The notes under the pieces were generated by a model. The model worked only from the letters and a program-made list of their open reading frames with translations, was not told the origin of the DNA and did no database searches. This document shows positions 1 through 64,000 of a stretch of DNA of 64,000 nt, piece by piece; position 1 is the first letter of the stretch; each line of letters opens with the position of its first letter. Both the position numbers and the translations under genes were made by a program. The stretch comes from Clavelina lepadiformis (lineage: Eukaryota; Chordata; Ascidiacea; Aplousobranchia; Clavelinidae): positions 5,828,001 through 5,892,000 of the forward strand of contig NC_135244.1 of NCBI RefSeq assembly GCF_947623445.1. Direction: 5' to 3'.

Positions 1-97
1 ACACAAATTATTGGACCATAACTTCATAAAATTAATATATATCATTTCTTTCATTCCTATGATCAACAACAAGTTATAAAGAAGAACCACATATTAC

Positions 98-1190
98 CTT
101 AAAAGAGAATGGGACCATGAGATTTTTTGAGGAAAAGGCCATTAAAACCACGGAGTCAGACTGCAAAGTTACAAAATTTCTTTGAACGGTGCACATTTAT
201 TGGTAAAACTAAAAATCTTAATTTTTAACATTGCTTACCGAAAATACTGACCAATTGATTGACAAGGTATGACTTTTGATCAATTTTAAAAACCTTTTCT
301 CAGTATTGACCTGCAAAAGTTGATAAATAGCTTAGAACTGCTTAATTTTTATCTATGTTCTAGGCATCAATTACATGTTCTACCAATGCTCATTTTCATT
401 AGCCAACCAAACTATTATCACCAAGAGCCAAACACCTACAAGTGCAGTACTTTCAATAAAAGGTAAAACCTGATAGAATTCTATTCCCAACGCTGTCACA
501 AACACCACTTCACTGTCACTGATCCAATGAAATGTTAAGATCTTGTTTGTTTTTCCCTAAAATTTTAACTAAACGTTAACAAACTAGCAAGTTAATATTA
601 CAATAACCATTGAAAACAAAATATTCTTAATTGCACCAATGAATGACCTTGCATGTCTGTGAATATTCGATTGGGTCCAGGATGCCATCAACAAAGTTAG
701 AAAAATCCTACAATAAAAGTGATATAAGTTAATGATAGTAATATTCTTCAATGAATATATACCTAACCTTAAAATAGTTTCCAAATGTAAAGACATAATT
801 TTATTCCAACTTACCACACATCTTTCACTTCTCTGTAAAGCAAGAACTCTGTGGTGATACGAAAACTTTACAGATATCAACGGTCCCCTGTCCTTCATGT
901 CAAATGTAAGGGCTATTTTGTCTGTTGGTCCTTTCACAACTACATTGGTGGTTCCAGCTACAACAGATTTCACAGCAAAAATCTGAAAAGAATTTTCAAG
1001 GTAAGTAGTGGAAGTGGTAATGCTCATATAGTTAGAGTAACTTTGGTGACAAAACAGATCGTTTCTTCGATCGCATGACAATTGCAAATACCTGCTGGTT
1101 AACTTCATCGAAGAACACATTGGTGACCATACTGACAGGATCAAATCGAACTGGGTTCTTGCCCAGTTCAAAATAGTAAGCACTTGTCAT
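98..1190 (-). CDS. RMC1: RMC1 (regulator of MON1-CCZ1), 5' part, gene runs off the left edge
   Basis: Six phase-0 exons read on the minus strand: 1092-1190, 815-982, 648-707, 470-556, 239-310 and 98-160, all with GT/AG ends except that the third uses a weak GTCATT donor. Together they encode the first 183 residues. Diagnostic stretches match the N-terminal beta-propeller of RMC1/C18orf8 (Mic1): NVFFDEVNQQ, NVVVKGPTDK, VVFVTALGIEFYQV and KSHTLSINW, in the same order and spacing as in the human protein. RMC1 is a subunit of the MON1-CCZ1 complex, the guanine exchange factor that activates RAB7 on late endosomes and autophagosomes. The start ATG at 1188-1190 gives MTSAYYFEL, at the position of the human N-terminus. 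The C-terminal Mic1 domain lies outside the window. Identification is strong; individual splice sites are hand-placed. Confidence 0.9.
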
Positions 1191-1762
1191 TCTTTTCTTC
1201 TGGTTTTGACATACGTTCAACTCATTTTTATAAGCGGCATATGTGGATTTTGTCATGTACCAACTGCATAATGCCTTATACAAAAAATTCTATGTAGAGG
1301 TAACAGGACAGCATTACTACATGAAGGATGTTTTTGCAAAGCACATGTGCTAATGTTTAATCACTGCAGTGCGTCAAAGCGATAAATTTGTGCTGAGCAG
1401 TTAAAGCAAAAAGTAATATGTTAGGATTTTTTTGTATTTACAACTTCTTCATTCTGGCCTTAAAATATGAGAGTACAGACAGTGGCACTTACTACTTTTA
1501 TACAATGTACAGAAAACATCACATGACAAGATCAAATCAGCAATCATTGTCTTTTAAAAACACTAGGGAAAATAACATTGTAACCAAACCCTTTTTCATT
1601 CTGCTGTTAATATACAATAAAGACTGCAGGTTAACCAAGACAAATTTAGAATCAAAAACAACAGGATTAAATCTTAAATGCCAATTACAATGCATGCAAG
1701 ATTTTACATAACACAAAACAAAATGACAAAAATACAATAAGGCTTAGTTATCAATATAAAAA
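1191..1762. other. Intergenic region between RMC1 start and PPIL2 stop
   Basis: AT-rich DNA holding the upstream region of RMC1 and the 3' end of PPIL2, both on the minus strand. The small open frames here show no recognisable protein signature. I see no RNA gene or repeat. The roughly 570 bp spacing is too long for the very tight gene pairs typical of tunicate operons. Confidence 0.5.
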
Positions 1763-3307
1763 TTACCAGGAACTAAAATCATTTAGTTCAGTTCCCAGTT
1801 TCACTTTTCTCTTTTTAGTGTTAGGTTCACTTTCTTGCACATTCTTACTTGCAATGCTTGTGTTTATATATTTGCCGACTCCACTTTTGTAAACTTTTGG
1901 CTTGGCTGCAGCTTTTTTTGCAAGGCGCTTTTGCTCCTCTTCTTTTTCACGAGCAGCAATTTCATCTTTCCGAAGCTGGGCAAGCAGTTCATCTGCTTCC
2001 TCATATGGATCAACAAACACAACCGCTTTCTCAATTTCTATAGATTCCTTTGGAGAGTCAGTCTTCCTGTCTGTTTTAATTGCCTCCATTCTACCAAGTG
2101 TGGACATGCCTCCTACTAGTTTACCAAACACTGTATGCTTTCGATCAAGGTGCTTGCAAGATCGAAAAGTGATGAAAAATTGTGACTTGTTTGAATCTTT
2201 TCCCGAGTTTGCCATACTTAAAATACCTCTTTCAGAATGGGATAAATTAAACTTAAATTCATCTTTGAAAGGGGTGCCCCAGTATGACTGCCCACCTTTT
2301 CCTGTCCCAGTTGGGTCGCCACCCTGGATCATAAAATTCCTAATAGACCTGTGAAAGATTGTCCCATCATAGTAACCTTTCTTGCAAAGTTGAACAAAAT
2401 TTTCACAAGTCTTTGGTACAATATCACAATGTAGTTCCAAGTTTAGATCACCAAGATTAGTGCTGAGTCGAACGTAACCTTTCTTTTTCACATACTCGTA
2501 ACGAACTTCGTCAATATCTTTTGCTTGTACTTCATGTTCAACTTCTGGTGCTCTTGCTGTTGAAGTAAAAGAAGCAGCAACTTTACCAGTAGAGAAATTG
2601 GAGGTGTTGAACTTATCAACAACTTGTTTTGTTTTCACTTTTTCTTTCAACATTTCATCTCCTTTGTAATTCTTTTTTAGCTCATCTAAGGTTTGCGATG
2701 TTTCGGCATTTACAGTTTTCATGTAGTAGCGAGGATCAGATTTGGCTTTCAGATCTTCGTCTGGGAGTTTTTGGTCATGCTTAAAATGAAAAAATTTCTG
2801 CAGGTTGAATTTGTCAAGATTATTTGGATCTTGGATAGTAATAAGATCAGCTCTAGTGAATGGATCATCAGAAAGCAAATCGCGCCAGTTTTTTGGCTTG
2901 ATGTTAAGTTGTTCAACTGCATCATAAGAAAACACATTACCAGTTTTTGCAACAGCAACAATATGTGAATTTTCGGTGAAAACTTTGAACAACACTGGGC
3001 AGTGGTATTTTCCGTCTGCATTTTTGTGAAAAGTAATTTTTACTAAAGACTTTGCATCAATTTTTTTTCCTGTAATTGGATTTGTTCCATACTTTTTTAA
3101 CCAAGGAACTATGTTCAAAAGGTCAAAAACATGACCCTCTTTTGTACACATTGGATTTTCAACAGGTTGTAGTGAAATACTGCAGCAGAAAAAAGGTAAA
3201 CGACGAAAATCTGCATTTTCCACAGTTTTCTTGTGGCCACCATAAAAAGCTGCCCACTCCTTTCCAGTGATATACATTTTGTCGCTTTGATGTTGACGTT
3301 TTCCCAT
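1763..3307 (-). CDS. PPIL2: PPIL2 / Cyp60: U-box and cyclophilin-type peptidyl-prolyl isomerase, nuclear E3 ligase
   Basis: An intronless 514-residue protein (human PPIL2 is 520). The start MGKRQHQSDKMYIT coincides with the human N-terminus; an in-frame ATG 12 codons upstream is not conserved. A U-box lies at about residues 35-108 (FDLLNIVPWLKKYGTNP). A low-complexity linker follows with the conserved STGKVAASFTST. The cyclophilin domain is at about 275-430, with FHRSIRNFMIQGGDPTGTG (the catalytic Arg is in HRSIR) and SQFFITFR. The C-terminus GVGKYIN...DFSSW is family-typical. PPIL2 is a spliceosome-associated ubiquitin ligase of the nucleus. The human gene has many introns, so an intronless copy suggests intron loss or retrocopy replacement (inference). 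No frameshift or stop is seen, so it is presumably functional. A splice-acceptor-like TTATTTCAG sits about 55 bp before the ATG. Confidence 0.95.
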   Translation of the reverse strand: MGKRQHQSDKMYITGKEWAAFYGGHKKTVENADFRRLPFFCCSISLQPVENPMCTKEGHVFDLLNIVPWLKKYGTNPITGKKIDAKSLVKITFHKNADGKYHCPVLFKVFTENSHIVAVAKTGNVFSYDAVEQLNIKPKNWRDLLSDDPFTRADLITIQDPNNLDKFNLQKFFHFKHDQKLPDEDLKAKSDPRYYMKTVNAETSQTLDELKKNYKGDEMLKEKVKTKQVVDKFNTSNFSTGKVAASFTSTARAPEVEHEVQAKDIDEVRYEYVKKKGYVRLSTNLGDLNLELHCDIVPKTCENFVQLCKKGYYDGTIFHRSIRNFMIQGGDPTGTGKGGQSYWGTPFKDEFKFNLSHSERGILSMANSGKDSNKSQFFITFRSCKHLDRKHTVFGKLVGGMSTLGRMEAIKTDRKTDSPKESIEIEKAVVFVDPYEEADELLAQLRKDEIAAREKEEEQKRLAKKAAAKPKVYKSGVGKYINTSIASKNVQESEPNTKKRKVKLGTELNDFSSW

Positions 3308-4029
3308 TTTGAAGTTGCATGTATTATTGAAAAAATCTACCAAGAATAATAATATCCTTAAGTCTGAAATAATTTAAACATGGTGCCGATATTTAAAAAA
3401 ATTGTGAGAGACAAATTAACATTGAATTAAAAACAAAATTTGCAAAATGAAAGAAATAATTACAAAATTAGTAAATCAAACAACATAAATCACTGGCACT
3501 TACTAAACTGTAAACGCTATGCATTACTACCATATAGGATAGTAATACAATTATTCTTAAGCAAGCAGCTGAAATTGGTGGAACTTGTGTAATCTAAAAA
3601 CATTGTACAAACAAGTTCCCAGTAGTAATTTTGATGATATACGCAATCACACATCATCACAACTATTTGGAAATTTAGTGATAAGCAACTGATCATTGGC
3701 TAGGTTTTGTGGCATGAGCAGACAACACAGAATGACAATATAAGAGGTAGATAGCCAAAAATAAGTTCCATCAGTTTAGACATATATTATAATGTTCATA
3801 GCCAGCTCTGTTTTCATACTTTCATTTCTTTTGATGTTAATTATATACGTTTCAGCACAAATTTTCACCATTAAATTTATCACATTAAAACTGTTACTGA
3901 ATTGCACAGTATAAATGGCATGCAAACAATGCACACATGATTAACCTGTAATAAAATAAATTGTCCTAAGCTTTTTGTGGCATTACCTAGTAAAATGAAC
4001 AATCACACACTTCCTAGTAATAATCAATA
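3308..4029. other. Intergenic region between PPIL2 and the ATP23-like gene
   Basis: About 720 bp of AT-rich DNA between two minus-strand genes. It should contain the PPIL2 promoter and 5'UTR and the 3'UTR of the ATP23-like gene. No coding frame, RNA or repeat was recognised. Confidence 0.45.
3364..3375 (-). promoter_or_regulatory. Acceptor-like site upstream of PPIL2 (possible trans-splice site)
   Basis: Read on the minus strand, a T-rich tract ends in TTTCAG about 55 bp before the PPIL2 ATG, in a gene with no other intron. It could be the 3' site of an ordinary 5'-UTR intron or a spliced-leader addition site. Sequence alone cannot tell which. Confidence 0.35.
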
Positions 4030-4785
4030 TCATTCTTCAATATTATATCTATTCCTAGTTTGATAAGCTTTATAAGACATTTTTGCTTGATTATGTGTCA
4101 GTGGGATTCTATCAAAAGGGGAATGATCATTGTAACATGATGGAAATACCTCGTCTAAAAGTTTTTTAATGTCTTTGTCACTCCAGTCTCCATATAAAGC
4201 ATGAAATGACTTAAAGGCTTTATCTTTCACACACTTCTGGTGATAACTTTTAAAACCAGAAAATGTTGACATTAGTTTGTTGATATTAAACATGCAAAGG
4301 CCACTAAGCGATGCTCCACGAATCGCGCTACACATATCATGCTTGGGGTTCACGAAGAAATCAGCATTTGCACGACAATGGTCAAAAGCATGCACTAATT
4401 GAAAGCTTAAAAGATACTTCATGATGTCATACTTCACACTGTCAGACGGTATATTTTCAAGCATGTTTTGGCATAAAACAATCCTATTTCTTTGTGAATC
4501 AAACAAACCATAAGCAAGTAAATTAGGGTTGCAGTTTTCTATTAGAATGTGCTTATTAAAATTGAACGCACATCCACTGTCTGCAAGTGCAGAAAACAAC
4601 GTAGAAATAACGGGATTTTCTTCACTAAGTACTTTTTTCAATGTAATTAGAGTAGTTTCGAGTCTCTCAGACGGAAGCTTGGAATTAGTAATCATTGACA
4701 TGATGAAAGCCCTTCTTTCTGAAACATCACGATTGAAAAAATCTGGAAGAGACTTCGGTTCAGAGGCAGCATCTTCGTTAGCCAT
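4030..4785 (-). CDS. ATP23: ATP23-family protein with a lost HExxH zinc-protease motif
   Basis: An intronless 251-residue protein of the Atp23/XRCC6BP1 family (human 246 residues). Atp23 is an intermembrane-space metalloprotease and chaperone for mitochondrial ATP synthase subunit 6. Family landmarks are present: LVHAFDHCRANADF, a Cys-containing CSAIRGASLSGLC block and the C-terminal CYNDHSPFDRIP. The catalytic motif, HELIH in active members, reads FQLVH here at residues ~132-136: the first zinc-ligand His and the catalytic Glu are both replaced. I checked this codon by codon on the minus strand around 4396-4415 (TTT CAA TTA GTG CAT). Everything else is open and conserved, so this is either a pseudoprotease keeping the chaperone role or a retrocopy beside an active gene elsewhere. 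The ATG is preceded four bases upstream by an AG acceptor-like site. Confidence 0.85.
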   Translation of the reverse strand: MANEDAASEPKSLPDFFNRDVSERRAFIMSMITNSKLPSERLETTLITLKKVLSEENPVISTLFSALADSGCAFNFNKHILIENCNPNLLAYGLFDSQRNRIVLCQNMLENIPSDSVKYDIMKYLLSFQLVHAFDHCRANADFFVNPKHDMCSAIRGASLSGLCMFNINKLMSTFSGFKSYHQKCVKDKAFKSFHALYGDWSDKDIKKLLDEVFPSCYNDHSPFDRIPLTHNQAKMSYKAYQTRNRYNIEE

Positions 4786-4789
4786 TCTC

Positions 4790-4802
4790 CTAATTTAAGT
4801 GG
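4790..4802 (-). promoter_or_regulatory. Acceptor-like AG 4 nt before the ATP23-like start codon
   Basis: On the minus strand the sequence ACTTAAATTAG is followed by GAGA and then ATG. An AG this close to the start of an intronless gene fits spliced-leader trans-splicing. The pyrimidine tract is weak, so confidence is low. Confidence 0.3.
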
Positions 4803-6940
4803 CAAATATATTCCAGTACAACGTCTTGGTCACTAAAACATAAATAACTTGTCGTTTAGGAAGCTACTCTAAAGCCAGTAAAACTTGTGACATGGTATAC
4901 CCAATCCAGTGCACCATTACGCAAAGGTCAGAAATCGAGCGTTGGGTGACTAGGCTACTGAAATCGAAGTTACGGTCTAGTACTGGAAACACCAGGAACT
5001 TCAAAAAGGGAAAGCACCAAAAATTAATAGGCTACGCATGGAATTATAGATAGCATAAGGAATTTCAAAATCTACATTCATTCATTCATTTCATTTTTCG
5101 CCTTCAATGTGGGGGACGAAAAAATTGTGCCGACGCAGGTGGTCGCAAACATATTAGTAGTTAATGACATTAATTTCCACAAATGGGACGGGCAAATGTG
5201 ACAAGGCCTTGAGGGCAAAAAACATTAAATACTGCGTTTCCATATGTCCGCTTTTCATGTGCAGTACAACCCTTGAACTGGTCATTTTGTCACCTGCATC
5301 ATTTTAACAACGTCAAACAAAAACAGTAACCTTTATGCAGACAAAAAAAGGTTTAACTGCTTTCTCGTTGGTTAACCTGTTAACCAAGATGTTTAAATCT
5401 AGTTTACAAGACCATCTCTGGCACCACCACTTCATGTGTATTATACATGTTTTAAATAATTATATTAATCAAAACGTTGATTTATTTATTTGTTTCACTT
5501 TTACTTGTATTCAAAAAACCTTGTACAGACCTTGGCTTCGGAGCCGTGTTGTGTATGCCTATTAGATGGTAAGGAATAACAAAAAAGAATTTCGAATTTT
5601 GCCGAGGACGCTATGAAAAATGTCTTTGATTGTGAGAAATTTGATATGAATACTTAACCAAACGATTCAAGTACAAAAATATTTAATCTATAAAGGATGC
5701 ATAAATCGGGAAAATTTCGATGTAGGTATACAGTAATACCAACAAAAAGACGCACAAAGCTAGACGTAATGACAAATACGGCATCGTCAATAATGATGTA
5801 ATGATTAATCTGTTAGCACTGAAAGTTATAAAGCATTTTCCTTGCAAGTAATGTGCCCGATAGGTTAGCTAGTCCTAAGCTAGAAAGTGTAATAATTATG
5901 GTTTGGACAAGTTAAACCGACAATAGGTTAGATTACAATACTATACCGCAGTAGCGGGCAGAGCAATAACTGTTACAGATCATTCAGAAAGCGACAGGCA
6001 AATCCAAGGTAATACCCGTGATCCTTCATTGAAAAAGAATAAAATGCTATGCCTTCGACAATATTAACGCATAATTAAGATCATAATGGTTGAAATTTTA
6101 ATTAAATAGGTTACTCAGATGTAGGCCTATCAATTAATTAATTTGTAACAGTTTAACAGTTGAAAAATGTGGAAGACAACAGCAAGGTTGGAAATATTGT
6201 GAATGTTATAGGAACACTGTAAATACCAAGTATTTGACAAAATAAAACCGAAAGTTAACCGCTAAATGAAGTGCAAGTTTTAAACAAACAAAAACAAACA
6301 GTTTACTGCTGTCTGAAAGCATCCAAATATTTACATTTTAAAACAGTTTACCAAAAACAAGAAAAGCTTTGCAGACAATAACAGAGGTTATTTTCAGTGT
6401 TAGAACAATAAAAAGCCGAGTGGCTTTCTTGGTTTCATATACACACTAATCTGTTGCGTATTTTGCGCTGCCAACAATAGTATGGTTAGCTTCGCTGTAA
6501 AATTATATGGTTAACGCAATATTTGCAGCAGTTAGCGCATACAACACATCTAATTACTACTTGAGGCATAAAACGTGGCGTTATAAATTCCAAAAACCCG
6601 CGGTTTATAAAGTATAAAAAATAACTTTAAACTCACTTTAAACTTTCTTTTTAAATTCGGTTCAAGTGATGAATTCTGCCCCTACACGATGATCAAACGT
6701 TGAGAAATTATTACGTCATCATATTTATTTCGCAACTCTTTTGTCATCATTACATGCTGATAACACGAAAAGAAATTTATCTCTCCAACTGTGTAAATCG
6801 CCTTTCTTTTAACTACAGTGATAAACGAAGAAATCGATCATTTACAAGCTTAAGTCTTCTAAAATACAAAGGAGGTAGACAGCATTGTTAGACCATTAAG
6901 CATAGCCATAATGATGTCCTAACCACGAACCTCACTTATA

Positions 6941-7425
6941 TACCGTATTTATTTAAGCCGCCCACGATTTTAAAGTGCATCTGATTGCGCTAAAAAATTA
7001 ATGTAAGCCGCCCCTGATAGCTGGGCAGCGTGTGTGGTAATTGTGTTTAAATTAAAATAAGGTAAGCAGTTTTAGATAAAAAGTCTTGTACTGGTAATAT
7101 GGTAATGTATTAATAGTAACATTCACGACAATATCATAAACAGCAAACAATATCAAAGGTTTCATGATTTTAATTTAAGCTGCATGCATACATTCATCAT
7201 CGCCACTGTCATAGAGAGAACACCGGCCGCCGACAAAATTTCTCGTTTTACCCAAGGGACGGGTTAAAAGAGTTTTGTCAAAGAAGTGCAGCTAATTAAA
7301 AATAATTGCAGCAAGTACAATTTTTGTTTGATAAGAAAATACGTATAAGCCTTCCCTGAATGTAAACCGCGCAAATGATGATAAAAAAATTGAAAGTCGT
7401 GGCTTACAATGGAATAAATACAGTA
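6941..7425. mobile_element. MITE with TATTTATT termini and AAGCCGCC subterminal repeats
   Basis: The left end reads TA-CCGTATTTATTTAAGCCGCCC. The right end, reversed, reads TA-CTGTATTTATT...GTAAGCCACGACTTTC. The 485 bp interval is therefore bounded by TA dinucleotides and imperfect inverted repeats. It carries extra AAGCCGCC copies near 6954 and 7015 and a related inverted copy near 7395-7406. No coding capacity is visible, so it is a non-autonomous element. The TA flank suggests a TA-targeting superfamily; the family was not identified. Confidence 0.6.
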
Positions 7426-9021
7426 CCCGAAATTTCACTGCTGGGAGCTTATTAGAACGCTAAAGTAATGCCAATTGTAGTTTAGGTAGAGACGAAGTTG
7501 ACTTTAAGCACTAAGTCGCAATTTGCAATTACTGTACTGTACTTGTGATAAAGATCAGTTGTGAAATCATTTTCGCAGCTACTTTACAATTGCTCTCATA
7601 AAAAAATTCGAAAATTTCTTTTCAATATACGTTCGAATAGCGGGTAAAAAGCAAACGCTTTGTGTGGTTATTAAACCATTTCAATCACCAGGGTGCATGA
7701 AATCAAAACATCACTATTGAAAGGTGCACGAGAGAGAAAAAGTTGAAGAGCCTTGAGGGTGGTGCTATGGGGCGCTGTTGGCATAAACAATGATTCAGGC
7801 TATTCATAAATCTCCAAGTTTAAACTGAAGAGGTCCCATACAACACGCTAATTGAGTAAGTAATTGTAAGGTGCCATATTATAAATTTCGAAAAAAAAAC
7901 ACCCAAAACCTTCAATGATAACAAACGGCGAATCACAACAGATATTAAAGGAGATTTCCAGGCAAACGTCTAGGCCAGGGCTGTAGGCTAAATTACTGAT
8001 GTCAAACGCAGTTATGATGTAATTGTAAAAGTATGTTGAGATCATAAGTACGTAGGTTAATTGCACTATAAACGTCACAAAGAAGTAAGCAAATTTGTCA
8101 AAATGCCCACGTCCGCATTGCTAAGTTTTTTTTGTATAGTTATAAATCGTCATCGTCTCGCTGACGTTTTTTCAAGCCACAACTGCCTTTTTTGATTAAG
8201 ATTTCCGCGTATAAAACCCAGGTGAAGTTTTTTCCAGCGAAAACGCGAACGTGCTGGTGAACATCGATAAGTTTTGCAAGGTTCTCTTTTATGTGGTGCT
8301 TTACTTTCGAAAACGTTTTTGACGAAACTATACGCTGGTAGAGCCCCCAGACTCTTCGGTTTGGTATGACGCAAGTTAGTCACGTTTCGAATCCAAAAAT
8401 AGACATCCGAAACCAGGGCGTTGCAACCCAACAAATTATATTCTAGTTACTTTACACATTTAGAGCTTAGATATTAAACATATTGTTGTAAATTTGACGA
8501 AATGTAAGTGCTGCAGATAGCGTTTTAGATGATCACATGATCACAATTACGTCACCAACACACGATTTCAGTTGTTATCACTAACTATGATATCGCTTCT
8601 TGCTTTGAGGAAAAAGGCATTTGCTAGAGTTTGTTTTCTTGCACGGAATTTCGCATGATTATGATGTCGCAAAAAGCAGAAATGTGGCTTATATACGGAA
8701 CTTAATCGACAACAATAGCCTTTAAAATGGGCTCAGTTTCAATAAAATCTAAGCAGATTAGGCGATTGTGGATTGCAATACGTTTATTTTGCCGGTGGGC
8801 TTCGAAAAATTTTTTTTTAATATTTAGTTAGATAAAAAATATTGTAAATTACAATAGATGTAACAGTGCAAAAAGACATTATAGCTTATAGAAAAATAAC
8901 GTAATTAACGTAACAATATTTTCATTAAAAGTTATGTCCAGATAGACTGTAGGATGATGCACTCTTGCAAGTAGAAATAAGTATTTTTGTACTTGAAGAA
9001 GTTCAAAACACATTTATTTTT

Positions 9022-10764
9022 ATGTATTTTGAAGATAACATGCAACATATGATGATGTCCTCCAATTCAGCATCACGTGATCCACTTATTGATCGACTAC
9101 ATGAAGATCGCCTGACGGAACAAATTTATTGCGATTTTATGATCAGCGTCCGGTCGGAATATTACCAAGTCCACAAGTGCGTTCTAGGTCACATGTCAAA
9201 ATATTTTGCTGCCTTGTTTCGGTCCAAATTATCCAACAAAAAGACCGTCACCGAGCTGAACTTCATTAGAAGTGATACCATGCAAAAAATTTTGGATTTT
9301 TTTTACACATCTCGCGTTGCTTTAAACGATGATAACATTCACGATGTCCTGGAGGCTGCTGACTTTTTACAGATTGACTTACTACTGGATCGTTGTAGCG
9401 AATACTTTGGCAGTAAGTTGGAAACTGGTAGTTTGAAAGCTCTAATAAAAATTTGGGTTGAAGCAAATAAATATAACCTAGTGAGCCTCCAGAAAAGAAC
9501 AAAAAACATCACCATAAATAAAATTTTCTATTTTCTGAAAAGTAAAGAATATGCGCGACTGGATGTTGACTACTTTGAATGCTTCCTAAACATCACTTGC
9601 GATATTATTTCTGATCAAATGCAACTGTTTTGTATCATGGAATGGATGAAATATGTCTTGAATGAGCGGCAAGAACATTTGACTTTTGTAATGGAATCAA
9701 TCTACGAGTTCAGCAGCCACAACATTCAACATTTCCGGGGAAAGAGCGCCATTTGCCTCGATGTTCTTGGTTTCTTGAAGACAAGAAGTAAATTCTTGAA
9801 TCACTTTGTGAACACAGCAGCAATGCCAAGCTATCCAAAGAAATCAACCGATAAACTACTTTTTTACAACGGCAAAGATGTGCCTTTCTCAATTTATAAA
9901 GTCGCCACCAATCGGTGGTTTGTGCTAGAAGATGCCGAAATTGAACGACTAGATTCCCGCGTGATTGCTAAAGATAATATGATCTACGTCATTGGAGGTC
10001 AGGTGGGCAACACCATCTTGCCGCAAGTCCAAACTTTAAAACTGATAGACTATAGTCCTCATCATACAGACCTATATCCTCATCAAGAGTGGAAAGAGAT
10101 TGCTCCAATTAATATCAAAAGGCGGAATTTTGGATGTACCGTCTGGAAGAATTGCATTTACATTGCTGGTGGCACCCAAGTAGTGTTGGGTACAAACGAA
10201 GCTCAATATTCGACTCTGTCCAGCGTAGAGTGCTTAGATCTTGAAACCGGTGCTGCCTCGGTCACAAAAATGGACATGAACACGTGTAGAGGACGAGTTG
10301 AGCTGATAGCCTGCGGTCGGTATCTCTATGCATTGGGCGATCTTCAGACATCGGAAGAAGACAAGAACGGTGACTTTGAACTGGTTTTACCTGCTGAGCG
10401 TTATGACGGTGAAGGATGGACAAAAATTCCACCACCAAAGACGGTTATGTCCAACGCCACGGGTGTTGCCTTGAATGGCAGAATTTACGCCCTTGGGAAA
10501 GACATCCGCCGATGCCAAAACCACACCATCGCCATGGAAACCTACGACCCAGAGAGAGAGGAATGGAGTAAACTGGCCTCCATGAAAGGCGACATCGAGC
10601 GGGCAACGTCCTGTGTTATCGGGGGAAAAATTTACGCTTACGGGAAACGCCCAAACTGTCAGAAAACAGTTCTTGAAGTCTACTGTCATGTTACAAACTC
10701 GTGGAAAATTGTAACCGAGTTTGATGAACATAGATATTGGTCCAACATGACTGCTTTTGAGTAA
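9022..10764 (+). CDS. BTB-BACK-Kelch protein, KLHL type (probable CUL3 adaptor), copy 1
   Basis: An intronless 580-residue protein. A BTB domain is at about residues 30-135 (YCDFMISV, YQVHKCVLGHMSKYFAALF, LEAADFLQI). A BACK domain is at about 140-245. A Kelch propeller runs from about 295 to the end, with repeat cores IYVIGGQVG, IYIAGGTQ, LYALGDLQ, IYALGKDI and IYAYGKRP. KLHL proteins pair the BTB domain with CUL3 and recruit substrates through the Kelch repeats for ubiquitination. The start is the ATG of MYFEDNMQH; further upstream the frame has only a non-ATG codon. Several Kelch repeats have lost the second Gly of the usual GG pair, suggesting a fast-evolving lineage-specific member that I cannot match to a numbered KLHL. 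It shares architecture with the plus-strand gene at 13.3 kb and the inverted pseudogene between them. Confidence 0.9.
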   Translation: MYFEDNMQHMMMSSNSASRDPLIDRLHEDRLTEQIYCDFMISVRSEYYQVHKCVLGHMSKYFAALFRSKLSNKKTVTELNFIRSDTMQKILDFFYTSRVALNDDNIHDVLEAADFLQIDLLLDRCSEYFGSKLETGSLKALIKIWVEANKYNLVSLQKRTKNITINKIFYFLKSKEYARLDVDYFECFLNITCDIISDQMQLFCIMEWMKYVLNERQEHLTFVMESIYEFSSHNIQHFRGKSAICLDVLGFLKTRSKFLNHFVNTAAMPSYPKKSTDKLLFYNGKDVPFSIYKVATNRWFVLEDAEIERLDSRVIAKDNMIYVIGGQVGNTILPQVQTLKLIDYSPHHTDLYPHQEWKEIAPINIKRRNFGCTVWKNCIYIAGGTQVVLGTNEAQYSTLSSVECLDLETGAASVTKMDMNTCRGRVELIACGRYLYALGDLQTSEEDKNGDFELVLPAERYDGEGWTKIPPPKTVMSNATGVALNGRIYALGKDIRRCQNHTIAMETYDPEREEWSKLASMKGDIERATSCVIGGKIYAYGKRPNCQKTVLEVYCHVTNSWKIVTEFDEHRYWSNMTAFE

Positions 10765-11469
10765 ATCTTTTCATTGGGCATAATTACAATGTAGTACATG
10801 CCTTGATAAAAATTCTTTTATATTTTTCTTATAAGCCTTCTGTCTTTTAAACGTGCGACGTGCTAGATTTCGCTAGTAACCGAATCACAGCCAGTGCAAG
10901 TGCATGCAATGCGACTTTTACTGCATTACATTTAGGCTAAATCATATAGGTGTAATACAGCCAAAGTGTAAAATCTTCACAGGTATTCCGATTTTCCAAG
11001 CCAAATTTTAATTGATACAATTGTGTGATTGTTACCTCCTGATGACGACATATAGTTTACATTGCTAAGACTAACTCCTTGATTGGAGCAAACTCTGCAA
11101 ACTGATTTAAGCTTAGGATAACAGCAACATCTAAAGAAGAAAGTACTAAAATTAAAACAATTCATCGTTTAATTCGGAAACCATATCAGTGTAAATGCAT
11201 TATTTTCACTTAAGTGCTTGAGTCTATAAAACATTTACGGGATGTACTTGAGTATATAAAATACAGTTGTGTACATCCTACTGTTTACAAATCAGTATAG
11301 GGTATAGTGCAGTAAATTATACATAGCCATATTGAAAATTTTCCTGGTCTTTGCAATTTTTTTTTATTGTGGTTGTTTTGATCAAAATGTATAACCGAAA
11401 AATTTTATTTACAAAAGCCAACTTTTCCTTGCGAAAAGTGTCCAGGTGTCAAATCAGTATTAACTTATA
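10765..11469. other. Intergenic spacer downstream of BTB-Kelch copy 1
   Basis: About 700 bp, expected to hold the 3'UTR of copy 1. No polyadenylation hexamer is convincing and no other feature was recognised. Confidence 0.4.
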
Positions 11470-12549
11470 TACGTCAAGGACGTCAGCAAAGGAGCCTAAC
11501 CTACACCTTTTGTCATTAAATTCTTTAGTAAGTTTCCAACTGTCGGCGGATGGGCTGTATGCTTCCAGAAACGTCCTTCTTTTAAAAGTGGACAGATGGA
11601 CAGTGGACCTTCCCCAATTGGCAGCGGGAAGTTTTTCTTGTGTTTAGTATACAGTATACACGGCCCGGTTTTGATTTCTTACGGATTACGTCATTCGTAA
11701 TGCAGCGCTTAACGCGATGGTTCTGGTATGGCTAGTCTCTTATTTACAGTCTATTCAATGCAGCTTTATTCTGTGCTCTGATAACTGTAACCGTTTCGTT
11801 GAGAATCAATAATATATCATTATTTAAGACATTGACAGTTTGGTTTTGGTATTGTGATGCTTAACTAGGCTATCAAGGGTTAATGAACACGCTATAAATG
11901 GAGTCAGATTAGCGAAAAATCGATCAAGCAAAGATTAACAACAATTCACAACCTCCAGAATACACCTAGATAGCACAGATTAACATAGCTTCGAAAGAGT
12001 TTACATCGAGGTGTATGACGTCACTTTCATTCAACAATATTGAAAGTTTTTTTTTGTAAAAATATCTTGTGTTTTGTAACTCCGCTGCGTTATGCTTCAC
12101 TGCGTTGAACCATTTGGTTGGAACCGTTAGAAGACTGGCCGAGTCTACGCATATCCATTTCTGACTCAGATAATCCATACAACATTTTTTTTAACTGCGA
12201 TATCCGCAAATAATCTGCGGCGCCAAACAGATTATAAATATTAGTATCATCTACAGAAATTGAAGTTGAGTGCATTTAGTCAATGACCTTTTGCATCATA
12301 TCAGCGTCTAGTCTACCAAGCGTTGCATTGCATACCATAGCGTTGCATCATACCCAACGGTCCGTTTTGTCGTTTCCTCAGTTCAGTGGTGAACATGGTG
12401 GCTGAGTAATTCGAATGAACTGCAATGATACTTTTGTGCACCAGAAAAGTTTTGGATCCAACTTTTATTCTGACGTCACAAAATCGTTCGTCATCGCGAT
12501 CAATCCTTAACTTTCTCATCAATTTATCGGAATCCATTTGGAATCGCAT
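11470..12549 (-). pseudogene. Broken BTB-BACK-Kelch copy, inverted between two intact copies
   Basis: On the minus strand a BTB start (ATG at 12547-12549; FCDVRIKVGSKTFLVHKS, NYSATMFTTELRK) matches copy 2 (VHKCVLG, YFATMFTTEMK). The frame is lost after about 70 codons. It resumes in another frame as LDADMMQKVID followed by an in-frame TAA at 12273-12275, then continues as SVDDTNIYNLFGAADYLRI. A further shift leads into a BACK-like segment (LSILLNESDVIHLDVNSFEAML). Near 11500-11600 an isolated fragment, FLEAYSPSADSWKLTKEFND, resembles the last Kelch strand of the intact copies (VLEVYCHVTNSWKIVTEFDE in copy 1). Most of the propeller is deleted. At least two frameshifts, one stop and a large deletion make this a pseudogene. 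Confidence 0.85.
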
Positions 12550-13292
12550 TATACTTTGTCAATTGAGCAACGGGTAGAATCTTTTGTATTATTTTGAACA
12601 AAAAATGCGGCGTTAGTATCATTAATCAATCATTAAACTCTGTTTAGCAGCATCTCGCTTACCAGCAATTAAACTAAGTAAACTGAAAGTCACGAGACCG
12701 TATACGTTAAATAGCCAAATATTTGTTTTTTAAGTTAAAGTTTAACTGTACTGCAGTTTCAGACAGATATTATTTTAATTATATCTGGAAACTATGTATT
12801 ACTAGACAGAAATTATATAGAACTAAACAAATTTGCAGTAAATCTTTTGTATAAGATTAGTAGCAAAAACATTGACTGTCGCGCATGTTCTGTTCGATCC
12901 GATTCTTTGCGCCTCGGGATTCTATATAAGGGCTCCTCGAATTAGCACAAGCTGGTTGGCTGTTTGATTTCTATGCTTCTTTGGCCTGGCCTGGCCTGGG
13001 ACATGACGTGGAAACGGGGTGGCCTTTTTTGCTTTCGTACAAGGCGGCCAAAAACCAGGCAATACGCCACTGTTTTAGTGTATGAAAATATACATCATGT
13101 TGTAGAAATGGGGCCCACAATTTAAAGTTGCCCAAGGGCCTCAGTGATCCTTAATCCGCTACTGGTTGTCTTGACGGTAAGGATTCTAACCAAAATTTTT
13201 TTTAAATATAGCTAATGTACATAGCATTTTATTTCTTTATTTCACAGAATAAAAAGTGGAATCTTTATTTGTTTAGTAGAATAAAACACGTA
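12550..13292. other. Upstream region of BTB-Kelch copy 2
   Basis: Contains a short GGCCT tandem (12982-12997) and the sequence AATACGCCACTG at 13061-13072, the reverse complement of the common transposon-like terminus CAGTGGCGTATT. An acceptor-like TTTCACAG ends at 13247, 45 nt before the chosen start of copy 2. No gene was seen. Confidence 0.45.
13240..13247 (+). promoter_or_regulatory. Acceptor-like site before BTB-Kelch copy 2
   Basis: A T-rich tract ending in TTTCACAG lies 45 nt upstream of the ATG at 13293. It argues that the in-frame ATG at 13215 is intronic or outron sequence and that translation begins at MSFTTGCH. It could serve cis- or trans-splicing. Confidence 0.4.
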
Positions 13293-15008
13293 ATGTCTTT
13301 CACGACTGGATGTCACAGACCGGTACAGCGACCTCAGAACGGAATTAAACCAGGATATCTTGTCGAAAAATTACAAAATGCTCGTGATATTGGGAAGTTC
13401 TGCGACTTTTCAATACAAACAGGACCTGAAATATTTTCTGTGCACAAATGTGTGCTTGGACTTTCATCAGATTACTTTGCTACAATGTTCACAACGGAAA
13501 TGAAGGAGAAATATGAAACAACTGTTACTTTGGACGACATTAATCCTGACGTCATGAAAGAAATCATCAATTTCATGTACGCTCGTCCACTCACTTTGGG
13601 TAACAGTGATATTTTTGAGCTTTTTTCAGCTGCAAATTATTTTCAGATTGAAATTCTGAAAAAAAAGTGTGGCGAATATCTAAAAAACAAACTCTTGGCA
13701 AGCAATCTTCCTTATCTCATGACAATATGGGAACATGCTAACAAATTCAGCATGGAAAGCTTGCAAGCAGCTGTTGAAAGTCATATTTCAAAAAACTTTT
13801 CACTTTTGCTAAATGAAGATGATATTTCATCTCTGGAGTTATATCACTTTAAAGTTGTTTTGAAATTTTTGAACAACACTTTAACTGATGAATACAGGTT
13901 TAAAAAAATCATGATATGGATTAAGCACGACCTTGCAAATAGGGAAGAACACCTGTCGGAACTATTTGCAGTTATAGATTTGGACAGCATACCCAAGTCT
14001 ATTTTAAGTGAGTTAGTTTCCAACGATGATGCTGTGATGCGTTCACCACAATGCTTGAAGATGATAATTAATTCACTGGCAAACAGACTTCCGGATAATA
14101 AATTAGAAAAGTTTCTCTTTTGCGCTAACGAAGGCTCATCGTATTCCCTTTATGATGTCACAACAGATCGTTGGTCACTACTGACCCCTTTGGATAAAGG
14201 AAAACGAATGCATGCCAGTGTAGTTGTATGTGACGATGGCATTTATGTTATAGGTGGTGAAGTAAACCAATTGTCGGTACCTAGCGTGCACTTTATAAGC
14301 ACAGAAAAAGACCAGGGATGGAAAGCATGCCCACAAATTAATGAACCGAGACAAAACTGCTCTTCGGCTTTATACAAAAGTTGCATCTATGTTGCTGGAG
14401 GAAGAAAACATTTCAAACCGGAGCCGATCTCGCCAGACTGGTTTGTGTCAGAATGTCTTTCTTCTGTTGAATGCTTTGACATCAAAAATCAGAAATGGAT
14501 CAATACAATACCTATTCCGTCTTATGGAACACAACAATTAAGCCTAAGTTTGGTTGCTTGTGGCAACTATCTTTATACTCTATGTTGTAAACGTTTTTGC
14601 TATAATGTCTGCACTTTGTATATTGAACAGTTTGATGGTAAAAAGTGGGAAAAAATATCTGAGCTTCCTAACGAAATTCCAGTGCAGGCCGTTGCTTTAA
14701 ACAAACAGCTGTTTTGCTTGTGCAAAAGCCCATTACGAAGTCAGACACTTGCTTTATTTCGATATAACTGTGCAAGGAATTGTTGGAAGCGCTGTGCCCC
14801 ATTGACGTCACCTGCAAATGATGTTTCCCTTTGTGTTGCAAATGGCAAGCTGTATGCACATTGGATGAGTACTAGTGCCCAGGGAACTTTCAAGAGTATT
14901 CTTGAAGGTTATAACATTTCTGCAAATAAGTGGACAAATGTTAAAAAATTTGCTGTGGGAAATGCAGGAAAACTTTTAGCTTCATGCAGTTCTTTAGTAG
15001 TTGGTTAA
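13293..15008 (+). CDS. BTB-BACK-Kelch protein, KLHL type (probable CUL3 adaptor), copy 2
   Basis: An intronless 571-residue protein. BTB at about residues 30-135 (FCDFSIQTGPEIFSVHKC, YFATMFTTEMK, LFSAANYFQI), BACK at about 140-245 (FSLLLNEDDIS), and a Kelch propeller from about 270 (IYVIGGEVN, IYVAGGRK). Later repeats are degenerate, losing most GG pairs. The likely role is a CUL3 substrate adaptor. The start was chosen at MSFTTGCH because a good acceptor-like TTTCACAG separates it from the upstream in-frame ATG. It is related to the gene at 9.0 kb and closer to the inverted pseudogene in the BTB region (shared ATMFTTE). No specific vertebrate orthologue was recognised. Confidence 0.9.
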   Translation: MSFTTGCHRPVQRPQNGIKPGYLVEKLQNARDIGKFCDFSIQTGPEIFSVHKCVLGLSSDYFATMFTTEMKEKYETTVTLDDINPDVMKEIINFMYARPLTLGNSDIFELFSAANYFQIEILKKKCGEYLKNKLLASNLPYLMTIWEHANKFSMESLQAAVESHISKNFSLLLNEDDISSLELYHFKVVLKFLNNTLTDEYRFKKIMIWIKHDLANREEHLSELFAVIDLDSIPKSILSELVSNDDAVMRSPQCLKMIINSLANRLPDNKLEKFLFCANEGSSYSLYDVTTDRWSLLTPLDKGKRMHASVVVCDDGIYVIGGEVNQLSVPSVHFISTEKDQGWKACPQINEPRQNCSSALYKSCIYVAGGRKHFKPEPISPDWFVSECLSSVECFDIKNQKWINTIPIPSYGTQQLSLSLVACGNYLYTLCCKRFCYNVCTLYIEQFDGKKWEKISELPNEIPVQAVALNKQLFCLCKSPLRSQTLALFRYNCARNCWKRCAPLTSPANDVSLCVANGKLYAHWMSTSAQGTFKSILEGYNISANKWTNVKKFAVGNAGKLLASCSSLVVG

Positions 15009-15425
15009 GAAAAACAGTTGACATTTCACAAACCGTATAATACAGCTATTTTTGATGTATAAAACCAAAACAAACTTTATACTTTTGTTAGTGAAGAGCT
15101 TTGCAAGAAAAATTGATCGTAACAATGTAGTTACAAGTTACATTACAGTGGATAAGGCGTTTTGAAGTTATATGAAGTAAACTTCGAATGTCTTGTAGAC
15201 ACAACACTAATTCCTATATGACGAAATACTGGATGGTGATGGGGCCTGTATCTGTAGCGCATATCTGATTTCATTAATCTGTAGTATTATGATAACTGCA
15301 CAATTTGTACAATATACAAAGCTTTTACGTGCAACCTTGGTGTTATGCGGGACGGCTCGTGTTTCTTTATCTTTAGTAAAGTGTGTATAAGTCTATAGGA
15401 AAATATATAAGTAAAAAAATATCCA

Positions 15426-15431
15426 AATAAA
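15426..15431 (+). terminator. Candidate polyadenylation signal for BTB-Kelch copy 2
   Basis: An AATAAA hexamer in AT-rich sequence about 420 nt after the stop codon. It is the first canonical hexamer I noticed downstream; use is unverified. Confidence 0.35.
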
Positions 15432-16245
15432 AATTAATTATCTTGCTTCTGTAAGAGCAGGTGTCAACATGTTCCGTTGATACTCAGTACAAGCGCATAT
15501 CAGATCAATGAAAAGTTGCTGTTGGAAAACTCGTTTCGGCGAATGTGGTGAGCGCGTTGGACATGATTGACTAATTATAAAAGGGGTTTTTATTTAAACA
15601 AGTGTTATCTGTATGAGCACTGCGTGACCTTAGCTTTAGGTAGTCTAAGCCTAGTTCTCAGAAACTATGTACCTGATATACCAACAGTTGTATTAGGCCT
15701 ATTTGGCTTTTAGGTTTTCAATAATTTTCATCAACGCAAACTTTTATGTCCTACCAAATGTAATAAAACATTGTTTAAGATAACGGTTGCCTGAATGGCT
15801 AGAAATAAGGTTAACTTTATGACTTGATAGTCAGGTAGCAGGACAGCATGAGTGAAAAGAAGCTAGCCACAGCAACAACTAACAAGAGCAGTAAGATCAA
15901 GCCTAAAGTCAAGTGCAGAAATGCACAGCCATGTTGCTTCGATACTGGACCTCTTTTACTCAATTTATGACATCATATTGCTCTGTACTACAGGACCCAA
16001 CAGTTGATTAAAATTCTTCTTTGTACTTAGAGAGGTTCGGTATTAATATATCTGCATTTTATTTGGCGGAAAAATTTATAACGTCACAACATTTCATGTC
16101 ACAAAAACTATGACGATACAGGAAAGCTTCAGGGGATGGGCACAGAAGTTACGAAACTTCCCCGGTGGCAAATAATGTTGCCAGTTAGCAACTGAGTGCC
16201 TTCAACGACGAAAGATTTCACAGAATGCCATTTAAGCACCGAACG

Positions 16246-16255
16246 TTTATTTATT
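16246..16255 (-). terminator. Candidate polyadenylation signal for CAND1
   Basis: TTTATTTATT on the plus strand is two overlapping AATAAA hexamers on the minus strand, about 215 nt past the CAND1 stop codon. Placement and spacing are typical of a 3'UTR end. Confidence 0.5.
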
Positions 16256-16468
16256 GAATGGTGAAGGGGAATAACAAATCAGCTGACCTCATTCGTAACA
16301 AAGACTTTTCGAAAATCCACCCGAACCGACACGTGACTAACATATCCCCATATTTATAATTCAAGTGAGCAGCAAAACAGATAACACACTTCTGACGCAG
16401 CGAGGTGACCTTTTAGCAAAAAAAAAAAAACACTGCAGCAGTTTTGTGATAAGTGAATGCATAATGTT

Positions 16469-19400
16469 TTAACTTGTATCCATCGCTTCCATGGCAACTG
16501 GTGACGTCATCGATGACGTGTCTTTCTGAACGTTGTCAAACATGGCTGAAAGTTCCGAGCTAGATCGTACCTGAAAGGCGAAAAACAATCACGTAAGATG
16601 GAAAAGATTTAACCCAATATGATCACTGTCTTCGATTTTCAAACATCACACTAAGCTGAAATAACGTGAACTAATGTTTTTACCTGACATTAAACACACC
16701 AGCGTGCTGATGACTGGTAATCGCAATGTCTGATAAAACTAAACCACTATATTTGTTGCACGGTACCTGTGCAAGAAATTCACTCATTGCCGGAGACTTG
16801 TCAGCTTCTGGGATAGCAAGCAGCGAATGAGCAACTCTAAGAGCTGATCTCTTGAGTTCATTTTGTTTTTCAAACTCTTGTTTCACGGAATCGGCTTTAG
16901 GCTGAAAGTATTTATGATGAGTAGTAATTATTACCTTAGTAATTAAACACTTACAAAGGTAAAAGCAAACAGGCGCATATTACATAGTGTTACGTCAACA
17001 TGGATTCCATCGCCTACCTTCACTGAACAAGTTGCACGTAACGGTTCAATCAAACGATCAACGTGTTGAAGTACAGCTGTTGGACAGAGATTTGCAAGTC
17101 GAACCAACATCAAAAACGTTAACATCTGCAAATATTTAATGTCTGATATTTCAACTGGAAAGTAGCTAATGATTTTAGCAAACCCCAATTTGTAATTGTA
17201 GATTTACAAAACTTAAATATGTTGAAAGACAGTTTTTAAGTGTATTTTGAAACAGAGAAAAATAGTATTCCGTTAAATCAAAGAGCTTGATTATTTCACC
17301 TTTATATCATAACTGTCTTTTAGCCCATTTTCAACATAAGTTAGAAATTCAAAAATATCTAGTTGGGTGACAGAAGATTCCAGAAGTGTATACATGCACT
17401 CAAATGCAGCTTTTCTAACATCCAATCCATCATCAACGGTGTGCCGGAATGGACCCATCATCACTTCTCTGATAACAAAAAAGGATGGAATTCATCACAA
17501 CAAAACCCAAGAATTTGAAGCACATCTACTGTGGCCAGGGTTGAGACAGATCAACAATTTTTGACAACAGATTCGGGGCAAATCATTTTTTTTTTATAAT
17601 TTCATATATGACATAACAACAATGCGTGGTATCCATTACGCTCATCTGATACCCTGATGGTTGAACAAAGTTGGTAGATTCATATTTGCACAAGTAGCAA
17701 AACTTATTACTTGTATTGTCATGAATCTGAATCTCCTTCCATTTAACACATCCCTAAATGCTGACTGAAGTTGAAATATAGCAATGAAATTACATTTGAG
17801 TTATCTGAAGTTGTTGTAACTAGTTAGATAGGCATTTTGCCAAAACCTGTTATCAAAATTAGCCAAGATTCTGAGTTCAAGTTATTGAGATTCTACTCAA
17901 TAAAGCTTTGAACTTTGCAAGTTTTGTGTGAAAGTAGTTACTTAGTGGTACGAAAAAAGTAACAGAAATATAAGGCAAATCAGATCAATCATAACTAGAT
18001 TCCACAAAAAGAACAAATAACCTGATCAATTCCTTCCTGATTCTAGTTTCACTGTATAGCTTAGGAAGAACTTCTGACAGCATATCCCTTATAAGTGCAG
18101 ACTTGTTATGGGCCGCTGAGTTCAACAAGGTGAGGGTCACTCGGCGAACGTTCAAGTCACTGTCCTATGTTAAGGTAGGCAAAATAACTTAAAATATGTT
18201 GTTGATATTAATGTTATCTATAAGTTGTGTTATTGTGCATTATCACACATTGCATATGCTTCCGAAACTCATGACACTCATCCATCATCCATTGGCACTC
18301 ATCCATTGGCCATGAAACTAGCAGTATAATACTAAATATGATATTTGAAGCTTAAAGGTTACGGTACTTCAATAACAAAGCCTAATAAGTAATAACACTG
18401 TAAGACTATACTGTTAATAATTAATCAGCACAAGACAAACCTAACGTTCTTTTATTTCACCTCTAGTAAATTGAGAAACTCCCCAAAATGACTCTTCAGA
18501 AGCGGGTCTATAGCGAGTGGTTGATCTGTGATCGTGAACTTCACTGCGGTCACAACGGTAGCTCGCACTAGTGCACTTTCAGATGATAAGAATGACTGCA
18601 GCTTCAGTAAAAGCTGCTCCGGGTGGATAAGAGTCAACTTTCCAAGGCATTCAGCAACGACATTTCGAGTTCCTAGAAAATATAGATTATACATAACAAG
18701 AACAATTATGTATATTTAAGAATTACAGATATACAGCATACAATGACTAGGCAAAACGTTTCCTTTGATAAATGATTTGATGTAAGTATTACCTTCTTCA
18801 CGGCTTTCGGCGTATTGAAATAATAGCTTCCATATATCAGCCATGTACGGCTCCAATGCTTCTGGTGGAGAAAAGCTTATGGTCTCTTTGAGTGAATGCA
18901 GCAAAAGATACTGACTTTTTGACTGCAAATTTAAATTCAAATTAGCCAGGTTTCATAATATGCAAAAACTTTGTGACTACTGCAAGACCGAGATGGTAAA
19001 ATCTTCAATAACTTCCTGGGTAACTAACATTAGAGCGGAAAAAATAAAATTGAATTGATATTGCACTTTATCACTCTAAAGAGCTTCAGTAAATAGGTAG
19101 TAAATAGTTCACTCTGCTGATTTAAGTTTCAAGCATTTTAACAATTCCGTGATAACTGTAAATGTGTGTCCAGAATTTAAAAAATTCAAAAGCTATACTG
19201 ACTTGTGATTGGATTTGACGGACCATCCCTGGAAGATAGTGCTGCAGATTCCCGATGCTGATTCTTCCCAGGGAAAAAGAAGCAGCAGATTTCACTTCTT
19301 CATTTGGAGCGCTGAATGCACCCATGATCACCTGATATTGCAGAATATGATGGTACATAAATTCTGACAAGACTAGACCCCTAGTTCTTAATCAAGTCAT

Positions 19401-22400
19401 GTTAATGGGCATATCTAGCTTAGAACAGACCTGTGCTAGGTTTTGGTACGAACTCAAATCAATGTTTTGGCCAATTTCACCCAAAGCAAGCAGAGAAAAC
19501 GTTCGAATCGCATCAGTTGATTTATGGTTGTCAACATCCATCATGAATTGACGAACGATTAAATCACGTTCTGATGGACAGGCAATCACCAATGCAGAAA
19601 TGCATTTAGCTGAAATTAAAAATACATTTGGTCAAATTATCAATTAACTAGCAAAAAATAACTGTCTAGTACAATCAACACTAAAGCCAATAAATATACC
19701 AGTTGAGTGGAAAGCTTGTTTATGTAGATTCGAGGTATTCTGTGTAGAGCCTGACCGTTGTTTTGATGCACCCCGTTGTGGATAAATAGGTTCAATTAAT
19801 GATCGCAGGACATCTCTGAAGGAAACAATTGACTCCTCGCTTCTTAAACGTTTTGTCTCGCTGCAAGTTACCAATACACGAAAGAATTCCAATACTGCAT
19901 TCAATGCACCACCTACACACAAGCTTAAATTTTTCAAAAAGACCTGATTGTTAGCTACCATGGTAACCGATTCAGCAAACCAATCCTAAATGCAATGAAT
20001 ACAAGACTTGCAGCAGAAGTTAAAATTTTCAAGAAATCTGCGCAGGCTGATAAAACTAACTACTAAATCTAACACATCTAGCATCTCACCATGCAAGAGG
20101 GGCGATCTCACAATTTGATAGACATTGGGTAGTATATCATTAAGAATGCCCTTTATACTAGAAGCTATTGGCAATTTCATCATCAATGACAAAAGCTGCA
20201 TTGCCAGTTGGGTAATATGCAAATCAGTTTCATTTATTAATTGGGGAATCTCTTCAACCACTGATATCATCATTTCTGCAGTGATGTCACTGGAAAATAA
20301 TGAGAAAAGGTATGTGAAACGCAAGTGAAAATGCTACCAATAATGTCGGCTTATTTTCTATCTTACACTGTAAGCGACATAGCATGATTTCATAAAAACT
20401 AACTGTTTAGGTTGTTATTATCTACTTTGTGGTCATTATGATACAAGCATTTAAGAAAACAAACCTTGCGAAGTTTGAAAAGATGCTGTCCAGGCAACGT
20501 AGAGTTGAAATTTTCAGTGATCTTTGATTTTTTCTGAGGAAGTTTGCCAAAACTGGCATAGCTCCTGGCAATATCGGAGCAAGGCTTACCCGTCGTGACA
20601 TTGCCACCATGTGGAGGGATTTAACTGCTGTTAACCTTGTAATCTCATTTTTCAAGCGATCAAGAAATAGTTCAAGGGTAGTAGGCACTTCAGCAGTTAA
20701 GCTGTCAAACATTTATTTACTCACAAATGGTGCAACAAAAGCAGTTTATGAAATTTAACAAAAGCTCATTAACTCGGTTCTATAGTAAATTTTAGGAGTA
20801 ACTAAAAAAAAACTTGTTCTAGCAAAACAACTACATGGAAATACCATTTATAACATCTTCAGCTATCACAAACTGTATACAGCACAAACATTGGTAACAC
20901 AGCACAAACAATTTTATGTTTACTGACTGGTGGCCAGCAGAGGAGATGATCTGTCCCATACATGTGATCGCACGCTCTTTCACTTCCTGGTCTATGTCAG
21001 ACGTTTTAAGACGATGCAAGGTGGCAAAATACAAAGTTTGCATTAATTTCTCAACATCGAATGTGGCGGAATCAACACAAATCACCTGCAAGTAACTAGC
21101 TCATTTCAGATAACTGACAAAGTTGTGCCTAAGTGCTGATATGCAAACTACCATAGACAACAACTGACAAATCATATTGCAATGCTATTAAGTACCTTAA
21201 CAAGGTCTTGCATCACAAGCAATGCATCCGATGTAATTTTATAAAACGGATCCTTGACGCACGTGACCACAAGGGGGGATAGAGTTTGAACATAAGGATG
21301 TATTACCTATAAAACAGCATGTTGGAATACTAAAATATGAGATGGGCAAAAATTTAATAGTTTTGATCAATTACCTCAGCGTCGTGATTGGTTAAAAGAA
21401 TATGGATAAAATTAAGAGTGTCAATCTTCATGTTTGACGAATTGTTCCGATTTGCTACAAGGCTGTACTCTATCCCAGGCATAAGTGCCCCCAAGTGTTC
21501 AGATAAACAACCTGGCATGGTGAGCACGAGTTGAGTAAGAAGGGAGAAACAGCAATGTCTGGTCTTGACACTCTTTTCCACAAGATGTTTGTGAATAGCT
21601 GTGGGTTTCAATAATGGAATATGTCACACTATAATGCAGCTCAGAAGAAATTATGCTACATATCTATTTAAAAAAAAACAATCATTGCATTCAGAAAATG
21701 GTAAAAACAAACAGTGAACCAGCATCTTTATTTGCTAATTTAGCATCTCATTTGTGTAGTTGTTAAAACTGTCATTTCTTACATTTTACAATTTCCGGCA
21801 CCTGCACTGCCAGAAGAGATAACGCTGAATCTTCTGTTTCCATGGCCTGCTCAGTACTACTGACCACCACATTAGTGCCAGATGATGTTGCCAATATTAC
21901 AGTTCGGGTGTGCTTGACCAGAGCAATGAAAGCATTGAATATGTCAGCCTTTACACTTTCCTCTCGTTCCTATAATAAGTACAGATCGGTTAGATGGACA
22001 TAAGCTACGCAGTACGCATAGTGGTTCAACTCCGTTTTCAGTGAGATGTCTTTTATATAATATTAACAGAAATGAACTTTCCAATAGACAAGACCTATTG
22101 CTTAAACTGTTCAGTAATCAGATACAGCATGTGCATTAGGGATATTGCCACCTTGAACCTTGCAACCATTGGAAGTGAAACAGACTGATAGAGTTGCACC
22201 AGCAGTTCAGGTCGAGTGGACACAATTGCTTCAAGACATTTTGCAGATGCTCTTCGAACCTAGTATGAGATTGCGTAATAACACCAAAACTCTTGTTAGA
22301 AAAGATTCCGCTACCTTACTGGGCTGATAGATTTACCTTCCAACTCATATCATCATCGTCAGAATAATCCTCCTCATCTTCATCATCAACTTCATCTTCA

Positions 22401-25400
22401 TACATATCACCATCGTCGTAGTTGTAGTTTGGGTCATATGTAATGTAGCTAACAAGCAGTCATTTCAAACATTAAACTTCTGTAGTTTTTGAAAACTTTT
22501 ATTTGGTGTAATTTAAGAAAAAATTGTATAAATTACAGAAACCAAGCCTAATCAAGGCATGGAGTTAAACCGAATGAAAACAAAAATTTTCAAACTTTCG
22601 TACTCCAGGCACATTTGAATAATTGCATCGATGTATGAGGTAACTTCCATAGGACATCTTCTGATAAACAACTCAAAAGTGTGAATGCAGTGTTCACGCA
22701 GTTCATCATCAACCTATGAATAAGAAAAGTAAACCTTTTCATTGATGAATAATTCCAAACCAATGCATATTTAACAAGAAACAGTCACGAAGCAAGATAC
22801 TGTATACCTCACAAGTGTGTGGAAATTACTGCTAAACTCAAGCTGACAAACTTTTGAACAGTTTATATTAGTAGCTTAGTATTAGGTGGTATTATCGTTA
22901 TTAGTGTATATTAGACGCGACCCATACTTTTTGGTAAATGTTTGGTAGAAAAAAATGATTTATACACAAATGAATACGATATCCATCATGATGCCATTAT
23001 TCTTTTATAACATTTCATGTAGTTATTTATGGTTCTTGTCAAATATTTGGGCAACTAAGAGCATTACAAACCTCATCCTGACTACAAAATTTGGTCACAA
23101 GAGGCATCAACTCCTCCAGGAACTTTCCAACACGATGCCCGGCTTGGCTTGTAATGGAGCAAATGCACTGCACATAAGTCCGACGAGTTCTAGTCAAGGA
23201 ATCATTATCTCCTTCGCTGAATGATAATTCATCCACTAGATGTCTGACCAGCTCACTGAAGATCGTGTTGTTGCAGCTTATTACCTGAGAAAAATGTTTT
23301 AAATTCTCTGCTTCTCTTCAAAGAAGAGGATTTTTATTAAGCTAAATGCAGTTTGATTTTTCTTAAAAACTTTGAATAGTCTTCATTCATCTTTGATTTG
23401 TTTTTGTATCGGTAACAGCCATGATAACTTTGCTTACAAGATGTCCAATGGCTGTATTAGCTCTTTTGCGAACAGCCATTCTTCCATTTTTCAACAAGGG
23501 CAACAATGCATCCTTTATCTGGGCATGAAAAGTATTAAGCAGGGACCCATGTCTGTTCAGCAAGTCACCTATGAAACAAAAAGTGAACAAACATCGTCAA
23601 AAATAGTGATTCAAATATAAATTCACATAAAAAACAGAATGACTGACTAAAAACCACTCCAGTAATTTATAAATGATGAACTTTCATGTACCAAGTATAT
23701 CTAAAGCTTCAAGTTGGACAGAAACATCAGTTTGCTTGGAAATAGCAGAGGTGAGCCGATTTGTGATTTTCTTACAGATGTTAGCAAGCATTGTGACATT
23801 CGACTGAGGGAGTTCAGTTATAACTGTCTTTAAGCCAATACTGAGTTAAAAAAAACAAAAGAAATAATAGTTAAATTAATGATACTGTTATGCAAATTTG
23901 AAAGCAAACAAAAAAGGTGAATTAATTATACAAATGTGTAATTTAACATCTTGATTGCCACAGGATCAATTGGCAACCTGTCTTCAGATGCCAACGTTTC
24001 AAAGGATAAAACCAAGATAAGCAGTGTGCAAAATTTTGTTCTAGAATGAAATAGTCAAGTTTCAGGTTTGTCACTGGTTGCCAGTTGATGTCTGTTTTAG
24101 ATGCCAAGATTAAGTAATTCACATGAAATTTTTTAGCAAAGTTGTGGTTACAACCTTGGCTGCACAACAATGACAACGAGAATAGGCCTAGTTGTTGTTG
24201 CAAATGAAAACAATCTTATTTTCACTAACAGGTTGATGGCAGTTAGTGAGTTGAAAGAAATCTTAGGCTAATAAATTGCGAAAAAAATTGTAAAATCTTG
24301 GAAAAATACATTATAAATAACCTTGAAATATCACGTAGTTGTTCTTTATCCGATATCATATTACTGCAAAGCGTATCAACTATGGTTTCTATTTGATGTT
24401 CCTTCACTTTGCTCACCAGTGGTCCCAAACTACAAAAATTCAAAAAACAAATTTAATCAATCATCTAAATGGTGAAATATTAGGGTAGAGTATTGTTGAA
24501 AAAAGTGTTATATTCAAGTCACAAATATAATATTACCAACAATAATAAAATTGTGCAAATTGATGAGCGAGTACAATAAACTGCAAAATAAGTGAAAATG
24601 TCTTTACCATCTCACGGCCAAATTTTGCACTTCACCATTTTTGTCTTCAAGCAGTTTAAGGAGCATTTTAATAACTTTCTTTTCACTTTCATCATCTAAC
24701 TTAATGGAATCTTTCTGAAGCTCCATCATCAGGTCATTTGTTGCCATAAATCTGTTAAACAACAACCAACAAGATAACTTACAAGTTATAACCATTGGTT
24801 TTCAAACTCTTTGGCATCATTACCCCCAGCAGTGGTGTGATAGTTCAGAATTATCACTACCCAGTGGCGTATTATATTGAGGTTAGGAATGCGCAAGTCA
24901 GAATAATTTACTATTCTAGAATTATTCCGAATACCTAAACCGAATCCTCTTCTGAATTTTTTTATTCTAGCAAATTAGCAAACAGCAAAACATGAACGTT
25001 TTATTATTTACAACAAAAATACAATCAAAGCACAAGTTTATTGCAGTGCAATACATTAAGACTAAATATCTGCCCATCAAACGAGATCGTAACTTCGTAG
25101 CAGTTAACCCTGCACTGGAAAAAGATCTCTCTGAAAATATTGATGTGGCAGGTATGCAGGCAACTTCTTTAGCAGAAGCAACCGTTTAGCGTTGTTGCAC
25201 CACCTGTCTAACGTGTTAGTGGTATTTGGTTGGAACTTCAGAAAGCTTGTAATTTCCGCTGATGGATGTAGTGCCCCTACAAGATCTTCTTCCACGTCAC
25301 TACTATTGCTGGCACAATCGACACCACAACCCAGCAGATCAACCAAATCATTGCCACAACTTGGAAGGCCATGCTGAAACCTGTTGGTACCGCCACCGCT

Positions 25401-28400
25401 GCCTTCATTTCGAGTTTCCATGCTTTCCTGTTGGAGTATGAGCATTTCCGATTCAACAGCTCCTTTGACCTGTGGTAAAAAAAAACGTTTTATCAGCAAT
25501 TAACAAAATAAGATTGATGGTTACGAAAGCACTTAGTTTTATGTAAGTAATAGAACTTACTTGAACTCCCTCCACATTTTTGAAATAATTCATCTTGGAT
25601 TTTGGTTCCAACCATGTTGAAATGATCATGTGCAAAAAACTTGAGGGTGAGTTGTCAAAGACAAACCAAAATCTGACTTGCAACTGGTACAAGATGTTGC
25701 TTTTAAAAAGTACCAAGATGGGTGAATCTTTTTCACATGGTGAAAATTCTTGTGCCAAGCCTCTGATCATAGGTATGACTCCACCGTTTTACAATCTGTG
25801 GGTTGCTTAAAACTAGACGAACAGGTGCTTGCAGACAGCGCAATCTCTCTAACATGGTAAACGTGGAATTCAACCGAGTGGCAACAACGAGTAGAAGCTC
25901 CAGCTTGTTTTCCCTTTGTTTTGCTCACAAAGCATGAAGAGCTTTAGAAGATAGTCTAAAAAAGACAGCAAGATGTCTAGCTGCTCCTAAAGAAAGAGAC
26001 TAGTTAATTATGGTTGATTACACCACAGCATAATGTAAGCACTGATTAACACTGAGAGATTACATCAGTCACTAATAAAAGATGATACTTACCGATTGCT
26101 GATTGGTGATCTAATTTGAGGTATTTCTAAAGCTTGCTTTAAACCAAGTTGCAATGTTTGTGTGCTGCACAACGGACATGGTCCCAAACATAATTTTCGT
26201 TTAACATAATACACGTGTTGACAATGTTAGTGCCATTGTCCGTGACAACAGCCCCCTCTGATGAGGGGGATATCTCGTAACCCTCTAGAACTGCCTCTAA
26301 CCATGCAGCGATGTTTTTTCCAGAATTTGCTTCATCCACTTCTTTGTTGGCAAGGACAAGATTAAAAAGTTCTTCGTTTATGTAGTGATATTTTACACCA
26401 AGAAATGACAGCATCTTAACATTGCATCACAAGTCCGTGGTTATTGATGCATACTTGGCATGTTTTAACAAGTTCCTTATTTCCACTATGCAGCTTAAAA
26501 ATTTTTCTTCAATATTACTGGTGAATGTCCATCTCATAGGCTGGTGCTAAGTCATTGATCAATTTTTTGAAATTTTTACCTTCTGCTAAACTGATTGGTC
26601 TCAGATCATCAACTATAGTGTTTAGAATCAATTCGGTAATCTTTTTTGAATGTGTAGGAGTAACTGCAGTTCTCATAAACAACGTTAATTTCTGCTGCTT
26701 GGATGCTGATTCTAATGTGCATCCATCAGTTGTTTTATCGCCTGATTGATTGTTTAACTACAAATACACATGTTTAGTCTTTAGATGTTTCATAAGACTT
26801 CCAGTGCTGTTTCAATAACTCATTTCTTCTTTACAGTGCTTACACACTGCAACCTTATTAGAAATTAAGGTAAAATGCTCCCACATTTGTGAAGTTTTCC
26901 TTTTCACAGGCATCTTTATCTTAATAAATCATATTTGGTAAGCTTAAACTTGAAAAATGCAGGCAAGCAAATGAGTAACAAATGCACGTGGTGAGTTGAA
27001 CAAGTGAGGAAAAAATACATTTTTTCTCGTTTTTGTGTCGCACCGTGCAACTTGCACGTTCAATTTTTTCTCACTTGTTACGTTGTGAATTTTTTTCTCG
27101 CTCTAACGCTCTTAAAACCGAATTCTATTATCCAATTGAAATTGGCATTTAGATTCAAATAGCTTAGGATTCGAATCCTCTGGATTCAGTATTCTGAATT
27201 GACCATCCCTACCTGAGGGGCTAAAGTTTTTGAAATTTTGGGCTAATATTCCCATGTTACCACTTAAACAAAAATGCATGGGGGACAAAAAATTTGGAGC
27301 TTTTATACTTCAAAAACTGCATAAAAATGCATCAAACTGGAATGTATTTTTATACTTATACATACATTACTTGGCAATTTATTAGGTACAATTTTGAAAT
27401 GGTACGTATAACGGTTTTGTGATACTGTATACAATGATTGTGTTACAACACAGTATATATATAACAATTTGGTAGTGACATATAACCAACTTTTGATATA
27501 TTCTGCTAGATTCAGTCAAGTGTTCTGATAAACCAAACTTGTATTGCTCATTCGAGCGTTTTGTAACAAATTCCCTTTCAACATCCATCTTGCAAAATGG
27601 GGATAACTTAAGTTTGCTTTTACAACTCAATTAAACAAGAAACTTCATATCAAAAACTGTAATGAGAGATTTGCTCTGTCGGAAGTGGGACAGCGAAACC
27701 ATCAATACTAGAACCACAAGCTGCCTGCCGTCTTCGACGATCAACCCAGTCCAGTGTGGTCTTCGCTATGGTCGTTATTTTATAACAATGCTGTTTGGAG
27801 CTTTCGTAGAGTAGTAGTTTTATTGTAATGTTTATAGCCGATACGGGGTCACAAACTAGAAAATGCAATGAGCAAAAAAATGTGTAAGTCAACTTGGTAG
27901 CCGAATGGTTAGAGCGCTGGGTTCACAATAAGACAATCTGTGTCACACGTGGTTTTAAGTTCGAGCAATACAATACAAAACAACCAAAAAAACAAATAAA
28001 AATTGTGTGATAATCGGAACTTGCTCTAAGGCTAGCTCAGTAACCGGGGCTCAAGCAATGATCCGCATCTCTAGGTTTAAGCCATACAACGACTTTCCTC
28101 AGTTCGAGGATAAAGATTATTACACCATGTGGTCCCAAAAATTAAATTTTGAAAAAGGAACGGCCTAATGCAAAAAAATGTGGCAATAGTGTATGCAGAA
28201 AATTTGAACACAATTGTAATTTGCATAAAAATACTGAAACTGTTATTTTATTTTTTCTGTATAATTCATTCATTTATTACTTTTCAGTTTAAGGCATTTT
28301 TCTCCAAAAAATTATTACTGTACTTTTAGCAAGGGCCCCGTTAACCACCAGAAATGGCTTCATTACCCACAGTTTCACAACCACTGACTGAAATACTAAT

Positions 28401-28518
28401 ATATTAAGACGTAAGTTTAGACATGTTCTGGCAAAAACATCACCTACCTGTAATCTTTGTCATGTGAATTCATTTTATCCAGTAAGCTGGAAATATGAAA
28501 TGAAGTGTAAGTCATCAT
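16469..28518 (-). CDS. CAND1: CAND1, cullin-associated NEDD8-dissociated protein 1 (25 coding exons)
   Basis: A complete gene. I placed 25 coding exons: 28448-28518, 24608-24751, 24322-24429, 23692-23840, 23438-23568, 23072-23284, 22604-22713, 22337-22448, 22152-22259, 21783-21969, 21375-21598, 21196-21306, 20928-21085, 20465-20701, 20090-20289, 19700-19912, 19431-19609, 19203-19331, 18793-18922, 18461-18672, 18022-18164, 17300-17468, 17018-17125, 16767-16901, 16469-16570. They sum to 1260 codons plus stop (human CAND1 is 1230 residues). HEAT-repeat landmarks include [44 protein letters not shown] and a C-terminus ending MEAMDTS. An acidic [14 protein letters not shown] loop interrupts the N-terminal half. 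CAND1 wraps around CUL1-RBX1 and exchanges substrate-receptor modules. The exon 10/11 and 13/14 junctions rest on alignment rather than strong signals. Intron 1 is 3.7 kb and full of transposons. Confidence 0.95.
24884..27211 (-). mobile_element. Decayed hAT transposon with BED-finger transposase, inside CAND1 intron 1
   Basis: The ends TAGGAATGCGCAAGTCAGA (left) and TAGGGATGGTCAATTCAGA (right, reversed) are imperfect inverted repeats. The 8-bp flanks attgaggt and cctgaggg share five positions, compatible with an old hAT target duplication. Inside, on the minus strand, a BED zinc finger begins near 26911 ([14 protein letters not shown]..., CKHC), with a stop and then a shifted frame leading to MKHLKTKH. 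Further parts are a catalytic-domain piece at 26139-26414 ([22 protein letters not shown]), [10 protein letters not shown] near 25560, and a C-terminal dimerisation-like piece at 25104-25499. Several stops and frameshifts make it non-autonomous now. It resembles ZBED-type hAT transposases. Confidence 0.75.
27893..28165 (+). repeat. tRNA-derived SINE-like segment in CAND1 intron 1
   Basis: TAGCCGAATGGTTAGAGCGC resembles a tRNA A-box region and AGTTCGAGCAA (27958-27968) a B box, but the spacing is longer than in a tRNA and no cloverleaf closes. An A-rich stretch and an unrelated body with a second TTCGAGGAT-like motif follow. This is what a tRNA-headed SINE or a disrupted tRNA copy looks like. 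The 3' boundary is a guess. Confidence 0.4.
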
Positions 28519-30210
28519 GGAAACTATATGTGTTCCACAATTTTTTTCGTATAATTCAAAATTTTGCCTATCAGGCTCTTTTACACAAACAAAAATTATA
28601 TAACATACAGTATAAATCACAACTCTAATAAACACAAAAAACATTATTTCTTAAGTCAATCTGATAAAATATAGCAGCTGTGAGGCGGCTGAGGCAAATA
28701 CATGTTAAAGTGGAATCAGCAAACTTGCTGCCAGTAGCTAAAAGAGTATATGCCAACATCAATATTACGTCAAAATAGTTCGTTTAAAAAACACACTGAC
28801 TTAAAAAAATATGTTCACCAAACATGAACACACGCAAAATCAGCCAGCATAAAATATACATATGGTTTTTTAAACTAGCGCTGGCCCTTAATTCCAGTCT
28901 GGCATGAATGCAAGATACTTCAAAATGCATATTGCAGCTTTCCTCACCTACACCTGTTGGTTTATAATAAATAATAATCTAAACAACTGGCCGTAGAAGG
29001 CATATACCTCAATACACCATTTAGCCATTGCCCGTGTATTTAACGGGGAAGCATGGTAGTTTTTGACAATATCTTGAGGGTGAAGGATGGCCAAGATCAG
29101 GGTGACCTGGTGCTAACCTGTATAGAAAGCTTGCATTTTAGCATAGAGAGATTTACACCAAAAAAATTGATTTAATGTTTTACTCCATGCCAATATTAAA
29201 ACTCTAATTATTTATTTTCCGCGGCAACTAGGCCTAGCCTAACTCTTAAATTAATGAATGTAGCCGATTGCCGCGATTGGAAAATTGTTGGCTTGCAGTT
29301 GCAATTTTTGTATGCTTGTTTCTTGTGACACGATTTTGCGACGACATGCCATACAGGCTGAAGCTGAAAACTACGCCAATGATGTACCGATATTTACTCC
29401 TACGCCATGCTGGAGATCTCCATACAAGCTTTTCATATAGGGGTGCAAGACAACTAAAATTATCAGGTGCATTTTGCAGTTATGGTAGGTAGGCTATAGG
29501 ATGCAAAGCCTTTGGTTGCTTAGAGTAGCTTTTGGTAGTAAATGCGCACTCTCTAAAAAAGGAGACATTGTACTCTATTATGTCTAATAAATCGAAAAAC
29601 AAAAAAAGGCCACGCAAAAATCTCCTTTTTTTAAAAAGTCCTACCCTTCCCAAATTGACGTTTCTGTGCAGCAAGCACATAGGCTTAGAAAACCTCGATG
29701 GTACAGTGGCCGCGCTTATTGCTTGAAATCCACTATGGCCTATGCAGGTTGCACAGCCACATAAGAACTCAAACTAAAGCAGCACTATTTTGCATTTATG
29801 CCAATTAAAAATAAGCTGCCACTAGCTGTATTTTTTCGAAAAAATAATGCATACGGAGTTATTTCTCACAGTTTCTTGTTAACCTAACTTAAATGTTATA
29901 ACTTTATAACATAGTAACCTAAACCACATCTACCTTCCAATCCAAATCTAACCCCAATAAAACCTTAAATAGCTATAAACTCAACTTTATGTATTCCTAT
30001 TCTCCTAACCTATAACCGCCTATCTTTAACAACAGGCTGCTTGACCTTCACACTAAGGTGAAATAGTCACTTCGTTTAAAACAGCATGAACAAATTAACA
30101 ATCCTACAGGAAAGTATTTATGACAGTATGATGTCCGTAGGACTATTCCAGGGCCAGAAAACCTCCCAGTTTGACAGTTCTTTACGAGCACGCGGGTCGC
30201 GCAAGCATTT

Positions 30211-30283
30211 GTTGCAAGTGCAATTATACATAGCCTAGGCCCTAGGCCTAGGGCATAGGCTAAAAACCATGTTGCACTTGCAA
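30211..30283. repeat. Two-tier palindrome able to form a hairpin or cruciform
   Basis: A 32-bp near-perfect palindrome at 30231-30262 (TAGCCTAGGCCCTAGG, then its complement with one mismatched pair) is nested inside a second inverted pair, TTGCAAGTGCAA (30212-30223) and TTGCACTTGCAA (30272-30283). The arms are separated by 7-9 bp on each side. No transposon ends or coding sequence accompany it. Confidence 0.7.
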
Positions 30284-32055
30284 ATAAGCAAAGGTTAAGT
30301 TAAACGAAAAATGTCACTGCGCGATTTTTTTATCCAGTCTGACTTGCCACTGTTTACCACTTTACATCATGATTTGTTGGACTTTGGCAAAATTAAGATA
30401 TGAAACCAAGCTGACTGATTTCAAGTTAAAACTTATGCAACAGCGGCCGTAGTCTGTGCGCCAGTGAAGCAAAAAAATTGAGGCCCGATTGTGGTTCAGA
30501 TGCCCTATATCGTGTTATGTTGTATAGCTTGCTTTGCTTTCCACATGTCCAAAATTGCACCAAGGTAAATCCAACCCGACTTTTTCGTTTGTGACGTGGC
30601 GTCTACAATTTTTGGCGAGTTACAAAATTACTTTAAACAAACCTGGAAATAAAAAAAAAAACGGCAAAATATGCATCAGTTGGCAACAAAACTGCTTAAA
30701 TCAAAAATATACGGTTTATCTTGTCAGTTCATGCTTTAATTCTATACAAATATTTCGCATAGTATCTTCAACATGCTGCTAAATTAATCGCTAATTAAAT
30801 GCGACTCCGCATTCACAAAACAAAAAATTTTTCCACACGCTTGTTCGTCTATCACTCTAAAATAGAAAATTATAAAATTTGCTGGAATTATTTTTCATTT
30901 TATACTCAAACTAATTTTCAACTTAACTTTGGTCCTCACAGCTCATAAACGGTCGCTTGCATCGATAAGGGCCAAACTACAGATCAAATATAGCTCGAAA
31001 AATTACTTTCCACAAAAAAATTCAAATAAGTTTTTATTACACCTGTTTATCGATCCCTCTAGATTAAAAAACTATTACATTTGCTGGCATTATTTTCCAT
31101 TTGATATTCAAATTAATTAGCGCTGGTCCCCACCGCTCGCAAACCTTCATTTACGTTGACAATTTAATATACGACATTTTTAACAAATGCTTTGAATTGC
31201 ATTTATTTTTTATTTTTATGTGCAAAACACACATTTTCAATTTTGCGAAATAAACGCAATTTCGAGTTCGTTATCTGTCATCCCCAGATAATTACTGTGG
31301 TACCATTTGGTGCAGTTATCGCATCCAAGCTGCAATTTCATTTATTTTATTATTTATTTGTCTTTATATGTATGTTTTTTCAATATTTCTTTAGCGATTA
31401 GATTAAAATATTTTAAATAGTAATTATGTAGGCCTATACTTGAAGGCCTACATGTGGTTTACACTTTCCCATTCGCTATTTTTTGTTACATTGCTACATC
31501 CACACAGAGAGCAAATTTCATTTAAATTTCCTGCGCAAAAGTAATTCTTTTACATACTGAATTTTACAGTTTTTTGTACAAACGTTTTAACCCATCTTGA
31601 ATTTCTCAAAATGTCTTCCGCATAACTTTTTCTTTGCTGCTGAAGATCTAACAAACTGTTTTTGTATGTTAGCATTACTTGTTTTGTTTTTACTGTTTCC
31701 TACCTCCCGCTGTGTTTCCACTATGTGTGTCTATTTATTTCTTTGTGCTGTCCCTCGAATACTTTGGCCAAATCTTTTGCTCAGAGACTATAACCCTGTC
31801 TCAACTTATATTGTTTATGTCAACTGATGAATTATGGTGGACATATAGCATCTGGAAATTTTTTTTAAAATTGAAATCTTTAATAGCACTTCTACTAAGT
31901 TCTTTTGCAAATCTTAAAAAGTAATTTGAACAACGTGTCCTAGGGAAGTCGAAAAAACGCGGACCTCTATTTTATGTGTGTGCATTTATGTGCAATAGCT
32001 CAAGTTAAGCTTTCATATCGTTACTCATAAGAGTCATAACCGTTGCACATATGAA

Positions 32056-32582
32056 CATAGTTGAGCAGTATAGTACTATAGTACCGCATTACTGTACCAC
32101 GGTACTTTTTCGGTACCCATACCGCTACCGTCGGTACTTTTGAAAAAAAGTACCGAATCTCTGTACCGAATTACTTTTTTCAAGAAATTTCTGTCGGTCC
32201 CGGCACTCGGTACTTTTCAAGTGATAATTTCAAAATTTTAACAAGTATGCTTTCAAAAATATTTGTTAATTAATCCTTAATACTAATTTTAGCATCTGTT
32301 GATCTTTTCCAATCTAGAAATGTCAAGTAAAATTGCAAGCGATTAACGTCACATATATGTTTTGACCTGGTGTAACCTTTACCGGGGGCATAATAGCGGC
32401 AAACATTGCATTTTGCAGCAGCATCTGTTACACAAAAAGTAGGCCTTCCGGTAAAGAGTACCGACAAAGTACCGAACTACTTTTTTACAATAGTACCGAA
32501 TACCGGAACCGTCGGTACATTTTTTGCCAAGTAGCGGTACCGTTACCGACGGTACATTCAAAGTACCGACTGCCCACCTCTG
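32056..32582. mobile_element. Non-autonomous hAT element rich in GGTACC motifs
   Basis: The right end reversed reads CAGAGGTGGGCAGTCGGTAC and the left end CATAGTTGAGCAGTATAGTAC. Both continue into dense GGTACC/GTACCG strings, giving long imperfect inverted repeats. The flanking octamers catatgaa (32048-32055) and cataggaa (32583-32590) match at seven of eight positions, a good hAT target duplication. The middle keeps a fragment on the minus strand with C-x2-C and a following His (AKCNVC...SKH), reminiscent of a BED finger. This implies a deletion derivative of a ZBED-type hAT. Confidence 0.75.
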
Positions 32583-33718
32583 CATAGGAAGTAGTTCACA
32601 TATTTTCTGCATTAAAAGGAAAGTCACCTTAGAAAAACCAACGGAGTAAACGTCACTCTCTTGCGCACGTGACGTTTTTTGTTTGAAAATGACCATGTCA
32701 CCGTGCATTGTAGATAGGTTACGGAACATGTTGTTAACTATAGGCAGCTGAGTTAGGAGACACGGATATGCAAGAAATTGATTTTTGTTATTAAAATTGG
32801 AATTGTGGTCAAATTTGTATAGAAGCTAGATTTGAGTGAGTAGGCTATGTGATTAATGTGAAAACTCAGAAGTAGATTAGAATAAAAAAAATCAGAAAAT
32901 GGGCTTCAAACAGACGATATTTTTCTTTGAAACAGTGCAGTATACGGACAGTCTTGTTAGAAGGCTTGTCTAATTCTAGTGTGTTATACGTTAGAATGGT
33001 AGTCGGTAGCATACTTTTAAAGTGTTGTTGCAGTTTTTTGAGTGTTATTCCTAGCCTACTGGTGTATACAGCTGGATTGAAAAGTATAGCCGTTTCCAAC
33101 AAGATCTTGTATAGGCTACCCCCGAATAGGCTGTATAAAGTACGGCAGTTGTCAACGAGAAGTCCTGCGAACAAAGACGCAAATTTTGGCGTGCACTGAA
33201 GTCTCAATTCTTTGTTAATTATTTATGACAAAGATCGGTGCGCAAAAATACTTGTCGACCTATTGGAAGAGCGCACTTATTGCAATTACACAGTACTGTA
33301 CTCGGTTTGACTTATTCAATCTTTCAATCAATTGAAATTTGTGTGTGTAAAAGTTCTGTTAAAGTCTTTAAGTGCAGAATTACACATCTGAAGTGCGCTA
33401 CTGAAGCTTATAATGGAAAACACGTTATTGAGTGCACCTATGCCAAATTCTGCAGTCTGGGGGTACAGATGGTACTGTGTCTAGTCAAAATGCTTTGCGT
33501 ACATGGTATGGTATCAGAATCTTTATCCTCAGACTAAGGAAAGTCTTTGTATGACTTAAACTCTGTGATGATTCCTTATCACTTGCTGAGCCTTGGCTGA
33601 CAAGCTAGCCATTGGGCAAGTTCTGATTAACATGCCCATTTACCTGTTTACTTTATGGTGTTGTGATTTGTTAATTATATATTTGCATTTTGCAATTTAT
33701 TTTTCTGAAATATTTTAT

Positions 33719-33726
33719 TTTTGCAG
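33719..33726 (+). promoter_or_regulatory. Acceptor site 10 nt before the WDR7 start codon
   Basis: A long T-rich tract ends in TTTTTGCAG at 33726, followed by CATAACGTGT and the ATG. It is a strong 3' splice site. The partner is either an unseen 5' noncoding exon or a spliced leader added in trans. Confidence 0.55.
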
Positions 33727-33736
33727 CATAACGTGT

Positions 33737-36700
33737 ATGGCTAACAGTCTAGTCGTGCCTCTGGTGTTATGGGGGCACAACCCTCCAACACACCGCATTT
33801 GTTCCATCTTGTTTACCCCAGACTTTAAAACTATTGTGAGTGGCTGTAGAGATGGACAGTTATGTGTGTGGGAATATGACGGCAACACAATCTCACCCAA
33901 ATTTATGCTGTTTGGTCATACAGGCCCAGTAACATCTCTGACAGCTGTGCCCAGTGGAACTTCAGGAGTATGGAAAAAACATCACATCATAAGTGTTTCT
34001 GACACAGGTGAGGTTTGCCTTTGGGATTTGGTAGATGGCCGATGTCTGGAACAAACCAAGTTACTGGGTTCGCCTACTGAAGTGGTTGGTCATAATTTCG
34101 TGATCAATGACAAACCACAACAATGTGTAATGTGCTACGGACAGTTCTCAGAAATAATTATTCTAAGTGCTTCAACGCTGACTGTTGTGCTTTCCCTGGC
34201 ATCAAGGATTTTTCCAGATTGGTTAGCATGCGCCACTATTGTGCCTTGCAGTCAGTCATCAGATGCTTGTAGTGTAATTGGCCTCACCATTAGTGGCATG
34301 CTAAAATTATGGCGAATTCCAAAATCCTATTCTCAACCAGGGCTCTTTGAAGAAGAATCAAAACAAGTCAGTTGTTTATCAGCAGTCTGCATGCGGATTT
34401 ATAATGAAAATTCTCACTTGTTGTTAATTGTTTGTTCTTCAACATGGCATATATGTGATGCTGATGACTACTCTTTTTTGGGTTCTGTCAATGCAGAAGT
34501 GGGTTTTCAGTTTCTTGGAGGCGATTTTTTGTCATGCAATGTGGTTGCAGTTTGGGGTCGAAATGGTGAGGTTTTGTTATACAAGCTGCCATTTTGTGCT
34601 GCAAATCAAGAGAATTATCGCTCTAATTTAAAGAACAAATCTCATTTTCTTCCAAAACATCTACAAAAAATTTCCTTGGTGAAAACTCAACAATTTCTTC
34701 TTCCACCGGCTGCCAGCATAAACCAAACGCTTGATGATTCTCATACAATTCATATTTTAATGGGAACCTGTGAAGGTGAGGTTGCTGTTGGGCAGTTGAC
34801 CAAGGAAGGAAATCGTACAGCAGTTTTAAAATGTAGTTTACAGGATCTTTGGAACAGCTTGGATAGGAAACCTATCGGAATAATTGATCAGTTGAGTCCT
34901 GACCCCAATGAACCTATTAATGTTACTACATCTTTATTTGTGGTTCAGTATTGTTATTTATGTTGTGGTCGAGAAGATGGTAGTATTATTATTGTACCTG
35001 CAGCCAAAACATGCAAGACTCATCTGTTTTTAGATGAATGCTCAAACCGGAAAGGTTTGCTTCCACACAGAACCTTACGTGGTCACAGAGATAGGGTTAC
35101 CTGTCTTTTGTACCCATTTCAAGAAGAACCCCAGAGATTTTCCCCCCAAATTTTATTGTCTGGTGGTGCAGACTTTGCTGTTATCATCTGGGACATCATT
35201 CTTGGTACACTTCTGCATTCATTCCACATCCATGGTGGAGAAATAAGTCAACTTCTTATTCCGCCGGAGGGCTGTAATCAACGTGTGAATCATTCAATTT
35301 GCTCCGTTGCAAGTGACCACTCGGTTGGGCTGCTGAATCTGAAGGACAGAAAACGTGTTCTACTCGCATCTCGCCACCCCTCACCCATTAATGCGATACA
35401 CTGGAGACCAGATGACGATTTCTTAATTGTATCCTGTGCAGATTCCTTTGTATTTGTGTGGCAAATGGAGACAGGTAACTTGGACCGCTGTGAACAAGGT
35501 GCAGTTGCTGCTGACATTTTATCTGCATGTGATGAAATGGAAGCTATAAGATCTGAACCAATCACCCCAAGCTCATTGGATATTGCTCAAGCTTTCAAGT
35601 TAAGAAGCTTAAGTGCATTTAAGGCAGTCGCCCAGCAAGGTTTAAAATCCTTGATAGAGGGTCTTGAATCTGATAAACGCAGTGTGGAAATGAATGATCA
35701 GGTAAATTAAATGCCATAACATATTTTTAGTTTTTGACACATATAATTTAACCCTTTTAACACTTGAAGTTAATTATTTCCTTGGTTTAATAACATTTAA
35801 TTTGTGAACAAGTTAAGATTAATATATTATTACTTTAATTTCAGTTTTCTGCTGCAAACGTCTATCGAGCTATGATCATTTCACCTTTGCGTGCAAGTCC
35901 AGTGCATGATACAGACTCCCACATCATCTTTTTTAACACAGAAGCTTTGATAGCTAAGCTTTTAATGGAGCACACACAAAAGAGAAAGCATCGCACACGT
36001 ACAGGAAACAGAGCTGACATGTCACCTTCTAGTGGCTCTAGGAAAACGGCTATGACAAGTTTTGAAAGACAAGTTAAACATCAATTTCTGGACGATGGTA
36101 GTGACTCGTCTGCTGTTGAAGGCCAGGTCACTAAGACAAGGCGGGACAAGAAACAGATCTCCCCACTAGAAGTAGATTCAGCAATTGACATTGCCCAGAT
36201 TATTGTGTCATGCATACATGCTTGGGACCTAGATTCAAATATTGATGAGTTTTGCAGAGAAAGGCTAGGTCTTCTGACACCAAGGTCACATGTGTCCTTT
36301 GGATTATTGTCTCACTATGGTCACATGGCATTATTGTTTCCAAAAGCATCTGCGAAGGGAATAGAAGTGAGAAAAAAGCTTTTTGCAGTGTATATAGATT
36401 ATAGATATGCCACTTTGGCAATTGATCTCATATATTCTTTCCAAAAGTTGTTCAGTTGCTTTTTCTTACCATTGTTAACTAACACATTGGCCATTGATAG
36501 ATAATATTGTTTGTCAGTGTTATGATTTGTGCATTGTTTCCTGTATAATCACTAATCATCGTGGCGAAGCATCCTGTAGATGTTAGCCATATGTGAGCTG
36601 CTATGCCTATATATCAACTTTACTTTATCTTCAGACTTCTGCCTATTCCAATGATGTTCACTGGCAAATTTCAAGCTCTTTGACAACTCAGCATTTGGTT

Positions 36701-38704
36701 TCCATTATATCAATAGCCAACACAATGATGGAGCTGCCATTTGCTTGTTTTCGCCAACCAAGCACTGCTCTCCAGAGCCAAAGGGAGACAACAGACTCTG
36801 ATGAAATTTCAAAAGACCAACTAAGTACTCTAAAACAATCACAGGTATTTTTGTGTCTTCTTTGAAAGTTCTTTCGTACCCATTGTTGGTGGATCAGACA
36901 TCACTCTTGCATGAATGTCATAAAAATCTTCCATTGATTCTTGTACAAATTCTTATTGTTTATTCTAATAACTTTGATTTTACTGTATGCTCAATTGCTA
37001 ATGTTATTAGGTAAAACAGAGTTGGTCATTGTTGGCAACTTTGCACTGCGTTCTACTGCCGGAAAGAATGGAAATGTTAAACTACAAACCCGCTAAACTT
37101 GAACTCTTAGCACGTAGATGGCAGGACAGGTTTGTTTCAATATCAAAATGACAGTGCAATATCATACATTATTACAACAATGTATGGAGACAGGTTTGTT
37201 TGTCACCAAAGATGCTTAGAACTCCGGGAAGCTTCACAAGCACTGATGTTGGCTGAATTGCGACAAATGGGTTCTGATGGAAGAAGAAAGGTTGTTGAAT
37301 TATGGTCTCGTCATGTCCCAGATTATGTGGATCCGCAGGGTAATGATGTTGAACAGCTTGATTCACCTGCATCATACATGGTTGCTGATGAAGTTGGTGA
37401 CCAATCTAGTATATGCAGTGATGATTTAGTTACCGGTACTCATTCAAGCACAAAGGTGTCGTTTGAGGTAAATGTTAGCTCAGCAGGCTCAATTCAGTTT
37501 AGCCATTTTGATTCTGTAATTTCATGTTTTAGCTAGCAGTGTTGCATTAAAGTTCGTGACAAGTGACAAATAAATGTTTTGTATGCAATTGGTTTTGCAG
37601 GTGCGTAGACGTCACGCAACCGCTATCGTGATTTTGGGGGTTATCGGTGCTGAATTTGGCCAAGAGTTGGAGCCTCGACAAGCACAAAGAATCAACTCAG
37701 ATATTCCAGAAGGCTTTGGAATTATGGACTATTCTTTGGCAAGACATACTTGTAAAGCTCTGGTGTATTTGCTTTTGCAACCAGCATCACCAAGACTTCC
37801 TGCCAACGTTCCTATTCGACGAGCAGCCATTGACTTACTTGGCCGTGGTTTCACTGTTTGGGAGCCGTACATGGAAGTTTCTGCTGTGCTTCTTGGATTA
37901 TTAGAGCTGTGTGAGAACTACAGCAAATACATATCCAGTATTCAGAGCGGTCTGCCTTTAACACCTGAGGCAGATTCATGCAGATCTGCTCATCATTCCT
38001 TATCACTGATTGCAACTGCAAGGCCACTCACATTTATTACCACCATTGCAAGAGAAGTTGCCAGACACAATGCTGCTGCAGCCAATCCTCAACATCAAGC
38101 TTTGCTTGCTAGATCTGTTTTGGTACGAGCCAAACCAGAAATCCTGCGCATTGTTGAACTGTTGGCTGATAAAATGGTGGTGGACATGAACAATGTCTTG
38201 GTAGAAGTTGTCGACATAGTTCTTTTTTGCATAGACGTGACAGTTTTGCGAGCATCTTACGGACTGTTGGAAGCAGTGCCTGCTCTCACAAAGTTCCACA
38301 CCATCTCTTACGATGCGAGGTCTCGAAGAGTGGCTGTGGCAGCCAGCACTGGATCGATTGTGTTATATGACATCAGAACCTGTAAACATCAAGTGGTACC
38401 ACGGGGACTGAGCAGAATAACAGCTTTATGCTTCTCCCCCGATGGGAAATATCTTTGTGTATACTGTGAATCTGAGAACCAACTTAGTTTCTGGATTACC
38501 GCAACAAGTCTGTTTGGTATGATCCAATCTCAAGTGAAATGTGTGAAGACAATAAACCCCTTAAAGGTGCACCCAAAAGTCCAGTCAAATGGAAATTTCC
38601 ATTCATCTTATAAATTTGGAAATCTAGCAAAACTGGTCTGGGTAAATAATAGAGTGGTAGTGCTATTGACATCTGATGGGGCAGAATTTAGATTCCATAT
38701 ATGA
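33737..38704 (+). CDS. WDR7: WDR7 / rabconnectin-3 beta (V-ATPase regulator)
   Basis: Six coding exons: 33737-35701, 35845-36366, 36635-36844, 37011-37129, 37212-37467, 37601-38704. They give 1391 residues in frame (human WDR7 about 1490). The N-terminal WD40 propeller opens with MANSLVVPLVLWG and contains GCRDGQLCVWEYDG and FGHTGPVTSL. A second group includes CGREDGSIIIVPA, RTLRGHRDRVTCLLYP and GGADFAVIIWDI, as in WDR7/WDR72. The C-terminal half has TTQHLVSIISIANT, WQDRCLELREASQALMLAEL and a final WD pair ending with DGAEFRFHI. With its DMXL partner this protein forms rabconnectin-3, which controls V-ATPase assembly and synaptic vesicle acidification. WDR7 and WDR72 cannot be separated from sequence alone; a single pre-duplication orthologue is likely. 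The first exon alone codes 655 residues, unusually large beside CAND1 exons. Confidence 0.95.
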
Positions 38705-38847
38705 ATTCGCATTAAAGTTTTAAGTAGTGAAAAGAATCGATTATCTGTAAGACAACACAACACTATTTGACAACCTTATAACATTTGTTTGTCAAGTGTC
38801 AACATTATATTCCATTATTTTTCTTCTTAGATATGCATGGCGTTGCA

Positions 38848-38853
38848 AATAAA
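38848..38853 (+). terminator. Candidate polyadenylation signal for WDR7
   Basis: AATAAA about 145 nt after the stop codon, in AT-rich DNA. An ATTAAA near 38711 is an alternative. Confidence 0.45.
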
Positions 38854-41444
38854 TTATATTCAAGTGTTTTTAAAATGCTTAATGTGTTTAACGTTGAGAT
38901 TTTCGCCAATTCTTAAGCTGAGCTTTGTGAACGTAGAATAGCTAAAAATACATTAACCCATTCAGTAACCAAAAGAGTGCAAGAATAGATACTATCCGTT
39001 CTCAGGCAAAGTCATTTCAATTTTCAGTTTCTTTTGATGATTGTTTGGCTTTTTAGGTTTGTTACATAGTTAGTTTATTTGTGGTTTATGGAGGAAGTAA
39101 AACTGTGACTATCGTACGTGCAATATTCTATTTCCTTCACTATAATTGTTGTGCTGTTACGAAATAATCAACATTGTAAAACTTGCTGGCGATTTGCATT
39201 GTTTTATATACTGTACAATTATGCCTTCACCTGGCAATATCACTTTTTAAGTTTCGTTGTAATGTGTGTTTTCGTGTTGTGCATAAGGAATCGTGGATGT
39301 AGGCAGGAGGAAGAAACTTTATTGAAATGTTTATGTAATGGTTAGAATGGGTAAGTGGTGAAGAATGATGTTATTTTACAGCTTTTGTCACTGCCTATTA
39401 CTCATGTAAAATCTGTTTTTTGTTGACATATTTTATGATCTGTATACTGCTTTGATTCACTGGTGAAAACTTAGCCTACTAGATGTGTAGGTATAATAAC
39501 TACAATTGTAAACAATTAATTCTTGTTAAATGGAGTGTGCATTAAAATCAGTACGGGATGGTCACATTGGTTAGCCTTTCACCACACATCTATTTCAAAT
39601 ATCAAGGTGCACGGATTTTGGGTACCATACTAGAACTTAAAACCATCTTTCCCGGAAGCATTCAAAGTGTGACCACTGAAAGGTGTCAGCAGTATTGTCA
39701 GACGGGTCCACTAAAATGGTGGGGTGGGGCAAGCCGAGCTGAATTGTACAGCGAGCAAAAAATATAAGAACATTGTAGGTTTCGCATGTAGTGATGCAAA
39801 ATTATGGATAAAAAATCGGGTTCGGATGGCCAGCTGATTTTTTGAAAACTTTTTCTTAGTCATTTCAGCTTGTCTAACAAAACCATCCACGGTCGCTTAA
39901 GTTGAAGAAACCCTTTTGATTTATGAGGGTATCTTAACTTAATTTACCCTGTTGAATTATTAATTAACTGACTCTATTTTTGCGTGAGTTTGGAATACTC
40001 TAAAAGGTTAGAGTCTAACCTTTTGACGGCCGAAAATTTTTAATATTACAACAGAAATAACTCACAAGGAAAGGTTTTTATTATAGGTGCTATACACTTT
40101 CTCAATAATACAAATAACCATGAACATAAGTAATACTACTGCTTATAAGATGTCTATTGAGTTGCAATCAACATAACAAGCATAGACAACTCATCATTCG
40201 GCTAACTCTCTCTGTTCGCTGGTAGACATGCGAAACAATGTGAGATACGTTTAGCTAAAGCTGACACACTGAAACATAGATAAAATCAGTGTTAAGGTTA
40301 AGAAGCGGGCATTTCCAATAAAGATTTCTTATCAGCATAGATGCTGGAAAACAACCTGGAAACGTACTAAAAGGAGTGTTCACAAGAAGTTATTCAGAGC
40401 AAGTTTCCAAACATCAATCGACAGTTGAAGTGTTTACCAAAAAACAATTTCATAAACTTCAATCAATAATTAGAAAAAACTTTTGCAAGAAATGATCTTA
40501 TAGTATTTAAAATACCACCCAGGCCGCTACAAAGTAAAGTCCCCAACTTTCAAGCGTCCATGGTCATGGATGATCTGCGGATTGCACCGGCATTAAGGTT
40601 TTATGAAGTTCCACGAAAACATGAAACACACAACATTACATTTTACTTTTGGAAACCCCTAAATACGCCACTGCATGCTAACTATACACAGTTTTACTTG
40701 CTAACGCAATGTTACAGTGATGTAGGTTATCGGTATTTTAATATTTTCACGTTGACGGTGTTATTCTAAGTATAGGCTAGTTGCGCAATTCTTTATCGAT
40801 CGAACAATAACAGCAGCTGACTAGACTAATTAGACCTACAAAAAAGTGCTGAAATTCAAAACAACAAACTTGCATATATGGTATTGTATCTTATTGTTTA
40901 TTTTTCTGCATTAACTGCGCGGAGTGACAGTTAGGGGGCTAACCGTTGTAAATATAGCACAATAAAACACATGCTCACGAACGGTTAACAAGCAGAAAAA
41001 GTGGCAAAGCCCAAGGGCTTAAAACATGCAAGGTAGCAATAATACAAATGTGCTATAAGATGGTAGGTTAGCATGGCAATGCATATGCACAACTGCATAT
41101 GTAAAAGCATTAAAAATAAAATGGATTAAGCTAGTAATTGACCCTAGTTGCCAGTCTTCATGGCAAGAACTTGAAAAACCTTTTTTCAGAGACTCGTTGC
41201 TTTCATGCCTCCTACGGTCCATAGTTAACATGGAAACAAAGTTGCCTAAAACTGTTTTGCTACTTCGCTCTTTGAGGTCTTCGGTAAGCGCATGGCGTAC
41301 ATTTGCGTCAGAACAAATAAAGTTACTCAACCTACAAACCATACCGCTTTTCTTTAATAAACTAGTTAGATATAAAAAGAAGTTATGCTACGTTTCAACT
41401 ATTGCTCGTGAAGGTATCACAGAATACTAACAAATAATTGACAC

Positions 41445-42358
41445 AAACGTTAATTATATAAATTTTGACAACCTTATGATTGAGCATAACATTGTAGCTA
41501 ACAATCAACTATTCGTTGAATACGTCAAACTTAAATCTGCAATCCCAGATGACTGGGACGAAACATCGTGACAAAACAACCACAACAGAAACCCATTAGA
41601 ATCTCTAAAACAATGTGTTATACTCCATGGGAAAACAACAAAACGCAGCTACGAGTTCATTCTTCAGCGAAAAGCTACGATTGTCAACATCATACAAAAA
41701 AATGGAAAAAGAACTAGGAATTGACATACCCGAGACAACATGGAAAGAATTAGCCTATACCGCGCCCATTACAACTCAACAATTGAAACAAAATTACGTT
41801 CATTTCAAATTAAACTAAACCTTAAAGCTATTGTTTCCAACCAGGCCCTGTTCGCGTTTGGAGCATTAAACTCTGAGCTATGCATTTTCTGTAGAAATAA
41901 TGTTGAATCTGTACTACACATATTTATTCAATACTCATTTACGAGAATTTTCTGGGAAAATGTATGTAACTGGATTGCTGTGTGCTTGAGATGGCATTAT
42001 AGCTTTCAGTATAACAATTTACTGTTCAGTATTCCGAAACCGACAATAGGCCTATCTTTTGGCCTTGTTAACAGCTTATTGTTAGTAGCGCGTTTTACTA
42101 TCTACCGGACCAAGTGTAACAACAGAAAACCATCAATAGAGCTCTTTGAACACGTGGTGAAGGATAGTGAAAAATCCGAGAGGTGTTCAGCAAAAATAAA
42201 AAATAAATTAAGATTTCATTATAGTAAATGGGGGCTTTGCTTGCCATGCTTTTGATTTGCATATTTTTAATTGTGTTTTGTCATTTATTTTATACTACTA
42301 TTTATTTATTTAATGTTATTGTTGTATCGCTAATCATCGAAATAATAAAAAAAAACAA
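41445..42358 (+). mobile_element. 5'-truncated, decayed non-LTR retrotransposon (LINE), C-terminal part of ORF2
   Basis: Three plus-strand pieces in shifting frames read as the region after the reverse transcriptase: INFDNLMIEHNIVANNQLF near 41460, then KKMEKELGIDIPETTWKE near 41700, then in another frame KLRSFQIKLNLKAIVSNQALF and a CIFC...VLHIF zinc-knuckle-like motif near 41880-41930. The usual final Cys of that motif is replaced by Tyr. A stop after DDWDETS and a frameshift around 41760-41800 break the frame. The copy ends in an A-rich tail near 42345-42358. The KxEKELG and FQxKLN blocks suggest an L1/Tx1-like element. No target duplication was found. Confidence 0.7.
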
Positions 42359-42597
42359 CTGCATACAAGTAGCCTACGTGTCATGCTAAATTTGTTCCGG
42401 GCTTTGTGACAAAAAGGTTTAGCATGACGGAACAATTTTTCCGCTGGAAAACCTCGGAGAATACCCTCGGGTTCAAGGAAATCATACAAAGTTATTAAGT
42501 TACTTTACAAAGAAGAAAACAATACATACAAACTCACGGAAATACAAGGTTTTAGATCGAAAAACTTGCGCTGAGTCATGCGCTGTTTTACGACACA

Positions 42598-42830
42598 GTG
42601 CCGGAACAAATTTGCAACACGGTTGTAGTCTGTGCGCCACGGATCTGCGCGGTCACGCCAAAACAATCTAAGCCACGAATGTGGTTCAGATGCGTCACGT
42701 GTGTATCGTGGCGCAAAAAATTGATCCAAGCTGGTGGCTCAAATGCGCCACGTTTTTCGGTCAGTTGCGCCACCAATTTGGCTCAGACACGTCAAGGGTG
42801 TAGCGCAGATGCGCCTTGTTGGTAGTTCGC
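42598..42830. repeat. Cluster of degenerate GCGCCAC-containing repeats
   Basis: Short units such as TGTGCGCCACGG, GTGGCGCAAA, ATGCGCCACG and TTGCGCCACC recur in both orientations within about 230 bp, interspersed with GGTTCAGATGC and GGCTCAAATGC. Part of the unit (GTAGTCTGTGCGCCA ... GTGGTTCAGATGC) is also found at 30449-30503. Another copy of the GGTGGCTCAAAATG...GCGCCAC form is near 43371-43398. Open frames across it are by-products of the repeat. Confidence 0.55.
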
Positions 42831-44359
42831 ATTTGTTATTAACTTTTTACCATGACAATCAATTTCGCACACTTTTATCTAGAGCAGAAAATTACGTTTA
42901 TATGAGAATAAGCAGATCAAATAAGGAATTGTAGGCTACAGAGCATAGGTCGTCAGATCAGATTCTCACTCAGGGTAAAGTAAATGGTTTGGAAGTAGGC
43001 TAGTAGTTGACAAATATAAGTTTGCTTGAGCTTTTGTGTGCCACAAAAATGGTACTCGAGTAAAGCAGCTCTGCTACCAAGACGTTGACATAAGATCATT
43101 AAAATGAATACAATGAACATTGACAAAAAAACTACGACATGTTGAAATATAGTAGCACGGAACAATGGTCTATAACTCTATACTCTTATACTTATAGGCT
43201 ACTTTATAAAGGAAAATACTGAACACTAATTCACAGAATTGTTCAGTAAATCGTTTGCGTGTAAGGCGAGGTCCATTGATCATCACTAATCAGCCATTAG
43301 TTGAGAAATAATTACCTCAGATTTTGGCGATGAGCAAGATGCGTCATATACGTGTTTCATATACTCTCCAGGTGGCTCAAAATGTTTTGCGCCACTAAAG
43401 CTCAGAGACTATAACCCCGTATCCAAATTTAGCGGTTGACTACGCCGGTTGTTTAAAAATAGTTATGTGAAGTATTTACGAAAAAAAATATTTTAAATAT
43501 AAGTTGAACTAACAATTAAAACTTCAAAAAAGTTTTTACGCACTAAAGTAAATCGCCTAGCCCTACCAAAACTATAAAATTGATATGTGTTCTTTTTCGT
43601 TATATGACATAACATAGCAGCGTAAACATGTTATATGTTCATTTCGTTTGATGGCAAGTGCGTGGTGCCAAGAGAGATTGCTAGAACTTTGTCGACATTA
43701 CATCATGCGATTTTGCCAGTGGTTTTGGAACTCTTGGTAAATCTGTGAGTAACATGTTTTAGTGTAGGATATTTTGATTCTTCCCAAAGTATTACCTATG
43801 TTCTTATTTCGGATGCCAGCCTGGTCATACACCAGTATCGGGCTGTCGGGTTGTCAGGCGATGGCAGGATAGGCGATAAGGTCAAAGGTCGTACCTATAG
43901 TTAAAGATGAGAAAGAATGTGGCGCCATGGTATTATGCTGTCCGTTCTGTGGGCAATTGTTAATAACTTATTAGTGATTAGCCTAAGATCGTGTTCCAGA
44001 TTGAAAACTTAGGATTTTTCATGTCCACGCAAATCCTCCAGAGGATAATTTTTCGGAAACAACTTTGCGCAAATTGCCTAATTTTTGACGCGGGTTACAT
44101 TTTTTGCATTCGATTTTAGAGCATTAAAATCTAGCCTGCTTGCTACTGTCTTGTCGTGATTTATGTTCGACTCGAACTCACCCTTCACTTATGCAGCCCA
44201 CCAACTAGCCTACCAGATCATTTCTCATTTTGTTGTTGACAACTACCGAGGAATCTGTAAATGCAGAAGCACTTGTTGATATTTAATCCTAATCTTTTTA
44301 CGATTATAGGTTGTTTGACATAAGAGATTCCTAATTGGTTTATGATACAGTCATATACA

Positions 44360-45232
44360 ATGCTTACCAGAAGAGCAACTGCTCGGCTTGCAACTCCACA
44401 ACTTAGGATATGGTTGCTAAGGTATGATATACGGTAATTTTATTGCTGCTTTTTGTCCATATTTTGTACTTCATGTGAGTACTTCATTTTGTACTTCATG
44501 TTAATGAGCTATTTTTTAGCAGTTCTCATTTACGTGGACGAAAATTCTCTAGTGAAGCAAACACGCAGAAACTTGCTGAAGGTTCTGATGATAAGAAAGA
44601 AGAAGTCAGTACACCAGATGCTGAAATAAAGAAGCTGAATGAAAGTATTGTAGATTTAACAGTAAGTTAATCTTAAAACAGTTTATTTAACATGCAAACT
44701 TCTTCCACATAGTTTTTTGTTTGGTATAAATGTGTAAAAGCATATGTTATAGTCTCCATTGGTTTATAACTAGATGACCTTTAATTTACAGGAAAAATAT
44801 AAACGGGCATTGGCAGAAACAGAAAATGTACGAATGCGTCTTCGAAAGGAAATCGCAGATGCCAAGCATTTTGGAATACAAACGTTTTGTAAAGATTTGC
44901 TCACTGTAGCTGATGTGTTGCATATGGCTATTAAAAGTATTCCTGATGAACATGTTAACAAGGATTCTACCGAAGAACCCTGGAAATCATTTTACAAAGG
45001 CGTGTGTTTGACTGATAAAGAACTGCATAACGTTTTTGAACGTCACGGACTTATGGTAATGGAGCCAAATAAGGGTGATAAATTTGACCCCAACGACCAC
45101 GAGGCGATGTTTGAAAGCCCCATAGAGGGCATGGAACCAGGACTGGTTAGTTTTATTCAACGCACTGGCTATAAATTGAGGGGACGGACTCTAAGAGCAG
45201 CACAAGTTGGTGTTTCTGGAAAACCAATCTAA
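44360..45232 (+). CDS. GRPEL1: GRPEL1, mitochondrial GrpE nucleotide exchange factor
   Basis: Three exons, 44360-44421, 44523-44661 and 44792-45232, give 213 residues (human GRPEL1 217). The N-terminus MLTRRATARLATPQLR is basic and without acidic residues, as expected of a mitochondrial presequence. A coiled-coil helix with KYKRALAETENVRMRLRKE follows, then DLLTVADVLHMA, and the C-terminal beta domain GYKLRGRTLRAAQVGVS that contacts the Hsp70 nucleotide-binding domain. GrpE releases ADP from mortalin (HSPA9) and supports protein import through the TIM23 motor. Family landmarks are complete. Acceptor-like TGATACAG lies 9 nt before the ATG, leaving a very short leader. The downstream receptor phosphatase is convergent. 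Confidence 0.95.
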
Positions 45233-48200
45233 AGGAGGATGTTTCATCTAATTCCCAATGCTGTGCTGGACATTTTACTGTTAAAGAGAGCAAATCAGTA
45301 TGTGGAGATGTTAAGCAACTTCATTTTGGTGGATTCAGTGCTGCTTATATAAACTGAGCGTTGTAATCTGATGATGTCTTACATAAAATCCCTGTCTGAT
45401 TTTGCATATTTTATACTTCGCCATTTTTTAGATCACAAAATTTTGGCAAAATAATTCATGGATGTTTGAACAGGCATATATTGTATTGTTAAGCTAGGAA
45501 TTGCAATAACAGCATTTTAGTTATTCAGTGTACTGTGTTCAATTTTTTCAAAAGCAGTTACATAAAAAAACGTTGCACTGATACATGCAATACCTTTTCC
45601 TAAGAAGAACTGACAAAGCTAAAGAAAATGATGTATTTCCAATTGGAGTAATTCAGTTAGTTGACACTAGCATAATGTAGTCCATGGTTAATCAGTTACA
45701 AGATTGTTTTAATTTTTGCACGACAGCCAGCGTATGAGTACTTGTATACTGTTCATCAATATCACCATTGTGAACACTTCGTTGATAAAAAAACTGTTGT
45801 AGTCATCATCAGTAAAATGCCCTTTTTGGTAAGCTTATTAATGGTTATCGCTTGGGAACCTGCTGTATCATTTCTTGCTGCAATAGGGTCAGTTTGGCAA
45901 CAGATAATCAAAATAACCTCTCAAAGCTTCAGTTCTTGGTCAACAAAAAAGCTGTACTGTAGAGCGCAGAATCAATATTTTATTTTTCACCCAAAGCGCG
46001 GTGGTGACGAAAAAGTCAAGCCAGTTGTTGTTGCCGTGCGCTAATAAACGGTAAAAAAAGTGACAAAGCCCAAATGGCTTAAAATGTGCTCCAGAATAAT
46101 TAATTAAAGTAAAAATTGCTAGTAACAACTAGCACGACCACTAAACCCATAAAGTGGAAGTTATGCAGACGAGCAGGTGGTGTGTTCAAGTAAGAGATGG
46201 TGAAGAATTGCTTCAATGCTGTACATCAGTGGATGGGAAAAGAAACTCCATCCCTGGCAAGAACCTGATTTCTGGTGGCCATGACAAAAATGTAGGGTGT
46301 TGTTGATTAGCCCGAGTTTGTACAGCAAGAATACACACCAATGATGATCTTCGGAATTCTCTGGTACATCGACAGTGATGTACGGGGAAAGATACCTATG
46401 TCGTCCATTAGATGAATCTAAATGTTCATACAATATCATTAATCCTGTATTAAACTTGAAAAGTTTACAATTACAATTCCTTTTTATGTTGTATTTTTTA
46501 CGATAACCAACGAGTTTCAAGAGTATTTGCATATAACAAGAATAAATACTGTGAGGAAGTTTAAAATCTATCTGCGCCAAGTTTCCTGGGAAAAAAACAG
46601 CAAATCCATGCTCTTTCAAATGTCACTGAAGTTTTTACGTTGTAGTTTTTTACGTAGGAAGTTCTTAGTCAAGAGTTATTTTAAAATCCTTAATTTAAGT
46701 TAAAATTGCAATGAAATAAAATTTCACTTTACACGTTCTTTGGCCGTTTGTATGTCGGAAATTTTTAAAAAAAGTGCAGCGGTAGCCCTTTTGCTATTAC
46801 AACATGCAATGTTTTCCGTATTGTAAACGGACTTTATTAATACAATACGCTTATCATAAACCTAAAAGTCTAAATGAAATTTATTCTCATCTCCTCAAAC
46901 TTGTGATAAAAATTTATTGTGTCATTAGGGACTCGCATTGGCTGATGATGTTTTATAAGGTACCTGTGCCTAATAAGGCCCGGTCCCTAATAAGGCCCAT
47001 TGCTCATATTTCGCAAACCCGTGCAAATAAATGAAAAATTTTATCCCTATATAAAAACTAATATAAATTCATGATGGTTTACCAGATTTCATCCTTGTCA
47101 CGTGATCAACCGATTCGCTAGAGCACAACAAAAATTTGATACTGTATTTGCAGTTAAGGTGGTTTTGTTAATTTAGAAAAAAAGTAAGTGAGAATTTGGC
47201 CGGTTAAATGAACTGTTGTCAGCCGGCTGAAGTTTTCATGTAACAACCAACTTAGTATTGAAAAGGATAATGCACTTTTTTTTGCTAAACTTTTTCTGAT
47301 AATAAAAATGTGACATTTTTTTCGTGGATGCCACATGCGCCTAATAAGGCCCATGCAAGATGCTTGGCTAATTGATTTCCAGACTTCAAGAGTGGTTCCA
47401 GTCATCAGTTGGCAAGTTGTTGCAGTTACTTTTTTTTTCAACCTACGTTTGTTGGTCGTTGTCCTATACACAAATTGGTGGTTGCTGTCTTGTTTTATTT
47501 GCTTAATACGATTTTTCAGCTATGTTTTGAATCAAAATACTCACAAAATTGGTGAGGCTCCTAATAAGGCCCATTTTTTGGAATTTTTAATTTCTTTATA
47601 AAAATTTTTTGGTGGGTTGTCAGGTAGGTTATTGTGGTTTTAATATGTTGTAGTCATATACCTTCACTAATAGAATACGATTTTTCAGTCTATTCTCATT
47701 TGTGTTTCTTGAGTTATTTTCAAAAAAGTGTTAGGTGAGCCTTAATTGGTACAGGTACCTTAGACTTCTTGCCAAGTATAGTTTTGACAAAGTTAATGTT
47801 ACGGCAAGGAAATTTCATCAGAAAAGCATACCTTATTAGCTATGGGGCCCATAAAGTTATAACTTGACAGAGTACATATTCCCATGTCATTAATCCGCAT
47901 TCTTTTGTTTACACCAGTTTTATAATCGATACCTATCTATGGTTGGTTTATCAAATCAGCAACGTCTCTAACGTAACTTTTTTTCCACCACATACACGCT
48001 CTTACCTTACACTTTAACCAGAAAATGACACAGCGAGGAACTGATAAATCAGCAAGCGAGACCATATTGCGACGTACTTTCTCATTTTTGCGGTATGTTA
48101 AAATTTTGCAGGGCGAATTTATTACTGGGTTAAAAAAATACGTTGAGGGCAGCATGGAATACAAGCGACGACAAGTGCTCTAAAGAATAACCAAGAAATT

Positions 48201-49289
48201 CCCAACACTTGAAAAGGTTGGTCCCAATGAAAGAGAAAAAGTTTGTAGAATATCACATATGTCTTTAAACCTGCTGCGGTATCAAAGTAACCAAACGAAT
48301 GCACTTTATCAAACTAGGCCCAAGTATAAACAGGTTAAATTCCGACCGGTTATTTAGAAATAGGTTTGAACTCAGATCTAAATTTTTAAGCACTATGATT
48401 TTAGCAGTATTGCAACGCGAGTTAGAAACTCGAAAAGGTAGTACAAGACCTACTTTTCTACATACCGCTAGACGAATAAAAGAGCACTCAGAAAACTAAG
48501 AGGAGTAACCTGACCAATTTAACCATATACATCTTAAGCCCTTTTAGTTCCCTGAGTATAGTCTTAGTTCTTTTTGTCCTCTAACGGTATTTAGAGAGGT
48601 CCGTACCAAAAGGTTTGCTTCGAAAAACAACAGAAGGATAACAAAGGTGTTAAATAGGACTAAAGCAATAAAAAAGTACAAAAATTACAAGTATGAAAAA
48701 TAACACACTGAAACGCGAGATTAAAAAAATATTCCGATAAATGACATTGTAAAACATGCACACGATTCATTTGTACGAACTAACAGGAAAAAATACTGAA
48801 AATTGTAACGAAGTACATAGAAATATAGACAGTGTTGTTTTAAAACTGTTGCTGTGATTAAATTGTTTCAACACAAGAGGCGTGATCCGGCATTTACTAA
48901 AAGGCTTAAAAGCCAAAATGTTATTTAGAATCTTCACTTAGTAACATTTCATGAACAGAAATCAAACTTAAACGGCACCACCACGTTAAGTACACAAAAT
49001 GAAATATTTTAATGTGTAAAAATCGCTCCATTTTCCAGGTAATGTTGCCCCAACATGATTTTTAAATACCCTATCACTCAATTTCATTGCTTGTAGCTGA
49101 AGTTGTCATGACTTCAAGCTGTTGCTATCGCTCCAACGCCTTTCTACTCCCTTCTGAAGTTCTGACGAATGAGGCTTTATGAGGCCGTTAATGCACCGAA
49201 TCCTTGGTTCAACCCGAACATTAACGAGCTTGTTAGTTTAAGTCTGTGGCGAATTTGTAACCTTCCACAAAAGGCTGTGTGTTCCGCCA
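45233..49289. other. Convergent intergenic region between GRPEL1 and the receptor phosphatase
   Basis: Holds both 3'UTRs and the MITE at 46958-47760. The 152-codon open frame at 46161-46619 (minus) starts at a non-ATG codon and shows no domain. A sequence near 46041-46090 repeats one near 40979-41030. Confidence 0.5.
46958..47760. mobile_element. TA-flanked MITE with repeated CCTAATAAGGCCC motif
   Basis: The left end AGGTACCTGTGCCTAATAAGGC and the right end, reversed, AGGTACCTGTACCAATTAAGGC are inverted repeats directly flanked by TA on both sides. The motif CCTAATAAGGCCC recurs at about 46969, 46986, 47340 and 47560. The 803 bp body has no transposase. TA target duplication plus subterminal repeats indicates a non-autonomous DNA element of unassigned family. 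Confidence 0.7.
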
Positions 49290-52200
49290 TCATTTGAAGT
49301 TGTAATATTCGCTCATTGAATCAATATATTCCTGAACCGCGCGATAACAAAATTCGTATTGTTCCTGAAACAGGTAAAAATCAAAGAAACAGTTTAATTA
49401 AATACTTAAATGTAAAACTTGAATAGCTGAAATCACAACTGCTGTAACCGTTTGCATTTAAGCTAAGGAGTCATCTTACCAGATTTTGCACCATATGAGG
49501 TCTCTGCATTCTTAAACACTTGACAATTTGAAACATATCTAATACACCTTCAGCTTTAACTTGCTCCAGCGCAGTAGAAAGCGCACAGAAGGCTCCGGTA
49601 CGGCCAGCTCCAGCGCTATAACAAGTAACAAAATAGATCATACCGTGTGTATTGGATACACGTACAACGTGCAATAGACGTTTTGCCGAGTCCAGTCTAC
49701 TTTCACGATTTAACAAGCCGAAAATTACAAACTTGGCAATCTAACTAACCTGCAATGGATGGTGATTGGATGATTGCCTGATGTCTGCTGCTGCTTTTGT
49801 ACCTGCTCGACCAGTTCAATCATGCTGAAACCGGACACCGGTGGACCTGTTTCCGGCCAGCCGTGGTAATGAAACTGCGCAACATATATCATGTCGTCAC
49901 AATACCGAAAATGCAATTTGTACAATTTCCTCAAAAGCGTTTGAAATACAAAGCGAATTTTTTCGATGACCGACTGACCTGTCGGACCAAGTGCTTTCGG
50001 TCATTTTGATCGCCGGTGCTAGTCACGACGAAATCGCGCGTGGTGTAGTTATCCAGTTCATTTTCTGAGATATGTTCAACCTGAAGATCGCCGTATATCA
50101 TCGCCCCGTCGTCAGGCCAGTACTGCTCGCATTTAGCCTACGCAAATATAACAGCGGAAAATAAACTAATGATGCAAATGTTTCTGCATACAACTTCTAC
50201 TGAAGCAAATTTCTGATTTAGCCGAAGAGCAAGGAGTATAATGTTCCAGCCTTTTCCAGAATTTCACTACTCATGAGAAGTATCATTATTCCTACCTGGC
50301 CGCGTTCGACGAGCTCAGTCAGCATGACGATAGAGGCAGATTTCGATTCCCAGATCAACCTCCAGAAATCCTCCACTGTGTGAGGAAGAGGGCCCTGGGT
50401 GGCGATGTAGGCGTCTTTTTGACGATAACCCTGTGCGATAAATCACTGTAAGTACAATGTCCAGTATCCCGTCACTTCCAAAGCAATTCTAGTGCGATCT
50501 ACTACTTCATAGTAGCAGGATATAAATAGTAGCTCGAAGTGACTGAAGAACGCTCTTAAAATAACGAACATCTTTGAAAGTAGAAATATTTTTGCATTGA
50601 TAGTCAATTTCATATATCAACATAATTTGCCAACTCACATCAATATAGGATGCGTTGATGTAATCTGTGTTTTCAACTCCACGTTTGATAGGAAGTATAA
50701 CTCTATTCCAGTCATCTGCCAAACACGTTATTATCAATTAAACCAATCGAATTAACTAATTTAATAGTTGTTTAATATATCGTAAATTTGGTCGAACTTC
50801 CAAGTAGTCACGAAAATGATGATGAATTAATCGAACGCAAAGAGGCAGAAGGTCTGTTGAAAGGACTTACATGGCAAGATGAGGAGGACTCTGTTCTTCC
50901 TCATGTTGGCTGGATGATTACCGGCTCTCATTTGCTCCTTCTGGATCCTTATTGTCGTCAGTTTCTACATGGTTTAGAAAAGCAACTTTTAATAAATTGC
51001 TGGCAACAAAAAAAACAGTATCTAGAGTACAGTATGAATACAATACAATACATGCTAACAGATATATGATAAAGTTTTTAACCATAGCAAAATAAGCAAA
51101 TAGCAGTGTCCAAATGATAGCACGTGTTTTCAGAAATAACGTTTATCTTAAACAGTGATTCGTTCTTTCTCGCAATTGAGTTGCAAGCAATCAGTCATGC
51201 TTAGAACTTGAAATATTTCGTCACCTTAAATTCATGTTCCATGCCTGTGACGTTTCCAGGCATCCTCTGGTTAAGTTCGTCGATGTGCGCGCTAACTTCT
51301 GTCGCCTCCACCTCTGTATCTCCGTACAGGTGATGTTCCAAAAGAGCTTGATAGATGAAGATGTATTGTTGCTGCCAAAGAAAAAAACGCGTTGTGAACA
51401 CGCATGCAAGGAGATGCAAGTAAGGCTGATGTTAGAATAGGGATGAACGTGCAATTTGCGAATGGAAATATTCTGCGTGAAGCAGCTCTGTTGTCTTACA
51501 AGTTGAACCCATAGTACAAATGCAATCCGATGAATCGAACTCATGTGAATGGAGAGTTAAGACAAACGTGCTTGTAGGTCCAATGTTTGTTTAAGGGGAT
51601 TGTAAACAAACGCTCCTACCTCTGTTTGGACCATTTCTGGTCGTTGACTTCTCATCTGGGAAACGAACCCATAGACATCAACTTTATTTTCGCGTAGCAT
51701 CATGTCAACCATTGCATCGACGCAGATGAAAGTGCCAGTACGTCCGACACCGGCGCTGATACGAAAATATGAGGTCAGAAATTAATCATTGTTTAAGGCT
51801 GTTCATGTTTAGGTTTAATGGAAAATAAATATTACCTATTGATAAGCGGTTTCTATTCTACATGAAATAGAAATATGTATCTGGCTATGAAGGTGCTAGT
51901 AGTGGTTGTAAAGCAGTCCTTACTAATTTCACATTTTTAAAGTCTTACCCACCAAGATACTTAGTGGATCTACATTCTTTGCCAATACCTGGACAAAACA
52001 AAGCATCAAGTACCCAGAACATACCTGCAATGTACGACGATAGCTCCATAACCGGTAGGACTGCCGTGTTTAATTTTGCGGAGAAACTTTAGCATTCCCG
52101 ACGGTGTCTTGGGTACGCCGAAATCGGGCCAGCTGGTGAAGTGATATTGCATTAAGTTCCTGCGCATGCTTAAAGTGGCATCCCCTCGCACCTATGTTTA

Positions 52201-55200
52201 AATAGAACATGTACGATACAGATGATGAACTCACAGCATATATGTCGCAAAGTCTCAGATTAATATTAAAGTCGCTTACAATGGAACTCGTTTATTTCCA
52301 TAAATGAAAATTAAAAGTGAAAGCAAAGCGTCAACAAGTAGCTGTGAAGATATTCCCATCTCATATAAATTAAATACATTTAACCAGATTGTGTGAACAA
52401 CAAGTTTTCAATTTGGCGCCATTGCAAGTGTTGTAACAGCCGTATGCATAATTTCCCGACCTGCTGAATGGTGAATTTCCTCACGGTGTAATCCACCAGG
52501 TGATTTTCCCCGATGAATACGACGTTCAAATCATTGTAGAGCTGGCTGCCAGATTGCGGCCAATACAAGGCACATTTTGACTATGAAGTAAAAAGTTCAG
52601 TTTTCCTTTCAGTTATTTTTTTGAACTTAATTCACTAATTTTCCTACTAACTTTTCTCACTGGTATTTAGATCAGTGCAAGCGTTACGCGGCCACTTCAA
52701 ATAACAAAACGGCGGATTTGACAATTTTAAGCAATCGATAAGTAATATAATTAACCACACGAATAGTAGCCAGTGTAAATTACTATGGAGCTCGAACAGC
52801 CCGAAGCTGCAAAGAGTAATCAAGTATAGAAACGACTTAATCGATAAATAATATAACTCTCAATATTACCTCCTTCCCTTCATTAAGCTTAGTCACCATG
52901 ATGATAGTGGTCACATTTTGATCCCAAATCATTCTCCAGAAGTCATCAACCGTACATTCCTTTGGACCTTGGGCGGCTATAAATTTGCCTTTGTGTTTGT
53001 AACCCTGTGACGTTATTAGGTTTATTGTGATATCACAGGCGGGTCTTTTGTTAGGCGCTAAAACACGTTATTGTGTAACACCGTTAAAATAGAATATTGA
53101 GCAGTAAAACGTAATGGCGGCGTAAATTAACGACTTTGGTGATCAATTAATTATTTGACTTACGTCGATAAACGAAGCGTTGATGTAATCGTTGTCTGTG
53201 CCGTTTGCCTTTGGTAAAACTACTCTGGAATGATCATCTGAAAAGCAAAAAACGAACTTATTTGCTATTAATTACAGCCAAGAATGGTAGTTAAAATTGT
53301 TTGGTATAGGTTCTGAACTTCTAACAAACGTGCACTTGTGCTAAAGATTGTAACAGATAAACCGTACATGGAATGACGTTGGTGTATCTGTTCTTCTCCT
53401 TATTCATTGCTTTGCCGCCGTTTTCACGAGTTCCATGGCCTTCTGGCAAACCCTGTTGACAAAATGATGCTATCGGTGTAATAAAGACCGTGTTGACAAA
53501 AGTTACAGCAAACAAACCACGTCATTTCTTCTGCTTAACTAATGCCGATATAGTCGTCTACTCACCGAAAACTCTTCACGGAAAAGCTTGTCGTCATCTG
53601 CATGCTTTCTTGTGAATTCAGATTCAAGTCGGTCCAAGGGTACGGCGGGAAATCTTCGGTTGGTGCTACCATTCGGGATTAACTTCTGGAGCTGACTTTC
53701 ATCGTAGCGGTGTCTGAAATGTAATAACATTTGTACCAATCTCCTTATAGTTTATCTTCTTAAAACACAAAATATCGTGAACAATGGAACAGCAAAGTGG
53801 ACTGTTGGTTGCAAGTGCTTGGATATCGTTATCGTTGTTGAATAGCAAGAAAGTAGGAGTTTATTAATTGGAATAAAAAGTTTCATCGCATTATGTGAAA
53901 TTAATGGTTTTGGCGTCAGTTGCATTTCCTTCTAATTCCATCATAAATAATTAAGAGGGCAGTCTCGATAATAAAACTCAAGGACAACAATTTCAACAAA
54001 AAACGGTAGCAAGCTCTGAAACACTCACTCGGTCATTGGGATGCCTTTGCTAAAACTTTGCTTGTTGTTTCTGCGCCTCCAAACAATGCATAAGACAATG
54101 ATGACGACGATGAGAACCACCCCTACTATTGACACTGCGATTGGGATAATGGGGATGCCAGCCGAAGCGGGGTTTTCCCCAGTCCCGGGGGTAGAAGTAG
54201 GAGTAGGTGTTTTCTGGGCATCATCTCGGTTTCCGCTGCTGTTAGGTTTTTCTGGAATAACATAATCGATGGTCTTGAAAATCGCCATACAACTAACGTA
54301 AGACATAAAACAAATTAAAGTACATTGCTATATACTTGTATGCATACCGTGGACCGTATCTGTGGAGCACATGCAAGTGTACATATAGTTGCATTCATTT
54401 GCAAACAAATGACAAAAGGCTTTAACGCAAAAATAAATATCATTGTCTACCTGTAGGAATAAATGGTGGTTTTGTGTTGACAGACACTGGAGTAATACCG
54501 ATGACGTTGGTCGGTGGTGTTGCTGTTGTGCTGGTGGTGGAGGTCATGGTTGTTGTTGAACTGGTGGTAGTTGACTTTGTGGTTCTTTTCGTGGTTGCTG
54601 TCGCATTCGTTGTTGTGGTTGGTGGTGTTGTGGTGGGTATTAATTCTGCAAAAACGGTAAAAAATCTTAAATCCATGATAAAGTTCGTTCCAAGAACTGA
54701 TGTGGTGTTTAAGGAACAAGTCCACATTGCTGCTGACTGCTGTGAGTTACTGCAAAAAAGTAAAACTATACTACATGTTTGGGTTATGGTGGAAAAAGTC
54801 ACCAATACAAAATGCCATTGAAAATGAAACTATAGTTTGATTCTAAAAAGAAGTTTAGCAAACATTTTTTCATCTTAAAAGTACATATATACTGTTTAAA
54901 GCATGTTTAACATAAAACAAGTATCGCTCCAAAATTTCAAAATATTCTTCAACTAGTAACTCTGTAGATAACAGCGACAGAAAATTATATTTCAACAAAG
55001 TGTGGAGATAATAACCCTGAAGAGCCTGCTGAATATTTCACAAAAATCTAAGTCATTTTGCTTTTACACAAATTTATAAAAAAACAAGAAACATATACAA
55101 CGATGTCTACAAGCCAACCTCTCGTTCCCAATCGGCACCCAAATAAGAATGAAAGTATAATGAACTGCTGTTGCAATCAAATGTTTACACAGCATAAAAC

Positions 55201-58200
55201 AATCTTTAATTCTGTTTTGGTTCTGCAAATCTGTCAGCTTTTTTCACAAAAGAGTTTTCATAATTTTGAAACCTAACACTTAGCTAATAATTAACATTTG
55301 CTACAAATAGGTATCAAGAATAAAAAAGGAAAACTTCTTTTGCTTATACCAGCTTCCCATCTGCCTGACTCTATCATGGTTATCTTAGCACATGCTTGAA
55401 ATAACGATCTAAGCACACTTGACCATTTATGGAACCATGCTTTGTTAAACTGTTCAAAACCAGTAGCTTATGAATCTCAAGTGGCAGGCTTCAAAATCAA
55501 TCAGCTGAAAAAGTAGATTATAGAGGCCATTATGAACATATCTGTGGCCTGATGTAAATTTTTTCACAACATATTGCACGCAAACATGCATATGGTGTAG
55601 TTATTTGCTTTCCAGTACATGTGACTTGATAAACCACTGCTTCCATTTATCTTAATATATTGTATGCCAACAAAACTATCTTTCATGCTAATTCCTGGTT
55701 TTACTTTCGAGAAAATACAAATATATCCCTGGATTTTTATGCTAAGATGCTCATTATGTTAAGTTAATGAACTCCTATATGTACACAACTTGTATACATG
55801 TACAGTATATTCCTTGTGCAAATAAAATACTTCTGAGAGTATAAATAAGTACTAGTTTTATTGAGCTTAACTACTAATAGGCTTTAGTATCATATTTAAG
55901 TTATGGAATCTTTAGTGCTTACCTGTGAACTTGATTTCTTGATTAAACTGCTAAATAGAAATGTATTTTTCACCTCACACTGACCATAATGCTTTCAGTT
56001 CCTCAATTCTTTTTGGCTACATGAAAAACTACATCAGCGCAAAGCTCATAAAATGTCCTCGCCTCATGATTGGAAATGTAGACTCTGACTGTGTTTAAAT
56101 AAAAAGTAAAGGTAAGGGTACTACTTCAATAAAGTCTTTCTTCTAAACCGGCAACAGGGCTGTTAGTGTTAACAGCTTTATCTTTCTACATATTATATCA
56201 TGTCATCTCACCAAGCCATTTCAAATATTCAACACACAGTTACCAGTTACAACACACACTCTTGCTCAAATTCTTTGACATGGTGTTTACTAAGACTATG
56301 ACAGTTTCTACCAAATTGCCTATGGCTAAACTAGTGGCTTCCTGTAATGAAATTCTAATTGTATGTGCAACTTTACTATCTACGGCTTTATTTCATCTGA
56401 ATATTCTCACGTTTTTCACAGAGCATAAGCAGATACACTTTCGTGAGCTTCTTAATAGAATTAACAATATCTATTTATTTTCAATCATAAAAAACACAAA
56501 ATCTTAGAAACATGCATTATTTCACAGAAGTTTAACCATTCCATACTTTACTAAATATGGCCTCTGGGCAGCTAAGCAATTACTAAAGCAATTTTAAATG
56601 TTTGAGGAAATTTATTTAAAACGTCATTCCTGCCACAACACTCAACCATCAACTGACCTGAAAATCTGCAAAAATTATGAAAACAATTCAAAAAGATTGT
56701 GTTACCAAGTTTGTCACAACACAATTTTTCCAACTAACTGTCAATCCTAATGAATGGTAAAAGCTGCTACACCTTCACAGACTACAAGTTTATGGCCAAA
56801 CTTTTTGATACTAATTATTTCCCAGGGTATTAAGAACAATCCAAAGGTCTGATCTGTAATGAGCAAACATGCAAACAACCATAACCTACCTTTGATGTCA
56901 CTATACTCTCCTGACATTGTGGCAAGTGCAGTGAGTTCAAGCAAGTTGGTTTAAGTTTGGTCAAGTTATATTATTTTTATCCGGTTTTATAGGAACTTCA
57001 AGGGTATTTAGTTTCAGTCAGTCATATCATAACAAACACACTTTTCCTAATGTATTAGAATGATAAAAGGTACCGATAAATGATACTGAAAGGAACATGA
57101 ACGATATTATTGAATAACCTATTTTACTAGGCTTTCTATTTCTAGATTTCTAAAATATATTTGTAAACATGAGGTTATATCACAACAAACACAGTCTTCT
57201 TAATGTATGTATTAGTACAATAGAGCACAACAATTGAATAAAGCATTAAGATATCAATGAATATGCTTTACCTTGTCAATCTTTCTATTTCTAATCTTAA
57301 GTATAATTTCTAGACTAAAAATGAGTATAATATAAACTCAAGACTATGTAAATACTTTTTTAAGAAAAATAATCATGTATACACATGTACTTCGTTGCAA
57401 AAACAATTGAAAACTTGCTAATCTTTTGCAGTACCTACTGCTACTGCCTGTTTCGCTTATGCAAATCTAAAACATTTAAATTATACAGGTTTAAAATAGG
57501 ATAATAGCTATCTATGACTGTACTCGACAAAGTTGCATCTGATCTATGTACTTGTACAATATAACAAACTTTGGTAGCATTACAAAACATCATTGTAATC
57601 GATCTTTAGCTGTATTAAAACTACCTTTTACATCTTTTGAAGAACTGTTAATTAGTTCCATTGTGTAGTTCGGAAAAACTAAGTCAAATACTTAAAAGAT
57701 CAAACACAACAAAAGACTCTTGAAAACACAAAAGCATCACAAGCCTGGCTGGATCTGCACTGTAATATCGATATAAGGGATTTGAACCACGGGCTGTATT
57801 GGCAGAGTGTGAAGTTCTGTAGCTCATAATAGATCCCTAGTCTACACAGTGTGAAGTTGTGGAATGTGTTCAACAAACACACATAATCAACCATGGAAGA
57901 CAAATAGATCATAAAAACGACCAAGTCAAGATTTCAAGTTATTGTTGTATATGTTACATCATATCTCAAACACCCAAATGGTCACTTATTTAGCTATCGC
58001 AGACATACAACATAACTGTTTCATTTGGTTCATCAAAATTAAAGTAATTCGCTGGCAGCAAACAACCCACAAATGTTTAATCTTACCGCATTTGGGAAAC
58101 AGTGCAGGGGACCATGTCTTGTCTTCCTTGCATGTGGCCTTGCTAGTCCCAACCCGGTTGTAATTATCACCGCATACGAACACACACACTGAGAGATATT

Positions 58201-61200
58201 CATTTCCGCTTTGGCAAACGGTCTGACCGTTTACCAACTCTCGAATGACAGGACATTCAATTTCTGAAAGAAAACATCAAGAACATCATTAATACCAACG
58301 CCTGTCTAACTCTTCACACGAACATATACTATCTAATAAACAGTAACAAGTCGAAACCATATATAAAGTCAATGTGCGATATTAAAGTCGTACTTTGACA
58401 GGTTGGTCTGGAATCGGTCCATCTTCCGTCACGTTGGCAGGTTCTACTGCTGGCACCGATCAGCTCATATCCACGATTGCATTCGTATTCACACAAAGTC
58501 TGATAGTCATTGGACCCATCACAACTTTCAGTACCAGCCACCAACGCATCAGCTTCTTTGGGACAAGTTATTTCTACAACACATAAAAAAGAATACAATA
58601 TAAGATCCGAATAACACAAAACACAGCTCTTAGCTTTAAACAGTTGTGGTGTTTTTGCAAGGTATTTGTGTGAGAAGGGAGTATTATTGTTGGTGTTTGA
58701 TCTAAAAAATTGACTCACAAATGCACATCGCAAAAGTATGCAATATTTGAAACAATTTCACTAACTTTTGCATGATGGTGCTTTGGTCACCGTCCACCCC
58801 GACACATCACACTCGGTTTTTGGAGCTCCTTGCAATGTGAAGCCCTCATCACATTGGAAATTGCACACAGATGCATAGTTATTGAAATCTGAGCAAATGA
58901 CTCGTCCATTGCTGGGATTGCTGAAGCCAGGAGAGCAAGTAATCCCTGGGCGTAAAAAAAACTTATACATTGGAACAAGCTACGTAAAAAAACATTAAAA
59001 AAATTAAAATTTTTGAAAATTTAAAACAACTACAGCAGCTAACTGTGAAATAATCTTCAAAAACTATACCTTAAAAATGCTATACTGTATTTTAAAAATA
59101 TCCATCACATAAACGCTTCTAACTAAAATTCTATGTATTTAAATAGCTGAACTTACTTTCACAATAAGGTAGCCTTTTACTCCAAGTGCTGTTCAGCTGA
59201 CAAATGGCCGATTTTGCACCGATCAATGCATATCCCTCATCACAAGAAAAGCTGCATGTTGATCCATAGAAGGAGTCATCAGCACAATCAATCAATCCAT
59301 TTGTTGGTGGACTTAGATCATGACAAGATATTCCTGAAATTTGTGATACACAGTAATAAAAAATGCATGCCTTCGGTAAGTTCACCCAAGATAACATCTT
59401 TTAACAAATTACCTTCTCCTCCAATATTTGAGTATAAAAATAGATTCATTTAACTATTGTTCAAAAATACATACAGAGGATGGTTAGTTTGAAGCGAAAA
59501 ATGCCCATAACATTAATTTGAGTTATTCAAAGTTCAACTTAATCGAATTACGTACAATAATTGATATTAGTATAGAAGCATTTTGCCAAAACCTGTTAAA
59601 TTACATGAAGTCATCTGAAATTTTGAGTTAATCAAGGTTGAGTTATGCTTGTATTAGCTAATGGCAGCTGAAAAAAATACTCAGTAAGCTTATGTAAACA
59701 TGAACCTTAAGTTGATTAGTTTTCATTTGGTCAAAGGAAATAAAATCATTCAGTTCAAATATTACTTACGTGTGCATGTAGGCGCTTTATTATCCCAGGT
59801 CCCATCATCAGTGCAGTGTGACAGTTGATCACCGACTCTTGTAAACCCTCGATCACAAGTGTAGTTGCACTCGCTGTTAAATAAATTCTTGTCCGTGCAT
59901 TTCACTGAACCATGGTTCGGACCAACTGCTTTAGGACAGCTAATTTCTGTAAAAGCACATGGCAGCAATGAACTTTCTCCGAGCAATGAAAATGGTATTG
60001 GTACTGGATTGTTTAAGTGTTGCAATTGGATTTGATGTGTAAGTTTCTGTTTGCAAGGTTAGTATTGATAACAAAAAAGCATAAATATGGTTAATTGGAA
60101 CTGAACTTACTTTCACAAACTGGTATTTCCGAAACAGACCACGTTTCATCACTTTGACATTCTGACATGTCATTTCCAGTAAGTTGGAAGCCTTTGTTGC
60201 ATGTGAACGAGCATGTCAACAAACCTTTCGTTGTGCAAGAGATCTGCCCATTTTCGGGTGCATTTAATCGAGGATTGCAAACTAAACCTGCATAAATAAT
60301 AACAAATTTCTGTTGTTTAACTTTGACATAAAAATTTTGGTACATAAAAAATTAGAGTTAAGCGTTATGTATTTTGTTTCAAACAAGTTATGAATTTTAT
60401 TAAAGCTGTTTTGTCTATTCCGCATTTTTTATAACACTATAAAGTAAATAACAAACAAATAAAATTATCTGGTCATGTAAGTTCACAGCTTTTATTGCAC
60501 AAACTCCAATTGATGTTAAAATCCATTGCTCAATAAAATTTCATCCCTAAGCAATATTGCATATTGTCGTCATTAATTATATTATTTATATCATTGCTTA
60601 CGGTCGCAGGTTGGCTTCTCAGCATCCCAGCCATTGACACCACAAGTGGTCTCAGTTGCACCATAGTGATTAAAGCCTTTGTTACATTTAAATGTACAGT
60701 TGGACTTGTAATTATTGCCATCACTGCATGTTACAGTGCCTTTTCGCAGACTAGTTAATCTTCTGCATTGAATGCCTAGACAAAACCAATAAATCGACAT
60801 CTTCTAATTATGTTGTAATACAAGTTCAACTGAGAAACCTATTCCTTGGCTTGAAGAAGATTGATAATGGTTTTAATTTGGAAATTCTACTGGAAAATCA
60901 TTAAGAAGTGAAATGATTGCACACTACAGCAATAGCAAAAATTAGCAACTCAAATCAAATCGATTAAATCTATTGCCATTGGTAATTTCAATTAAGTGGG
61001 TTTTAAATGTATGTAAGTACAAATGTATGTTTATTTTCAGAAAATTACAATTTCAAATGTGACTTACGCTTGCAGGTTTGCTCCGGTCCACTCCATGTGC
61101 CGCTCGCACTGCAAACGACTGGGGGTGAGTTTGGAATGGACTTGGTGTAGCCTTCATCACACGTAAAGAAACATGCATTTCCATACTCATTACCCGGTGC

Positions 61201-63364
61201 TGGATAGCAAGTAACTTGTCCATGTCTCGGCTTTGTAAACATAGGACAATGGACTCCTAAGAATTTAAGTAACAAGGTTTATATTTTGTGCACAGATCAT
61301 GGAAAAAAGAAGCCCTTATTCAGCTTATAATGGATAGCGAAAATTGACAATTGAGCTGGTACTGTACAGCAATGTAATGACAATAAAGACTAAAAGAGTC
61401 TATACTGGACATACTCGGACAGGTAGGACTGGAGTCATTCCATCCACGCTCCCCACATTGTACAACCTTTGAACCTTCAACCTCATAACCTATTTGGCAA
61501 GAAAATGTGCATTTTGATCCAAAAAAATCTTCATCAGAACAACTGACTTGTCCATTAACCGGAGATAATAGATGAGAACAGGTGATTCCTGAGATAAAAG
61601 TTTGAATTGTTAATGTTTGAAAGGCAGCTTTAAGGACATTATATAACATACAACTTTACACTTAATGCGCTAAAATAAGTATCAGCATTGCAAATTACAT
61701 TACAAGCAGCAAGCGTAACATATTTTTGAAACATATACACATCACATATCCGAATGTCATGCAATATACTATAAATTACAACACTACGGAACAAATATAA
61801 AACTGAATGTTTGAAAAGCAAACCAGTAAAAACATACGTATGCATTCAGGAGATCCATGATTCCAACCTTCTGCAGTGCAAGTCAGTGATGATTCTCCTT
61901 CAATTCGATAACCAGGGTTGCACCCGAACTGGCACTTAGAGGAGTAAAATTTTCCATCGGAACAACTCAAAGAGCCATGATCAGGCGTCACCAGTTTGTT
62001 GCAGGTTTTACCTGGTGAAAGTAATTGAAATTGCCTTTTAAATATAAATCTGATGACATTTGAAACAGCAATGATGAAATTAGTGCCTTGAAGCGAAACT
62101 ACATCACAGAAGAAATTGATGCTACGTTTGCACCATGCATACTAATAATAATGAACAACACTCATTCAGTGGAAAGCAATAATATATATTTTAAGTCTCA
62201 TTAGTGTAATAAAAAACAACACTGTGTATCCCCAATCGTTTTTACATGGCCCAGGTAAAGCTAAGACGTGCGAGAGTTAACTATGTGCTAACAAAACAAG
62301 AACAATGTTATTTTCACCAATAGAATAAAAAAAAATAATAAATAAAATAAACAATAAAAAAATTTATTCTGGGAGGATAGAACAATCTACTATGTGGCAT
62401 CCAGGGCACAAAAAACAGGACAAGCTTTTCCTAAAAACAGCATGCTTTTGTCTTCCACAAACTTGAATCCATCAATTCGATCAATTAATTATTGAAGCTG
62501 TTGCATTAGAAAGCATACACCGGTTTCAAACTAGGCCAGTATTTCTTAACGAGGAGGTCGCACACACCAACAATGAAGCCTGGCAAAATTTTGGTGACGA
62601 GAATGAATTCAAATTTAACAAAGAAATGTGTAATCACTTTTTCAAATCTCATTTAGAAATTGAGCGAGATACAACTCTATTGTAACAAATCAATAGCGTA
62701 TTAAGGGTTGAGGGGCATTGGGTCATGCTCCCCTCACGAAACCGATTTTTTGGGCCATTAACGTTTTTCCAATTTCATTCCTTTTTTTTAACGCATTCTC
62801 TCGTTTGCAACCACTTATCAGATATAAAATGGTACAATAGGTGGGTATACAACGTTTCAAAATTGTAAATTACAAATTGCCAGCTATATCGTACATATAA
62901 ATATGAGAATACATTTAATTTCGAGGTGTACTAAAGTAGCTTTTTAGGGATAAGAACAAAAAATGTTTGTGCTTCGCATATACTTTGGGTGAGGTGGGCA
63001 GACGTGGGAATTCTAGACACAGCTTCTAAAAACGTTTGGCTCCCCCTTCAACCAAATTCTAAATACATTACTGATGGTAGGGTGCACGATTTTCTGGGAA
63101 TGAAAAAGTTGAGAAACACTGTATCAGGCATTATTCTTCATTCCTGCAAAGAATGAGATCAAAATGTTATATCAGAACAACACTCACGTTCACAGGTTGG
63201 TGGTGTGCTGCTCCACGTCCCATCAGCATTACACAAAGTTGATCCACTGCCAACCATGGTATAGCCCTCATCACAAGCATATCTGCATGATGACATGTAA
63301 TATTGTCCGGCCGAGCAGGTTGTTTTACCATTGGCAAGAGTGTTCAATGCTGGGCATTGGATTT
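49290..63364 (-). CDS. Receptor tyrosine phosphatase (PTPRA/PTPRE class) with at least 11 CCP/sushi domains; 5' end beyond the window
   Basis: A 28-exon model, about 1394 residues, 5' incomplete. Eleven phase 1-1 exons each encode one CCP domain (63188-63364, 61838-62011, 61415-61588, 61068-61256, 60602-60775, 60111-60287, 59770-59946, 59157-59333, 58766-58945, 58394-58573, 58087-58263), each with six Cys. Then a Thr-rich stalk (54451-54645), a transmembrane helix (54029-54251; [16 protein letters not shown] followed by RRRNN), and 15 exons from 53713 to 49290. D1 has [15 protein letters not shown] and [12 protein letters not shown]: all catalytic residues present. D2 has KNRV instead of KNRY, a WPE loop (HGWPETGPP) and [10 protein letters not shown], like PTPRA D2. 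The C-terminus ends EYYNFK, keeping a YxN Grb2-type site. Exon lengths keep frame throughout, including across the 3.4 kb intron joining CCP11 to the stalk. That join is inferred, not proven. Ligand unknown. No signal peptide lies in the window. Confidence 0.85.
54646..58086 (-). other. Large intron separating the CCP exons from the stalk exon of the receptor phosphatase
   Basis: 3.4 kb without any further CCP-like exon, much longer than neighbouring introns (mostly 70-600 bp). Both flanking splice sites are phase 1: the donor after CCP11 is G|GTAAGA and the stalk acceptor is TTTGCAG|AA. I see no signal-peptide exon, polyadenylation cluster or transposon, but an internal promoter cannot be ruled out. 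Confidence 0.5.
62537..63121. mobile_element. hAT-type MITE between CCP exons 1 and 2
   Basis: The left end CAGTATTTCTTAAC and the right end reversed CAGTGTTTCTCAAC are the typical Charlie-like hAT terminus. The flanking octamers aactaggc and tatcaggc share five positions. The 585 bp body is non-coding. It accounts for half of the enlarged intron between the first two visible CCP exons. Confidence 0.6.
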
Positions 63365-64000
63365 CTAAAAAACAATTTAATGAAATACGTCAATCCGTTG
63401 TGAAAAAGATGCTGTTTTGCGTTCTAAAATGATAAAAGTTTTTTTAAGGTCTGTGCAGACTTTCCAACTTTGTACAACCATGCAGCTGACAGCGATTAAT
63501 ACAGGTTAGACAACTTCAATAAGAGAACAACTGATAAACATGTGACAGCACTCTTAAAATAGACCAAGTGGCACACAATAAAGAAGATGATAGTGTCATA
63601 TGTATTCCACACAAGCATGTATTGAGCCCTATGGGAATGATTAACCAAACAACACGAAACGTCAGCCGTATCTATCATTGGGCATGAACTTTGATCGTCT
63701 ATAGAGTATGCTGAAGTCACAAAATGCGATCTTTTGTTTGTCAAATCTACAATAAACTAACTGATAGGTACAGCCAACCACATTGACTTTTTTCAAGGGG
63801 AACTTTTATGGACTGAGACATTCAACTTTAACACTTCTTGTTGTTAATGATTGATGAATTTTCCAGGTAAACAACGTCGCACACTATAACGTGCTTATAC
63901 CATCACATCCAAGAATACAAACAAACACATTACATGATGTGAATGAATCAGATGACAGATGTGCTAAGGAATTAAAGTTATACTTCATACAATCAAATAG
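63365..64000 (-). other. Intron or upstream sequence of the receptor phosphatase at the right edge
   Basis: The first visible CCP exon begins with a phase-1 acceptor (TTTAG|AA), so at least one more exon must lie further right. No CCP, lectin, EGF or signal-peptide exon is recognisable in these last 636 bases. Confidence 0.5.

What the first reader, a model, noticed from the sequence alone, without database searches (positions are those of the whole stretch)
49290..63364. A complement-domain receptor phosphatase: at least 11 CCP domains joined to a PTPRA-class tandem phosphatase
Seen directly: 11 CCP exons, a Thr-rich stalk, a TM helix and D1+D2 phosphatase exons follow each other on one strand, and all 28 exon phases agree. 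Established: vertebrate PTPRA and PTPRE have short, domain-free ectodomains, and CCP proteins (complement receptors, selectins) do not normally carry phosphatase tails. Inference: this lineage built a recognition receptor that signals by dephosphorylation, possibly in immune or self/non-self recognition. Ascidians are known to use polymorphic CCP transmembrane proteins (vCRL1 in Ciona), which makes the idea attractive but is only a precedent.
Basis: partly seen in the sequence, partly recalled or inferred. Interest (0 to 1): 0.88.

Follow-up and report, generated by a model that had tools for sequence, protein, structure and literature searches.

The report
Sea-squirt phosphatase receptor with complement-type ectodomain
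In a sea squirt, a well-known cell-surface phosphatase (PTPRA type) appears to carry a long outer part made of a mucin-type module, a lectin and 14 complement-type modules, instead of the short plain outer part it has in vertebrates.

Summary
The window is very probably chromosome 5 of Clavelina lepadiformis; the gene is on the minus strand. All 28 in-window exons are there and in phase: 11 CCP, stalk, TM, 8 D1 and 7 D2 exons. Beyond the window edge I found six more: CCP1-3, a ricin-B/CysR-type lectin, a mucin WxxW module and a signal peptide. The model has 34 exons and 1841 aa: SP - WxxW - lectin - 14 CCP - Thr-rich stalk - TM - D1 - D2. The tail is R4 class: PTPRA and PTPRE are its best solved relatives; the D1 active-site loops and the C-terminal YxNF motif are kept. 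The main doubt is whether ectodomain and phosphatase are one gene. The 3.4-kb gap after CCP14 holds no convincing end for a CCP gene or start for a phosphatase gene, so the halves complement each other; no transcript was available. Among the PTP loci compared, it is the only one where CCP exons plausibly belong to the phosphatase, but the CCP lists were partial. An immune or self/non-self role is not shown; a Ciona Ptpra is reported in print as notochord-specific. I rate it a new variant of a known kind.

The parts
58087..63364 (-). Exons 7-17 of the model, CCP4-CCP14: 63364-63188, 62011-61838, 61588-61415, 61256-61068, 60775-60602, 60287-60111, 59946-59770, 59333-59157, 58945-58766, 58573-58394, 58263-58087. 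Exons 1-6 (signal peptide, WxxW, lectin, CCP1-3) lie beyond the window edge, see the Full report section
   Evidence: Sushi; phase 1-1 each; borders of 14 of 14 CCP exons recovered exactly by an exon scan trained on this same model
54646..58086 (-). 3441-base intron (or gene boundary, the main doubt) between CCP14 and the stalk
   Evidence: scored scan: no signal-peptide exon; symmetric-exon scan: one candidate, negative coding score; no strong TM in 7 possible terminal exons; one weak signal-peptide candidate each
54451..54645 (-). Exon 18, Thr-rich stalk
   Evidence: phase 1-1; 37% Thr over the 87 residues from the stalk start; donor the weakest of the model
54029..54251 (-). Exon 19, rest of stalk, TM helix [21 protein letters not shown], juxtamembrane
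   Evidence: mean hydropathy 3.35 over 21 residues, the maximum of the protein; phase 1-2
51225..53713 (-). Exons 20-27, phosphatase domain D1 and linker: 53713-53566, 53452-53368, 53237-53164, 53004-52870, 52580-52461, 52191-52025, 51755-51620, 51371-51225
   Evidence: Y_phosphatase; aligned to PTPRA 6uzt
49290..50964 (-). Exons 28-34, phosphatase domain D2, C-terminal YYNFK and stop: 50964-50871, 50715-50639, 50430-50296, 50137-49979, 49874-49750, 49615-49480, 49364-49290
   Evidence: Y_phosphatase; aligned to PTPRA 6uzt

Best explanation
One gene encodes a type I receptor phosphatase of class R4 (PTPRA/PTPRE by its tail) whose usual short ectodomain has been extended in front by SP - WxxW - lectin - 14 CCP modules; the Thr-rich stalk next to the membrane may be what remains of the ancestral ectodomain. 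Proposed working (inferred): the lectin and CCP array bind a partner on matrix, glycans or a neighbouring cell. Binding, or exclusion of so long an ectodomain from close contacts, sets where and in what oligomeric state the phosphatase sits. The active D1 then removes the inhibitory C-terminal phosphate from Src-family kinases, and the C-terminal pYxNF site docks SH2 proteins such as Grb2, as known for PTPRA.
For: Shown by sequence: 34 exons, one frame, 1841 aa, with signal peptide and stop. Pfam: 14 Sushi, 2 Y_phosphatase, WxxW, CysR/ricin lectin. PTPRA is the best solved relative. D1 keeps KNRY, WPD and [11 protein letters not shown]2 has KNRV, WPE and [10 protein letters not shown] as PTPRA D2 does in the alignment; the tail ends YYNFK against YANFK. 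The upstream half has a start but no end, the downstream half an end but no start: in the 3.4-kb gap the scored scan finds no SP-type exon, the symmetric-exon scan one candidate with a negative coding score, and none of 7 possible terminal exons has a strong TM. The stalk+TM query hits only this locus. WxxW followed by CCP exons on one strand also occurs at C1:19.20-19.24 Mb and C5:17.71-17.76 Mb, so that order is not odd in this animal. PTPRA dephosphorylates Src Y527 and its phosphorylated Y789 recruits Grb2: PMC7959691, passages read.
Against: No transcript or protein evidence. Two introns are long (7.9 kb before the lectin, 3.4 kb before the stalk), of the order of the intergenic gaps here (about 2.7 and 4.1 kb). 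Weak splice sites: WxxW acceptor 2.2, lectin donor 2.2, stalk donor 1.1 bits; the thresholds would have missed WxxW and stalk and did misplace the lectin donor, so 'no exon found' in the gap is not proof, and that scan was trained on the model itself. The SP exon has a negative codon score, and two other SP-like candidates lie between WxxW and lectin (scores 12.8 and 12.3, within background), so WxxW could be outside the gene. Phase agreement has low power, because CCP and juxtamembrane exons are usually phase 1 (recalled). Looser scans gave two weak SP candidates in the gap, 55377-55296 and 56917-56773. No ligand, activity or localisation was tested.
Confidence: 0.66

Rival explanations
1. 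Two neighbouring genes on one strand: a secreted or membrane WxxW-lectin-CCP protein (76.0-58.1 kb) and an ordinary PTPRA with a short Thr-rich ectodomain (54.6-49.3 kb).
For: Stalk plus TM exon alone would give a PTPRA-like ectodomain of about 100 aa; the gap is of intergenic size; reading through the CCP14 donor gives a short tail and a stop; AATAAA/ATTAAA occurs six times in the gap, which by my own estimate from base composition is no excess.
Against: No convincing signal-peptide exon in the gap, while the same scan found one above all 12 background hits at the 5' end of the model; no convincing last exon or TM for a CCP gene; CCP14 has an average donor (7.5 bits).
Confidence: 0.17
2. One locus, two kinds of transcript: a full-length CCP-phosphatase and, through read-through after CCP14 or a second promoter, a secreted CCP protein or a short PTPRA.
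For: In-frame read-through of CCP14 runs about 30 residues past the donor to a stop, with poly(A)-type hexamers further down; weak SP candidates in the gap.
Against: Nothing positive beyond weak signals.
Confidence: 0.15
3. One gene, but the role is developmental adhesion (for example notochord or matrix) rather than immune; the ectodomain is a matrix-binding spacer.
For: Ciona Ptpra is described as notochord-specific with mosaic expression (PMC11728170, passages); PTPRA acts at focal adhesions and junctions (PMC7959691, passages); a lectin and WxxW module suit mucous or matrix ligands (inference).
Against: Orthology of the Ciona gene and its ectodomain were not tested; no Clavelina expression data.
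Confidence: 0.4
4. One gene, acting in immune or self/non-self recognition.
For: CCP3-14 are closest among solved structures to complement receptors CR1/CR2 and factor H; polymorphic CCP proteins of Ciona and the fester family of Botryllus are precedents (PMC5465252, PMC12065747, passages); Botryllus ampullae are said to express CD45-like RPTPs and Src kinases.
Against: CCP likeness does not tell ligand; each CCP is 40-49% identical to its best partner in the array, so there is no sign of recent expansion; no polymorphism data; the Ciona Ptpra report points to notochord.
Confidence: 0.15

Closest known systems
PTPRA and PTPRE (receptor phosphatase class R4)
   Same: Tandem D1-D2, intact D1 loops, C-terminal YxNF; KNRV/WPE in D2 as in PTPRA; Thr-rich stretch before the TM
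   Different: Vertebrate PTPRA/E ectodomains are short and free of domains (recalled); here WxxW, lectin and 14 CCP modules precede the stalk
Complement receptors CR1/CR2 and factor H
   Same: Long tandem CCP array; best solved matches to CCP3-14 (CR1 476.5, CR2 265.3, factor H 211.9 bits)
   Different: No phosphatase tail in these proteins (recalled); here a lectin and WxxW at the front and a PTPRA-type tail
Mannose receptor family (CysR domain)
   Same: CysR/beta-trefoil lectin domain over Pfam cut-off; weak PDB sequence matches to MRC2 and mannose receptor, E 0.008-0.013, below two plant ricin-type lectin chains at E 0.0007-0.0008
   Different: No FN2 or C-type lectin domain among the families that Pfam reported
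Ciona vCRL1 and Botryllus fester family
   Same: Tunicate proteins with CCP domain(s) (PMC5465252, PMC12065747, passages)
   Different: The passages read describe fester as Ig + Sushi + three TM and FcoR tails with ITIM/hemITAM motifs; none is described there with a phosphatase domain
Other receptor phosphatases of the same genome
   Same: Two sampled clusters also have long ectodomains
   Different: Fragments there read as FN3 arrays (C1:4.86 Mb) and Ig/EGF/FN3 (C2:20.78 Mb), by eye; no CCP seen

Membership tests
Receptor PTP class R4 (PTPRA/PTPRE) | Catalytic region closer to PTPRA/PTPRE than to other RPTPs | tested here: met
   889.5 and 775.7 bits against 582.4 for the next, PTPRF; no tree was built
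Receptor PTP class R4 (PTPRA/PTPRE) | D1 with KNRY, WPD, HCSAGxGRTG | tested here: met
   [25 protein letters not shown]
Receptor PTP class R4 (PTPRA/PTPRE) | D2 with the PTPRA changes KNRV and WPE | tested here: met
   [10 protein letters not shown] and HGWPETG aligned to PTPRA KNRV and HGWPEVG; that these lower activity is recalled
Receptor PTP class R4 (PTPRA/PTPRE) | C-terminal Tyr in YxNF | tested here: met
   EYYNFK against DYANFK; four YxN in the cytoplasmic part
Receptor PTP class R4 (PTPRA/PTPRE) | Short ectodomain without folded domains | tested here: not met
   If one gene: WxxW, lectin and 14 Sushi precede the stalk; so it is filed as R4 by its tail only
Complement receptor / regulator (RCA type) | Tandem CCP domains | tested here: met
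   14 Sushi
Complement receptor / regulator (RCA type) | Binds C3b/C4b fragments | not testable with these tools
   needs a protein binding assay
Mannose receptor family | CysR domain near the N-terminus | tested here: met
   PF24562 E 1.3e-8 for the exon frame, over cut-off
Mannose receptor family | FN2 domain and tandem C-type lectin domains | tested here: not met
   no such family reported for the joined protein
Polymorphic allorecognition receptor | High polymorphism between individuals; expression at the contact tissue | not testable with these tools
   one haplotype only, no RNA data

The most novel reading that the evidence does not exclude
In this tunicate the R4 receptor phosphatase has become a recognition receptor: a lectin plus a complement-type array reads glycans or complement-like ligands directly into Src-family kinase control, a one-molecule counterpart of the separate receptor and CD45 of vertebrate immune cells.
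Probability: 0.17. Interest if true: 0.82.

Novelty: new variant of a known kind. Interest (0 to 1): 0.56.

Why it matters
PTPRA and PTPRE lack clear ectodomain ligands in vertebrates (recalled). A chordate relative with a large modular ectodomain would show that this class can carry a ligand-binding outer part, offer a protein in which ectodomain control of R4 phosphatase activity can be tested directly, and give one more case of domain shuffling by phase-1 exons in tunicates. It also makes a concrete question: did vertebrates lose, or tunicates gain, the long ectodomain.

Tried and rejected
Signal-peptide scans of the 3.4-kb gap at three settings: strict (one weak candidate), relaxed (one other weak candidate), scored against background (none). 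A second CCP-phosphatase at C4:4.73-4.77 Mb was fetched and read: the PTP there reads by eye as a cytosolic PTPN23-like gene and the CCP exons, about 36 kb away, as part of a separate CCP+VWA-like gene, so it was rejected. The WxxW-CCP locus at C5:17.7 Mb was read at one end: EGF-like, CCP and VWD-like fragments by eye, no phosphatase seen. ARAGORN on 45000-64000 and Rfam (gathering scores) on 40000-64000 gave 0 hits. The promoter/terminator scan is bacterial and says nothing here. Six paper searches for a Sushi-phosphatase receptor: no listed title or abstract start is about one, and passages read in six of the listed papers (PMC11788884, PMC12065747, PMC3335823, PMC9848320, PMC9083331, PMC2394772) describe none; of the others listed only PMC12065747 and those just named were opened, and no protein database was searched, so this is weak evidence of absence.
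Full report
Where the window lies. The window is G000:C5:5828001-5892000. Seven contig lengths seen (C1 28.78, C2 26.53, C3 25.73, C4 25.07, C5 24.62, C7 20.45, C8 19.51 Mb) agree within about 0.01 Mb with the chromosome table of Clavelina lepadiformis kaClaLepa1 in PMC10884593 (passages read). That paper gives 210.1 Mb in 102 scaffolds; here 209.06 Mb in 95 contigs. I infer the same assembly or a trimmed copy of it.

The observation. The frame ends with ...SEYYNFK and a TGA whose last base is 49290.

The gene runs out of the window. I fetched 40 kb beyond the edge (L009-L012) and continue the window numbering there (64001 = C5:5892001). Three more CCP exons (exons 4-6: 66323-66138, 65996-65811, 64257-64081) and a lectin exon (exon 3: 67368-66970) continue in the same phase. 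Pfam on the joined protein from lectin to stop reports 14 Sushi stretches (E 1.6e-101), 2 Y_phosphatase stretches (E 1.4e-168), CysR_MRC2_N (30.2 bits, cut-off 27) and Ricin_B_lectin (29.9 bits, cut-off 29); on the lectin exon frame alone the last two score 35.2 and 34.6 bits. A Mucin2_WxxW exon (exon 2: 75582-75304; E 5.3e-10) and a signal-peptide exon (exon 1: 76002-75891) lie further upstream. The latter scores 15.9 in a scan whose best background hit is 13.5, out of 12 hits in 90 kb (window 1-45000, both strands). Two other candidates, at 73275 (12.8) and 73603 (12.3), fall within the background range but lie between WxxW and lectin; if one of them were the true start, WxxW would not belong. 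Joined, the 34 exons give 1841 aa with one stop, at the end. The WxxW acceptor is the weakest acceptor of the model (2.2 bits), the stalk (1.1) and lectin (2.2) donors are the weakest donors of those scored, and the SP and last exons have negative leave-one-out codon scores. Upstream on the same strand is a Sec1-family gene whose last open frame ends at 78748; downstream on the other strand a GrpE frame at 44774-45229.

What the tail is. Against PDB sequences the cytoplasmic part matches PTPRA best (889.5 bits), then PTPRE (775.7), then PTPRF (582.4) and LAR (579.1). In the printed alignment D1 has [12 protein letters not shown] and [11 protein letters not shown]2 has KNRV, HGWPETG and [10 protein letters not shown], with V and E at the positions where PTPRA has them; these are said to lower D2 activity (recalled). 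The last residues are EYYNFK against DYANFK. PTPRA dephosphorylates the inhibitory Src site Y527, and phosphorylated Y789 recruits Grb2 and others (PMC7959691, passages read). The tail therefore looks like a working PTPRA tail; enzyme activity was not tested.

One gene or two. This is the main doubt. The 3.4-kb gap between CCP14 (58087) and the stalk (54645) is of the same order as the neighbouring intergenic gaps, and stalk plus TM alone would make a PTPRA-sized ectodomain. Against two genes: (a) the scored scan finds no signal-peptide exon in the gap, though looser scans gave one weak candidate each; (b) a scan for symmetric phase-1 exons, which recovers 14 of 14 CCP exons with exact borders, finds one candidate in the gap, with a negative coding score. 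That scan was trained on this model, misplaced the lectin donor and would miss exons with sites as weak as those of WxxW and stalk. In the 7.9-kb WxxW-lectin intron it gave two candidates, both with negative coding scores, and one positive on the decoy strand. (c) Of 7 possible terminal exons listed in the gap none has a strong TM (best mean hydropathy 1.94 over 19 residues, in a 22-residue piece). The upstream half thus has a start and no end, the downstream half an end and no start. I put about 0.8 on one gene (alone or with extra isoforms).

Is it alone in this genome. Two of 43 lie within 50 kb of a Sushi place: this one (4.5 kb) and C4:4.73 Mb (35.6 kb). The C4 locus was read: its phosphatase looks PTPN23-like and the CCP exons look part of another gene (by eye). 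Limits: one search scored 150 of 1412 Sushi candidates, one search scored 150 of 194 and its printed list was cut, so a CCP-phosphatase could be missed. Two receptor-phosphatase clusters were sampled and read as FN3 (C1:4.86 Mb) and Ig/EGF/FN3 (C2:20.78 Mb) (by eye). The protein search with lectin plus CCP1-4 found no other place matching the lectin part, though the ricin-B family as such has 12 other places; stalk+TM matches only itself. WxxW places lie just before CCP arrays on the same strand at C1:19.204 Mb and C5:17.759 Mb, so WxxW in front of CCPs recurs; these are adjacencies, not gene models.

How it may work. Shown by sequence: secretion signal, extracellular modules, one TM, PTPRA-type tail. 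Known for PTPRA: Src activation and SH2 docking. Inferred: ligand binding by lectin or CCPs, and control by clustering or by exclusion of a very long ectodomain from close contacts. CCP3-14 match CR1 (476.5 bits), CR2 (265.3) and factor H (211.9) best among solved proteins, but long CCP arrays match one another generally, so this does not name a ligand. Each of the 14 CCPs is 40-49% identical to its best partner within the array, so there is no sign of a recent expansion.

In Ciona, a gene called Ptpra is reported as notochord-specific with mosaic expression, and its predicted protein to hold four YxNx motifs (PMC11728170, passages read). The cytoplasmic part here also has four YxN and the ectodomain two more; I did not see the Ciona protein, so its ectodomain is unknown to me. 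Precedents for CCP proteins in tunicate recognition are vCRL1 (PMC5465252, passages) and fester/FcoR (PMC12065747, passages), none described there with a phosphatase domain. An adhesion or developmental role is at least as likely as an immune one.

Novelty. Six searches of the paper library listed no title or abstract start about a Sushi-containing receptor phosphatase. Passages read in six of the listed papers describe none: PMC11788884, PMC12065747, PMC3335823, PMC9848320, PMC9083331, PMC2394772. In PMC9848320 and PMC9083331 the phosphatase is mentioned as a name-giver of the MAM domain; PMC2394772 counts Y_phosphatase among hub domains of animal-specific combinations and does not contain the word Sushi. 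The other listed papers were not opened for this and no protein database was searched, so earlier annotation of this or a related gene cannot be excluded. Papers holding the word multidom, whose Ciona expression resembles Ptpra (PMC3034685, PMC10605842, PMC2966392, passages), gave no domain description. I file the gene as a new variant of a known kind: an R4 receptor phosphatase by its tail, with an ectodomain that does not fit the class.

Noticed in passing
G000:C1:4.66-5.05 Mb, C1:9.45-9.73 Mb, C2:20.72-20.84 Mb: Large clusters of PTP exons, in the first on both strands, an apparent expansion of receptor phosphatases; two sampled places have FN3 or Ig/EGF/FN3 ectodomains by eye.
   Followed up: partly
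G000:C8:18.635-18.81 Mb: Many Sushi hits come in pairs of equal or nearly equal score about 79.4-79.5 kb apart (e.g. 18695213 and 18774686), which suggests a recent tandem duplication or an uncollapsed haplotype.
   Followed up: no
G000:C1:9669612 and 9697735: PTP hits with equal scores 28.1 kb apart over several exons, a recent duplication of a phosphatase gene.
   Followed up: no
G000:C1:28631225-28641481: An open frame of 3801 aa carries repeated Sushi-like and ricin-lectin-like hits without a stop, unlike the one-CCP-per-exon layout of the gene studied.
   Followed up: no
G000:C1:19.204-19.242 Mb and C5:17.7135-17.7594 Mb: A WxxW exon precedes a long CCP array on the same strand, as in the gene studied.
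   Followed up: partly
L061-L065, G000:C4:4764777-4771170: A separate gene with CCP and VWA-like fragments; between it and the PTPN23-like gene lies a long open frame at 4760888-4762291 that reads like a DDE transposase (by eye).
   Followed up: no
window 44774-45229 (+); L010:4748-5964 (-): Neighbouring genes: GrpE-family and Sec1-family.
   Followed up: yes
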